From contig CALUPI010000008.1 of the NCBI GenBank assembly GCA_944322645.1, forward strand, positions 1 to 64,000: 64,000 bases of DNA, read 5' to 3'. The stretch's first letter is position 1. The number at the start of each line of letters is the position of its first letter. Source of the DNA: an uncultured Ureaplasma sp. (GTDB lineage Bacteria > Bacillota_I > Bacilli_A > Mycoplasmatales > Mycoplasmoidaceae). Shown in pieces: positions 1-64,000 of the stretch. The translations under genes and the position numbers were made by a program. The notes beneath the pieces are model-generated. The model made no database searches. It worked only from the letters and a program-made list of their open reading frames with translations, and was not told where the DNA came from.

Positions 1-259
1 TATTTTTTAAATTTAAGTAGTTTTTATTATTCACTAAAATTTTACCTGATTGATTTTCTAAAGCTTTTGTTAATATTTTTATTAAAGTAGATTTACCAGC
101 ACCATTTCCCCCAATTAAACCATGAAATGAACCTTTTTGAATGCTAAAAGAAACATTTTTTAATGCAACTTTTGATTTATTGTATTTAAAATTTAAATTC
201 TGAATTTGTAAAAACGTTGTTCCCATGTTTCTCTCTACTTGCTTTAAAATATTATCCAT
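1..259 (-). CDS. ABC transporter ATP-binding protein, N-terminal part (runs off window)
   Basis: The first 86 codons of a leftward gene; the rest lies outside the window. The translation has the A-loop/beta start of an ABC ATPase (QIQNLNFKYN) followed by a clear Walker A, GGNGAGKST, at about residues 55-63. It would energise an import or export system at the membrane; nothing here shows the substrate. The ATG at 259 has no good ribosome site. An in-frame ATG at 226 preceded by GAGAGA is an alternative start and would remove 11 residues. The promoter region to its right is shared with the rightward small gene at 367. Confidence 0.8.
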   Translation of the reverse strand, partial: MDNILKQVERNMGTTFLQIQNLNFKYNKSKVALKNVSFSIQKGSFHGLIGGNGAGKSTLIKILTKALENQSGKILVNNKNYLNLKN

Positions 260-312
260 TATTTATAATTGTAAGACTAAAATACAAATTTTTTACAAAT
301 ATTTTATAAATT

Positions 313-330
313 TATATATATATATATATA
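313..330. repeat. (TA)9 dinucleotide repeat
   Basis: Nine perfect TA units lie between the divergent ABC gene and the small gene at 367. The tract ends 20 bases before a strong Shine-Dalgarno sequence. Dinucleotide tracts of this kind in promoter spacers can slip during replication and change expression; that role here is inference. Confidence 0.7.
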
Positions 331-366
331 GATAAGATATTTTTCTTTCCAAAGGAGGTTTTTGAA

Positions 367-658
367 ATGAACAAATGATATCATAAATTGATGTGGTTTT
401 TATTTTTTTTCATATAGAAAATTTGGTTTTTTAGATGATTGTGATTTAGACATGATTTATACAAAAAAAATAATTTTTAATTTTTATAATATAATAATAA
501 GTATGATTGATTTTTTAAAAATTGATATTAATAATATTAATTTGGATGATGTTAATTTAGATAATAATACTAATTATTTATTTAACAATTTTTGTTATCC
601 AACCATAAAAATCAAAAAATTAGAGTTTCGAAATATAAATTATAATTTTATTTATTAA
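367..658 (+). pseudogene. small unknown protein interrupted by a frameshift at a poly-T tract
   Basis: A near-perfect ribosome site (AAAGGAGG, 351-358) stands 8 bases before ATG 367. That frame closes after 16 codons at TAG 415-417. The frame one base over is open from upstream through to TAA 656-658 and encodes a lysine-, asparagine- and isoleucine-rich segment. The two frames overlap at a run of eight T (403-410). Removing one T would give one continuous protein of 96 residues, with a hydrophobic, aromatic start (MNKWYHKLMWFLFFF) and an acidic, Asn-rich middle. A good terminator follows. I recognise no family. It may be a degraded gene, a phase-variable gene in its off state, or a sequencing error in the homopolymer. 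Confidence 0.5.
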
Positions 659-671
659 TGATTTTGTTAAT

Positions 672-704
672 GTGGATTTGGATAAAACCAAGTCCACTTT
701 TTAT
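672..704 (+). terminator. rho-independent terminator after the frameshifted small gene
   Basis: A ten-pair stem GTGGATTTGG / CCAAGTCCAC (672-681 with 688-697, one G-U pair) has a six-base loop and is followed by TTTTTATT. It separates the small gene from the permease. Confidence 0.8.
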
Positions 705-723
705 TACATAGAAGGGAAAAATT

Positions 724-2499
724 ATGAAATATAATAAAAAATTGAATAATATTGAGGAAGGTTCGCTAAAAAATGCTTCAACAAAAAAGAAAATAAGTTT
801 CTTTACAGCAATTTTAGTTGTTATTGGTTCATGTATTGGATCTGGAATATTTTTTAAATCTGGTTCTGTATTATCAAGTGTTCAAGGTTCTATAGTAATG
901 GCAATATTTTGTTGATTATTTGCATCATTTGGTGTAATATGTATGGCTTTGGCGCTAGTTGAAATCACGAGTGTTAGAAATGATAATTTATCTATTATTG
1001 GATGAACTAAAACTTTTAATAGTCGAATTGTATATAAATCATGTAAAAATTTTATTACCTTTATATTTGCTCCACTAAAATACTTTTTTTTACCACTATA
1101 TTGTATCCAAGCATTTCAAGATGGGGTTGCAGCTTTATATATTAATTCAGGACACCCTTATAATGGATTTGGCACAAATGCTGATTGAGCAATAATAATG
1201 GCCATATCAATTGGTATATCTGTATATTTTATTGTAGCAAATGGAATTTCTACAAGAATGGGAGGAATACATAGCTATATCATTTCATTTGTTAAATTTA
1301 TTCCATTATCAATTGCAGCAGTTGTGGGATTTTTAATATTTGCTATGAATAATGGAAATATAGTTGGTAATTATGATGTAGGTTTTATTCCTAATAACAC
1401 TATATTAGCTGAGCATACTTTTAAAACATTAACTCCTGGTTTTGGATTATTTATAGGATGTATTGGAATATTTTATGCCTATGATGGATTTTATACAGCC
1501 GCTGGAATAAAATCAGAACTAAAAGAACCTAAAAAAATACCAACAATTATTTTAGTAGGATTATCTATTACAACATGCATCTATCTTATTATTGCAGTTT
1601 CTATGTCATTAGGAAGTAATGGTGGTAATCCACAAGGCTTGGTTCAATGGTTTTCTAAACATAATATATTGCCTTTATTTTCTGTATTTGAAATTTTAAT
1701 AGGCGTGAGTGTCCTAAGTGTTATTAATGGTATGGCATTGTGATCTCCTAGATTTATTGAAGATTTAATAAAGGACGGTGAAATCCCTTTTAGTGTTAAG
1801 TTAGTCACAAAAATTAATGGTGAAAAAAGATATGTTGGACTATTATACATAATGTCACTTGCCATTCCTTTAAATGTAATATTATCAATTTTGGGTGGTT
1901 TAGTATATATTAATACAGTAGATGCATCAGGTGTATTCTTTGCTAATTCTACTGACTTATCAAATATATTGGGTAATAATTTTAATCTTTCAGAAGCATT
2001 TGACAATGACTATATCAATGGAAAAATAATTTATCATTATGGAACTGGAGTAGGGGGATTATATACTTTTTGTGATTTAATTTCTAACTGATCAGCATTA
2101 TTTGTATTTTCATTTATCATATTAGCAATTGTAGGTGGTTTAAAAAATAGAAAAACTAAAAAAGTAAAAACTAATAACTTTAAATATTTTAAACCCTTTG
2201 CGATACTTGCAATATTATTAATATCATCATGTTTAATTATGGGTATTCTGGAACCAATTGCAAACTTATTTCTAATGTTCAATTTAAATTCCGATGAATA
2301 TTCAGGATATACTAATTTATTGATTAGTAGAATCATGGTTGTAATCTTATTATTTATATATTTATCTATTATGCTGCTACCAACATTAATTTCCGATACT
2401 TATAAAAAACATAAATTTGGATCAATTCAAAAAGGAGAATTATATAAAATCAATCAAATTAGAAATCAATTAAATTTAAAACCTTTAAAAAACATATAA
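724..2499 (+). CDS. APC-family amino acid permease
   Basis: A 591-residue polytopic membrane protein; several in-frame TGA codons are read as Trp. A charged 25-residue N-terminus precedes the family's first-helix signature GSCIGSGIFF (about residues 37-46), where the unwound helix binds the amino acid backbone. About 12 hydrophobic segments follow. The hydrophilic stretch around residues 400-440, just before a late helix, is longer than usual. The start is supported by AGAAGGGA upstream of ATG 724. AsnA follows only 35 bases downstream, so the two may be cotranscribed. An aspartate or asparagine-related substrate would make sense but cannot be read from the sequence. Family assignment is firm; substrate is unknown. 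Confidence 0.9.
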
Positions 2500-2534
2500 A
2501 AATAATTAATTACATTTGAAAAAGAGGTAATGAT

Positions 2535-3482
2535 ATGTACAAAAAATTATTTAGTCAAATTAATGATATAAAACTTTATTTTCAATCTCAATTATCTCAA
2601 GAGTTGAATTTATTGCTTGTTCCTGCTCCACTTTTTATTGATTCAAAACAATCATTAAATGATATGTTGAGTGGAAATGAGCCACCAGTAGATTTTGAAA
2701 TATATTCATTAAATAAAAATGTAGAAATAGTCCAATCACTTGCCAAATGAAAAAGAGTTGCGCTAAAAAAATATGATTTTCAGGAATATGAGGGTATTGT
2801 TACTAATATGATTGCAATTAGACGTAATGAACCAACTGATAATACTCATTCAATATTGGTTGATCAATGAGATTGAGAAGTAATAATCCCAGAAAAGGAT
2901 AGAACAATTTTCACATTATCAAATTTTGTGAAAAAAATTTATAAATGTATATATAAAACTCAAACATACATAAATGAAAAATATAAGCTAAATAATAATT
3001 TTTTGCCTAGTGAAATTTTTATTATTCATTCTCAGGAATTAGAAAACATGTATCCAAACCTTACACCAAAAAAAAGAGAAGATGCAATTACTAAAATGCA
3101 TAAAGCAGTATTTATAATTTCAATAGGTAAAATTTTGAATAGTGGAGAGGCTCATGATACAAGATCAGCAGAATATGATGATTGAAATTTAAATGGAGAT
3201 ATCTTAGTATGATCGGCATCATTAAATAAATCTATTGAACTAAGTTCTATGGGAATTAGAGTGGATTCAAATTCACTACAAGAGCAATTAAAACAAAAAA
3301 ATATGAGAATAGGCACTCAATATCATAATGCCATTTTAAATAATCAAATTCCGTTTACAATTGGTGGAGGAATTGGTCAAAGTAGATTAGCAATGTTTAT
3401 TTTAAATAAAAAACATATTGGTGAAGTTCAAGTGTCTGAATGAAATGAAAATGAATTAAAGGAATATAAGAAAATTTTATAG
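2535..3482 (+). CDS. asnA: aspartate--ammonia ligase (asparagine synthetase A)
   Basis: Makes asparagine from aspartate, ammonia and ATP with release of AMP and PPi. The protein has 315 residues (about 330 in Escherichia coli) and the class II tRNA-synthetase-like fold. Visible signatures are IRRNE and DQWDWE in the first half, the [14 protein letters not shown] segment near residue 215, and the C-terminal GGGIGQSRL motif 3-like loop. AAGAGG precedes ATG 2535. The gene lies behind the amino acid permease and is closed by a hairpin terminator at 3501. Because AsnA uses free ammonia rather than glutamine, the ammonium channel at 17709 is a plausible functional partner, although unlinked. Confidence 0.95.
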
Positions 3483-3500
3483 AATATTTTATATTGTACA

Positions 3501-3529
3501 ATCTATCAATTATCTGATAGATTTTTTTT
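3501..3529 (+). terminator. terminator after asnA
   Basis: A perfect eight-base stem ATCTATCA / TGATAGAT (3501-3508 with 3515-3522) is followed by a long T run. The same hairpin with one loop change recurs at 5447, after the second coiled-coil gene. Confidence 0.8.
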
Positions 3530-3565
3530 ATTAAATTAACAACTACAACACTTTTAATTGAATAA

Positions 3566-3660
3566 AAAACATTAATTTGGTAAACTCCATTTTAATGTTT
3601 TTTAATGTCTATTTAGTAAATTTTGAAATTTTTTCATTATTTATTAATGAAGTGAAAAAG
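3566..3660 (+). repeat. leader repeat, copy 1
   Basis: About 95 bases directly upstream of the first coiled-coil gene are nearly identical to 4834-4929 upstream of the second. Each copy has a hairpin AAAACATTAA / TTAATGTTTT (3566-3575 with 3592-3601) followed by T-rich DNA, then a second small inverted repeat CATTA / TAATG (3635-3649) next to the start codon. The first hairpin could be a terminator or attenuator for transcription arriving from asnA. Confidence 0.75.
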
Positions 3661-3661
3661 A

Positions 3662-4060
3662 ATGAAAAACCAAAACTCTAAGTTCAAACATGTTTTGCAA
3701 GATTATGATGTTGAATCAGTTGAAATTCACAATTATGATTTATCTGCTAAATTAAAAGATAAAATAAAGAAAGAAAAGTCAAATAATATTGCAAAAGACA
3801 AGGAATCTAAAATGGCCAAAAAAAGTAAAACTGATACAATTCTTGAAGTTGTGCTAAATTTAAAAGAAGAATTTAGTGATCTAAAAACTAGAGTTTGAAG
3901 CTTAGAAAATAATTTTAATGAATTTAAAACAGAAGTAAGAGAAGAATTTAGTAAGGTTAATTCTCGTTTAGATAAACTTAAAGATGATGTTCAAATTTTA
4001 AAGCAGGATGTGAATTCACTTAAATCTGAAGCTATAAAACATGGATGAAATATTAGTTAA
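3662..4060 (+). CDS. coiled-coil protein of mycoplasma DUF16-like type, copy 1
   Basis: A 132-residue protein, with two TGA codons read as Trp. The first 60 residues are basic and lysine-rich (the shared block ends AKKSKTD). Residues 60-125 form a heptad pattern typical of a coiled coil (NLKEEFSDLKTRVWSLENNF, then repeated LK-D units). The C-terminus, SLKSEAIKHGWN, is almost identical in the second copy at 4930. There is no signal peptide or membrane segment. The look is that of the DUF16 coiled-coil proteins known from Mycoplasma pneumoniae, but membership is by resemblance only and function is unknown. The ribosome site is weak (AAGTGAAAAAGA). Confidence 0.7.
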
Positions 4061-4089
4061 TATTTCTTTTTTTAAATTAAATTTATTAT

Positions 4090-4826
4090 TTTTATGCTCA
4101 AACATAAAAATTGTAAAAATTATTGGTAGTTTAAATGATTATTATAAAAATAGCAAACATATTTCATCATGTATTGACTTTCCTAATTTAATAGGTAATT
4201 AAAAGAAATTGTTGAAAAATATTTATTAGCATATTCTAAATTTAATACATCGGATAATTAAGATTTAAAACTGTAAGATTTAATTCAAATTTTGCTGGAG
4301 ATAAAGAAAACAATAAACCAGTTTTGATGATTGATATTCAGGAAATAGTAAACAAGAAAAAATTAAAAATTTAATATTAAATTCAATTGACTATGAAATT
4401 GATAATAAATTTAAAAAAGATTATGTCTATGGTGTTGATTATCAACTAAGTTTTTATAAAACTAATGAATGTAATTTAGCTGACCAATATCTGGATATAA
4501 ATGATGCTATTAATAATTGTTTACTAGTGGATGCAAATTCTAATAAATTTAAAAATTTTCTATTTGTTAAAATTGAAGGAATTAGCAACACTGGTGATCC
4601 GAACCATATTTTAGCTGGCAGCAACATTAAGACATTTATTAATGATTGTAATTTAAATGTTGCAAGTGAAAATGATGACACAATAAAAGATAATTCAATT
4701 GAATCAAGTTCTGAGTCTTCTTCACAAGATTAAATTTGAATAATGTCCGTTTCAATTGCTGTGGCAATTATAATTTTGATCATTATTACCACATTAGTTT
4801 TAAGACATAGAAGAAAGAAAATTTAA
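4090..4826 (+). pseudogene. remnant of a membrane-anchored protein, several frameshifts and stops
   Basis: Protein-like sequence runs through all three plus frames: a piece from about 4122 (IIGSLNDYYKN), another from 4202 (KEIVEKYLLAYSKFN), another from 4273 (VRFNSNFAGDKENNKPV), then a long open stretch from 4317. This last piece ends in a Ser/Glu-rich linker (SSSESSSQD) at TAA 4731-4733. In the same frame right after that stop is a hydrophobic segment (MSVSIAVAIIILIIITTLVL) with a basic tail RHRRKKI, ending at TAA 4824-4826. An original type I membrane protein with a C-terminal anchor, now decayed, explains all pieces. Its family is not recognisable. It lies between the two coiled-coil copies, so the region probably arose by rearrangement. 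Confidence 0.6.
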
Positions 4827-4833
4827 ATATATC

Positions 4834-4929
4834 AAAACATTAATTTGGCAATTCCATTTTAATGTTTTTTTTAATGTCTATTTAGTAAATTTTGAAATCT
4901 TTTCATTATTTATTAATGAGGTAATAAAT
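4834..4929 (+). repeat. leader repeat, copy 2
   Basis: Near-identical to 3566-3660. The hairpin arms are AAAACATTAA (4834-4843) and TTAATGTTTT (4859-4868), again followed by T-rich DNA and CATTA/TAATG beside the start. The copy ends in GAGGTAATAA, which gives the downstream gene a better ribosome site than copy 1 has. Confidence 0.75.
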
Positions 4930-5325
4930 ATGAAAAATCAAAATAAAAAATTTAAACAAGTTCTAAATGATTATGATGTTGAGTCAGTTGACATTCAAAA
5001 TTATGATTTATCTGCAAAATTAAAAGATAAAATAAAGAAGGAAAAGTCAAATAATATTGCAAAAGACAAGGAATCTAAAATGGCTAAAAAAAGTAAAATT
5101 GATATGTTGTATGAAATTGTTTTGGAGATGAAAACTGATTTTAATGAATTTAAAACTGAAGTTAAATCTGAAATTCAAGAAATTAAGAATGATTTACATA
5201 TCTTAAAAAATGATGTTCATATTTTAAAAGAGGATGTTAATGTTCTTAAATCTGATGTTCATATTTTAAAACAAGATGTGAATTCACTTAAATCTGAAGC
5301 TATTAAACATGGATGAAATATATAA
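4930..5325 (+). CDS. coiled-coil protein of mycoplasma DUF16-like type, copy 2
   Basis: A 131-residue paralogue of the protein at 3662. The N-terminal 60 residues match closely, including the block ending NIAKDKESKMAKKSK, and the C-terminal SLKSEAIKHGWN is the same. The middle differs: here it is a run of seven-residue units, LK-x-DV-H/N-I/V, repeated five times, with hydrophobic residues at coiled-coil positions. Such units can expand or contract by recombination. GAGG upstream supports ATG 4930; the TGA at 5314 is Trp and the real stop is TAA 5323. Function unknown; oligomerisation through the coiled coil is likely. Confidence 0.72.
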
Positions 5326-5381
5326 TTATTAATTTATTATAATTAATAAAATTTTTGATATTTTTTATATGAAGAATAAAA

Positions 5382-5446
5382 TCCTACATTCAAATGACAA
5401 CTGCAACACTAAAAAATATAGTTGTGGTTTTTATTTGAATGTAGGA
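5382..5446. repeat. 14-bp perfect inverted repeat with a nested stem
   Basis: TCCTACATTCAAAT (5382-5395) pairs perfectly with ATTTGAATGTAGGA (5433-5446). Inside, CAACT (5400 region) can pair with AGTTG about 20 bases later. The inner sequence CAACTGCAACACT resembles CAACTACAACACT downstream of asnA (about 3541), so this is a further diverged copy of the same intergenic element. Confidence 0.65.
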
Positions 5447-5474
5447 ATCTATCAATCATCTGATAGATTTTTTA
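5447..5474 (+). terminator. terminator after the second coiled-coil gene
   Basis: The stem ATCTATCA / TGATAGAT (5447-5454 with 5461-5468) is followed by TTTTTT. It is the same hairpin as at 3501 after asnA. Confidence 0.7.
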
Positions 5475-5485
5475 ATCAGATTAAC

Positions 5486-5523
5486 ATTAAAAAAACATTA
5501 AACCAAATATTGAGTTTAATGTT
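5486..5523 (-). terminator. terminator of the helicase transcript
   Basis: A perfect ten-base stem AACATTAAAC / GTTTAATGTT (5494-5503 with 5514-5523) is followed, reading leftward, by a run of seven T. It lies 14 bases beyond the helicase stop codon. Confidence 0.75.
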
Positions 5524-5536
5524 CATCATAAATATT

Positions 5537-8500
5537 TTAATCATCCATAGAAAAATAATCTTTTGAATTGATGTTTTCTACTTCTGCCATAATTTGTTTT
5601 TTAATTTCTAAGTTATTATATACTCATGCATATTCTTCAATTCTTATTGTATTGTATCCTCTATCTACAAAAAAGAAATAATTGTCAATAGATTCTAAAT
5701 AATTTTGTAAATTGATTTTGTTTGATCATTTATTAATCACAATTGCCAGTTCAACTTTTTCAGTTTTTTTATTAACAATTGCAAAATCAATAATTTTTGA
5801 ACCAATATCATAATTATCCACAATTTCAATATCTTTTTTGTTGTATAAATTAGATAATAATCAATTTCCAATTTCCACTTTAAAAATACTGTCCACAAAA
5901 TTAGTTTGCGAATTGCTAGTAGTATGAACATTCTTATGTTCTGCAATTTTATCACAGTATTCAAAGAATGATCTTAACACTAGGGCATTATGATTATTGT
6001 AGTTAATATTCATATCAGCCGCAGAAATAGATTTAACAATTATCATTTTTTCTTTAGCTCTTGTAATGGCAACATTTAAACGGTTAATACCACCATCCAT
6101 AATTAATGGACCATATGAATTTTTGAATAATCCATCTTTACCAATACCAAATGTTGTAGATAAAATAACTAAATCACCTTCATTACCTTGAACATTTTCT
6201 AGATTGGTAATTACTAAGTTGTTTGATAAAAACTTTTTATAAATAGCATTTGAAGAATCTGCATTTTTAAATAATAATTGTTCAATATATAAACTTTGTT
6301 TAGAACCAAAAGTAATAACAATTATCTTATTATATTTATTAATATTTTGGGACAATAATTGAATTACTTTTTGTGCTTCAACTTCATTTACACTATCTTC
6401 AGCAACTCCATTTTCAACATTAATAACTTCAATACCTGATCCACTAACACCGTTTTTTGTAGCAAAGTGAAGATTATGATCATACACAAAATCATTACTA
6501 AATTGAATTAAGTCTCTATGTTCTGAACGATAATGGTTTCTTAAATTATAACTTGCTCATAATGATACTTTTGCTCTATCTAATAATGAATCAACTTGGT
6601 CATTATCTGCTAATGCATATTCATAATCATTTTCATTAATTCTAGATGCAAAGAATGAAGTTGGTTTTAATTGCTTGTCATCTCCTGCAACAATATTTGT
6701 GTTACAACGATATACAATTGGATATGCACGTTCAACAAACATTTGTGATGCTTCATCAAAAATACCATAATCAAATATTCCTTTTTCTAAAGGTAACATT
6801 TGAGCAACTAATTCTGGTAAAGAGATTCAAATTGGGAATATTATTGATAATTGTTTATAGTATTGTTGAATGAAATCTTTAATTGAAGCATTTTTCTTTG
6901 AATTACGTCTAGCAATACTAAATACCTCTTGCATCTTGTTTCATTCAGAAGTTGATAATTTTGATAATACTGAACGTAAATATTCTAAATAATAAGATTC
7001 AACATCTTGGCTTGCATGATCAGCAACATTAGCAATTATATTTCTATCCTTATTAATCAATTCGTTAATGTCAACATACATCAAATTTTTATATTTACTC
7101 ATTATTTCATTTTCATAATTAATAATTATTTTAAATTTATCAAATGTAGAACCATCCATACCGCGAACTGGAGTTAATTTTGTAACATCATCTTCATCAA
7201 AGAATGTAAATGATTTTAATCCTAAATCCTTAATATATTGTTTTAACATTCATGGATTTCTATAAATAATAACAGTGTTTTTATCAATAAAATCAGTTTT
7301 TTCTTCTGCAATTCTAAATAAATAATTATACTTAGCATGTGGAATTTGTGAAAAAAACTTAATCGCAGCTAATTTTTCATTTAATTCACTTACATCTTCT
7401 TCTACATTACCTTTAAATAATTGCTTAAATTTAGATATCTTTTTAAAATTAATAAAATTAAATAATAATGTATATCTAGTCTTTTGGTCATCAAGTTTAA
7501 CATATGCATCTAAGAATTGATTTAGATTATCATATTGTTCTATTAAGAAAGACATAAATTTCTTAGGACCATAATATTTTGGAAATTGATTTGCAAATTC
7601 AATAATTTTGGATTTTTGTATTACTAATAATTGAGGATGATTACTTAAAATTTGATTAAATTTATCATCATTTTTTAAGCTATATGTTTCTAAGAAGTTT
7701 GACAATTTTAATACTTTATTTGGAATCTCTTTTTCATTTTCAATTATATATTGTAAAAGATTGTCAGTTAATTGATATTTTGTGATTAATAATTTTTGTT
7801 CTTTCAATGTATTGGTAATAGTATTTTCATTAATACCATTAATTAATAAAAATTCTTTATATTCATTAAATTTAGCAAAGAAATTTTCTGTACTTGTAAA
7901 AGAATATTTTCTCATTAATGATTCAATAAATTCAATAATATTAGAATCTTTTGCATATTTTAGCAATTTCTTATCAACATTTGAATTTGCATTAATATAT
8001 TGTGTAAATGTTGTTCCTAAGGAATCTACAACTTTATTTAATTTAATAATTTCATTTATATATTCTCTTACTTTTAAATGAGCATTTTGAACCTTTTGTC
8101 ATTTAGTTGATGATTGAATTTTACCTCTTAAATCAAAATCTCTAGTATCAACATTTCCATAGTCATCAAAACGCATATTTAATACTTTATCACCAAGTGC
8201 AGCTATCTTTCCATAAAAACCACTTTTGTCATCCAAATCATATATAAATAGTGCAAGCTTAGAAATATGTTGTAAACGATCATGTAAAACATTTAAAGCT
8301 GCCTTCTTTTCTGAAACAACTAATACAGTTTTTAAATTAACAATAGCATTAGCTATTATGTTTGCAATTACTTCAGATTTTCCAGTTCCTGGCGGACCAT
8401 ATATTAATGTATTTTGGTGTAAAGCAGAGCGAATTGCATATTTTTGATATATGTTTAATGGTCTACCTATTTCAATCAAAGGTTCACCATTAATTTCTTG

Positions 8501-9685
8501 ATTAATAAACTTAGTATCTGAATATTCATTTTGACTAACAAATGGATCAACATTTAAATCAACTAAACGTTCCAGATTTTCTTTTAGTGCTCCACCTGAT
8601 GGTTCATAAATACCTAATAATGATGAATCATATATTTCAAACTCAGTAAATCTACTCAACTCACTATTTCCAATTTCTTTAAATTCATGATTTTCAGTAG
8701 ATTTTGATTTAATTGGAATGTCAATATCTTTTTTAATAATTTTTAATAGTTTTGAGTAATCATCAATCTTTGCTAAGTCACTTACAATTCAATTTAAATT
8801 AAATTCTTTCTTTAATAAAGTTAATAATTTTTCATTAACTACAAATTTATTCTTAGAATGCTTTAACACATATTTACCAGAAGCAAAATTCATTTCTACT
8901 TGAAATAAAATAATTGGTGAATTTAAAAGCACACCTGTTTTTGTACAACCAACTAAAAAATTAGTTGCTAAATATAATGAATACACACCAGTGTTATCAA
9001 CAATGTTTTTATTTTTTCGAATAATTGCATCAAATTTTCTTTTTTGATCAAAAGTTTTATTGGAAATACTTTGAATAATTTTAACCTTTGCAGATTCAAA
9101 ATCCTTATATAAATCATTCTTTTTAGATTCAGAAATTGGAATGTCATAGTTTTGCAAACAAATCAAAAACTCACCAGGATTTTTTGCAGAATTTAAATAA
9201 TAATCAATATCACTTGAATTCATGCTTAAATTTTTAAATTCAATTGTTGCAGATGGATTTTGAATAAAATTTTGAACAGTGTCATAATCAACAAATCTAG
9301 ATAAATCTATAGTATCTTTAGTTAACTTTGCCTTTATACACATGTCTTTCGGATTTGTGTTAGTTAAATTAGCTAATTTAATTTTAATAGCTCTATTATC
9401 TTTCTTTGTTGGTTTTCTAGTTAAATTGTCTGTTTCCTCATCCTCAAAATCATCAATTAGAAAATTATTAATTTCTATTGATTTTGTATTATTATTATTT
9501 TGATTATCTAAAGCGATATTTTCATCAACATCCATATTATCAGCATCAAATAATAAATTTAAATTTGATGTTGCACCTGGTTTTTCTGATAAATCTAATT
9601 TTTTTGAATCTGTCAATAAACTTCTAGTTAATTGTTCATCATCTAGTGAAAATAATTCTTCATTTTTATTTTTTTTCTTGTTCAT
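5537..9685 (-). CDS. DUF4011-type superfamily 1 helicase with a degenerate Vsr-like nuclease tail
   Basis: A 1382-residue cytoplasmic protein, continuous once TGA is read as Trp. Order of parts: an acidic, low-complexity N-terminus (1-110); a segment at about 233-298 (GVYSLYLATNFL, then NSPIILFQVEM) that matches the pattern of DUF4011; Walker A GPPGTGKS near 430; a long insertion; motif II FDEAS near 977; AGDDKQLKP (motif III); VQGNEGDLVILST near 1165 (motif V); RLNVAITRAK near 1202 (motif VI); and a C-terminal domain (about 1275-1382) resembling Vsr/MTES_1575-type nucleases. In that domain the expected catalytic IExDG reads IVINK, so nuclease activity is doubtful. The layout also resembles the mollicute helicases related to MG140. 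AGAAGGG precedes ATG 9685; the HEPN gene ends 14 bases upstream, so the two form one operon. Confidence 0.85.
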
Positions 9686-9699
9686 AAATGTAGCCCTTC

Positions 9700-10623
9700 T
9701 TAATACTCATATCCTAAATATTTAATAACTTTTCTCTTAACAATATATTCAAATCTAGATTTTTTAACTAATTTTTTAACTTGATCATTCAAAGATTTAG
9801 AAAATCAAGAATTTTTATTAAATCAATCTACCATATCTAAAAAATCAATAATACTTTTAATTTGCATGTAATTTTGATCTTTAGCAATACCTAAATATTT
9901 TTTAATTTCATCATTAATTTTAAATCTAGAAACTAATACAAAATCATTGTGAGTAATCTTATTTCTAAACTTCCTTAAAATATTACAAATTCAAATAAAT
10001 GATTCAATAGTAATGTTTGCATCTAAACACTCATGGATTATTTGTTTTTGTAATCTCAAATCCAAATATTCAAATAAATTAATAATGGTACCAAAAGTTC
10101 AAGATAAAGATAGCGTTAATAATGGTGGTGTTTCTGATTTTAAATTTGTATTAATTGTACGATTAATATCAAACTTTGAAAATGATCTTAATAAATTGGA
10201 ATCTGATGATTGATATAAACTTAAGATTAATCTTTTTTTAGTTTCTAAATTAGAAATATTTAATCATAAAGAATTTTCATATGTTAGGATATAATCCCTT
10301 TCTAATTTATAAAATTTTAACAGTTGAGAAATGAGTATAGAATTAAATCTAGTCTCAAAATCTAAAATACTACCGAGTAATAAAATTCCAAGCTTCCGAT
10401 CAAATTTTGCAAGTTTTATTAACTCACTTGTGTCAATTTTGCCAACAAATTGAGAATTTGAATCAAGTAAACATGCAGCATATCCATTTATAACTCTTGG
10501 TAATCCATAGTTATAACAAAAAGAATCTAACTTCTTCTGGTTTTTAATTTTAAAACCTTGGTCAGTTAGTTTGGTAAAATTATAGTTGTACTTCTTATTC
10601 AAATCAAAAATATTTTTTTTCAT
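9700..10623 (-). CDS. Abi_2 (AbiD/AbiF-like) abortive-infection protein with HEPN motif
   Basis: A 307-residue protein, four TGA codons read as Trp. The architecture is that of the Abi_2 family: an N-terminal region with YNYGLPRVINGY near residue 40, a helical core (FDRKLGILLLGSILDFETRF, 74-93), and a C-terminal LRKFRNKITHND in which R220 and H225 form the R-x4-H motif of HEPN ribonucleases. Family members protect bacteria from phage by killing or arresting infected cells, probably by cutting RNA. The RNA-cleaving residues look intact. The gene is first in a two-gene operon with the DUF4011 helicase and shares a short divergent promoter region with tsaD. Family identity is likely from the motif and pattern; activity is inference. 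Confidence 0.78.
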
Positions 10624-10685
10624 TGTTTTATATATATTTATTATACATATAATAATTATAATTAAATTATGTTTTGGAGGATATT

Positions 10686-11636
10686 ATGATAATTTTAGGC
10701 GTTGAAACAAGTTGTGATGAAACAAGCATGGCAATTATAAAAAATAATTCACTTATTGCCCATTATACAACAAGTTCTGCAGACATCCAATCGCACTATG
10801 GAGGCGTTGTTCCAGAAGTTGCAAGTAGATATCATTTAAAAAATATTCATCATGTATTTCAACAAGTAATTTCAGAAGCAAAAATATCTCCTAATGAAAT
10901 TACACACATTGTTTATACAAATAACCCTGGTTTACCTAGTTGTTTACATGTTGGAAAGGTTTTTTCTAAAACATTGGCAAGTATAATTGAAGCAGAGCTT
11001 GTTCCAGTTAATCACTTATATGGACATATATTTTCTGCATATATAGAGTCAGGAAAACCAATGTTTCCAATGTTATCTGTTGTTATTAGTGGTGGACATA
11101 GTTCTATTTATCTAGTGAATAATTATGAGGATATACAAATATTAAATGAAACTCAAGACGATGCACTAGGTGAAGTATATGATAAAGTTGCTAGGGTGGT
11201 AGGTTGAACTTATCCTGGTGGACCAATTATAGACAAAAATTATAATGAATCTATGGCAACATTAGAATTTATGCAACCAATGTCAGCATCTGCGAAATTT
11301 AGTTTTTCAGGTTTAAAGACATCTATAATTAATTATGTCCATAATAAAAAGCAACATAATGAAAATATTAATCCTGTCCAAATTGCAAGTTCATTCCAAA
11401 AATTCGCAATTAATGATGTTATAAAAAAAATTAAATTTGTATTACAACAATACTCTGATATAAAATGCATATCTCTAGGTGGAGGTGTGTCTGCAAATAG
11501 TTTGTTGAGATCAGAAATTAAAAAATTCAATATTCAACAAATAGATATACCATTATTAAAATATACAGGTGATCAAGCAGGAATGATTGCATATTATGGT
11601 AATGAATTAATTAAATTTAGAAAAGGAATAAATTAA
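10686..11636 (+). CDS. tsaD: tRNA N6-adenosine threonylcarbamoyltransferase subunit TsaD
   Basis: Transfers the threonylcarbamoyl group to A37 of tRNAs reading ANN codons (t6A). The protein has 316 residues. Seen: the opening [12 protein letters not shown], the metal-binding NHLYGH (two His), GGHSSIY, and the C-terminal GGGVSAN and [11 protein letters not shown] 10686 is chosen because GGAGG stands 6 bases before it; a TTG at 10674 is in frame but lies before that ribosome site. metK begins one base after the stop. Partner subunits TsaB and TsaE are not in the window. Confidence 0.95.
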
Positions 11637-11637
11637 T

Positions 11638-12768
11638 ATGAATAAGATTTTATTTACATCTGAATCTGTAGGGCCTGGTCATCCTGATAAGATATGTGAC
11701 CAAATTTCAGATGCTATTTTAGATAAATGTTTACAACAAGATAAAAATAGCAAGGTTGCTTGTGAAGTTTTTGCATCAAATAGATTAATTGTAATTGGTG
11801 GCGAAATAACAACTAATGCCTATGTTGATGTTGTAAAAGAGGCATGAAATATCTTAATTCCCCTTGGTTATAATGAATCTGATTTTACAATAATTTCAAA
11901 TATTAATGCTCAATCTTCTGATATTAATCAAGCTGTATTTAAAGAGAATAATGAAATATGTGCTGGTGATCAAGGAATTGTTTTTGGTTATGCATGTAAT
12001 GAAACTAGTGAGTTAATGCCATTACCAATTGTATTAGCACATAAATTAGTAAAAAAAATTGAAGAAGCAAGACAAAATAAAGAATTAGATTGATTAAAAT
12101 CAGATATGAAGTCTCAAATTACTATAGACTATACAAATCCTTCAAATCCACAAATTGATACAATGCTTGCTTCTGTTCAACATTCAAATAATGTAGACTT
12201 AGAAACTATAAAAAAATTTATTAGTAAAAAAATGATTGAACTAGCAAAAGAATACAATCTAAATACTGATTTTAAACAAATTATTAATCCATCTGGTAAA
12301 TTTGTGATTGGTGGACCAATTGGAGATACAGGATTAACTGGAAGAAAAATTATTGTTGATACATATGGTGGTGCTGCTAAACATGGTGGAGGCGCTTTTA
12401 GTGGTAAAGACCCATCAAAGGTAGATAGAAGTGGTAGTTATTTTGCAAGATATATTGCTAAAAATCTTGTGGCTGCAGGATTAGCCGAAAAATGTGAAAT
12501 CCAATTATCTTTTGGAATTGGAATGCCAGAACCAATATCAATGTCTATTAATACATTCGGTACATCTCAATTTTCAGAGTCAGAATTAATTGATATTGTT
12601 AAAAAACATTTTAATCTTAAGGTAGATAATTTTATTAAAACATTAGATTTATTTTCACAACCATATATTAAAACTGCAACTTATGGTCATTTTGGAAGAG
12701 AAGATATAGATGTTTCATGAGAAAAAAAAGATAAAGTTTTAGATTTAAAATATTATAATAATAAGTAA
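11638..12768 (+). CDS. metK: S-adenosylmethionine synthetase
   Basis: Makes S-adenosylmethionine from methionine and ATP. The protein has 376 residues, full length for the family. Signatures: [19 protein letters not shown] at the N-terminus (ATP and magnesium site), [10 protein letters not shown] near residue 105 (family GDQG-FGYA), and [16 protein letters not shown] (family signature 2). It is coupled to tsaD by a one-base gap and followed by a 42-codon gene and a terminator. No SAM riboswitch is visible upstream; the gene is internal to an operon. Confidence 0.97.
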
Positions 12769-12792
12769 GTATATAAGTTTAAGGAGAATTTT

Positions 12793-12921
12793 ATGAAATT
12801 ATTACAAATTGAAAAATCACAAGTTATTGAATTAGACAAAGTAAGAGATCAATTAATTGAGCTTACAAAAACTTATATGAAATTATCAAATGATTTAAAT
12901 AATAATGAAAATAATAATTAA
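12793..12921 (+). CDS. small unknown 42-residue protein
   Basis: ATG 12793 has an excellent ribosome site (AAGGAGAATTTT). The peptide starts MKLLQIEKSQVIELDKVRDQ and has a helical, heptad-like core (VIELDKVRDQLIELTKTYMK) and an Asn-rich tail. It lies 24 bases after metK and ends 30 bases before a strong terminator, so it is the last gene of the tsaD-metK unit. Its placement, ribosome site and amphipathic helix support a real gene; function is unknown. Confidence 0.7.
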   Translation: MKLLQIEKSQVIELDKVRDQLIELTKTYMKLSNDLNNNENNN

Positions 12922-12951
12922 TTTTTAATTATAATTTTCAACATAATACAT

Positions 12952-12990
12952 AAAGTGTATCATGTTGTTTGATACACTTTATTTTATTTA
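12952..12990 (+). terminator. terminator of the tsaD-metK operon
   Basis: A perfect 11-base stem AAAGTGTATCA / TGATACACTTT (12952-12962 with 12970-12980), seven-base loop, followed by ATTTTATTT. Confidence 0.88.
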
Positions 12991-13011
12991 AATTAATTAG
13001 GAGAGCAATTT

Positions 13012-14370
13012 ATGACTGAAGTTAAAGAACTAGTAAATAAATACAAAGATTTGTCAGGTAAAAAAGTACAAATAGAAGGGTTTGTTAAAACAAATAGATT
13101 TAATGGAAGTATTGGTTTTATTTCAATGAATGATGGAACTTGTTTTGAGTCTATTCAAATTGTTTATAAAAAAGATAAATTATCTAATTGTGATGAAATT
13201 TCCCAAGCCCGTGTATGAGCATCATTGTTGGTAGAAGGTGAAGTTTTATTAACTCCAAATGCACAACAGCCATTTGAAATTGTTGCATCTAAAATTGAAT
13301 TATTAAAGCAAAGTGACGAAGACTATCCACTTCAAAATAAAAAACATGGTTTAGAATTTTTGCGTGATGTAGCACATTTAAGACCTAGAACCAAATTATT
13401 TAGTGCAGTTATGAGAGCAAGATCAGAAATTGCTTATGCTTTACATGAATTTTTTCACCAAAATGGATATGTATGAACTGCAAGTCCAATTATAACTTCA
13501 AATGATGGCGAAGGGGCTGGAGAAACATTTTTTGTAACAACTGATGATAAAGAAGATTTTTTTGGCAGAAAAGCATGCTTGTCAGTAACAGGACAATTAC
13601 AAGGTGAAGCATATGCACAAGCATTTAAAAAAATTTATACTTTTGGTCCTACATTTAGAGCAGAAAAGTCACATACTGCAAGACATGCAGCTGAATTTTG
13701 AATGGTTGAACCAGAAATTGCTTTTTGTGATTTACCACAACTTATGGAAATTGCTGAATCTATGATTAAACATGTAGTTAGTCATTACAAAAAAACATGT
13801 GCTAGTGAAATTGAATTTTTTGCTAAAGAAGTTGATAGTGATATTATAAAAAGAATTGATTATTTACTAAATAATAAATTTGCAAAACTTTCATACAAAG
13901 AAGGAATTGAAATCTTATCAAATGCAGTGGCTAATGGACATAATTTTGAAGAAAATAACATTTATTTTGGTATGGATTTAGGTAGTGAACATGAACGCTA
14001 TTTATGTGAACAAGTTATAAATGGTCCAGTGTTTTTATATAACTATCCTAAAGATATCAAGGCATTTTATATGAAACAAAATTCTGATAATGTAACTGTA
14101 GCGGCTTCTGACCTATTAGTGCCAGGTATTGGTGAATTAATTGGCGGCTCTCAACGTGAAGATAGCTATGAAAAATTATTAAATCGTTGTCAAGAATTAA
14201 AAATGGATATTGAGCCATTAAAATGATACTTAGACTTAAGAAGATATGGATACTTTATGTCTAGTGGTTTTGGAATTGGATTTGAAAGATTAGTAATGTA
14301 CTTAACAGGTGTTAATAACATACGTGACTCTATACCATTTCCAAGAACTCACGGTTTATTAAATTTTTAA
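13012..14370 (+). CDS. asnS: asparaginyl-tRNA synthetase
   Basis: Charges tRNA-Asn with asparagine. The protein has 452 residues: an N-terminal OB-fold anticodon-binding domain (1-110, [19 protein letters not shown]) and a class II catalytic core. Visible are the motif 2 region [20 protein letters not shown], and motif 3 [15 protein letters not shown] near the C-terminus, followed by [10 protein letters not shown], typical of AsnRS. The ribosome site is AGGAGAG before ATG 13012. Together with AsnA this makes the asparagine supply-to-tRNA route direct. pgsA follows after six bases. Confidence 0.96.
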
Positions 14371-14376
14371 ATTATT

Positions 14377-15024
14377 ATGAAAAATTTTAAAAAAAAATTA
14401 TTTAAAAAAGAATATATTCCTAATTATTTAACTGTTATTAGAATTTTGATTGTTCCTATTATAATTCCAATATTGTTAATTAATTTTGGTCCAGAAATAT
14501 ATTCTTTTTCTTTTAAAGATTCTATAATAGCGATACATTTAAATGTAATATTAGGTGTTATTTTGTTTATCATTGCCTCAGTCACAGATGCATTAGATGG
14601 TTTTTTAGCTAGAAAATATAAATGGATTTCAAATTTTGGTAAATTTTGAGATCCTTTAGCCGATAAAATACTTACAAATTCTGTTTTATTTTGTCTAGCA
14701 TCACCAAATATTAATCTTGTGCCCATTTGAATTCCAATAATTATGTTAATTAGAGATATTATTATTGATGGAACTAGAATGGTAGCCTCTAATCAAAATA
14801 TAGTTATAGCTGCAAATATATATGGAAAATTAAAAACTGTAAATTTAATGATCGCCATAATTATAATTATGTTTATAGGTGTTAACTATAACTTATCCAA
14901 CACAATATATTATTGATGTATACAAAATTTGCTTATGTATACTAGTTTAGTTCTTTGCATTATTTCAGGAATAATTTATATGTATAAATTTTATAAATCA
15001 AAAAAGGAGAATAAATATGAATAA
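14377..15024 (+). CDS. pgsA: CDP-diacylglycerol--glycerol-3-phosphate 3-phosphatidyltransferase
   Basis: Makes phosphatidylglycerophosphate, the precursor of phosphatidylglycerol and cardiolipin, in the membrane. The protein has 215 residues. The CDP-alcohol phosphatidyltransferase motif is complete: DALDGFLAR near residue 72 followed by GKFWDPLADK, giving the four aspartates. Five to six hydrophobic segments are present, and the start IPNYLTVIRILIVP is typical of PgsA. The 3' end overlaps the next gene by eight bases. Gene position directly after asnS without a terminator suggests cotranscription. Confidence 0.93.
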
Positions 15025-15619
15025 ATATGAGTCCTTAAAAGCTATATATGAATTAAAAAATGCCTTTATTGCAATTTTGTCACATCAATTTAATTCAATA
15101 AAAATTGATTCTAATTTATTGATTAATTATAATGTTGAATCATTAATAGATTTATTAATTAACAATGATTTTCCTATATATTCTGGATATATGGTAGAAC
15201 AATTAATAAATTTTAATGAAAATAAATTATTATTAATACAAGAAATAAAAGAAGACAAATTGTGTGTAAATAGTCTTAATAAAATTAATGATAAAGTATT
15301 TTTTTCAATCAAAAGTGCTGTTGACTTTATTGAAATGCTCTATTTAGAATTAAAACCTAAATTAGCAAAAGAATTAAAACATATTGAATCTACTAATAAT
15401 ATTTCTCAATCTTTAGATTTAGTTAATCCAGATGATAAGAATATTTTAATAACTGATGAAAAAAAATTAGATTCAGATATTTATATTTTTAATACAAAGC
15501 ACAATAAATTTATAAAATATGTTAATGTAAGGTTAATCAATAATAACAATAAATATTTTTGTTATATTGAATTGGACTTTAATAATCTTATTAATTTTAT
15601 AATAGAGAAAGATGTTTAA
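15017..15619 (+). CDS. unknown 200-residue protein between pgsA and gapN
   Basis: The ATG at 15017 lies inside the end of pgsA, with AAGGAG 5 bases before it, so translation is probably coupled. The protein is mostly helical and hydrophilic, with no signal peptide or membrane span. It has an N-terminal helix (YELKNAFIAILSHQF), a middle acidic, Asn-rich stretch, and a beta-like end (KYFCYIELDFNN). gapN starts two bases after the stop. I recognise no family. Confidence 0.75.
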   Translation: MNKYESLKAIYELKNAFIAILSHQFNSIKIDSNLLINYNVESLIDLLINNDFPIYSGYMVEQLINFNENKLLLIQEIKEDKLCVNSLNKINDKVFFSIKSAVDFIEMLYLELKPKLAKELKHIESTNNISQSLDLVNPDDKNILITDEKKLDSDIYIFNTKHNKFIKYVNVRLINNNNKYFCYIELDFNNLINFIIEKDV

Positions 15620-15621
15620 TA

Positions 15622-17046
15622 ATGAAAAATTATCCTATTTTAATTAATGGGTCATTAGTTGACTCAAGTGAAAAAATAATAATTAATTCACCAATTAATA
15701 ATATGCCATATGCAACTGTACCATATATTCATGAAGAAAATATTGTTAGTGCTGCAATGAGTGCTGCTCATTTATCATTCAAAAATTGATCAGTAACCAC
15801 ATTTGAATTTAGAAAAAATTTATTATTAAAATTTAAAGAATTAGTATTAGCAAATATAGATGAATTAAGTCAGATATTAGTTAATGAAATTTCTAAATCA
15901 TATAATGATTCTAAAACAGAAATTATTAGAACTATGGAATATTTAGATGAAACTATTTTTCAATATGAAAAATTACAAAATAATCCAATGATTATTGATG
16001 AAAATATTCATAAAATTAAGGGTAAAACTGGAAAATTTATAAGAGAACCATTAGGAGTTGTTCTTGCTATCAGTCCATTCAATTATCCTTTTAATTTGTT
16101 ATTAGCCAAGCTTGTACCAGCTTTAATATCTGGGAATACAGTTGTTTATAAACCAGCAACTCAAGGAAGTATTATTGGAGCACGGATTAGTCAATTATTC
16201 AATGATGCAGGTTTTCCTGATGGTGTTATTAATTGTGTTGTTGGTAAAGGTAGTAAAATTGGTGACTTACTAATTAGTCATAAATATGTAAACATAATTT
16301 CTTTTACAGGTAGTGCAAGAGTTGGAAATCATATAAGTGATGTATGTCATAAAATTCCATTAGTATTAGAAATGGGTGGAAAAGATCCTGCTATTATCCT
16401 AGATGATGCTGACTTAGAGTTAGCTGCAAATGAAATTGTAAAAGGTGGATTAAGTTATAATGGTCAACGTTGTACAGCAATCAAAAGAGTATTTGTAACA
16501 CCTAAAAATCATTCTAAATTAATTAAATTAGTAGTAGATAAAGTAAAAAATTTAACAATTGGTGATCCTTTTGAAAATACTTTTATTACTCCATTAATTT
16601 CAAATTCAAGTGCAAATTATGTCATGGAATTGGTAAACGATGCATTAGCAAAAGGTGCAGTATCATGTCTTGAATTAAAACGTAAAGATAACTTATTATG
16701 ACCAATGATAATTGATAACGTTACTATAGATATGAAATTAGCATGAGAAGAACCATTTGGTCCAGTAATCCCATTTATTGAATTTAATACAATAGAAGAA
16801 GTTATTGAATATTCAAATAATTCTGAATACGGATTACAAGCATCAATCTTTACCAACAATATTGAATTAGCAGAATCAATTGCTTTAAAATTAGAATGTG
16901 GAACTGTTAATATTAATAGATCTTCATCTAGAGGACCAGATATCTTTCCATTTAGTGGAGTTAAAAATTCTGGTTTTGGTACACAAGGTATTTTAGATGC
17001 AATCTTGTCAATGACAAAAATAAAAGGTATTATATTTAACAAATAA
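15622..17046 (+). CDS. gapN: NADP-dependent non-phosphorylating glyceraldehyde-3-phosphate dehydrogenase
   Basis: Oxidises glyceraldehyde-3-phosphate directly to 3-phosphoglycerate with NADP, giving NADPH without ATP. The protein has 474 residues with the aldehyde dehydrogenase fold. The general base falls at E250 (LVLEMGGKDP) and the catalytic cysteine at C284 (NGQRCTAIKR), the same numbers as in Streptococcus mutans GapN, and the CTAIKR context is typical of GapN rather than other aldehyde dehydrogenases. FTGSARVG is the cofactor loop. In an organism with a reduced pentose pathway this may be a main NADPH source. A terminator follows. Confidence 0.93.
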
Positions 17047-17050
17047 TAAA

Positions 17051-17077
17051 AAAAACCTGCTAAAAACAGGTTTTTAA
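17051..17077 (+). terminator. terminator after gapN
   Basis: The stem AAAAACCTG / CAGGTTTTT (17051-17059 with 17067-17075) follows the gapN stop by four bases. The symmetric A and T runs mean it could also serve leftward transcription from the tRNA gene. Confidence 0.85.
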
Positions 17078-17085
17078 TTTAAAAA

Positions 17086-17159
17086 TGGAGCAGATGACGA
17101 GAATCGAACTCGCGTCTCGACCTTGGCAAGGTTGCGTTCTACCATTGAACTACATCTGC
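17086..17159 (-). tRNA. tRNA-Gly (anticodon GCC)
   Basis: A 74-nt tRNA on the minus strand. The acceptor arms GCAGATG / CATCTGC pair fully, the anticodon loop is CTTGCCAA giving anticodon GCC, the T arm carries GTTCGATTC, and CCA is encoded. The D arm has AGTTCAATGGTAGA. A possible promoter upstream is TTTACA (17185-17190) and TAATAT (17164-17169), with a rather short 15-base spacing. Confidence 0.96.
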
Positions 17160-17296
17160 ACATATATTATGATATCAAAATATGTGTAAATATTGTAAAA
17201 ACTTTTATTTTTATACTTTTGAATTATTATATAATTCAATAAAAAAATTTTTTATATATAAAGAAACATATTATAATAATTTAGTAGGTGAAAAAT

Positions 17297-17671
17297 ATGA
17301 TTAATTTTAAATATAAAGCTGGATTATATCCAACAACAATGCAAGCATGTTTTCGTGAATATAATGAAGATATGTATAAGAATGTTAAAGAAAACTTTAT
17401 TTCAAAGTTTAATCTTGCTGAAGATCCATATCAATCAAAAATTGATAGTATTGATAATTTAGAATTCTTTTTGAATTTTAATTCTTATGCAATAATTAAT
17501 AAAAATACTAATAAAGTAATTGATTTAGCATTTGACAATTTAATGGATTTTGTATGAATTTTACAAATTTACAATGTTGATGGTATTGAATTTCAAATTC
17601 CTGAAACTGTATATAAACAAGCTGAAAAAGATTTCAAATTATTATCAGATAGAATTATTAAAGCTGAATAA
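17297..17671 (+). CDS. unknown 124-residue protein
   Basis: A soluble-looking protein with no signal peptide or membrane segment, rich in Asn, Lys and aromatic residues (NFKYKAGLYPTTMQACFREY at the start; FVWILQIYNVDGIEFQIPE in the second half). AGTAGGTG ends 6 bases before ATG 17297; an in-frame GTG at 17288 lies within that ribosome site, so I reject it. It is a single-gene unit: divergent tRNA-Gly on one side, convergent amt on the other, with a shared bidirectional terminator. No family recognised. Confidence 0.75.
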
Positions 17672-17672
17672 A

Positions 17673-17710
17673 AAACAAAAAGTATGGATTAATCTCCATA
17701 CTTTTTGTTT
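17673..17710. terminator. bidirectional terminator between the 124-residue gene and amt
   Basis: A perfect 16-base stem (17673-17688 with 17695-17710; arm end AAAGTATGGA) with loop TTAATC. A and T runs on both flanks allow it to stop transcription in both directions. The amt stop codon overlaps its right arm. Confidence 0.88.
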
Positions 17711-19043
17711 ACATTTGGATTTTATGTTTAATTCCATCACTATAAGCTTGTTCATCAAAATACACTTTATCTAAACCGATAATTTGTTGTTTAGGTGTTG
17801 CTTCATCGTGTGTAAATTTAATTAAATAGAATATACCTAAACTAAATACAAATGTTCAAGCACATACTAGGGCAACTGCACCTAATTGCATACCAAATAA
17901 ATAACCACTACCTAATGAGGAACCAATATGTTGAGTTGGTCCTAAAATAACAGGGTTAACAGTTGTAGTCGCAAATGCTCCAACTAACAATGAACCAACA
18001 ATACCACCAATTCCATGTACTGGTCATACTTCTAATGCATCATCAAAATGTGTTTTGTGATTAATTTGACACATTCAGTAACATATTGTTGCTCCAACAA
18101 ATCCAATTACTAAACTTGCTCAAATTGGAACAAACCCTGCAGTTGGAGTGATTGTAGCAAGACCAGCAACACCTGCTGTTAATATACTAATTAATGATGT
18201 GTGCTTTTTAGTGATCTTGTCAAATATAACTCAAACTATCATTGCTATTGACATTGCAATAAATGAGTTTGCAAATGCAGATAAACCAGCACTTATTGCT
18301 CCATTTCAATTTATTGGATTATCTGATGGAACTAGACAAGCACCACCAACATTGAATCCGAATCAACCAAAGAATAAAATTCCAGCACCAACAGCAACTA
18401 ATGGAATTGAGTTAGGAGATAAATCTTCCTTACCTAAAATTTTACGCTTCTTTAATGCAACAACTGAAGCAATAGCAGCTAATCCACAAGTAGCATGAAT
18501 TACAATTCCTCCAGCTCAGTCTATAACACCATGTTGAGCTAAGAATCCGCCACCTCAAATTCAATGACAAACTGGGATATATACAAATAATGTAAATAAT
18601 ATTGTAAATATAATATATCCTCTAAAGCTTAGTCTATCAGCAAATGCTCCTGATACTAGAGCAGGTGTTATAATTGCAAATGCTAATTGAAATAAGAAAA
18701 ATAAAATAAATGGAACGCCAGCAGCATAGGAATTATTTGCAACAATTCCTAAATTATCTCATCCATTAGTAAATAATATATTTCTAAAAGCAAAATAATC
18801 GGCAGGATTTCCTATAAAACCACCTTGAGAAGTACCAAAGGCTAAACCAAATCCACCAAAAATTCATATCAATGTCACAATAGCCATAGATATAAATGAT
18901 TGAGCCATAATAGTAGATACATTTTTCTTACGAACTAATCCACCATAAAAAATAGCTAATCCAGGTACCATAAACAATACCAATGCAGTACAAACCGCTA
19001 AAAGTATAGTAGCTCCTACATTAATGTCTCCGCTTATAACCAT
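17709..19043 (-). CDS. amt: ammonium transporter of the Amt/Rh family
   Basis: A 444-residue channel with 11 predicted membrane helices that conducts ammonium/ammonia. Both pore histidines are present: in DWAGGIVIHATCG (first) and VWPVHGIGGIVGS (second). The N-terminal TALVLFMVPGLAIFYGGLVR is the classic first-helix block. No signal peptide is seen. ATG 19043 is preferred because GAAAGG stands 7 bases upstream; a TTG at 19058 is in frame. No GlnK/PII gene is beside it. Its likely role is to supply or release ammonia, and AsnA at 2535 is an ammonia-using enzyme in the same window. Confidence 0.95.
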
Positions 19044-19134
19044 TATAAAACCTTTCAAATTAAAAATATATCTTGAAAAAAATATTCAAAATATATAATG
19101 ATTATATACCTATTTAAAGTTTTGGATTTAAATA

Positions 19135-20925
19135 ATGACAATAAATTTAAATAATTATATATATATTGTGCTAATAAATTTCGCCATTTGTATTGGTGCT
19201 TTTTTACTATATTTTGGTCTAAACTATATTTTTGATTTTAAATTAATTAAAAAATATGCAAGTAAAATTACTAAAAATTATAAATTGGTATTTAATGTTA
19301 TATCTGGCTTAATAATGGGGATTATAAGTTTTTTAGGAATTTATTATTCCTATCTACAAATTCCATCTACTAATACTATCATTTTAATGTACTTACCTAT
19401 TTTATTAGTCATTGGTATTTCATATAAACCTTCATTATTTTTAACATATTTAATTACAATTTTATTTTCTTTAATTACATTTGCCTTTATTAAAAATATT
19501 AATTTCTTAAATTTAGCTATTCATGTTATTCTTACAATTATTTCAGCATGTTTTATCATAACAATTTCTCTTTTAAAACTAAAATCTAATAAATTAATTA
19601 ATATTAGTTTTATATTAATTTTTATTGGCATTATAATCCTAGTATTTTATTTATTAATAAAAAATCAAAAGATTATAAACATATTAATACAATCATTATT
19701 TATTTTTATTTTGTATTTAATTTGTTTCTTTTTAGGTAATTATATTCAAAACTGAATTATTAAAATTAATGAACTAAATATATCCTCAGTTTTTGGTGCT
19801 AAAAACTTTTATAAACAAAATGTTGCAATTAATAAAATTAATGAAACTAAAAATAATGATCATTATGGAATAATGTGCTTAATTAATTTTACAAATATAT
19901 ACAACTTACCAATTCAACTAGGTAATCATATGTCTAATTATATGCAACAAAAATTATTAGATTGTTTTGTAGAAACATTAAAAAAATTTAAACCAATTTT
20001 TTTTATAACTAGTAAAAATGAATATGCATTTTATATACCAATTAAAAATATTAACTTGAACTCCATTAATATTGCATATAATGGAAATTATGAAATTTCT
20101 AGAACTAAAAATGATCCATTTTCACAAATAGAGATATATTTAAAAAATATTCCTACAGAATTAATATTCAATAATCAAAAAATAAATGTGAAATTTCAAG
20201 TAACTTCATCAATATATGGTTTGCATTCATACGATAATATTGAACTTCTTAAAAAATGTCGTTTAAGTTTTAAAAATACTACTACTAAAATGAAAAATAT
20301 AATCAAATTATATAATCCCAATGTTGATATTAATTTTAAAGTTAATTATGAAGAAATTAAACGTTTACAAAAGTGTTTTACTCCTGATAATATTGAAATA
20401 AAATTAATTAAACATGATAATTGATATATTTCATATGTTAGCTCAATTAATCATCTTTTATTTGATTTTGAAGATATAAAAAATTATGCTAAAAAACATA
20501 ATATTTATACAATTATGATGAGATGAATTGCAATGCAATCAATAAATAAATTTAAAAATGAAAATTATAATTTACCTTTGTTAATCGAATATCCTTTAAA
20601 TTATATTTTAAGTTCGAATTTTAATATTAATAGTTTTCAAAGAAAAATAAATCTAATGAATATTGATTTAAATAATATAATTTTAAAATTGAATCTTAAT
20701 GATATAAATATTCAAAATGACAATAATTATTTATATAAAAATTTAAATTCTTTAATTGATTTAGGTATAAAAATATATTTTTTCAATTTTGATGAAACAT
20801 ATATAGATTTTATTAGATATTTTAAGCCAAATTGAATTAGTATAAATAATAATTTCAAAAAATATTTCGATTATTATCAAAAATTAGAAATATTGGTATC
20901 AAAATTTGGTATAAATTTAATATAG
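19135..20925 (+). CDS. membrane protein resembling a degenerate GGDEF-EAL protein
   Basis: A 596-residue protein. Residues 1-205 hold seven or eight hydrophobic helices. A mixed domain follows (about 210-330) whose spacing resembles a GGDEF domain, but the active-site loop reads TSKNEYAF where RxGGDEF is expected. The C-terminal 250 residues look like an EAL domain: a strand resembling the NLS region (LPLLIEYPLN), and a late GIKIYFFNFDETYIDFIRYF followed by PNWISINNNF, which aligns with GxxIALDDFG...DxIKID; the EAL motif itself and metal ligands are missing. If right, it is a catalytically dead relic or a sensor scaffold. It is divergent from amt, with a 91-base shared promoter region, and mgtE follows by 36 bases. 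The assignment is by pattern and is not firm. Confidence 0.6.
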
Positions 20926-20951
20926 ATAACCAAAATATAGGAGGAGGCACT

Positions 20952-21026
20952 ATGGATTATTATGAAGCACAACAAATCAAAAATAATACAAGTAACTGAC
21001 TTGCTCCTAAAATATTACAAGTCTAA
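20952..21026 (+). other. 24-codon ORF overlapping the start of mgtE out of frame
   Basis: ATG 20952 has the best-placed ribosome site in the area (AGGAGGAGG, 20939-20947). It encodes MDYYEAQQIKNNTSNWLAPK and four more residues, ending at TAA 21024-21026. The mgtE start, ATG 20962, lies inside it one frame over and is 14 bases from the same ribosome site. It may be a leader peptide or simply chance. Confidence 0.35.
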
Positions 21027-22431
21027 AAATATTGTTGCAATTCAACGTTTAGTGAAAAAAAATCAACTTAATACTATTATTAAATCTATTGAATCAATTG
21101 ATGATGTACAAATTATTATTTTTATATTAATGGCTTTAAGTACAACTAAACATAATAACATATATAGATTTTTTTCTGATGAACTTCAAAGATTAGTAAT
21201 TGAGGAATCAAATAATAATCAATTAAAAATAATTTTGAAAAATTTATATCCTGATGAAATTTTAGATATTGCTAATAAGAATAATGATTTATTTAAAAAA
21301 ATATTATTATGTTTAACTTCTAAACAAAGAATGTTAATTAAGCAAATATCTAAATTTGAAAATGATGAAGCCGGATCAATAATGAATCCTGATTATATAT
21401 CATTTAATGATAATTTTACTATCAAAGAATGTATTAATATTTATAAAAATACATTTCAAAAAATTGAAGGAAATTTAAGTTTTTATGTTACTAGTTCTAA
21501 TAAAAAACTTGTAGGACAAGTACAAATTGATATGTTGTTTTTCGCTGATGATCCAACCAAAACTATCGACACAATAATGGATCAAAATATTATGTATGTT
21601 CATCCAACTGATGATGTTGAAGAAATTATAACAATTATTCAAGACTATAATTTACAAACATTACCAGTTGTAGATAATGATGGGATTCTTGTAGGAATTA
21701 TTAATGACAATGATATATTACCTGCAATTGAAGAAGAAACTACAGAGGATATCTATCATATGTATGGGATTCAAAAATTACAGGAAAGTTATATCAAATC
21801 TACTGTTTGATCTATTGTCAAATCAAGATTATTTTGAGTTGTAATTTTAATGATAAGTGCTACATTGACATCAATTGTAATTGATAGATTTGAAAATTGA
21901 GGAATAAGTGTTACTCTAGGTTTATCTACTATTTTACTTGTGCCAATTATTCCAGTAATTACTGGGACATCAGGTAACACTGGATCTCAATCAGCTGCAA
22001 CTATTATCCGGGCCTTAGCTATAGGTGAGATAACTCCTAAAGAATACAAGAAAGTAATTCTAAAAGAATTTCAAGTTGGTTTATTATTAGGGGGATTGCT
22101 TGCTGCATTTAATATGATAAGATTGGCAGTATACTTTGCAATACCTGCTTTTAGAGATGTTGCTGAAACTACAGCATTCAAAGATAATTTATTACATATT
22201 AATAACACATATGCAATTGCAATGATTGCAGCAACTGCAAGTACTATTGCATTATGAATTGCAGTAATTTTATCCAAGCTATTAGGTTCACTATTGCCAT
22301 TAATTGCAACTAAATTTAAATTAGATCCAACAGTTATGTCAACACCATTAATTGCTACAACTATAGATGTATGTAGTACATCCATATTATTTGCAGTTGG
22401 TATTAGTCTATTATCGCTAGTAATTGGTTAA
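20962..22431 (+). CDS. mgtE: magnesium transporter MgtE
   Basis: A 489-residue magnesium channel. The N-terminal helical superfamily domain (1-125) is followed by a CBS pair (about 130-255; AGSIMNPDYIS begins the first, TIMDQNIMYVHPTDDVEE the second), a plug helix, and five membrane helices (about 285-489). The pore-loop sequence GTSGNTGSQSA near residue 335 matches the family GxxGNxGxQ pattern. CBS and N domains sense cytosolic magnesium and close the pore. The start at ATG 20962 fits the family N-terminus, but a second ATG at 20952 in another frame is better placed for the ribosome. The gene is probably cotranscribed with the membrane gene upstream. Confidence 0.93.
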
Positions 22432-22540
22432 TAATTTTTACTTTATGTAATTCCAAATTTATTATTTGTATCAATCAAATTCAAATATTAAATTTTATTT
22501 ATTTTATCTATATTAAAACCAATAAAATACTATGATAAAA

Positions 22541-24307
22541 TTATGTATTTCATAAATCATAATAATATCTTTTTTTATCTATTAACTCATTATGGTTGCC
22601 CATTTCCACTAATTCACCATTTTTTAACACAATAATTTTATTAGCATCCTTGATTGCAGATAATTTATGAGCAATAAAAATTAATGTTTTTGTCTTTTTT
22701 AAATAATTAATTGCATCATTTAAAATATTTTCTAATTCAATATCCATAGAAGAATTAATTTCATCTAATACAACTATATCAGACTTAGAAACTAATGCCC
22801 TACATATTGATATTAATTGCTTTTCTCCATATGAAATTTCAGTATTATTATCAATAATAGTATCTAATTTTTTAGAAAATTTATCAAAGATAATATTCAT
22901 TCCTAATTTATTAATTAATTGATCTATATCTTCATTGGTAATGTTGTTGTTATTTAATTTAATATTATTATAAATTGTATCTTTAAATATGTGTGTGTCT
23001 TGAGGTATTACAAAAATCTTTTCTCTTATTTCTTGTTCTGAATAATTATTAATTGAAATATCATCTATAAAGACATCACCAGAATTTAATGAATAAAGTT
23101 TTGTTATTAAATTAATAATCGTTGATTTACCACTTCCAGTCTCTCCAACAATACCTACAAAACTATTTTTTTTAATCTCAAAACATAAATTATTAATAAC
23201 ATTAGAATTTTTCAAATATCCAAAATATACATTTCTAAACTCAATGCTATTATTACGTTGTTCTGCAAGCAATTGGCAGTTACCAATTATTGTTTTTTCT
23301 AATTTAGAATAATAATTATTGTCATCATACATTTTTTCAATTCTTTTATAACTTGCAAATGCTGTCATTGTAAAAAGTATATATGAGCTTGATAAATTAA
23401 ATGGTGATAAGAATTGTCTCATTAGTAATATAAAGAGAGTTAATCTTGTAAATTCACTATTATCAAAAGCTCCTCCAACAAAAGGAACTCCACCTAAACT
23501 AATATTATTATTTATAAATATAATTCCAATAAAAGTCATTAATATTACCATAAAATTAATAACAAATTCCATGTATATAAATGAAAATGTACCCATAAAA
23601 TATGATTTGGTATTAGTTTTTTCTAATAAATTAGATTGTTTTGAAAAATTAAATATAAAAGTAGAATTTAAATTACATGAATTTATTGATTCAGAATTTG
23701 ATAATGATTGATTTAAAAATGAATTCATAGATGTTAATTGCTTTTGAATTTTTTGAAAATAGGGATTAGATTTTTTAATAATTACACATAATATAAAGAA
23801 AAAAATTAAAAATATCCCAAATGTAATAAGTGCAAGTTTTCATGAAATAATAAAAATTGCCATTGTTAATCCAACAATTCATACAAATACACCAATAAAA
23901 TCTGCTATAAATTCTGATATAAATGTTGTCACATTATTTAAGTCTATTGTAAATTTAGATAATATATTGCCGGCTTCATTATTATCAAAAAATTTCATTT
24001 TAAAATTATTTAACTTATTCAATAAATTAGCTCTCATATAAAATGCAATTTTCTGACTCATAAATACATTAATTGAATATTGTAGATAGTTAATTAAAGA
24101 ATTCAATAAATATGATCCAACCATTAATCCACATATTAAACTTACATAACCAAAATTAGTTTCTTCAATACCCTTCATAGCATAATTAATACAAACAGTT
24201 AATGCAATACATCCACCGCCTGATACAAATGCTAATAATAATTGTAATAAAAGATACCATTTTGATATTTTTAAATATTTAGAATATTCCTTAAACTTAT
24301 ATTTCAT
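22541..24307 (-). CDS. ABC exporter half-transporter A (catalytic Walker B subunit)
   Basis: A 588-residue half-transporter: six membrane helices (1-320) then an ATPase domain. Walker A is GETGSGKST, Q-loop VIPQDTHIF, Walker B VVLDE with the catalytic Glu, and the switch His is present (IAHKLSAI). The signature is unusual: ISYGEKQ where LSGGQQ is expected. It pairs with half-transporter B, whose stop lies two bases upstream of this start. The pair is the common heterodimeric exporter type for lipids, drugs or peptides; substrate unknown. The convergent mgtE ends 109 bases away; no clear terminator is seen between, only a weak ATTTTATC/GATAAAAT pairing. Confidence 0.9.
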
Positions 24308-24309
24308 AA

Positions 24310-26067
24310 TTAATCTAATAACACTTCCTTAAATGATGTAGCATAATACTCACATTTTTTCATTAATTCATTATGAGTACCACATGAAATAATTTCACCA
24401 TTTTTAAATACATATACAAGATCACAATGTTTTAATAATGTTGGTCTTTGTGAAGTCATTATTACAGATTTTTCATCTTTTAAGATTCTATCAATAATTG
24501 TAGTTTGGGTAATTTTGTCTAACGCAGAAAAACAATCATCAAAAATTTGAATTTTAGAATTACTAATTAACGTTCTTGCAATCATTATTCTTTGCTTTTG
24601 ACCACCTGAAATTTTTTTACCTAATTCACCTATATTAGTATTCATAGATTTTCCTATAAAATTATGTAAATTAACCTTTTCTAAAACTTTATCTATTTCA
24701 AAATCAGTAGCATTCCTATTTCCAAATAATATATTTGTCTTAACACTTCCTGAAAATAATTGAGGTTTTTGAGGACAATAAGCAAAAATTTCGGTAATAT
24801 TTTTTTTAGATAAATTTTGTAAATCATAATCACCTATTTGAATTTGGTTATTAGAAGATTTTAATTGCTTAGTTAACAAATTTAAAAATGTGGTTTTTCC
24901 AGAATTTGTCAAACCAAAAATACCAATTTTTTGTCCTTCCTTTATTTCAAAACTATTAATATTTAATGAAAAATTGTTATGATAATTATAATTTAAATTT
25001 TTTACCTTTACATTATAGTTATTAATCAATATATCCTTATTAGAGTAAGAAATGATATTTTGATAATCTAGAAAATTAATAATTCTTTTTGAACATGATA
25101 TACCTTTGTTAATATTAATAATTGCAAGTGCACATGATACCATTGAATTTAAAATCAAACCAATAAATAGTAAGAAAGATGATAATTGAGCAATCATAGT
25201 TTTAGGTGTTAATCATGTCGCTAGCACAACTGCTACATCAAGAATAAAATATATTGTGGGTAAAATGGCAGATTGTATTAAACCTGTTTTAGTATATATT
25301 TTTTTCATATTCTGATTTAATGGAATAAATTGGTTAAATTGATATTCTTGTAAATTCAATAATTTTATTGTCTTTTGAGCATTAATATTATCTTCAATAT
25401 ATTCATTAATTAAATCAAGAGATTCTTGATTTTTAGTAAATTTTTTACTCGCAAAATAAGAAATAAGAATAATTAAACTAAACATTATCAATGATATTGC
25501 TATTGTCATCACAACCATTGATCAAATTGGAATTGTTGGATAATTCAATACTGGTATAGTATTATCAGAAAATAAAATAATAATAATTCCAATTATTGAA
25601 CCAAAATACATAAAAATGGTTTTATAAACAATACGGAATAAAAATTCAAAAGCATTAGAAATATAAGTTAAATCAACTGTGACAAAGTTTAAAATTTGAT
25701 TTTTACTTCATATGTTTCAATCTTCTTTAGAAAAATTAATAGCTTTTTTAAAAACCCTAACTCTTAAATTATTGGTTAAATATGTAGCAATTTTGGATGA
25801 ATAATAAATAGAAACGATTCCAAACCCAAATGACACTAAGCTTAATGCTAACATTATTATCATTAATATTAATGATTGATTTGATAAACTTAATCATGGC
25901 ATTAATGTATCATTATAAGAAATATTGCTATCCCCTAATTGATTTAAATAACCTAATAAAACAGGAATAGCAATATAACCTAATGTTTGTAAAATACTAA
26001 AAATTGTGTTTCACACAAAATACATTCCAGCTTTTTTGTCAAATGACAATTTTAATAGACTTAACAC
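24310..26067 (-). CDS. ABC exporter half-transporter B (degenerate ATPase site)
   Basis: A 585-residue half-transporter starting at GTG 26067, with AAAGG 7 bases before it inside the uvrB end. Six membrane helices precede the ATPase domain. The signature is good (KISGGQKQR), but Walker B reads IFDDCFS with Asp in place of the catalytic Glu, and the switch His is Gln (MTSQRPTL). Walker A is intact with an odd spacing residue set (FGLTNSGKTT). These changes are typical of the degenerate-site partner in heterodimeric exporters. It is coupled to subunit A and lies directly behind uvrB. Confidence 0.88.
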
Positions 26068-26069
26068 AT

Positions 26070-28073
26070 TTAACCTTTCTTTTTAAACTCTAAATCAAAT
26101 AATAAATCTCTATATTCTGCTGCAAGTTCATAATCTCTTTTTTCCGCTGCCTCTAACATTTTAGTTTTAATTTCTTCAATTAATACATCAATATCTTCAT
26201 TAGTATTAGATTTCGATTTTTTCTTTGTACTTTTTAAGACTTGTTCGTATAAATCAGATTTCATTGGAGATATATTATCACTAATTGGTTTAGAAATAGT
26301 TTTAGGTACTATATTATTATTTTTATTATATTCTATTTGTATCTCTCTTCTACGACTTGTTTCATCAATTGCAAATTTCATTGCTGGTGTTATTTCGTCC
26401 GCATACATAATGACATGACCATTTGCATTTCTAGCCGCTCTTCCAATTATTTGAATTAATGACTTATCACTTCTAAAAAATCCGGGTTTATCTGCATCCA
26501 ATATAATTACTAAACTTACTTCAGGTACATCTAATCCTTCTCTTAACAAATTAATACCAATTAAAACATCAAATACACCTTTACGTAAATTATTAATTAT
26601 TTTTGATCTTTCTAATGTTTTTAATTCATTATGAAGATATGCAGATTTTATACCTCTTTGTTGTAAAAAATGAGTCAATTCTTCTGCCATATTAATTGTC
26701 ATAACTGTAATAAAGGTTTTTTCATTTCTCTTTATTTGATCTTGTAAATTTATTAAAATATCTTCTAACTGATTTTTTGTAGGTTTAACCTCAATGGTTG
26801 GATCTAATAATCCTGTTGGTCTAACAATTTGTTCTACAATTACATCTTTTGATAATTCTTTTTCATACTCATTTGGAGTTGCTGAGACAAATAATGCTTT
26901 ATCAATTTTAGATAAAAATTCATCAAATTGAAGTGGTCTATTATCTAATGCACTAGGTAATCTAAAACCATAATTTACTAATGTTTCTTTTCTTGACCTA
27001 TCGGTATTGTACATTCCTCTAACTTGTGGTAATGTAATATGTGATTCATCAACAATTAATAATCAATCATTCTCATTATGATTACTAAAATAATCAAAAA
27101 TTGTATATGGAGTAGTTCCTGGAAGTCTATTTTCTAAATAACGTGCGTAATTTTCAATTCCACTACAATATCCAAACTCAACAATTGCCTCCATGTCATA
27201 TTTTGTTCTTTGTTCAATACGTTGAGCCTCAATTAATTTATTTTCTTTTATAAAATACTTTATTCTTTCATCTAAGTCAGAATTAATTTTTTCTAATGCA
27301 TTTTCTAAATTGTTTCTATTTACAATATATTCATTAGCAGTAGTTAAATTAAATTGTTTTAATGATTCTATTTTTTTATTAGTTAAAATATCAATTTTAT
27401 CTATTGATTCTATTTCATCGCCAAAAAAACTTACTCTTATATAATAATCATTTGAATAACCTGGAACAATATCCACAATGTCTCCCTTTGTTCTAAATTT
27501 ACCAGGTGATAATTCAATATCATTTCTCTCAAAATTTAATTGAACAAGTGATTGTCTTAAATCTTTTAATGAAATTTTTTGTCCAACTCTCAAAGAATTC
27601 ATATAAAGTTCAAAATCTTGTTTAGATACTGAAGGATATATACTAGCAACAGAGGCTACAACAATTACATCATTTTCACAAACTAATGATGTTATTGTTG
27701 ATAAACGTAACATTTCAATTTCTGCATTCGCTTGAGATGATTTTTCTACATATGTATCACTATGTGGAATATAAGCTTCGGGTTGATAATAATCAAAGTA
27801 AGACACAAAATATTCAACTTTATTATTTGGAAAAAATTCCTTTAATTCTAAATAAATTTGTGCAGCCAAAGTCTTATTATGTACAAGCACTAAAGTCTTT
27901 TTTTGCAATTGATTAATAACATTTGCAAAAGTAAATGTTTTACCTGTCCCAGTTGCCCCTAATAATACTTGTTTTTTAACTCCATTTTTAAAATTATTAA
28001 CTAATTGAGGTATTGCATGTACCTGATCACCTGATGGATTATATTTTGTAACTAATTGAAATAATTTATCCAT
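26070..28073 (-). CDS. uvrB: excinuclease ABC subunit B
   Basis: The damage-verifying helicase of nucleotide excision repair. The protein has 667 residues: Walker [14 protein letters not shown] near residue 38, the beta-hairpin region with [15 protein letters not shown], helicase motifs with LLIVDESH, the RxxQxxGRAARN motif ([12 protein letters not shown]), and a C-terminal UVR domain (about 630-665; [18 protein letters not shown]) that binds UvrA/UvrC. The start overlaps the secA stop by one base. UvrA is encoded at 40379 in the same window. UvrC is not present here. Confidence 0.97.
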
Positions 28074-30688
28074 TAAGATAAAACCTTATTAACATCGTCT
28101 AAATTAACATTTTTAGTAAAATTTTGTTCTAAATCAGGTAAATAATTAATACATTTTTCTGAAGTTAATAATGTAAATACAAATTTTTTATCATTGTTAT
28201 TCATTGTATATTTAAAATATTGTTTGTTGATCTCTCTAATTTTAGAAATTGCATTTGTTGATTCATTTGGTGTTAATTCCTTAATTTGAGCTGGTGCAAT
28301 ATTTAATTGAGAAATCAACTTACTAATAGATGCATTCATCATTTCACCGAATTTAGCAACATTATGTATAACATTGTTAGCAATTCTAATTTTTAAATCC
28401 AAAAATAATAAATCAGCATCTTCAATATAAATATTTAGTGGAGATTTTTGTTCATATGCACGTAAATTAACTCCTTCTCTTAATCTTGCAATTGTCTCTA
28501 AATGTTTAGTTCAAGCACTATCCATATTTGAAATAATTGTATTTCTTGCACTATTGTTAAATGTATCATCTGTTAATGATTTTTTCTTTTCAACTAAAAA
28601 TTTCTTAATTTCATTTATTAATTTTCTTTTTAAAGTATCACCATCATATGTTTCATATTTTTTTATATCTAATCTCTCAGAATAAAAAATAGTAGAATTA
28701 ACTTCCTTAATTACTTCTTCATTGTCGACAAAATCTGGATTAATATGATCAATATGTTTTGATAATATATCATCCACAACATAAGGAACCATTGAATCCA
28801 ATATTGGAAGTAAATTATTAGACAATAGTACAATATCTCTTTCTTTATATAATAATTCTCTTTGGGCACTCAAAACATGATCATAATCAATTAAATTTTT
28901 TCTCATATCAAAATTTAATCCCTCAACCTTTTTTTGAGTATTATCTAAAAGTTTACTAAAAAACTTAAGATCAATAATTTCATCTTCTTCCATTTTTGTA
29001 TTAGCTTTGTTAAATTTGTCACCTGCAAAACGTTTAAATAATGAATCATGTAAACTTATAAAAAATCTTGATTCTCCAGGATCACCTTGACGACCAGATC
29101 TTCCTCTTAATTGATTGTCAATTCTTCTAGATTCACTTCTTTCAGTACCAATTACATAAAGACCACCAAGTTCACGTACACCTTCACCTAATTTTATATC
29201 TGTACCTCTTCCTGCCATATATGTAGCAACAGTTACTTGTCCTTTTTGTCCTGCTAATTTAATAATCTCAGCTTCTTGAGCATGATTTTTTGCATTCAAT
29301 ACTTGATGAGGAATTCCAACACGAGATAATAGTAAATGTAAAATTTCAGAGTCTTCAACAGCACCAGTACCTATTAATATGGGTTGACCAGTTTTATGGC
29401 GTTTTATAACTTCAGCAACAACATATTTTCATTTAGTCTTTTTATCACCAAAAACATAATCAGGTTGGTCAATTCTTTGAATTGGTTTATTAGTAGGAAT
29501 AGTAACAACTACCATATTATAAATATTTAATAATTCCTCTGCCTCTGTTGCAGCAGTTCCAGAAACTCCTGCCAAATGGGAATATAATCTAAAAAATGAT
29601 TGATAAGTAATTGTTGCAACTGTTAAATTTTCAGGATCAATTTTAACATATTCTTTTGCTTGGATTGCTTGATGTAAACCAGAACTATATGTTCTATCAC
29701 TCATAATTCTTCCAGTAAATTGGTCAACTAATGCTATTTCATCTTCTCCATTATCATTTTTTCTAACAATATATTCCTTACCGTTAAAAAATAAGAAATT
29801 AGCTTTTAAGGAATTAATTACTTTATGTAAAAGTTCACTAGATTCTAAATCGTATATGTTTTCAATTTTAAAAAAATTATTTGCTTTTTCAGCACCAAAA
29901 TCTGATAATGAAATACTACTTGACTCAAAATCTATAACATAATCAGCAGGTTTTAATGACTTAACAAATTGATCAACTCTTACATAATCTTGAATTGAAC
30001 TTGTTGGAGAACCAGAAATTATTAATGGCGTTCTAGATTCATCAATCAATACAGAATCTGCCTCATCAACAATTGCAAAATGCAGTTTTCTTTGCACTTT
30101 ATCAGAGTATTTACTTACCATGTTATCACGTAAATAATCAAATCCTAATTCTGAATTTGAACAATAAGTAATATCACAAGCATAGTTTTGTCTTTTCTCA
30201 TCCTCATTCATTGAAGATTTAATATAACCTACAGTTAATCCAACAGGATTCATTATTTGAGATGAAAATTCTGCATCACGTTGAACTAAATATTCATTAA
30301 CTGATACAATATGAACACCTTTTTTTTCCAACGCAATTACATATGAAGCAAGTGCAATAGTCAATGTCTTTCCTTCACCTGTCATCATTTCAGCAAAGTC
30401 ACCAAAATATATAATAATTGCACCAATTATTTGTACCTTAAATGCTCTCATTCCTGTTGTTTGAGCAATTGTTTCCCTACCAATAGCTAATGCATCAATT
30501 AAAATATCATCTAAAACTACTTTATTATCTTGTAAATCTCTTATAAAAGATAGTGTTTTTAATTTTAATTCATCAAGTGTTAATTTTTTATATTCTTCTT
30601 CCTTAGATATGACTAAATCAGCTAATTTAATAGCTTTATCTAAAATTCTATTAGCTGGATTTACTTTATCTAAAACACTAAAACGCAT
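28073..30688 (-). CDS. secA: protein translocase ATPase SecA
   Basis: Drives preproteins through SecYEG at the membrane. The protein has 871 residues. Seen: GEGKTL (Walker A region, about 98-103), [17 protein letters not shown] (Walker B and following), [19 protein letters not shown], and motif V/VI with [12 protein letters not shown] and [12 protein letters not shown]. The cysteine-rich zinc-binding tail of many SecA proteins is absent; the protein ends in a divergent helical extension. AAGGAG precedes ATG 30688. It overlaps uvrB by one base. Confidence 0.97.
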
Positions 30689-30703
30689 AATACTCCTTGT
30701 AAA

Positions 30704-31900
30704 TTATTCTTGTTCTCATGGTAATTCATCAACAGTTTTAGGATTATCATTTCTTGTTAATGATACTATGCTACCATCTCTAATTTTGATTAAAAGTGTT
30801 GCTAAACCTTCAAAAATTCTATTATGAGTAACAATAATTACTGTAGTACCAAATTTTTTATTTATATTAATAAATTCATTAATAACCATTTTTGACATTT
30901 CTTCATCAATGGCACCAGTTGGTTCATCACCAAATAATAATGTTGGATTTTTTGCAAAAGCTCTTGCAATAGAAACACGTTGTTGTTGACCACCAGACAA
31001 TTGATGTGGAAATTTATCCTTATGTTGCAACATATCTACAGATTTTAAAATTTCATCAACATCCATTTTTTTAGATTTATCAGTTTGTAAATTAGCACCA
31101 ATTTCAACATTTTCTTTTACAGTTAAATTAGGTAATAAACCATATTGTTGAAATACATAACCAATATTGTCTTTTCTAAATTTTGTTAGTTCATTATCAT
31201 TTAAATTAATAAGATCAGTCCCGCATACATTAGTTACACCATCAGATGCTCTATCTAAACCTGAAATTATATTCATTAATGTTGTTTTACCACTTCCAGA
31301 TGGTCCTAAAATAATTACAAAATCACCTTTTTTTATTTCTAGATTTACACCTTTTAAAATCTGTGTAACAATATAACCATTTGTATAGTATTTAACAACA
31401 TTAGATAGTTCAATTATATTTTCAGGATTCTTAAAAGATACTTGTTTATTTCCGTTGTGTGGTTTATTTAATTTTTCAACTTCTTTTGCTCTTTGTTTTA
31501 ACGCATGTTTTTCATCTTTACTTAAATTTTTAAATGCTGATTTTAAGTTCTTTTTTTCATTTTTAGTTTCTTTATTTTTTTGCTCTTCTTGAGAAATTTT
31601 TTCTTCTTGCTTTTCATCAAATGAAATTTCTTTAGAAAGATTAGAAATATTAGAAACAATGCTTGATTTTTTTTTCGAAGATAAATATAATTTTATAGCT
31701 TCAAGAGTATTTTTTTCATTATATGATTTATTTTTTAATTCAATAGAACCAGAAATATTTCTAGTATAATTATCAGAAAAAGTATTATTCACAATTGTTT
31801 GAATTTTTTCTTGGAAATCTTTAGTCATTTTTATAGGATCATCAATTGTGAATTGAACTATTGTGTTATTTTTTTTAAATGTATAAATAATATTACTCAT
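30704..31900 (-). CDS. ABC ATPase of the LolD/MacB-type with N-terminal extension
   Basis: A 398-residue protein. The first 165 residues form an extension: an N-terminal mixed domain (1-75) and a strongly charged Lys/Glu stretch (90-150). The rest is a complete LolD/MacB-like ATPase: GPSGSGKTTLMNIISGLDRAS (Walker A), VFQQYGLLPNLTV (Q-loop), HQLSGGQQQRVSIARA, LLFGDEPTGAID (Walker B) and VIIVTHN. Such ATPases work with FtsX/MacB-type permeases; none is adjacent. The only one in the window is the giant permease at 48225, so they may be partners although 16 kb apart. It precedes secA by 15 bases. The stop (TAA 30704) lies beyond a TGA read as Trp. Confidence 0.9.
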
Positions 31901-31950
31901 AAAATTCCTTATTCATATTTATATTTATTGTAAATATTATATATTTTAAC

Positions 31951-32730
31951 TTATAATTTAAAACAATTTATAGCATTATTAACTAAAATTGTTGATAACT
32001 CATTTAAGTCAATATTTAATAATGTTGCAATGTATTCATTAGTTTTAATTACATATTGTGGAAAATTAGTCTTTCCACGAAAAGGAACAGGCGCCAATCA
32101 TGGTGCATCAGTTTCAGTTAATAATTTATTTAATGGAATATACATTAATGCATTACGTAAACTATCATTATTTTTAAAAGTAATATTTCCAGAAATTGAA
32201 ATATAACAATTTAATTCATTGTATCTAAATACATCATCAATTGTTCCACAAAAACAATGAACAATAAATGTTGTCTTATCATAATATTTCTTAATAATTT
32301 CATAAGCATCGTTATGTGCATCTCTAATATGCATAACAATTGGCAAATTATATTTTATGGCTAGATTTATTTGTTTTTCAAACCACAATTTTTGTAACAA
32401 AATTCTTTCTTGAGTAGGATTAAAATGATAATCTAAACCTATTTCTCCAATTGCTCTAACTTTTTCCTTGTTATTTAAATATAATTGTTCTAAAATTGCT
32501 ATAGATTCATCTATAGATTGCTCATCTTTAAACTCATTTGGATGAATACCAATAGTACAAAAAGAATTATCAGAATTTTGAGATTGTTTTATAGCTAAAA
32601 TAGAATCATCAATATTATTACCAACAATATTAATATACATATCTAAATTTTCAATATCTTTAATAATTTCATCAAATTTTTCTACTAATTCTAAACAATT
32701 TGTATGAGTATGAGTATCAATATATTTCAT
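31951..32730 (-). CDS. tatD: TatD-family metal-dependent deoxyribonuclease
   Basis: A 259-residue TIM-barrel hydrolase. Metal-binding signatures: DTHTHTNC at the start, GEIGLDYH near residue 100, VMHIRDA, HCFCG and TETDAPW. Family members are 3'-5' nucleases acting in DNA or RNA turnover. The stop is separated from mnmE's end by two bases, so it belongs to the mnmE-holB-tmk-serS-ftsH transcript. The downstream ABC ATPase gene starts 50 bases further on. Confidence 0.93.
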
Positions 32731-32732
32731 AA

Positions 32733-34079
32733 TTATTTACCTACACAAAAATTTTTAAATAAATCATCTAAAAAATCATAATCATTGCCATTTCCTAAAA
32801 TTTTTGCTAATTTTAAATTTGCTTGTTCATAATGATAAATTAATAAGTCTAATGGCTGATTATTATCTAGTGCTTTCATTGCAGTCTCTAAGTCATATTT
32901 TATATTTTCTAAAATGCCAATTTGACGATTAGATTGTAATACATTTAAATCACTATCAATAAATTCATCAACTTCAAATTTTGTTTTAATTAAATTGATT
33001 AAGGCATCTATATCATTGTTAACACTAGAAATACCTACTTCATTTTCTTTAAAATTTGGAAGTAAAGATTGATCAATTGTATCTATTTTCGTATATACTA
33101 AAATACAGTTGTTTTTAGATATTAAATCTTTTTCATAATTATTAAAAGATGTATTATACTTTGTAATTGGTCTTAACAATAACACTAAATTTACATTATT
33201 AGATAATTCTAAAGCTCTTTGAATACCAATTTTTTCAAGTTTATCGTCAGTTTCACGGATTCCGGCTGTATCAAATAATTTTAAAGTAATTCCATCGATA
33301 TTAATTGAAGATTCAATAATGTCCCTTGTTGTACCTTCTATGTCACTAACTATAGCTTTATCAGAGTTTGTTAAAACATTCAATAATGATGATTTACCAA
33401 CATTAGGTTCACCAATAATAATTGTTTTTATACCTTCATTCAATGGAATAAAACGCTTAGAATTTATTAATAATTTTTTTATTTTCTCAATAAGTATATT
33501 TGTCCGTTCTCTTGCTTCTTGACTACTTATCATAGGAACATCATCAAACTCTGGATAATCTATATTAACTTCAATCTGTCCAATTAATAAAAATAATTCT
33601 TTTTGAAGATCTACAAGTTTTTGACTAACATTACCAATTAAAGCATTAGTCGAACCTAAAATTGATAATTGATTTTGAGAGTGTACTAAATTATTAATTG
33701 CTTCAACTTGTGATATATCAATCTTTTTATTAATTAGGGCACGTTTTGAAAATTCACCTTTTTCTGCCATTTCAGCACCAAATTTCATTAATAATTTTAA
33801 TATGTAATCTGCAACCACTACTCCACCATGACAATTAATTTCGATTACATCTTCACCAGTATAGCTACGTGGAGCAATAAATGTATTAATTAGAACATCA
33901 TCTATAATTTTATCTTCATCCTTAATAATTCTTCGAGAAATAATAAATCCCTTTTTTTCTAAGGGTTTATCTAAAATATTATTAACAATATCAAAAGCAT
34001 TACAACCAGAAACTCTAATAATATGTATTGCACAATTCATTCTTGCTGTCGCTAATGCACATATAGTTTTAAAATTCAT
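32733..34079 (-). CDS. mnmE: tRNA modification GTPase MnmE
   Basis: With MnmG it adds the carboxymethylaminomethyl group to U34 of tRNAs. The protein has 448 residues: N-terminal tetrahydrofolate-binding domain (TICALATARMNCAIHIIRVSG), a helical domain, the inserted G domain (GEPNVGKSSLLN near residue 222, DIEGTTRD, DTAGIRETDD), and the conserved C-terminal FCVGK with its cysteine. ATG 34079 has AAAGGAAAAAT before it. holB ends nine bases upstream. Confidence 0.96.
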   Translation of the reverse strand: MNFKTICALATARMNCAIHIIRVSGCNAFDIVNNILDKPLEKKGFIISRRIIKDEDKIIDDVLINTFIAPRSYTGEDVIEINCHGGVVVADYILKLLMKFGAEMAEKGEFSKRALINKKIDISQVEAINNLVHSQNQLSILGSTNALIGNVSQKLVDLQKELFLLIGQIEVNIDYPEFDDVPMISSQEARERTNILIEKIKKLLINSKRFIPLNEGIKTIIIGEPNVGKSSLLNVLTNSDKAIVSDIEGTTRDIIESSINIDGITLKLFDTAGIRETDDKLEKIGIQRALELSNNVNLVLLLRPITKYNTSFNNYEKDLISKNNCILVYTKIDTIDQSLLPNFKENEVGISSVNNDIDALINLIKTKFEVDEFIDSDLNVLQSNRQIGILENIKYDLETAMKALDNNQPLDLLIYHYEQANLKLAKILGNGNDYDFLDDLFKNFCVGK

Positions 34080-34088
34080 ATTTTTCCT

Positions 34089-34913
34089 TTACTTAATAAT
34101 TTCTAATAATTTAAAAAAAACTAGATTTTTGTTAATATTATGCTTAACATCATAAATCAAATTGCTTATCTCTGTTTTTTTGACTAAATCATTTTCTAAA
34201 TTAAACATTGCTTTAAGAATTATTGATATTTCATAATAATCAAAATTTTTAAACATTTCTCATGATTTATACAATTCTAAATTATCATTTGAATTAGCTA
34301 ATATTTTTATGATGCCATCTATACTATTAAAATTATCTCAAGATAAAAATTCCCGAAGTTCAGAAATACTATAAAAAATATTTGTATATATATTTATTTG
34401 AAATTCACTTAGTTTAAATTGATTAAAAATATTTTTTAATGTGTCATTATCCTTTGTTAATCTTATAATTTTACATCTACTAATAATAGTGTTTAATAAT
34501 AACTCTCTATTTGTAGTAGTAAAAATTGCATATGTATTTGGAGTTGGTTCTTCTAAAAATTTTAATAATGAATTTAAACTAGATTTTGATGAGTTTTCAA
34601 TATTTTCAATTACATAGAATTTTAAATCAACTACATTGTTACTCGGATAGGAAAATTTTTCTTTTATCTCTATAATGTTTTCTTTTTTTAATAAATTATT
34701 TTTTGAATTAATTCAAATTAAATCATCATACTGTCTCTTAATTAATAAATCTAAAATCTTATTTAAATGAATTGACTTTTCTTTTTCTTTTAAATTAACA
34801 ATATTTGTAAAAATAGCATTTATGTATTCTTCTGGATTAGAATCATAATCCAACACTAACAAAAATGCATGATCATTTAATGTAACTAAATTGTAAATAT
34901 TATTTATGTCCAT
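34089..34913 (-). CDS. holB: DNA polymerase III delta-prime-like subunit
   Basis: A 274-residue clamp-loader-like protein. There is no Walker A, as expected for delta-prime. The diagnostic region is FYVIENIENSSKSSLNSLLK and FLEEPTPNTYAIFTTTN, equivalent to the delta-prime/DnaX NALLKxLEEPP and FILTTT strand, followed by ISRCKIIRL. Its place between tmk and mnmE is the usual context for holB in low-GC bacteria. It overlaps tmk by 14 bases. The C-terminal collar domain is poorly conserved. Confidence 0.85.
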
Positions 34914-35565
34914 GAATATATTTTAATATTACTTCTTTACAATTATCTAAAATTGTATCAATAGAGTCTATATTTGCATCAATATAAACAATCCTATTAG
35001 AAAAATCATATTTTTTTAAATCATGGTAATATTTTTCTATTTTTTTATGATATTCTAGTGGTTTTAAATCAATTTTATTAATTTCTCGATTATTAATTTT
35101 AATTCTATTTAAACCAATTTTAGCATCTACCATTAAGATTAATGTAAGGTCCGGTAATAATTTCGAAGTTGCAATTTCATTAATGGTAATAATTTTATCT
35201 ATACCTAATGTTGAAGATAATCCTTGATAAACATATGAAGAATCAATATATCTATCACACACTACGATTTCATTCTTTTCTAATGCAGGAATAATTGTGT
35301 CATTAATATGTTGTGATCTTGAGGCAGCAAATAATAAAGCTTCAGTTAAATTTGAAATTTCATATTCATCTGATAATATAATTTTTCTAATATCTTCACA
35401 AAATTTGTTGTTATAACCACCAGGTTCTCTCGTTTTTAATACACCAGAAAAATTAATAGATTTATTTTTAATTAAATCTATTAATCATTCATATATTTTA
35501 TTACTAATTGTAGATTTTCCAGATCCTTCTGGACCTTCAAAAGAAATAAAAAAACCTTTTTTCAT
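34900..35565 (-). CDS. tmk: thymidylate kinase
   Basis: Phosphorylates dTMP to dTDP. The protein has 221 residues. Seen: P-loop FEGPEGSGKSTIS (residues 8-20), TREPGG (dTMP-binding), and DRYIDSSYVYQG (the DRY/H motif). ATG 35565 follows the serS stop by two bases. The final 14 bases overlap holB, the classic tmk-holB pairing. Confidence 0.95.
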
Positions 35566-35567
35566 AA

Positions 35568-36851
<1,284 letters not shown>

Positions 36852-36865
36852 AATAAACACCTATA

Positions 36866-39037
36866 TTATTTTTCATTTAATTTACTTTTAGCCTCTATTG
36901 CTTCTTGTGGAAGTTCTAAATGTTCATGAATATAATCAATTTGTTCTTTTACAATTGTTTCTAATACTAACAATGTTTCCACAATTAATTCTAATTCCTG
37001 TCTATTTTTATTAATTATATTCTTAGCTAGTTTATATTCTTTTTGGATTAATTCTTCTATTTTTTTATCAATTTCGATTGCAGTATGTTCACTATATAAT
37101 TTTTGTTGGAATGGATTTTGTGAACCTTCAGATGGAACAAATTGAGTTAAACCAACATTAGTCATACCCAATTGCATAACCACTGCTCTAGCCATGTTTG
37201 TAACCTTATATAAATCGTTAGCAGCACCAGTTGAAATATTTTCCTTACCAAAAATAATTTCTTCCGAAGCTCTACCACCTAAAGTCATTCTTATTTGATT
37301 TAAAATATCTGATTTTGTTTGGATAACCTTTTCTTGTTCTTGTGGAGTTTGAAGAGTATAACCAGCAGCATCACCTCTTGGTATAATTGTAATCTTTTGA
37401 ACAATTTCAGTATTTTTAGTATGTAAACCTACCAATGCATGACCAGCTTCATGATATGCAATTTGTTTACGTTCTTCAGGACTTATAATTCTACCATGTC
37501 TTGCCGGACCACCTATAACACGATCAATAGCCTCATCAATATCATTCATTGAAATTACTTTTTTATTTTCACGAACGGCTAATAATGTTGCTTCATTTAA
37601 TACATTTTCTAGTTGTGCACCACTAAATCCTGGTGTTCTTCTAGCGACTTCTGTTAAATTAACACTTGATGAAATATTTTTATTTCTAGAATGAATTTTC
37701 AAAATAGCTTCTCTACCTTTAATATCAGGAAGAGTAACTTGAATTTGTCTATCAAAACGTCCAGGTCTTAAAATAGCTTCATCTAGGACATCAAGTCTAT
37801 TAGTAGCACCAATAACAATAACTCCAGAATCTGTCGAGAATCCATCCATTTCAGCTAATAATTGGTTAATAGTTTGATCAGCAATCCCAGAGCCACCACC
37901 CATTACATCATTTTTACCACGTTTCGATGCAACTGAGTCAATTTCATCAATAAAAATTATTGATGGTGCTGTTTTTCTTGCCTTTTGGAATAAATCACGA
38001 ACACGTTTAGCACCAACACCAACTAGCATATCATCAAAAGATGAACCTGCCATTGCATAAAATGCACAGTTTGCTTCACCTGCAACTGCCTTAGCAATTA
38101 AAGTTTTACCAGTTCCTGGAGGACCATATAATATAACACCTTTTGGTGCTCTTGCACCCATTGCAGCATATTTTGACGGACGTTTAACATAATCAACTAA
38201 TTCACTTAATTCAGTTTTAACTTCATCAATACCTGCGACATCAGAAAATTTAACATTTGTTTTAACAGGTTTTGTATTTGATTTACCTAATCCAAAAATG
38301 GAATCTTGTCCCATTCCTCCTATTTGTCTTTTAATAATATAACTATATAAAAAGAATAAAATTAAAATTACTACTAATGGCATTAATGCAGAAACTAGTC
38401 CTAATCAATTAAAACCAGGAGTTGCACTAGTAGCATATTGGAAAGATTTTGATATTAAATTAGACAATGACTGTAAAATATTATTATTAATTACAACATT
38501 GTTATTTGTTGTAAATGAATGATTAATAACTTTATTAGTATTATCCACATTGATAATTAAATCTGCAATTTGATAATGAAAACCATTATCAATTTTTTCT
38601 TTAATAACCATTAATTCAATTGGTAATGTTTGGCCTTCTGCTTTTAATTGTAAATATATTTGATTTTGAGTAGATGCATAATATGAGGAAACAAAATTAT
38701 TGTTTAAATTAACATTATATGAATTATTACCATTAATAAAAGTAATTACATTATCATCTGTTGTAGTATTTAACGCTGTGTTTTCATCTAGAAAAATCTC
38801 ACTTTTCCTAGTTGCACTAACAACTATTCCAGCAATTATTCCACCTAAACCACCAAGAACTACAGTTCAGATAATGATTCTTTTTCAAAATCTCTTTTTA
38901 TTAGAAGAAATATCTTCTGGACTCATATTTTCCTTGCTTATAGGTTGACTTAATTTATCGCTTTCTTTAATATTATTCTTATCTTTATTTTTTTTATCAA
39001 AATAATTATAAAAAACTTTTTGAACAAATTTTGACAT
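36866..39037 (-). CDS. ftsH: ATP-dependent zinc metalloprotease FtsH
   Basis: A membrane-bound AAA protease that degrades misfolded and short-lived proteins. The protein has 723 residues: a basic N-terminus of 45 residues, first membrane helix (about 50-75), an external domain, second helix ([18 protein letters not shown], about 220-237), AAA domain with GPPGTGKT, Walker B FIDEIDS and the second region of homology ([20 protein letters not shown]), and a peptidase domain with the zinc site HEAGH. The pore loop around residue 310 reads MLVGVGA. It starts at ATG 39037 with AAGGA upstream; hpt ends six bases before. Confidence 0.97.
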
Positions 39038-39042
39038 GGTTA

Positions 39043-39609
39043 TTATCCTTTCTTAAGATTATCCTTAGTTTCTTCAATATATTCATCCTTTAAAATACCT
39101 ATATAAGGTAAATTCCGCAAAATTTCTAAATAATCTAGACCGAAGCCTACAATAAATTTATTTGGAATATTAAAACAAGAATAATCTGCATCTAATTCTA
39201 CTTTTCTTCCTTCTTTCTTATCTAACAATGTAATAACCTTAATTGATTTTGCTCCTAATTCATAAAATTTATTAATCACTAATTTTAAAGTTCTAGCAGT
39301 ATCAATAATATCTTCAAGAATTATCACATCTTTATTCTTAATGTCATGTGATAAATTAACAAATAAATCTATATCATTTGAACCACAAGTTGAACCTTTA
39401 AAAGAACTAGCAGTAACAAAATCAATTACAAAATCAAAATTTAAAAGAGGCATTATGGCACCAATAAATGGTATGCAACCTTTTAAAATTCCTATAATCA
39501 CTGGACATTGATCTGAATTATAAATAGAATTTAAATAATCAGCTGCTTTTTGAATACCTAATTTTAATTGTTCTTCTGAAATTAAAATTTCCTTTATACG
39601 TTTATCCAT
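39043..39609 (-). CDS. hpt: hypoxanthine phosphoribosyltransferase
   Basis: Salvages hypoxanthine or guanine to the nucleotide using PRPP. The protein has 188 residues. Seen: ILISEEQLK at the N-terminus, GILKGCIPFIG (PRPP loop), the PRPP-binding motif VIILEDIIDTARTL (Ala replaces the usual Gly before Thr), and the C-terminal FIVGFGLDYLEILRNLPYIG, which is diagnostic. The tilS-hpt-ftsH order common elsewhere is broken here: hpt-ftsH remain adjacent but tilS is at 59867. Confidence 0.94.
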   Translation of the reverse strand: MDKRIKEILISEEQLKLGIQKAADYLNSIYNSDQCPVIIGILKGCIPFIGAIMPLLNFDFVIDFVTASSFKGSTCGSNDIDLFVNLSHDIKNKDVIILEDIIDTARTLKLVINKFYELGAKSIKVITLLDKKEGRKVELDADYSCFNIPNKFIVGFGLDYLEILRNLPYIGILKDEYIEETKDNLKKG

Positions 39610-39624
39610 AATACTAATATATTA

Positions 39625-40086
39625 TTATATTATTTTTTTTAATAAAATTGCACAATTGCATTGAATTTGAAAACTCTCCATCTCAAATCTAGTAGCTTTT
39701 ATATTTACATTATTAATATTTAATAATTGACAAATTTGCAATTTTAGATCTTCTTTTATAGGTTTAAAATAAATTAATTCTGAAATTATACTAATATCTA
39801 AATTGACGATTTGATAACTATATGTTTTTAGTTTATTTAGTGCGTAATCCAAAATAATTTCACTATTTATATTTTTATTTTTATCATCGTTATCCGAAAA
39901 ATAATCACCTAAATCACCCAGACCTAATGCTCCTAAAATAGCTTCTGAAATTGCATGTAAAATAATATCCCCATCAGAGTGTGCAATGATTTTATAACCT
40001 ACTTCAAATAATTTTCCTGCAAGCTTCTGCATTTGATCAGATTTTACTAAATTGTGAATATCAATTGAATTACCTATTCTGTACAT
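39625..40086 (-). CDS. ispF: 2-C-methyl-D-erythritol 2,4-cyclodiphosphate synthase
   Basis: The fifth enzyme of the non-mevalonate (MEP) isoprenoid route. The protein has 153 residues, the normal size. It keeps the zinc ligands: D and H in RIGNSIDIHNL (family RIGxGxDxH) and H in LHAISEAILGALGLGDLGDY. The conserved HSDGD and the following SDNDDKNK also match. Most mollicutes lack this pathway, so the gene is notable. Its 5' end overlaps an unknown gene by 13 bases. No other MEP gene is visible in the window. Confidence 0.92.
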   Translation of the reverse strand: MYRIGNSIDIHNLVKSDQMQKLAGKLFEVGYKIIAHSDGDIILHAISEAILGALGLGDLGDYFSDNDDKNKNINSEIILDYALNKLKTYSYQIVNLDISIISELIYFKPIKEDLKLQICQLLNINNVNIKATRFEMESFQIQCNCAILLKKII

Positions 40087-40379
40087 AAAATTATTCCATC
40101 CTCATTACCTATATATTTAAAATAAAAATCAAAATTATGAACAATTTGATTAGTTAATTCTAAATTAACGTATTTATCTAATATAGAAAAATTTTTGTTC
40201 ATAATTATGTTTAAGTTATGATTATGAATTTTAATTAAGTTAAAGCTTAATCCAGCAATTAAACTGGCACAATTTGTACAAATTAAAATAGTATCTTGTT
40301 TATTTAAAATTTCATTTAATTTTATTGATGCAAATTTATATAAATTAGAGTAATTTTTAAACTCAAAAACTTTTTTCAT
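40074..40379 (-). CDS. unknown 101-residue protein between uvrA and ispF
   Basis: A hydrophilic protein with one mildly hydrophobic stretch (TILICTNCASLIAGLSFNLI), not long enough to be a clear membrane helix. It starts where uvrA ends (one-base overlap) and runs 13 bases into ispF, so it is translated in coupling with both. It does not look like IspD or another MEP enzyme. Tight packing supports a real gene; no family recognised. Confidence 0.65.
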   Translation of the reverse strand: MKKVFEFKNYSNLYKFASIKLNEILNKQDTILICTNCASLIAGLSFNLIKIHNHNLNIIMNKNFSILDKYVNLELTNQIVHNFDFYFKYIGNEDGIILCTE

Positions 40380-43222
40380 TAATACCCTCTTTTAAAAATT
40401 TTATCTAAATATTCACCAGTATATGATTTTGATTTTGCAGCAGCAACTTGTTCAGGAGTACCTGTTGCTATTACTTCTCCTCCTCTATTACCACCCAATG
40501 GTCCTATATCAATAATATGATCACAAACTTTAATTACATCTAAATTATGTTCAATTAAAATTACTGTGTCTCCATTATTAACAATTCTATTTAGCACATC
40601 TATTAACTTTGCAACATCATGAATATGTAAACCTGTTGTTGGTTCATCTAAAACATACAATGTTTTTCCAGTAGCCTTCTTTTGTAATTGTTTAGCTAAT
40701 TTAATTCTTTGTGCTTCACCACCAGATAATAAATTACTAGGAGTACCTAATTGTAAATAACCTAAGCCAACATCAATTAATAATTGTAATTTACGATGAA
40801 TTAATGGAATGTTTTTAAAAAATTCACAAGCTTCTTCAATTGACATTGATAGCACATCATAAATAGATTTACCTTTAAATTTAATTGATAAAGTTTCTTC
40901 ATTATATCTTCTACCTTGACATTCTTCACATTTAATATATACACTAGGAAGAAACTGCATATCAATTTTAATTAATCCGTCTCCTTGACATCTCTCACAT
41001 CTTCCCCCTTTTACATTAAATGAAAAACGTCCTTTTTGATATCCCTTTTCTTTTGCTTCAATAACATTTGAAAAGACATCTCTAATATCATCAAAAACAC
41101 CTACATATGTAGCTGGATTACTTCTAGGAGTTCTACCAATTGGGTCTTGAGATACTTCAATAATTTTATCAATATGATTACTGCCAATAATCATTTTGTA
41201 TTCGCATGGTTTTTCAAATTTATTAAAATTTTCCTTAATTAAACCTTTTACTAATGTATCAATAACTAAAGTAGATTTTCCGCTTCCACTAACCCCAGTT
41301 ACAGCAATCATTTTTCCAAGTGGAAACTCTACATTGATATTTTTTAAATTATTACCTCTAGCACCTTTTATGATAATTTTTTGTCCATTTCCACTTCTAT
41401 GTTTACTAGGAATAGGAATATGTTTTTTACCTGATAAATATTGACCAGTTAATGAATTAGGATTATTTTTAATTTCATCAGGTGTACCTGAAGCCATTAT
41501 ATTTCCTCCATTAACACCAGCTCCTGGACCAACATCAATAATTCAATCAGATGAATTCATAGTGTCTTCATCATGCTCAACGACTATTAATGAATTCCCT
41601 AAATCTCTAATACCTTTCATTGAATTAATTAGTTTTTCATTATCTTTTTGATGTAGACCAATTGAAGGTTCATCTAAAACATATAAAACACCTGTTAAAT
41701 GGCTACCAATTTGTGTTGCTAAGCGAATTCTTTGTGCTTCACCACCAGATAATGTTGAAGCATTTCTTGATAATGTCAAATAATCTAAACCTACATTATT
41801 TAAAAATTCAAGTCTATCTATAATCTCTTTTAATATAAGCTTGCTAATAATTTTTTGTTCTTCATTTAAATCTAGATTTAATAAAAAATTAATTGCATTT
41901 TGAATATCTAATTCAGTAAATTCAATAATATCTATTCCGCCCAATTTTACTGCTAATGCATATTGATTTAATCTCTTCCCTTTACATTTTTTACAAGTTT
42001 TTTGAGACATATATTTACTATAATATTCTCTTGCCATATCACTATTAGTTTCTTCATGGCGTCTTTTCACAAGTTCCATAACACCTTCAACAATTTCTAA
42101 TTGTTCATATTTTCTACCATTAGCCGAAATCATAACAACATCAATAGGTGTTTGTGATCCATGCATGATTATTTCTTTTTGTTCATTTGATAAATCATTA
42201 ATAGGGATATTTTTAGGTATATTAAAATGATTTAATAAACATTCAAATTTTTGTCAATCCAAATTAGTAGAATTAACTGTATTTTTAAAAAAATCTATAC
42301 CACCTTCATTTATTGACAAATTAGGTTCTGGAAACATTTTTAATTCATCAGGTTCATAGGTAAACCCTAAACCATTACAATTTTCACATGCTCCTAATGG
42401 ACTATTAAATGAAAATAATCTTGGTTCTAAATTAGGGATACTAAAACCACATTGATTACATGAATAATTTTCATTAAATGTTTTTTCGGTCCCATTAAAA
42501 TCCACTAAAATAACTCCATTACTAGTTTTTAACGCAGTTTCTACTGAATCATTTAATCTAGATCTTGTTTGTTGATCATGATGTAAAACAATTCTATCTA
42601 TAATTACTTCAATATTATATTTTTTGTTTTTATCTAAATCAATATCATCATCTAATGAAAAAATTTCATTATTAATTCTAACTCTTAAAAAACCTTCTTT
42701 TTTTAATTTTGTTAATAACTCATTATGAGTACCTTTTTGTGCAAATGTCATGGGTGAATATAAAATAATTTTTGTGCCATCCTCTTGTGACATTATAAAA
42801 TCTACTATTTGTTTAATAGTTTGAGTTTTAATTGCACCATGATTGTGAATACAATAAGGAGTACCAATTCTAGCAAATAACACTCTTAAATAATCATATA
42901 TTTCAGTAATAGTTCCGACAGTACTTCTTGGATTATTTGAAGTCGATTTTTGATCAATAGCAATTGTAGGTGATAAACCTTCAATAGAATCAACATCTGG
43001 TTTTTCATTTCCACCTAAAAATTGTCTAGCATAACTTGACAATGATTCTAGATATCTTCTTTGTCCTTCAGCATATATAGTATCAAATGCTAATGATGAT
43101 TTTCCCGATCCTGATAATCCTGTAATCACAACTAATTTATTTTTTGGAATATCAATATTAATATTTTTTAAATTATTTTCTCTAGCTCCCTTAACAATTA
43201 TAAATTTTTGCTCACTATTCAT
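40379..43222 (-). CDS. uvrA: excinuclease ABC subunit A
   Basis: The damage-sensing ATPase of nucleotide excision repair. The protein has 947 residues with two ABC modules. Module I: Walker [15 protein letters not shown], zinc finger CNQCGF with CENCNG, signature [18 protein letters not shown]. Module [16 protein letters not shown], zinc finger CERCQG...CEECQG, signature [29 protein letters not shown] is upstream of ATG 43222. It pairs functionally with uvrB at 26070. Confidence 0.97.
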
Positions 43223-43231
43223 AAAATCTCC

Positions 43232-43519
43232 TTATTTTAATGATTTAAAAATATTCTGTGCAACAGACTCAGCATCAATTTTTTCAATTTCTTTCTCAAC
43301 ATCACTAATTTTACGTTGAAGTTCTTTAGGTTTAAAATTTACATCATTTTGAATACTATACATATAATTAACATCATTGTAAATACTTAGAATTTTGGGA
43401 TTTAATTCTTCTAATTTTTCTTTTATAAGATTGTCAAGATGATCAAAATCGGATTGATGTAAAGCATTAATCATTAAATAACCTATACTTAATTCAAGAA
43501 TTAATTTACTTATTTTCAT
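43232..43519 (-). CDS. unknown 95-residue helical protein upstream of uvrA
   Basis: A small protein predicted to be all helix, with an N-terminal amphipathic segment (KLILELSIGYLMINALHQSD) and a C-terminal coiled-coil stretch (RKISDVEKEIEKIDAESVAQ). Its start lies inside the 3' end of the membrane gene at 43506 (14-base overlap), and uvrA begins 9 bases after it. It probably acts with the membrane-anchored neighbour. Family unknown. Confidence 0.7.
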   Translation of the reverse strand: MKISKLILELSIGYLMINALHQSDFDHLDNLIKEKLEELNPKILSIYNDVNYMYSIQNDVNFKPKELQRKISDVEKEIEKIDAESVAQNIFKSLK

Positions 43520-43841
43520 TTTTTTCTTCTTCTATTTTTGAGATAGTTTGATCCAATTGAGAATCAACTATTTTGATATTTTTTTGATTTTTAATAAATT
43601 TTGATACAACATCAGAATTACGCTTAATAATTCCTTCTACAACATCAACATATCCAGATAGCTTAATTACTACATCTACAACATTATTTAATTTTTCTGA
43701 TTTATATGTTAAATCCTCAACTAAATAATCAATTTTTTTAAAAACAATTGAAATACGTCTAAAGGCAAAAATGATATAGATAAATGCCACTATACCAATA
43801 CAACAAAATACTGCAATTATTGCTATTAATCATGGTTCCAT
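43506..43841 (-). CDS. membrane-anchored coiled-coil protein, DUF948-like
   Basis: A 111-residue protein: one N-terminal membrane helix (WLIAIIAVFCCIGIVAFIYI, residues 4-23) followed by a cytoplasmic helical rod with heptad spacing (SIVFKKIDYLVEDLTYKSEK). The layout resembles the DUF948 family, but this is only a pattern match. The first TGA (codon 4) is Trp. No good ribosome site is seen before ATG 43841. It heads the short leftward unit leading into uvrA. Confidence 0.65.
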
Positions 43842-43870
43842 AATATTTAATTATAAATTAAATAAATATA

Positions 43871-43900
43871 AAAAATAAAAAACTTGGTTGTTCCAAGTTT
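43871..43900 (-). terminator. terminator of the lipoprotein operon
   Basis: The stem AAACTTGG / CCAAGTTT (43880-43887 with 43893-43900), followed leftward by TTTTATTTTT. The stop codon of the first lipoprotein touches the right arm. Confidence 0.85.
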
Positions 43901-46900
43901 TATAAGTTTACTGTTAATGTATATGAATTCGATAAATAACATGAATTATCCGGTTTTATTATTAACACAGGACACGGAAACACAATATTAAGTGTATAAG
44001 AGTTTGTATCACTAAAAACTTTATAATTTGCAGATGTAATTGTTGTCATGTATGAGGCAAAATTATTATCTAAGAAATATTTTGAAAAATCAAAACGTTC
44101 ACTAATAAATATATTTAATGATTCATAATTAATTAAGTATTGATTGTTCTCATATTTATAATTATTAGAATCAGTAATTCAATTTTGAAAATCAGTAATT
44201 AAGCTTGCGTCATCATATAATTGATTCATATATAATTCGGAAATATAAGAATCATTGTTGTAGTTATTAATTATCACTGGATTTTCTAGTTGTGTTTGCA
44301 TCCATGTAATTTTGTTTGTGTATGCTTTTGTAGATATAAAAGATGAAAGTGCAGTTTTTAATAATGCATATGAGCTACCATAACATTTCTCTTGAGGAGA
44401 GGTTCTCACATTAGAATCATTCAAAATATTCGAAACATCTGTTACAACAGTATTGTTAGTTAAATAATTCCAATTAATAGAACCATTTTTAGATACAACA
44501 GGGAATAACCTTGAATTATTTGCCTCAAAAAAAGCATTAATAGAATTATTTGGACTAACAACAATATTAACTGGCAATGCATTATTTAGTAATAAGTTCA
44601 CTATCGAATTAACCCAAGATGGTAAATTTAGGTTAGATAAATCAATTTTAATATTCTCCTTGGAAATAAGAGCTGCAATTGGTAATGTATTAAATGTTAT
44701 TTTTTGTTTTATATTAAAAATTCAGTTGCATTCCTGATTTATTCAATTATTACTTGTATCATATTCAAATTTAATATCTTGATATGTATATATTAAGTTA
44801 TTTGATATAGCAGAATATAAATCAGTTGTAGTACCATCTTCTAATTTAACTTTTAAAAAAAACTCATTAATAATTCATTTTATAACATCATATAAATTTT
44901 TTTCTTCATAATTGTATGTTTGTAATATTTGGTTTTTTACACTAGTTCGAATTTTACAATTCATTTTAAAATTAATCGCTTTTAAAACATTACTAATTGT
45001 ATTAACTGTGGAATTATTATTTCCTACAATTGCCAATATTATATCCATTAATGAATTATCATTTCCTTCAGTAAATTCGCTAACTATAAAATCTAAAACT
45101 CTTAAATCTTTATATGCATTAGTGGAAATCGGATTTTTTACACAATCTGGATCATAGTTATTTGCAAAATCTATTAAATTAGCAAAATATTTAATAAGTG
45201 CGTTTCCTAAATTCCCAATTGTACCAGATTGTGACAATAAGGTAACAAATATATCAGGTAACATAGATAATAAACAATCAAAAATATTTGGATCTAAAGA
45301 TATGTTTTCTAATAAAGGACCTATTATTTGTAATAATCAACCCAACTGTCCATTTAAAACTTTTTCTAACATCGGCTTAAGAGATACCAAATTAGAAACT
45401 CAAATTTTCATTTGATCTAAGTTACTATTTGATTTTTTAATGTCATATAACATACCTAATAAACCCATTTTAGCTTCTGATTCAGGAATTAAATCATTAA
45501 TAACGTTTATAATATTGTCTAGGTTGTAATATAAAAATGTAGAAACTTTTTGATTAGTAAATAAATTACCAACTATTGAGGCAATATATTCATTATTTGT
45601 TAATGCTAAAATAACATTATATAGATCATTATTTATATTAGTTAAAAATTCATATATTGTAGGATTAGTTCCTGAATAAACAATTATATTTTGGATTGCA
45701 TTTAACATAATTTTAAATTTTGTAATTTCAGATTCAATATAATGTTTATTAATATTGTTCAAATCTGACTTAGCTAAATTATTAATTGATTTTTCAAATA
45801 AATTCGTATTTTCAATAATACTTGTACCTGGATATACATTTTTAACAATGGTTGATTGTGTTAAAGAATTAGGCATAAACATATATGAATTATCATTAGA
45901 TTCATATTTATACAGACATATGTTATTAGAAAATAATTCTAATGATACATTATTAAATGCATTAGTTAAAAAACCTGTATTATTAATAGTAGATTGCATT
46001 GATAATGCTGGGGAAATTTTTGACTGTTGAAAATTAATTATCATAACAAATACGCCGTTTTTTGGGATTTCTATCTCAGGTATATCAATATTAAGATAAA
46101 AATTGTTCTTACTAATTAATTGTGAAATACTAGTAGTATTTTCAAATTGTAGAGCAAAGTTTCCGCTTATCTTATCATTTTCAACTATTATATTATTTCC
46201 ACAATAAACATTCAAATCTAACAAATTTGATCCTAATCATGAATTAACAATATTAGATATTACATTTTTTACACAATAATAGTAATCGTTTATTATATTT
46301 TTTTTAACACCCTCTCCACTATATAAATTGGATTCAAACTTTCTTAAAACAATATTAGATTTAGCGGCTGTATTATAAGTTGATATTATGTTCCGATCTG
46401 GATGTAAATCATTTGGCAATATATTTTCAATATAACTATATTGATTGGTATCAATAGATGGTGTTTGTCAATTTACTATATCCTGTCAATCATTGTTAAT
46501 GTTTAACTTAGATATTTGTTCAAGTGGAATAACTGTTGGAGCATTTAAAGTAGTAAAATATATATTAATAATGCCAACTGGTATTTTTAAGTTTGGCAAA
46601 AAAATATAATACTTTATAGAATCATTAGAAAGAATTTTATAATCAGTATATATATATGAATCAGAAGGTAAATTAGAATAACTATTTTGATTGATTAATG
46701 ATAAAATTTCATTGCCACTAAGATTAGAAATATCATTAATAGTCATATTAAAAAATGTTGAATTAGCTTGAATTCCAAAAACATTTGATGAAGGAACGTC
46801 TATGCTAGATAAACTAATGTCCTTAAATTTAATTTGAATATTAACAACATTAACATTATTTAAGATTGGAATTCTTAAAATATTGTTATTTCATTCCATT

Positions 46901-47196
46901 GATACAATATCAAGTTTTGTGCTTTGATCAAATAAATTTGGAGCAACATCAATAAGTTTATTTAGTATTTGTGGTACTTTATTAAATTGATTTTTAGCAC
47001 CAAGTTGTTGAACAGCATCAAAAATATTTGATCAACCAAACATTGATTGACTTGTTTGAAAGTTTTTAGAATCTATATTATATTTATAATCATTTTTTGA
47101 ACTTGAACATGATGTTAAAATTAATGCTGGAGTTAGTGTCCCGCCAAGCACTAATGTAGAACATACAAGACTAGTTCATATTCTAAATTTTTTCAT
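43900..47196 (-). CDS. large lipoprotein (1098 residues)
   Basis: The signal peptide is MKKFRIWTSLVCSTLVLGGT followed by LTPALILTSC, giving a lipobox with Cys30 as the acylation site (Lgt is encoded at 57854). The mature protein is long, Asn- and Ser-rich, without membrane helices, and should be displayed on the cell surface. I recognise no domain. It is the last of three coupled genes: the permease at 48225, the smaller lipoprotein, then this one (one-base gap, AGGATA site inside the upstream gene). A role as substrate-binding or surface partner of the permease is inference. Confidence 0.85.
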
Positions 47197-47197
47197 A

Positions 47198-48223
47198 TTA
47201 AAAATATATCCTAAATGAATAAAAATATATAGTTTCTGTTGTCGAATTAGGGTTTGAGCTAAATTTTACTAATATAGAATTTGTAATTGATTCTTTTATC
47301 ACTAAATAATTATATATGTGTTCTGTGTTAGGAATTTTACAATCATGTAAAGACTGTATATTTCCTAACTGTAAAACATATTTAGAAAGAGAATTATACA
47401 TATCAATTTCGCTAATACTTAATGCATTGTCTAAATTTAAATTTGGTAAATATTCATTTGCTGATTCTTGATTTATTACAAAGTCAGTTTTTAGTACTTT
47501 ATCAATGTTTGGTGACACCTTAATATTAAATATAATATCAGGAAATAATTTAGGATCAATCATTGGTAGATATTGATTATTAATTTTATATATCAACTGA
47601 TAAGTGGATTCAGAAATAAATTGCTTTGAATATAAATAATATAACGTGTTAGGAATATAAACAGAATTTTCAGGAGCAACATTATTTAAATTTGTCATTC
47701 ATTCATTAGGAGTAATTAATGTCGGATCAACATTAGCAATTTCTGACAAATCAGTTTGGTTAATATCAATTGGGTTTTGCACTAATTCTAAATTTGGATG
47801 TTGAATGTTTTGTGGAGGAAAAACAAATAAATTATCTAATGTAATTTCTAGACACACATTATCATTTTTAAATGTAGCAATTGCATTGACAAATATTGGG
47901 TTGGATGTAGGAGTATTTAATGCTATTATAGTTGCTATTGTGGTATCATTTATTTCAAAATTAGCATCAATAAAGTTATCATTAATTTCCTTTAAACCAA
48001 CAATAAATTGATCAATATTTCCATTTTGAAATTCATTTTGTCATTCAACTAATGTTTTTGAAAGAATAGTAGATCCTAATTGAGAATAATGTAATTTAAC
48101 AAGATTAGATTTTTTAATACTTGCAGGTTGATTATTTTTACAAGATGTCAAAACTATAGCAATAATAGGGGTTATTGCAATAATTGATATGCCAAACAAT
48201 ATTAATTTACTAAACTTTTTCAT
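47198..48223 (-). CDS. lipoprotein (341 residues)
   Basis: The signal peptide MKKFSKLILFGISIIAITPI is followed by IAIVLTSC; Cys28 is the predicted lipid-bearing residue. The mature part is 313 residues, rich in Asn, Ile and Pro, with no membrane span. It may be a distant relative of the larger lipoprotein, whose N-terminus is built the same way, but this cannot be settled by eye. It starts one base after the permease stop, without its own clear ribosome site, so translation is probably coupled. Confidence 0.85.
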
Positions 48224-48224
48224 A

Positions 48225-51200
48225 TTAACGTACCGAAATTACCTGAGGAACATTTACTTTCTTTATTTTCTTATAACCATAATAACAAGTAATTCCAAAT
48301 GTTAAGCCGACAACTGCTAAAACGACAAAGAAAATTCAAATTGGAGCAGTTGGAGAAACAATAATTTGGAAACCATCAAATATTAATAATGAAGTTAATG
48401 ATAAACCACCAATAGTTAATGGAACTGATAATAATACACCTAGGAATAAAACAACTCAATATACAAACATAAATGAAAAGGCATTTTTAACATCTGAAAC
48501 ACCTAACACCTTCATTAATGAAACAAGTCTTGATGATTCACTAATAATCATTATTGCCATTAATGTGATAATTAAAATCAATGTTGGTACAAAACAAACT
48601 GCAATAATAAGCTCAATATTTTGGAATGTAGTGTCAAATATTGAACCAATGTCAATTGTTGTTGAATCTAATGAAGTAACTTCTGCAATAACTGGTTGAT
48701 CTGTTTCAAACACGTTTACTAATGTTCTTACTCAATCACCAACTTTATTTAAATCTATTGAATCCGTTCCAGGAAAATAAGGATTATCACCATGATTTGT
48801 AAACATTGGAATATTTGAAAAATCATTCTCAACATTAATAACATTATTGTTATTACTATAATCTACTAAATAATTAATTTTCATTAATGATGGTAAATAT
48901 TTTCAATTATTTACAATAACATTCCTAAATTCACCTCCATCAACTTGACCTGAATTATCACCAATATTGGTGTTTCATAATCCTTTTGATGTAGTTAAAC
49001 CTGATGGAGAATAAATTCCACCATAATTATAGAATAGATTAGGTAGTGTTTGATTAGTAAAAACTCCATTAAATGGTACATATCCATAACCAGGAGAATA
49101 AGGTCCTTCTCATTTTTTAATTATAGATGCTTTTTTAAAATCTTGATAACCTAAAATTTTGTTTGCAATACTTTGACTAATGTAGTATGCTTTACCAGAT
49201 TTAGAAGTTGTAATTCCTACTATCTTAAACTTCACTTTTCTAAATGGTTCGATCCCAATATTTTTTCTATTAAATCTATCATATATATTGTTTACATTTA
49301 CATCCAATATATCACCAATATTAAATCCATATGATTTTTGCACAACTTCATTAATAATAATTGGATATACTTCAGTTGAATCAACAATAGGTTCAAATAA
49401 TAAATTATTGATTACATTGTTATTACTATCATATAAATTGATATAGTTAGAATTTTCTTTTATACCAATAATTTTAGCAAATATATTATTGTTATTATTT
49501 AAAATAGTTCCATTAATATATGTATATGTTTCATCATCAACATTTACCGGAACAGCTCCATAACCAACTTTATATGTTAGTTCAGGAACTTCTTGATCTG
49601 GTTTTCCTAAATTAGGATTATCATTATAAAAATATTTATATCAATATTGAAATAAAGGATTTTGAGAATTGGTTAATATTTGAACAATTGTTTGTAATAC
49701 CTTCGGTTTAACTGTGTATGTTGGAGCTGGATAAATAGCATTTTTTTGATTAATTTTTCATTCATATTTATTTGTTGCATAATTTAATTCTTGAATAAAC
49801 ACTCATTGATCTTTATTGTTAGCTAATAAATAATTATTAGTAATTTCAGAACCGTCAATAGTAAAAGGTTGTTCATTTACATTTGGTAAATATGTTGAAT
49901 AAAAAATTGGAGTTCCATTAAATGGACTATCTACACCTTCAAGAATTGGCGAATGACCACCATTAATAGCAATTTTATTTTGTTCTTGTAATCAATAATA
50001 AAATTGATGATTAATAGTTAATTGTCTTTCAAATAAATTAGATGCTAAATTTAATATTGAAACAGGCATTATGGATTTTGCAATTTCTCATGGATTGATG
50101 TTTGCTCCACCTATATCTAAATATATATCTAAAACCGCTTTAACAAATACTTTATTGTTAAAGAAATTAATGTTGTTATTCAATTGTGTTGCTAAATCAG
50201 TATATGGTAAATACAATGAAGTGAAATATAAATTATCACTATATTGGTATTTTAATGCATTTGCATATGCTTCTCCACTATAAAAACTTCCAATTGGAGC
50301 TGTTAAAGGTGTATCATATGTACCTTCATATCAACTTGAAGATGCAAAATAATTATATATCCCTTTTTGTGTAGTTCCAATCTCTTGGTATGAAATTGGA
50401 GAATAGTATCCAGAGTTAATAGTTGGAGAATATAAATCAAAAGCAAATGAATAATTTTTATTTCTATTAGTATAACTTTGAGCAACGCTAAATTGGTTGT
50501 ATGTTCCAACAGTAAAGGAAATTAATGTTGAAAATAAGGTTACTATGAAAGTAAGAACTAAAAATCTTACAATATTTCCCATCATATATGTTAGTCTAAA
50601 TGACCCGAATGCACCAAATAATGAAGTTATTTTTTTGGAATGAACAATTAATCAGTTCATTCTAAATTCACTTGATGAATTTAATATATCTTGTGTTTTC
50701 TTTCTTAAAGTTCATAAAATTACACAAATTATTAAAACATATAACATTATGAATAAAAGTATAACTACAACAAAGAAATACCATCACTCATATTTACTAG
50801 ACGGAATAATTAGAGTTCAGTATTGTGAAATTATGTCATTCAATGGGTTTACCAGTAAAACACTAATTACATATGATAAAATTCCACAAATAATTGCTGG
50901 AATAAGTGCAAATGGAAAAAATGAAAAAGCTAGCATCGGCTTATTAATACCATTCGCAACACCAATTCCAAATGTTGTTTTATTTTGTTTGATTATTGAA
51001 CGAATCAAAGTTGAAATAAAAAACAATGATAATCCACCTATAATTACACCTATAATTACACCTATAATTAAGATAATATTTTGTAAATTATTTAAAAAAT
51101 TTGCTCTTAAATAAACTACATAATTAGGTTGATTTTGATCATATAAATCATAAACTGTGTTGTAACCATAGTTTTCAATAGTATATTGCATTAATTGATT

Positions 51201-52574
51201 AAATAAGTTTTCTTGTTCATAAGTATTAACATCCGGAGGATAACGAACAGAATAATAAATAGTTGAATTGCCTGCAGTCCCATCAATACTTCTATAATAT
51301 CCGGCTTGATTTAAATATAAAACACCAGTTGTTTGGCTATCTACTAAAATATTAGTAGATGATAAAACTGGATATAGCATATCAGGTGATGTTCCAGCTC
51401 CAACTATAACATAAGGAATTGCATTAACATAAACCTTATAGTCATCAGGTACAGAATTAAGTCATGTTATAAATGATGTTTGCGGTTCTTTTCTTCCTGT
51501 TTCTGGATTAAAAACATTAATTGATGAGCCTGGATTTAATGTAGAATCTGTTGTGTTATAATTCACAAATGGAAGCTGCATTATATCATGCAAGGTTTCA
51601 AAAGGAATTGATTTCTTATGATTTGCATTATAAAAATTATTAGACACAATTCCTAAATATGAACTAATATCGTATACTTGGATATCAAATGGTATTCCTG
51701 CGCCTTCACCTAAAAGAGGAACAGTCTGTGTACATGCTATATTATACCCATAACCATTATAGGCAAGACTTGTAATATTCATGAGTTGTCTTCACTTATA
51801 CCAATATGAATTAGTATTTAACTCAGAATCATTTAGATAAATATTATAATTTTTATTAAAATCATCTATATTAGAAGGAATTTTTGATAAATTTTCTAAA
51901 ACATCATAAATTTCTTTAACCTTAGATAGTTCTAAATTTCAAATACCCGATTTAAGCATATTCACAAATAATCATGGTTTATAAAATTCAATATAATTGT
52001 TGTAATCAAAATAATTTTTAAGTTCATTATATGAATCTTTTCAAAAATTAAAATCTCAATCACTTAATCTCAATAACATTCTTATAGAAGGCTCAATAGC
52101 AGCAAATGTTGCAGATGTATATTTTTCAATTGGAATATTATTACCATTTTGGGTAACTACATTGTTCACATCACTATTATTATTAGTTCTGTATGCTATT
52201 AAATTTGAGTTTGTTTGAACATCACTTAAATTAACATTTTCAGTAATTGTATAATATAAACCTAAATCATTTAATTTTTCTTGTAATTTAATATCTACAG
52301 GTGACTCAGTTGGAATAGTGATATTAACACCTGAATTAGAAATTGATTCTTGTCTAACATTATTTGGAATCGTAATAGTAAAATTAGCTAAGTTCCCATT
52401 ATTGACAATATCATTTTTAGACTGATTTAATAAACTATTAGATAAATATATTGTCAAAATTATTGATAAACCCATCACAACTAAAAAAGATAATTGAGTC
52501 ATCAATAATTTTGATTTATTTAAAATTCTAAATGAATTTTTAATAAGTAATTTAAATTGATCTATTTTTTTCAT
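48225..52574 (-). CDS. giant FtsX/MacB-type ABC permease
   Basis: A 1449-residue membrane protein. One N-terminal helix (about 25-46), an external region to about 490, three helices with the FtsX look (494-620; IILIIGVIIGVIIGGLSLFF, then a Lys-rich loop IRSIIKQNKTTFGIGVANG), another helix near 667-690, a second external region of about 600 residues, and three terminal helices (1312-1440) with SRLVSLMKVLGVSDVKNAFS between them, which is typical of FtsX loops. This gives two FtsX modules in one chain. Such permeases use a LolD/MacB-type ATPase; none is adjacent, and the ATPase at 30704 is the only candidate in the window. It heads the lipoprotein operon. TATAAT stands in the leftward promoter region near 52600. 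Confidence 0.85.
51035..51070. repeat. three perfect 12-bp tandem repeats inside the permease gene
   Basis: The unit CACCTATAATTA occurs three times without change and encodes the repeated GVII in a membrane helix (IIGVIIGVIIGG). Unit length is a multiple of three, so gain or loss keeps the frame. Confidence 0.85.
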
Positions 52575-52617
52575 ATCTTTTAGAAAAAGATATTATAATT
52601 TTATTATATTATTTTTA

Positions 52618-52649
52618 AAAAAAATAAAAATATGCAAATAATTGCATAT
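52618..52649 (-). terminator. terminator of the rplK-rplA operon
   Basis: The stem ATATGCAA / TTGCATAT (52630-52637 with 52642-52649), four-base loop, followed leftward by TTTTATTTTTTTT. It lies eight bases after the rplA stop. Confidence 0.88.
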
Positions 52650-52656
52650 CTCTTAA

Positions 52657-53346
52657 TTAATTGTTATTTATTAATACCTTTATTCCTGGACCCATTGTTG
52701 CAGATACAGATATATTTTGTATATATTGTCCTTTAACAGTTGATGGTTTTTTAGATTTAATTAATGAAATTAAAGCTTCAATATTTTCAACAATTTTACT
52801 TGAGTCTGTAGAAACCTTTCCTACACACATATGTATATTTCCATATGAATCAGTTCTGTATTCTGTACGACCTTTTTTAAATTCTTCAATTGTTGCTAAT
52901 ACATCATTAGTAACGGTTCCTGTTTTTGGGTTAGGCATTAAACCTCTTGGACCTAACACTTTCCCTAAACGAGCTAATTGAGGCATCATTTTAGGAGTAG
53001 TAATTATTAAATTAATTTTATTTATCATTTTTTCAATATCTGGAATTATATCTGTACCACCACAATAATCAGCACCAGCTTTTTTAGCTTGTTCAGGATT
53101 AATTGAATCGTCCACAACTAAAATACTTACTTTTTTACCATTACCATTTGGTAAAGCAATAGATCCACGTAATTGTTGTTCAACTTTAGTAGTATCTAAA
53201 TTTAATTTAATAGCAACATCAATTGATCCATCAAATTTAGAGCAAGATGTTTTTTGAGCTAATTTTACAGCTTCATCTAATGGATAGATTTTATTTTTTT
53301 CAACTAATTCAGAAGCAACTTTCATTTTTTTATGTAATTTAGCCAT
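52657..53346 (-). CDS. rplA: 50S ribosomal protein L1
   Basis: A 229-residue ribosomal stalk-base protein that binds 23S rRNA and, in many bacteria, its own mRNA. The diagnostic block KVLGPRGLMPNPKTGTV is present near residue 125. The ATG overlaps the rplK stop by one base (TAATG), so the two are coupled. A hairpin upstream of rplK may be its autoregulatory site. Confidence 0.97.
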   Translation of the reverse strand: MAKLHKKMKVASELVEKNKIYPLDEAVKLAQKTSCSKFDGSIDVAIKLNLDTTKVEQQLRGSIALPNGNGKKVSILVVDDSINPEQAKKAGADYCGGTDIIPDIEKMINKINLIITTPKMMPQLARLGKVLGPRGLMPNPKTGTVTNDVLATIEEFKKGRTEYRTDSYGNIHMCVGKVSTDSSKIVENIEALISLIKSKKPSTVKGQYIQNISVSATMGPGIKVLINNN

Positions 53347-53801
53347 TATTTATTACCTCTTTTTTTAGCACTTAACGGGTCAACACCTTCAATAACTATA
53401 CCCATTTGTTTTGCAGAACCTGCAATCATTCTTAACATTGCTTCTTCATCATATGCATTTGAATCTGCTAATTTATATTTAGCAATTTCAAGTGCTTTTT
53501 CTCTACTAATTGTTGCTACTTTTTCTTTTTTTGAATCTTTTGCACCAGATTTGATTTTTGCTGCATCTTTTAATAAATATGTAACAGGTGTTGTTTTTGT
53601 TACATAATCAAAACTTTTATCTTTATATGCAGTAATAATTGTTGGGATTACTTGTCCCATTCTATCTTTAGTTTCGTCATTAAATTGCTTAGTAAATTCA
53701 GCCATATTAATTCCAACAGATGCTAATGCTGGACCTGGTTTAGCTTGGCCACCAATTAGGTTTAATTTAGCAATTCTTGTAATTTCTTTTTTAGGAGCCA
53801 C
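53346..53801 (-). CDS. rplK: 50S ribosomal protein L11
   Basis: A 151-residue protein of the GTPase-associated centre. It has the N-terminal [20 protein letters not shown] block and the C-terminal [15 protein letters not shown] signature region. I choose GTG 53801, giving [12 protein letters not shown] like other L11 proteins, with AGG 8 bases before it; TTG 53807 is in frame but too close to that site. An insert of charged residues near 82-92 ([14 protein letters not shown]) is longer than usual. Confidence 0.95.
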
Positions 53802-53837
53802 ATGCAATACCTACTCTTTCTTTGAAGTACTCACTAC

Positions 53838-53867
53838 GTGGTAAATCGAGGGCAATTCCTCTACCAC
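53838..53867 (-). promoter_or_regulatory. structured rplK-rplA leader, possible L1 autoregulatory site
   Basis: Read leftward: GTGGTA, then GAGG, loop AATTGC, CCTC, a four-base bulge GATT, then TACCAC. Two stacked helices with a one-sided bulge are the general form of L1 binding sites on rRNA and mRNA. It lies 37 bases before the rplK start in the leader; a TATAAT box stands upstream (53911-53916, minus). The fold is seen; the L1 role is inference. Confidence 0.5.
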
Positions 53868-53953
53868 ATGCTAATAAATTTAGTATGTAAATTGCTACAT
53901 ACAATAATGTATTATATCATTATTATTGTTAATTATTATAAAATAATAATATT

Positions 53954-55069
53954 ATGACAATATGTTCTAAATATCTTAGTTTTATTGATATTGAAGCTAC
54001 AGATGATGAATCAGATAGAAAAATGATTCAATTTTCAGGTTTAAAAACAACTTTAGATGGGGATATCATTGAAGAAATAGATATTATGGTTAATCCTGAA
54101 CAAGAATTAAGTGAATATATCATTAATTTACTAAAAATTGATAATGAAAAATTACAAAAATATCCTAATTTTCATGAAATTCATAAACAAATCCTTAGTT
54201 TTTTAGAAAATTCCACAATTATTTCATTTGGTGATTTTGATTATAAATTTTTACAAAAATCTTTCAATGATATAAATTATAAATTTGAGTTGCCATATTA
54301 TGATTGTCAATTGGAAATCAAAAATAAATCTGGCGTGTCTACAAATGCCTCTTTGTCCAATTTATTCAGAATATGGAATAGACATATCGATAAAAAATAT
54401 CTTCACAACGCTTTATATGATGCATATATGTTGTTAATAGTTTATTTTAAATTTCAAAAATTAACTACTGAACAATTAAAATTAGATGTTGAAATTAGTC
54501 AATTAGTACCAAGAATAACAAATCCCAAAAATTCTATTTTTACAAAATATGATTTTCAGCATATCATCAAAAATAATTCCAATCCACATTCTATAATATT
54601 TGTAACAAAATTAATAGTTAATAAATTTGAATTTAAACTTAATAAAAAAAGGATTTTTAAAAAATACATTGAAGAACTTGAATTTGTATATAATGATGAA
54701 ATTTATAATTTTAAAAATCCCTACAAAAATATGGGTGAAAATATTTTTTCCAATATATATAAACATGATTTACAAATTTTTTTAAACTTCTTTGTATCTA
54801 CACTTCAACATTCATCAATTTTTTTTAGTGACTGTGGTAAAAATAATGTTCAGTTTTTACTTGAAATTATTTATGAAATTTATAAAAAATACTATGAAAT
54901 TGAATATATTAGTTTAACATATTTGGCGAAAAAACTAAAAACTAAAGACATTCAAGTATTATGGGATAATTTTAAAAATATAATTAATAATCAATCAAAT
55001 GAAATTCAATCTATATTTAAGGAGTATTATGATCCAAATTCAAGTAAAAATAAATGATGTAGGGCTTAG
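53954..55069 (+). CDS. DEDDh-type 3'-5' exonuclease domain protein
   Basis: A 371-residue protein. The N-terminal 165 residues carry the DEDDh exonuclease motifs: FIDIEATD (D12, E14), FGDFDYKFL (D94 or D96) and HNALYDAYML (H151, D156), all intact. The C-terminal 200 residues are helical, Lys-rich and unrecognised. It could be a DnaQ-like proofreading or RNA-trimming nuclease. TGA 55055 is Trp, so the protein ends at TAG 55067, and its 3' end overlaps the pseudouridine synthase gene by 41 bases. It is divergent from rplK. Confidence 0.8.
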
Positions 55070-55979
55070 ACTTGATAACTTTTTAATTAAATTAAATATA
55101 GGATTAACTAAACCAATAATATATAAATTAATTAGAAATAAAGATATTAAGGTTAATAATCGAAAAACCATATATAATTATCGTTTAGAATTAAATGATG
55201 AAATTAAAATATTTTATAATGTTAAAAAGGAAAATTTAGATAAAAATTTAAACTTTTTAGATGCTAAAGATTTAACTGACATCATTTATGAAGACAATAA
55301 CATAATTATTGTAAATAAACCAGTTGGATTATTATGTCATGATGATGATAAGCAAACTACTAGTGACACATTAATTAATAGAATAAAAAAATATTTAGTA
55401 AATAATAAAGAATATGATTTTCAAAATGAAAATCAATTTTCCCCATCATTAGCACATAGAATTGATAGAAACACTGCTGGACTAGTAGTTGCTGCTAAAA
55501 ATCATGTTTCATTAATGTCTTTATCAAAAATATTTAAAGAACATCAACTTGAAAAAAATTATTTAGCTTTAGTTTACGGAATTATTCAAAAAACTAATGA
55601 TGTAATTGAATTATATTTAAAAGATAATAAAAATGGGTTTGTTGATATTTCCAGAATAGAAAAAATCGGGTATAAAAAAGCAATCACAAAATATAAACTT
55701 ATGGAAATAATAAAAAATAAATATTCCTTATTAGACATTAGCTTAATTACAGGTAGAAAGCATCAGATTCGTGCCTCATTAAATTTTATTAATTATCCTA
55801 TAGTAGGTGAACAAAAATATATTTCCAAAATAATTGATAAAAATAATAAAATTAAACATCAATGTCTAGTTGCATATAAATTAAAATTTAATATATATGA
55901 TAAGAAAGATCCATTATTCTATTTAAATAATAAAATTTTTGAAACAAATAAAATTTGATTTTTAGATTTTATTAAATAA
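55029..55979 (+). CDS. RluD/RluA-family pseudouridine synthase
   Basis: A 316-residue protein with an N-terminal S4 RNA-binding domain (VGLRLDNFLIKL) and a catalytic domain. The active-site loop is AHRIDRNTAGLVVAAK (family HRLDxxTSG), with the catalytic Asp kept and Ser replaced by Ala. IIVNKPVGLL and SLITGRKHQIRASL are the other family blocks. AAGGAG stands 5 bases before ATG 55029, inside the exonuclease gene. A TGA near the end is Trp. The 3' end overlaps the convergent whiA by eight bases. Whether it is RluC- or RluD-like cannot be settled by eye. Confidence 0.92.
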
Positions 55980-56910
55980 ATGATTCATCATATATTTTTC
56001 TAATTTTTCTCACAATATGTGAAAGTGAACCTTTATTAATTTGTTTATTCAATGGCAATTGTTTGTTCATTTCCACACATATTTCATTCATACTATACAT
56101 TGGAAATTTAACTCTTATCTCACAAAATAATTTTTCTTTTACATTAAAATATTCATATCTATAATCAGTCATTAATACTTTACATTTAGACACTAATTCT
56201 ACTGAAGCTTTAGAAATTTTTTGAATATTAGAAACTTCTAAATTAATTAATCTTTGCATATTATTAACAAAATCATGTTCAATTCTATTATCTTCAAATT
56301 CAAACATAGTTTCTGTTGCTCCTAAAATCTTTAAGATATCTGAAATTTGTTCTGATTTTTTAAAATATAAAACATACTTATTTTTATGCTGAATAGTTTT
56401 AGGTTCTAATTTAAATTTTTTAAAAATTTTGATTAATAATTTATGAAAATCTTTATCGATAACTCTAATCTCAAGATGATTACGGGAATTAGTAGTATTA
56501 CTAATACTTCCCGATGTTAAAAAACACGCAATTAAGATAATTTTTAAATTTTTATTTTTTAAATTTAAATTATTAAAAAAAGTTTGAATATCATTTAATA
56601 ATATATCTTGGTTATCAAAAATTTTAATTAAAAAATTAGTTTTATTATCACCCAATGTTTTTTTATTACTTTTCAAAATATCATATTTATAACTACTAAA
56701 ATTAGTATCTAGAATTAATTTCACTAATTTTAATAGATAATGATAACGAATTTTAAACTCAATAGTACCATTAAAAATATTAATCTCACCTATATTTTTA
56801 ATAATAGTGTAGATTAAAATTTTTTGTTCATCTAAATCAAAATTATTAAGATAACAAATTTCTTCTTTTACTAGTTGACTAAAATTTGTTGAGCGATTAC
56901 TTATTTTCAT
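55972..56910 (-). CDS. whiA: WhiA-like DNA-binding protein
   Basis: A 312-residue protein of the WhiA family: an N-terminal LAGLIDADG-like fold and a C-terminal helix-turn-helix. The hallmark is the C-terminus, KFPMYSMNEICVEMNKQLP followed by NKGSLSHIVRKIRKI, matching the WhiA NPxASLxELxxxxxPPISKSGVNHRLRKI pattern. In low-GC bacteria WhiA affects cell division. Its start lies ten bases inside the end of trxB. Confidence 0.88.
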   Translation of the reverse strand: MKISNRSTNFSQLVKEEICYLNNFDLDEQKILIYTIIKNIGEINIFNGTIEFKIRYHYLLKLVKLILDTNFSSYKYDILKSNKKTLGDNKTNFLIKIFDNQDILLNDIQTFFNNLNLKNKNLKIILIACFLTSGSISNTTNSRNHLEIRVIDKDFHKLLIKIFKKFKLEPKTIQHKNKYVLYFKKSEQISDILKILGATETMFEFEDNRIEHDFVNNMQRLINLEVSNIQKISKASVELVSKCKVLMTDYRYEYFNVKEKLFCEIRVKFPMYSMNEICVEMNKQLPLNKQINKGSLSHIVRKIRKIYDESFI

Positions 56911-57842
56911 ATTTTCTCAGAAATATAATCTGCAGCACTTAATGCAGCAATTGTTCCATCACCTACAGCTGTTGAGATTTGTCTAACTTTTTTTGTTACA
57001 ATATCACCAGCAGCAAATATTCCTGGATACATAGTTTCCATTTTTGAATTTACATTAATGAATCTAGAAATTGGATCTAATATAGATTGATTATTAATCG
57101 TTGGGCAAACAGGAATAAAACCAATAAATATGAAAGCACCGGCCACCTCAAGATCATAAGTTTTATTATTTATTTTATCTTTTAAAGTAATACTTTCAAG
57201 TTTTTGATTACCATTAAAAGAAATAGTGTCAGTGTTAAATAAAACTTCAATATTATCTTTTTCAAACAAATGTTGAGTAGATTTATCATTTTCCACTTTA
57301 AACTTATCTTTATTAGAAATTAAAGTGACTTTTGAAGCTATATCACTCATATATAAAGATTCCTCAATTGCACTTAATCCACTACCAATGATAGCAACAT
57401 GTTGATCTTTATATATTGCACCATCACAAATAGCACAATAACTTACACCTTTTCCAAACATTTGTATTTCATTCATACAACCAATTTTTCTATTCACCAT
57501 TCCAGTTGCTATTATTACAACTTTGGATTTAATAATATTTCCATTTGATAATTCAGTATATTTATATTCATCATGAATATTAATATTAATTACTTCTGAA
57601 AAAATAAATTTAGCACCCAAATTTTTTGCTTGATTAAAAAATTTTAATGACAAATCAGGTCCACTTATATTTTCATAACCTGGGTAGTTCTCAACAAATG
57701 CAGTTGTTACAACCTTTCCGCCAGGTGCATCTTTATCTATAAAACATACTGATAAATTTGCTCTTGAAGCATAAATTGATGCTGTTAATCCTGCAGGACC
57801 TGCTCCAACTACAACAATATCAAATTCTTTATCAAATTTCAT
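56901..57842 (-). CDS. trxB: thioredoxin reductase
   Basis: A 313-residue flavoenzyme that reduces thioredoxin with NADPH. Seen: FAD-binding VVVGAGPAGLTASIYASRAN, redox pair in YCAICDGA (Cys-Ala-Ile-Cys), NADPH-binding AIIGSGLSAIEES (Ser for the usual Gly-Asp), and FAAGDIVTKKVRQISTAVGDG. ATG 57842 has GGAG 6 bases upstream; GTG 57854 is in frame but covers the site. TGA at 56907 is Trp, so the stop is TAA 56901. NADPH may come from GapN. Confidence 0.95.
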
Positions 57843-57853
57843 ATTTTTCTCCA

Positions 57854-58879
57854 CTATCTGTATGCATAAAATATCTTGTCAGAATTTTCTCTAATAAATT
57901 CTTGTTTTTTATAATCTTTTAAACTAACTTTTTCATTAGATTTGTGTAATTTAAACAATAATGTTTTCTTAAATAATAGATATCATTTATAATCTCTAAA
58001 TTTATAGGCAATGAATTGGCAATAAATTACGATAATAATTCCAAGGGCTAATAAAAAACCTGTGGTTATATAAGTTCCAAAAAATTCGAATTCATGATTA
58101 CGCATTGGTTCCATTATAAATCTAATTATTCCATATGACACGCAATATAAACCTGTAATTACACCAATTTTAATTTGCTTGATTTCAGCAAGTAAACCAT
58201 AAATAATGACAAATGCAATAATATTCATAAAAGATTCATATAAAAATAATGGTTGATAAAAATGTAATACTCCACTTGAATCCACTACATACATGTGATT
58301 ATAAACACCAGTCATTAAATTCTTTAATCATGCTAATGATTCAGCTGAAACTTCTCCACCATAAATTTCACCATTAAAGAAATTTCCTCATCTCCCGATT
58401 GCCTGACCAATTAATATTGTAGGTACAATTGCATCGGCATATATTCACATAGATGGTTTTTGAATATATACCTTACCATCAATAACTACTCTTGAATGAT
58501 ATTTAGGAAAATGTAAAATAATTGGAAAATAAATAAGTGCCGCAATTACACCAAAAATTACACCACCCTCGACTGCCATTCCACCATTTCGTGAAAAAAA
58601 GTTACCTGATGCATCACCAATAACAAATGATCATGTACGTGCACCTAATAGAATAATAGGTATAGCTATAAAAATATAATAAAATCCTACATCAACACTA
58701 ACTTTATAGCGTTTTCAAATTGAAAGCATAAAAATACAAATTGCAACTAAATATCCAATAATTGATAAAATTGCATATCATTGAACATCAAGTCCAGCAA
58801 TTGTAAATGCAGTTTGGAAACTAGAATCTGTTAAATTTTGAGGAGGAATAAAATTTTTACTTAATAAACTAAAATCCAT
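57854..58879 (-). CDS. lgt: prolipoprotein diacylglyceryl transferase
   Basis: Attaches the lipid anchor to the cysteine of lipobox proteins, such as the two lipoproteins at 43900-48223. The protein has 341 residues with seven hydrophobic segments. The signature GQAIGRWGNFFNGEIYGG is complete near residue 155, and the later EPMRNHEFEFFG region also fits. A basic tail of 45 residues follows the last helix. AAAGGAG precedes ATG 58879. The lgt-trxB-whiA and hprK-lgt orders match those known in low-GC bacteria. Confidence 0.95.
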
Positions 58880-58916
58880 TAATATTCTCCTTTAATATAT
58901 TTATATTAATAATACA

Positions 58917-59864
58917 TTATTTTTTATTCTTAGAATTAAAATTGTTAATTTGGTTAATAAATTCATTAGCTGAATTAAAACCTTGGTGTTTTAATTTTAA
59001 ATCAATTACAGAAGTTTCAATTAAATCAGATGTATTTCTACCTTGCAATACTGGAATTTTATAGTATGGCAATTGAACATCTTCAATATCTATATATTTT
59101 GTTTGTTGACCTAATCTTTCAAATAAAACGTGTTTGTTTTCTTCTTTATTTACATTAATAAGTTCACATACAACATCAATTTTTGTAGAACTAATTTGTT
59201 TTTCTATACCAAAGGTTCTTGAAAAAGATAATATTCCTAATCCTCTAATTTCTATATAGTCCTTAGTTAAATCATCTGGCTTACCAAATACATTTGGTCC
59301 AATATGAGTAATCAAAATTGCATCATCAGCAACAAAAATATGTCCTTTTTTTACTAATTCAACAGTAATTTCAGATTTCCCAATACCTGAATCTCCTAAT
59401 ATTAATGTACCTAATCCAAACACACTTACTAAACAACCGTGATACATTGTATAAGGAGCTAATTTTTCTGTCATTCATGTAGAAATAGTAAAATTAAGAG
59501 TTTGCAAATTCATTTCAGATTTAACAATTGGAATGTCTGAATTTAGAGCAACATTAATTAATTCCTTTTCATATGCAAAATCAGGTCCAAGAATAATCAT
59601 AGGAGGCTTCATTTTAATCACAAATGATAACTTTTCTTCAATTATTGACAAGGAAAAACGTTCAAGATATAATGATTCTTTTCTACCAATATAAACAACA
59701 TTTCAAATATCCTCAAAAATATTCTCACCAGTTAATTCAAAACTGCATCTAGTTATATCTGGCAATTTAATCATTGTAGTGGACATTTTATCTTCATTTA
59801 AAAGAACTTTTAAATTAAATTGTTGTACAACATCATTAACATATAATGGGTAAATTATTGACAT
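58917..59864 (-). CDS. hprK: HPr kinase/phosphorylase
   Basis: Phosphorylates HPr on serine and removes it, controlling sugar uptake and metabolism. The protein has 315 residues. Walker A is GDSGIGKSE near residue 155; FVADDAI follows as the family motif, and IEIRGLGILSFSRTFG is the HprK signature. ATG 59864 has AAGGAATAAAT upstream, inside the tilS end. A TGA near residue 130 is Trp. lgt follows by 37 bases. Confidence 0.95.
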
Positions 59865-59866
59865 AT

Positions 59867-60763
59867 TTATTCCTTTTGAATAGTAATCTTTTGATTTAAT
59901 TTTACTAAATATAAATTATCAGTTAAACGATATTTTTTTCCATTAGTACCATAAATAAAACTAATTATTCCATTGACTTTATCAATAGATTGTCTATATA
60001 ATTCATGGTTATCTAAATACATATAAATCAAACTTACTTGTAAATTCTTAGAAAAATTCTTAAATTCTTTAATACTAAATTCTTTTTTTTCTCAATCATG
60101 ATAAGTTTTAAAAACTTGTTTATATTCTTTATGTTTTTGTTTATTTAGTTTATCAATAGATTTTAAAAACTCATACACCTTATTTGAATCTCAAGTAGAA
60201 ATTATTTTTCTTACTTTATTTCTCTCATATATATCCTCATTATTACTTGAATCAATTGCATATTCGATATTATAATCATTACAATATCTTTCCAATGTAG
60301 CCTTACGATACTTTCTTATTAGTGGTCTATGTATTTCAAAACCATCATCATGTTTACTAACTTCTCTAATTCCATAAAAATATAGATCTAATGATTGTTT
60401 TTGTTGCATATATGCTGTTTCCATAAAATCATCTAAATGATGTGCAACTAAAATTTTATTAGTATTATATTTTTTAGCAATATGTTTAAAAAAGTTATAA
60501 CGAATAATTCTTGCTTTATTTTGAAAATTATTTTCTTTAATAGAATTATACATTTCCTCAGTTACATCTAATAATTCAAATTGTAAATTATATTTTGTGC
60601 ATAATTTTTTAACACAATCAACATCAAATTGACAATCTGGACGTTTATTATATTTAACTGTACAGACTGCCTTAACATATTTATGATACATATGAAGTAA
60701 TGCCATTGAATCAGGACCACCACTTACTGCAATTACATAACTTTTTTTATTCAAAATTGACAT
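59867..60763 (-). CDS. tilS: tRNA(Ile)-lysidine synthetase
   Basis: Converts C34 of tRNA-Ile(CAU) to lysidine so that AUA is read as Ile. The protein has 298 residues, a short mollicute-type form lacking the long C-terminal domains of other bacteria. The PP-loop SGGPDSMALL is at residues 14-23; HHLDDFMETAYMQQ and GIREVSKHDDGFEIHRPLI match the N-type ATPase core. pth follows ten bases upstream of the start; hprK begins two bases after the stop. Confidence 0.93.
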
Positions 60764-60773
60764 ATAAATAATT

Positions 60774-61346
60774 TTAATTGAATTTGCTAACTATTTTATT
60801 AAAATCATTAATTGATAACTCATTTATAATATCTGTTAATTTATCAAACATATTATTTAATATTTTAATTTGATCATTACTAAATTTACTTAAAACATAA
60901 TTGATAACACTATTATTATTATTTTTAACTTGAGGTTTTCCTATTCCAATTTTTATTCTTTTTATATTTTCAGTGTGCATTAAATTTATAATATTTTTAA
61001 TTCCATTTTGTCCGCCAGAACTACCTTTTTCTTTAATTTTATATTGTCCAAAAAGCAAATCCATATCATCATAAATAATTAAAATGTTTTCGATTGGAAT
61101 TTTATAATAATTAGAAAATTGATATACAAATTCCCCAGATAAATTCATATATGTAGTTGGTTTTGCAACATATGTAATTGAATTTCCACTTAAAAATGAA
61201 AAATAATCACCATTTTTAAAATGCATATCAAATTTATATTTATATTTGTTAGCAAAATAATCTACAAACATAAATCCAACATTATGTTTTGTATTTTGAT
61301 ATTCATTTCCGATGTTTCCTAATCCTACAACTAAATATTTTTCCAC
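60774..61346 (-). CDS. pth: peptidyl-tRNA hydrolase
   Basis: Frees tRNA from dropped-off peptidyl-tRNA. The protein has 190 residues. Seen: VGLGNIGNEYQNTKHNVGF with the catalytic His, KPTTYMNLSG, and DDMDLLFGQYKIKEKGSSGG with NGIKNI. The start is GTG 61346 with GAGGT 6 bases upstream. It is the first leftward gene from the putative origin. Confidence 0.96.
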   Translation of the reverse strand: MEKYLVVGLGNIGNEYQNTKHNVGFMFVDYFANKYKYKFDMHFKNGDYFSFLSGNSITYVAKPTTYMNLSGEFVYQFSNYYKIPIENILIIYDDMDLLFGQYKIKEKGSSGGQNGIKNIINLMHTENIKRIKIGIGKPQVKNNNNSVINYVLSKFSNDQIKILNNMFDKLTDIINELSINDFNKIVSKFN

Positions 61347-61499
61347 AATTTTACCTCATATATTTATCCACAAAATTCTAAAAATATGATATAATATTAA
61401 TTATATTCATATAATTAAATTTTTGTTTTCCACAATTTTATTAACATTCATTGTATTTAATTATAATAATATAAATATAAATTTAAAAGGAAATTAATT
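61339..61499. other. putative replication origin between pth and dnaN
   Basis: A very AT-rich spacer with one perfect DnaA box TTATCCACA (61364-61372) and two one-mismatch copies TTTTCCACA (61339-61347 and 61426-61434), all in the same orientation. Transcription switches here: pth, tilS and hprK run left; dnaN, the S4 gene and gyrB run right, as expected around oriC. AT stretches such as ATATGATATAATATTAATTA could unwind. Perfect boxes also occur by chance in coding DNA (for example 5814 and 38541), so the box alone is weak evidence. Confidence 0.65.
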
Positions 61500-62639
61500 A
61501 TGAAAATAAACATTAAAAAATCAGAATTAATAAAAATTTTAAAAATTAGTGAAATTATAATTAGTAAAAAAAATTATTCAAATAATCCTATATTTAATTA
61601 TTCTTTATTAGAAATAAAAAACAATAATTCAAAAATTATTTCTAACAATGGAAATACAATATCACAATATAAAATAAATAATAATGAACTAAATATTATT
61701 GAAGAAGGACAAATATTAATCAATCCAAAAACATTAATAGAAATTGCTAATAAATTAAATGATGACTGAATTGAATTAAATAAAATTGATGATACTGTAT
61801 TAATAATAAAAACTAATAAATTTAATGGACAAATTAATTTAATCAATAATTTTGAATATCCTAATATTAATTTTGATGAAAATATTAATGAAAAAATAAT
61901 TTTTAATATTAATGATATTGATCAGATTATTCAAAAAGTATCATGGTCAACATTACCAATTACTAATGAATTAAAACCAATATGTGGTGTATATATTGAT
62001 ACAGAAATTAATGAAGGCAAAATTACGTGTTTAGGTACAGATTCTTATAAAATTACATATTTAATGTTAGAAAATAAAAATAACAGTAATTTTAAATTTA
62101 TTATTGAAAATACAACTTTAAAAATAATGAGTGAAATTTTTAAATGAACAAATGATAAAGAATTTAAATTATCATTTAATGAAATGAATAAACTAATTAT
62201 TAATAACGAAAATTTAACATTAATCGATAAGGTTATGTATGGACAATATCCTTCATCAATATTGAATAATGCCTTTAATATAAAAGAAAATGTTATAGTA
62301 AACACTAACAAAAAAGATATTCAAACTGCTCTAGAAAGAGGAAAAATTTTTGTTAATACAGAAAGAACACCATTTGTGTTAATTAATATTGAAAATCAAA
62401 AAATGTATTTTGAATTTAATTCTTATGAATTTGGTTCCTCAAAAGAAGAAATCAATACTACAAATATAGATGGTAATGATCTTAAAATTCTATTAAATGT
62501 AAATTTTTTATTAAACTTAATAAATACTATTGATAAAGACAAAATCCAAATTGTATTCGAAAATGATAATAAACCTATTGTAATATATAATGAAAATCCA
62601 AATTTTAAAGAATTATTATTACCAATAAAAAATAATTAA
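61500..62639 (+). CDS. dnaN: DNA polymerase III beta sliding clamp
   Basis: A 379-residue ring-forming clamp. The three-domain layout fits the length; recognisable blocks are SWSTLPITNELKPICGVYID (the family's ISxDETRxxLxGV-like block) near residue 145, CLGTDSYKI after it (family TDSHRL), and the C-terminal KPIVIYNENPNFKELLLPIK (family PxxixxxxxxxxxxLxMPxR). AAAGGAAATTA supports ATG 61500. The stop overlaps the next start by one base. Confidence 0.92.
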
Positions 62640-62845
62640 TGAAGGAAATTAAAATAACTTCAGAATATATTACATTAGGACAATTTTTAAAATTTTGTAG
62701 AATAATTACTAATGGTTGTGAAGCTAAAGAATTTATAGAAAAAAATAATATTTTAGTAGATGGAAATGTCGAAAAAAGACGTGGAAGAAAATTATATAAA
62801 AATACAATAATTAAAATAGAAAATATAGATTATAAAATTGTTTAA
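62639..62845 (+). CDS. yaaA: S4-domain RNA-binding protein, YaaA-like
   Basis: A 68-residue protein consisting of one S4-like domain (ITLGQFLKFCRII, then GCEAKEFIEKNNILVDG and RRGRKLY). Short S4 proteins of this kind sit between dnaN and recF/gyrB in many low-GC bacteria. recF is absent here. It overlaps dnaN by one base (TAATG). Confidence 0.88.
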   Translation: MKEIKITSEYITLGQFLKFCRIITNGCEAKEFIEKNNILVDGNVEKRRGRKLYKNTIIKIENIDYKIV

Positions 62846-62911
62846 AAATATATTTTTAAAATGATAAAATAAATATAATATACTATTTTAAATTTAATAA
62901 ATATTTTGTAA

Positions 62912-64000
<1,089 letters not shown>

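Follow-up and report, generated by a model that had tools for sequence, protein, structure and literature searches.

Known systems

The combination of a HEPN ribonuclease with an SF1 helicase is of a known kind. The MTES_1575-type giant proteins are natural fusions of a SWT1/Abi2-family HEPN domain, an SF-I helicase, a Vsr REase domain and a wHTH (PMC3710099), and in CoCoNuTs, UPF1-like helicases share operons with HEPN effectors; a CoCoNuT that has no McrC nuclease of its own, or an inactive one, comes with genes for a HEPN protein or another nuclease (PMC11090510). In Hachiman, the helicase restrains its nuclease partner (PMC12278908). AbiF proteins answer to another kind of control, those of C. 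difficile and of a Prevotellaceae bacterium binding an ncRNA antitoxin (PMC12373285). Cas13 is also reported to have evolved from AbiF-type proteins (PMC12373285, citing Zilberzwige-Tal et al.).

Here we describe a locus from an uncultured Ureaplasma sp. in which an Abi_2-type HEPN gene directly precedes a DUF4011 helicase gene; the window, that is, the whole stretch of DNA analysed, is 64,000 nucleotides long (contig CALUPI010000008.1). A search of open-access papers found no description of a two-gene unit of an AbiF-type HEPN protein and a DUF4011 helicase. The pair has the Abi2-family HEPN protein, the SF1 helicase and the Vsr-like MTES_1575 domain in common with the giants, but those are single polypeptides with Vsr, transglutaminase and wHTH domains (PMC3710099), whereas the window unit has two genes and a degenerate Vsr; Pfam detected neither a wHTH/DUF3320 nor a transglutaminase in the pair. 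CoCoNuT CnuH (a UPF1-like helicase) and CnuE (a wHTH-HEPN effector) form a helicase–HEPN RNase operon as in the window (PMC11090510), but the window unit lacks McrB GTPase and McrC genes, and its HEPN protein is of the Abi_2 type, has no wHTH and is encoded upstream. Hachiman shares the logic of a two-gene nuclease (HamA) and helicase (HamB) system (PMC12278908), but the HEPN RNase and SF1 helicase of the window are of different families from HamA and HamB, and neither window protein gave a PADLOC match to them. The weak match to MkoC of Mokosh (MkoA/MkoC helicase plus PLD nuclease; 63 bits) comes through the common helicase core, and the pair contains no PLD domain, which places it outside that system. 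The best reading of the window pair is as a split relative of the known HEPN–SF1 helicase–Vsr fusions.

The Ureaplasma locus

The features of the locus are as follows.

9700..10623, minus strand: Abi_2 / AbiF-AbiD-type HEPN protein, 307 aa; first gene of the operon
9949..9966, minus strand: HEPN catalytic motif codons R220-N221-K-I-T-H225, position checked in the translation
9686..9699, minus strand: 14-bp spacer from Abi to helicase, with a GAAGG ribosome-binding-like site right behind the Abi stop (TAAGAAGGGCTACATTTATG)
5537..9685, minus strand: DUF4011 / UPF1-like SF1 (COG1112-type) helicase, 1382 aa; second gene
8813..9181, minus strand: DUF4011 segment, residues 169-291 (Pfam PF13195, 5.7e-10)
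8375..8398, minus strand: helicase motif I GPPGTGKS, residues 430-437, intact in the sequence
6053..6082, minus strand: helicase motif VI RLNVAITRAK, residues 1202-1211, intact in the sequence
5582..5842, minus strand: MTES_1575 (Vsr-like PD-(D/E)xK) domain, residues 1282-1368 (Pfam 2.3e-4, below cut-off)
10624..10673, no strand: divergent intergenic region to tsaD, 50 bp, AT-rich in sequence
5383..5445, no strand: perfect inverted repeat of 13 bp (CCTACATTCAAAT / ATTTGAATGTAGG), loop of 37 nt, in the gap where the helicase and DUF16-like genes converge

Both open reading frames are found at these coordinates under genetic code 4 and are fragmented under table 11; 5 TGA codons in the Abi gene and 9 in the helicase gene are read as Trp. 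The earlier note on this DNA had described, 14 bases past the Abi gene, a helicase of 1382 residues with a DUF4011-like N-terminal segment, and gap, reading frame and Pfam all agree with it. The four profiles Abi_2, DUF4011, AAA_11 and AAA_12 that it had proposed for checking scored over their cut-offs, while MTES_1575 stayed weak and below its own (2.3e-4).

On either side of the unit lie tsaD and a DUF16-like gene. By its length, the gap between tsaD and Abi would offer room for a promoter and little for an AbiF-type antitoxin RNA. The inverted repeat at 5383-5445 is a possible shared transcription end; a simple scan found no terminator at it. An Rfam mir-507 match at 5374-5454 reflects the palindrome, lies below cut-off and was rejected as spurious. 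No signs of a defence island or mobile element were found around the pair, whose identified neighbours are housekeeping genes, and viral contigs yielded no relatives of the pair. Two related DUF16-like coiled-coil proteins are encoded at 3623-4060 and 4930-5325 of the window, with a common N-terminal stretch and different numbers of heptad-like repeats, and a similar protein is encoded elsewhere in the same genome (L213:1-234).

An AbiF-like HEPN protein

The first gene had been read as an Abi_2-type gene with an intact R-x4-H motif (R220, H225), a reading borne out by profile, position and conservation alike. The protein matches Pfam Abi_2 (PF07751) with an E-value of 3.1e-16 and 60.6 bits, over the curated cut-off of 25.6, and the PADLOC AbiD profile at 4.4e-11. 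Within an alignment of 14 mollicute Abi_2 proteins, R220, N221, H225 and N226 are invariant. A profile search of the PDB gave one good match, AbiF structure 8vz6 (4e-17), whose R210-N-S-C-C-H215 lines up with R220/H225 of the window protein, and the corresponding R210/H215 double mutant of PbAbiF is reported to be inactive (PMC12373285). The AlphaFold model (pLDDT 84) has 8vz6, annotated as a PbAbiF dimer bound to ncRNA, as its sole significant fold match (E 3.2e-7, TM 0.66/0.68). Fold, catalytic R/N/H residues and size are thus common to the window protein and described AbiF/AbiD proteins (PbAbiF 8vz6, AbiF-Cd; PMC12373285). Judged from sequence, the Abi protein is likely an RNA-cutting "suicide" protein, its RNase activity being presumed from this likeness.

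A UPF1-like helicase with a decayed nuclease domain

The second gene combines Pfam matches over cut-off to AAA_11 (4.1e-15), AAA_12 (4.3e-14) and DUF4011 (5.7e-10) with further intact motifs at DEAS 977, GDDKQL 1001, NHYRS 1050 and VQGNEGD 1165; all hallmarks of the DUF4011 / COG1112 UPF1-like SF1 class (DUF4011, AAA_11, AAA_12 and SF1 motifs) are there. The predicted structure of residues 190-1382 (pLDDT 83) matched Senataxin, Upf1, IGHMBP2 and Aquarius in a fold search, with E-values of 2e-12 to 1e-10. Its C-terminal domain is predicted to follow the alpha-beta3-alpha-beta-alpha layout of the PD-(D/E)xK fold. Of the Vsr-like site, D1300 is kept and the second acid is replaced by V: in alignments, intact relatives read IEVDGW and the window IVINKW, with V-I-N-K in place of E-x-D-G. 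Because the second acidic residue has been lost, the tail is probably a dead nuclease. In G506 and G542, two of the paired relatives introduced below, the first acid is gone as well. The second-acid glutamate is present in 10 of 42 mollicute helicase tails and in none of the six paired ones; unpaired mollicute helicases often have a decayed Vsr as well, so the decay belongs to the background and does not single out paired genes. The idea that the HEPN protein is a specific stand-in for the dead Vsr domain was ruled out on the same count, the glutamate being kept in so few tails that decay is general.

Hhe, PDC-S37 and ProA share with the window helicase the layout of DUF4011, AAA_11/AAA_12 helicase and MTES_1575, and PADLOC matched the helicase to PDC-S37 (312 bits, E 2.2e-93, a profile without a stated cut-off) and to Hhe (2.1e-49). 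These matches would favour a single-gene defence protein of the Hhe/PDC-S37 kind, with the Abi neighbour as a hitch-hiker. The known defence members of the family are larger single proteins, with model lengths of 1550-1911 against 1382 aa in the window, where the Vsr is degenerate and the HEPN gene separate. The scores also fall far under the NCBIfam cut-offs, at 227 bits against 2000 for Hhe and 319 against 1500 for ProA (NF058533), which rejects membership in either. The helicase is thus not an Hhe protein, the type to which the earlier note had pointed: its score is too low, and a catalytic acid is missing from its Vsr-like domain. With that acid gone in six of six paired helicases and Abi–helicase adjacency conserved, a self-sufficient defence helicase is very improbable.

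Pairing within Ureaplasma

Abi immediately precedes the helicase, in the same orientation, in 6 of 10 Ureaplasma genomes examined, U. diversum included. The two genes are 14 bp apart in the window and 12, -7, 29, 5 and 8 bp apart in five relatives. Across these five paired relatives, identity to the window is 86, 84, 61, 36 and 35% for the helicase and 72, 71, 54, 28 and 30% for Abi. The nearest relatives of the helicase are themselves Ureaplasma proteins (Ca. U. intestinipullorum, 83% identity; U. diversum NCTC 246, 35%). Trees of the paired Abi and helicase genes have the same topology, ((G506, G542),(G533,(G552,(window, G594)))). Against the two nearest relatives both genes have dN/dS values of 0.11-0.19, which are rough because synonymous changes are near saturation and which indicate purifying selection on both. 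The unit adjoins tsaD in the window, G552 and G533 and sits in a different cluster of hypothetical genes in G506 and G542; given these two chromosomal contexts, the adjacency is not just frozen gene order. The pairing is thus real and old: a lack of adjacency in related genomes had been named beforehand as the observation that could overturn it, and the pair survived in six species with gaps of -7 to 29 bp.

Three genomes of the genus encode the helicase without Abi. G438 (U. canigenitalium) and G434 have the hypothetical-gene cluster of G506/G542 and the helicase, and in G527 tsaD and metK flank the helicase, and a gene for a P-type ATPase occupies the expected Abi position. Within the genus, the Abi clade is always found next to the helicase and the reverse does not hold. 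This asymmetry over nine helicase-bearing genomes, Abi being retained only with the helicase and the helicase also alone, is suggestive, and fits the idea of an RNase that does harm when its partner is missing. Either history of Abi, two gains or one gain followed by loss, would fit the trees. In G506 and G542 (U. diversum), a gene for a multi-pass membrane protein lies 5-28 bp past the helicase (L094:13378-14190, L095:8765-9562); the two proteins, of 265-270 aa, are 26% identical and were not seen in the window lineage, and a third component is possible there.

The chromosomal location, apparently vertical inheritance and housekeeping neighbours of the unit would also suit a housekeeping helicase that repairs stalled replication or transcription or resolves R-loops and is joined by the HEPN protein for RNA processing, neither of them serving defence. 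Several helicase paralogues per genome, a fold nearest to Upf1, Senataxin and IGHMBP2, and the lack of relatives in viral contigs point the same way. The patchy occurrence of Abi, its fast evolution (28-30% identity within one genus) and the relationship of both proteins to defence families argue against a housekeeping role, which we consider quite improbable.

Distribution outside the genus

The helicase has relatives in 217 of the 298 genomes searched in the order, and Abi_2 is present in 89 of the 298. When coordinates were compared across 298 order genomes and 395 Bacilli, no Abi_2–DUF4011 adjacency outside Ureaplasma appeared among the matches listed, a comparison that infrequent pairs could escape, and 50 helicase loci inspected in genome contigs yielded only the known Ureaplasma pairs. 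The earlier description of the operon as unusual in mollicutes accordingly holds for the pairing, found only in Ureaplasma among the sampled genomes, but not for its parts, each of which is common alone. The nearest Abi outside the genus belongs to the same clade (G606, another genus) and has no helicase beside it. Upstream of unpaired helicases there is no common partner, the genes found being for P-type ATPase, hydrolases, alcohol dehydrogenase and unknowns. Many mollicutes encode a similar helicase with no Abi partner, from which it follows that the helicase is useful in its own right.

Control of the Abi protein

Known AbiF is under ncRNA antitoxin control (PMC12373285), whereas the Abi gene of the window is coupled to a helicase gene, with no RNA of that kind detected. 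Rfam gave no match to an AbiF-like RNA near the window Abi, a search that a diverged or distant RNA could escape, and none at 18 other mollicute Abi_2 loci. Paired and unpaired Abi genes have upstream gaps of overlapping size, so gap length has no discriminating power.

The main rival to helicase control follows from this background: Abi would be a self-contained AbiF-type toxin under a non-coding RNA, and the helicase an independent nucleic-acid repair or RNA-surveillance enzyme with which it merely shares a promoter. The ncRNA binding of both AbiF proteins named above (PMC12373285), an ncRNA-bound AbiF as the best structural match of Abi, the occurrence in most mollicutes of such helicases with no Abi, and the three Ureaplasma-genus genomes that keep the helicase at its expected place with Abi absent all speak for it. 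Against it stand the 50 bp upstream and 14 bp downstream of Abi, in which Rfam finds no abiF-like RNA, and the tight gene order kept in six deeply diverged species and two genomic contexts. We judge an RNA-controlled toxin that only shares the operon to be unlikely, though not markedly so.

A proposed helicase-gated HEPN ribonuclease

With moderate confidence, and from the analysis as a whole, we propose that the unit is a two-gene, helicase-gated HEPN ribonuclease, most likely for defence. The gene anatomy is consistent with an RNase effector and a helicase acting as regulator or sensor, and the pair is probably a two-part phage-defence or stress switch. In favour are the intact catalytic residues and helicase motifs, the AbiF fold, the UPF1-like fold and the tight pairs in 6 of 10 genomes, together with the agreeing trees, the two chromosomal contexts, the low dN/dS values and the one-sided retention of Abi. 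Several observations stand against it. First, the neighbours are housekeeping genes, outside any defence island. Second, unpaired helicases are abundant in mollicutes and mostly have a degenerate Vsr site too, and the same-clade Abi of G606 has no adjacent helicase. Third, the helicase family's described defence members are bigger, one-protein systems. Finally, AbiF is controlled elsewhere by ncRNA and not by a helicase (PMC12373285).

Helicase gating is inferred from the fusions (PMC3710099), the CoCoNuTs (PMC11090510) and Hachiman (PMC12278908), and the proposed physical complex, trigger and defence role are likewise drawn from gene anatomy and precedent. In the proposed mechanism, the AbiF-like protein, probably dimeric, would act as effector and cut RNA at its RN(x3)H site, and the UPF1-like DUF4011 helicase would bind foreign or abnormal RNA or ssDNA. 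In the resting cell the helicase, or a helicase–Abi complex, would hold the RNase quiet. When a substrate such as phage transcripts or replication intermediates appears, ATP-driven movement would release or activate the HEPN protein, which would stop translation and growth before the phage could spread. The decayed Vsr-like domain may now serve for binding only.

A more specific proposal, possible if somewhat doubtful, is a protein-gated form of AbiF that works by RNA surveillance. Minimal bacteria would here have a new immune module of two genes: the AbiF RNase would be controlled and triggered by a UPF1-like helicase, itself carrying a dead nuclease domain, in place of the ncRNA antitoxin. 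If helicase gating holds, a UPF1-like partner would be a second way to control AbiF RNases, the known ones being held by a small RNA, and the unit would be a split, minimal counterpart of the giant HEPN–helicase–Vsr proteins. The question of helicase gating is testable, since both genes are open to recoding for E. coli.

Other helicase and Abi_2 arrangements

Counting the tandem pair on C30 and those on C3, C8 and C31, the window genome (0.79 Mb) encodes about five DUF4011/UPF1-like helicase genes, a striking number for a reduced genome; the copy on C31 is broken by a stop. Tandem DUF4011/UPF1-like helicase genes of about 1290 aa each, 9-27 bp apart, occur at G000:C30:10500-18296 (L213) and G552:C16:2064-9848 (L214). 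Another DUF4011 helicase (L108:8517-12827) apparently ends in two tandem Vsr-type domains, the first decayed and the second with an intact-looking EVDG. In other genera of the family, Abi_2 genes that are not beside a helicase (L083, L084, L085 and L090) are followed at -8 to 2 bp by a small gene of 88-186 aa, perhaps another two-gene Abi_2 unit.
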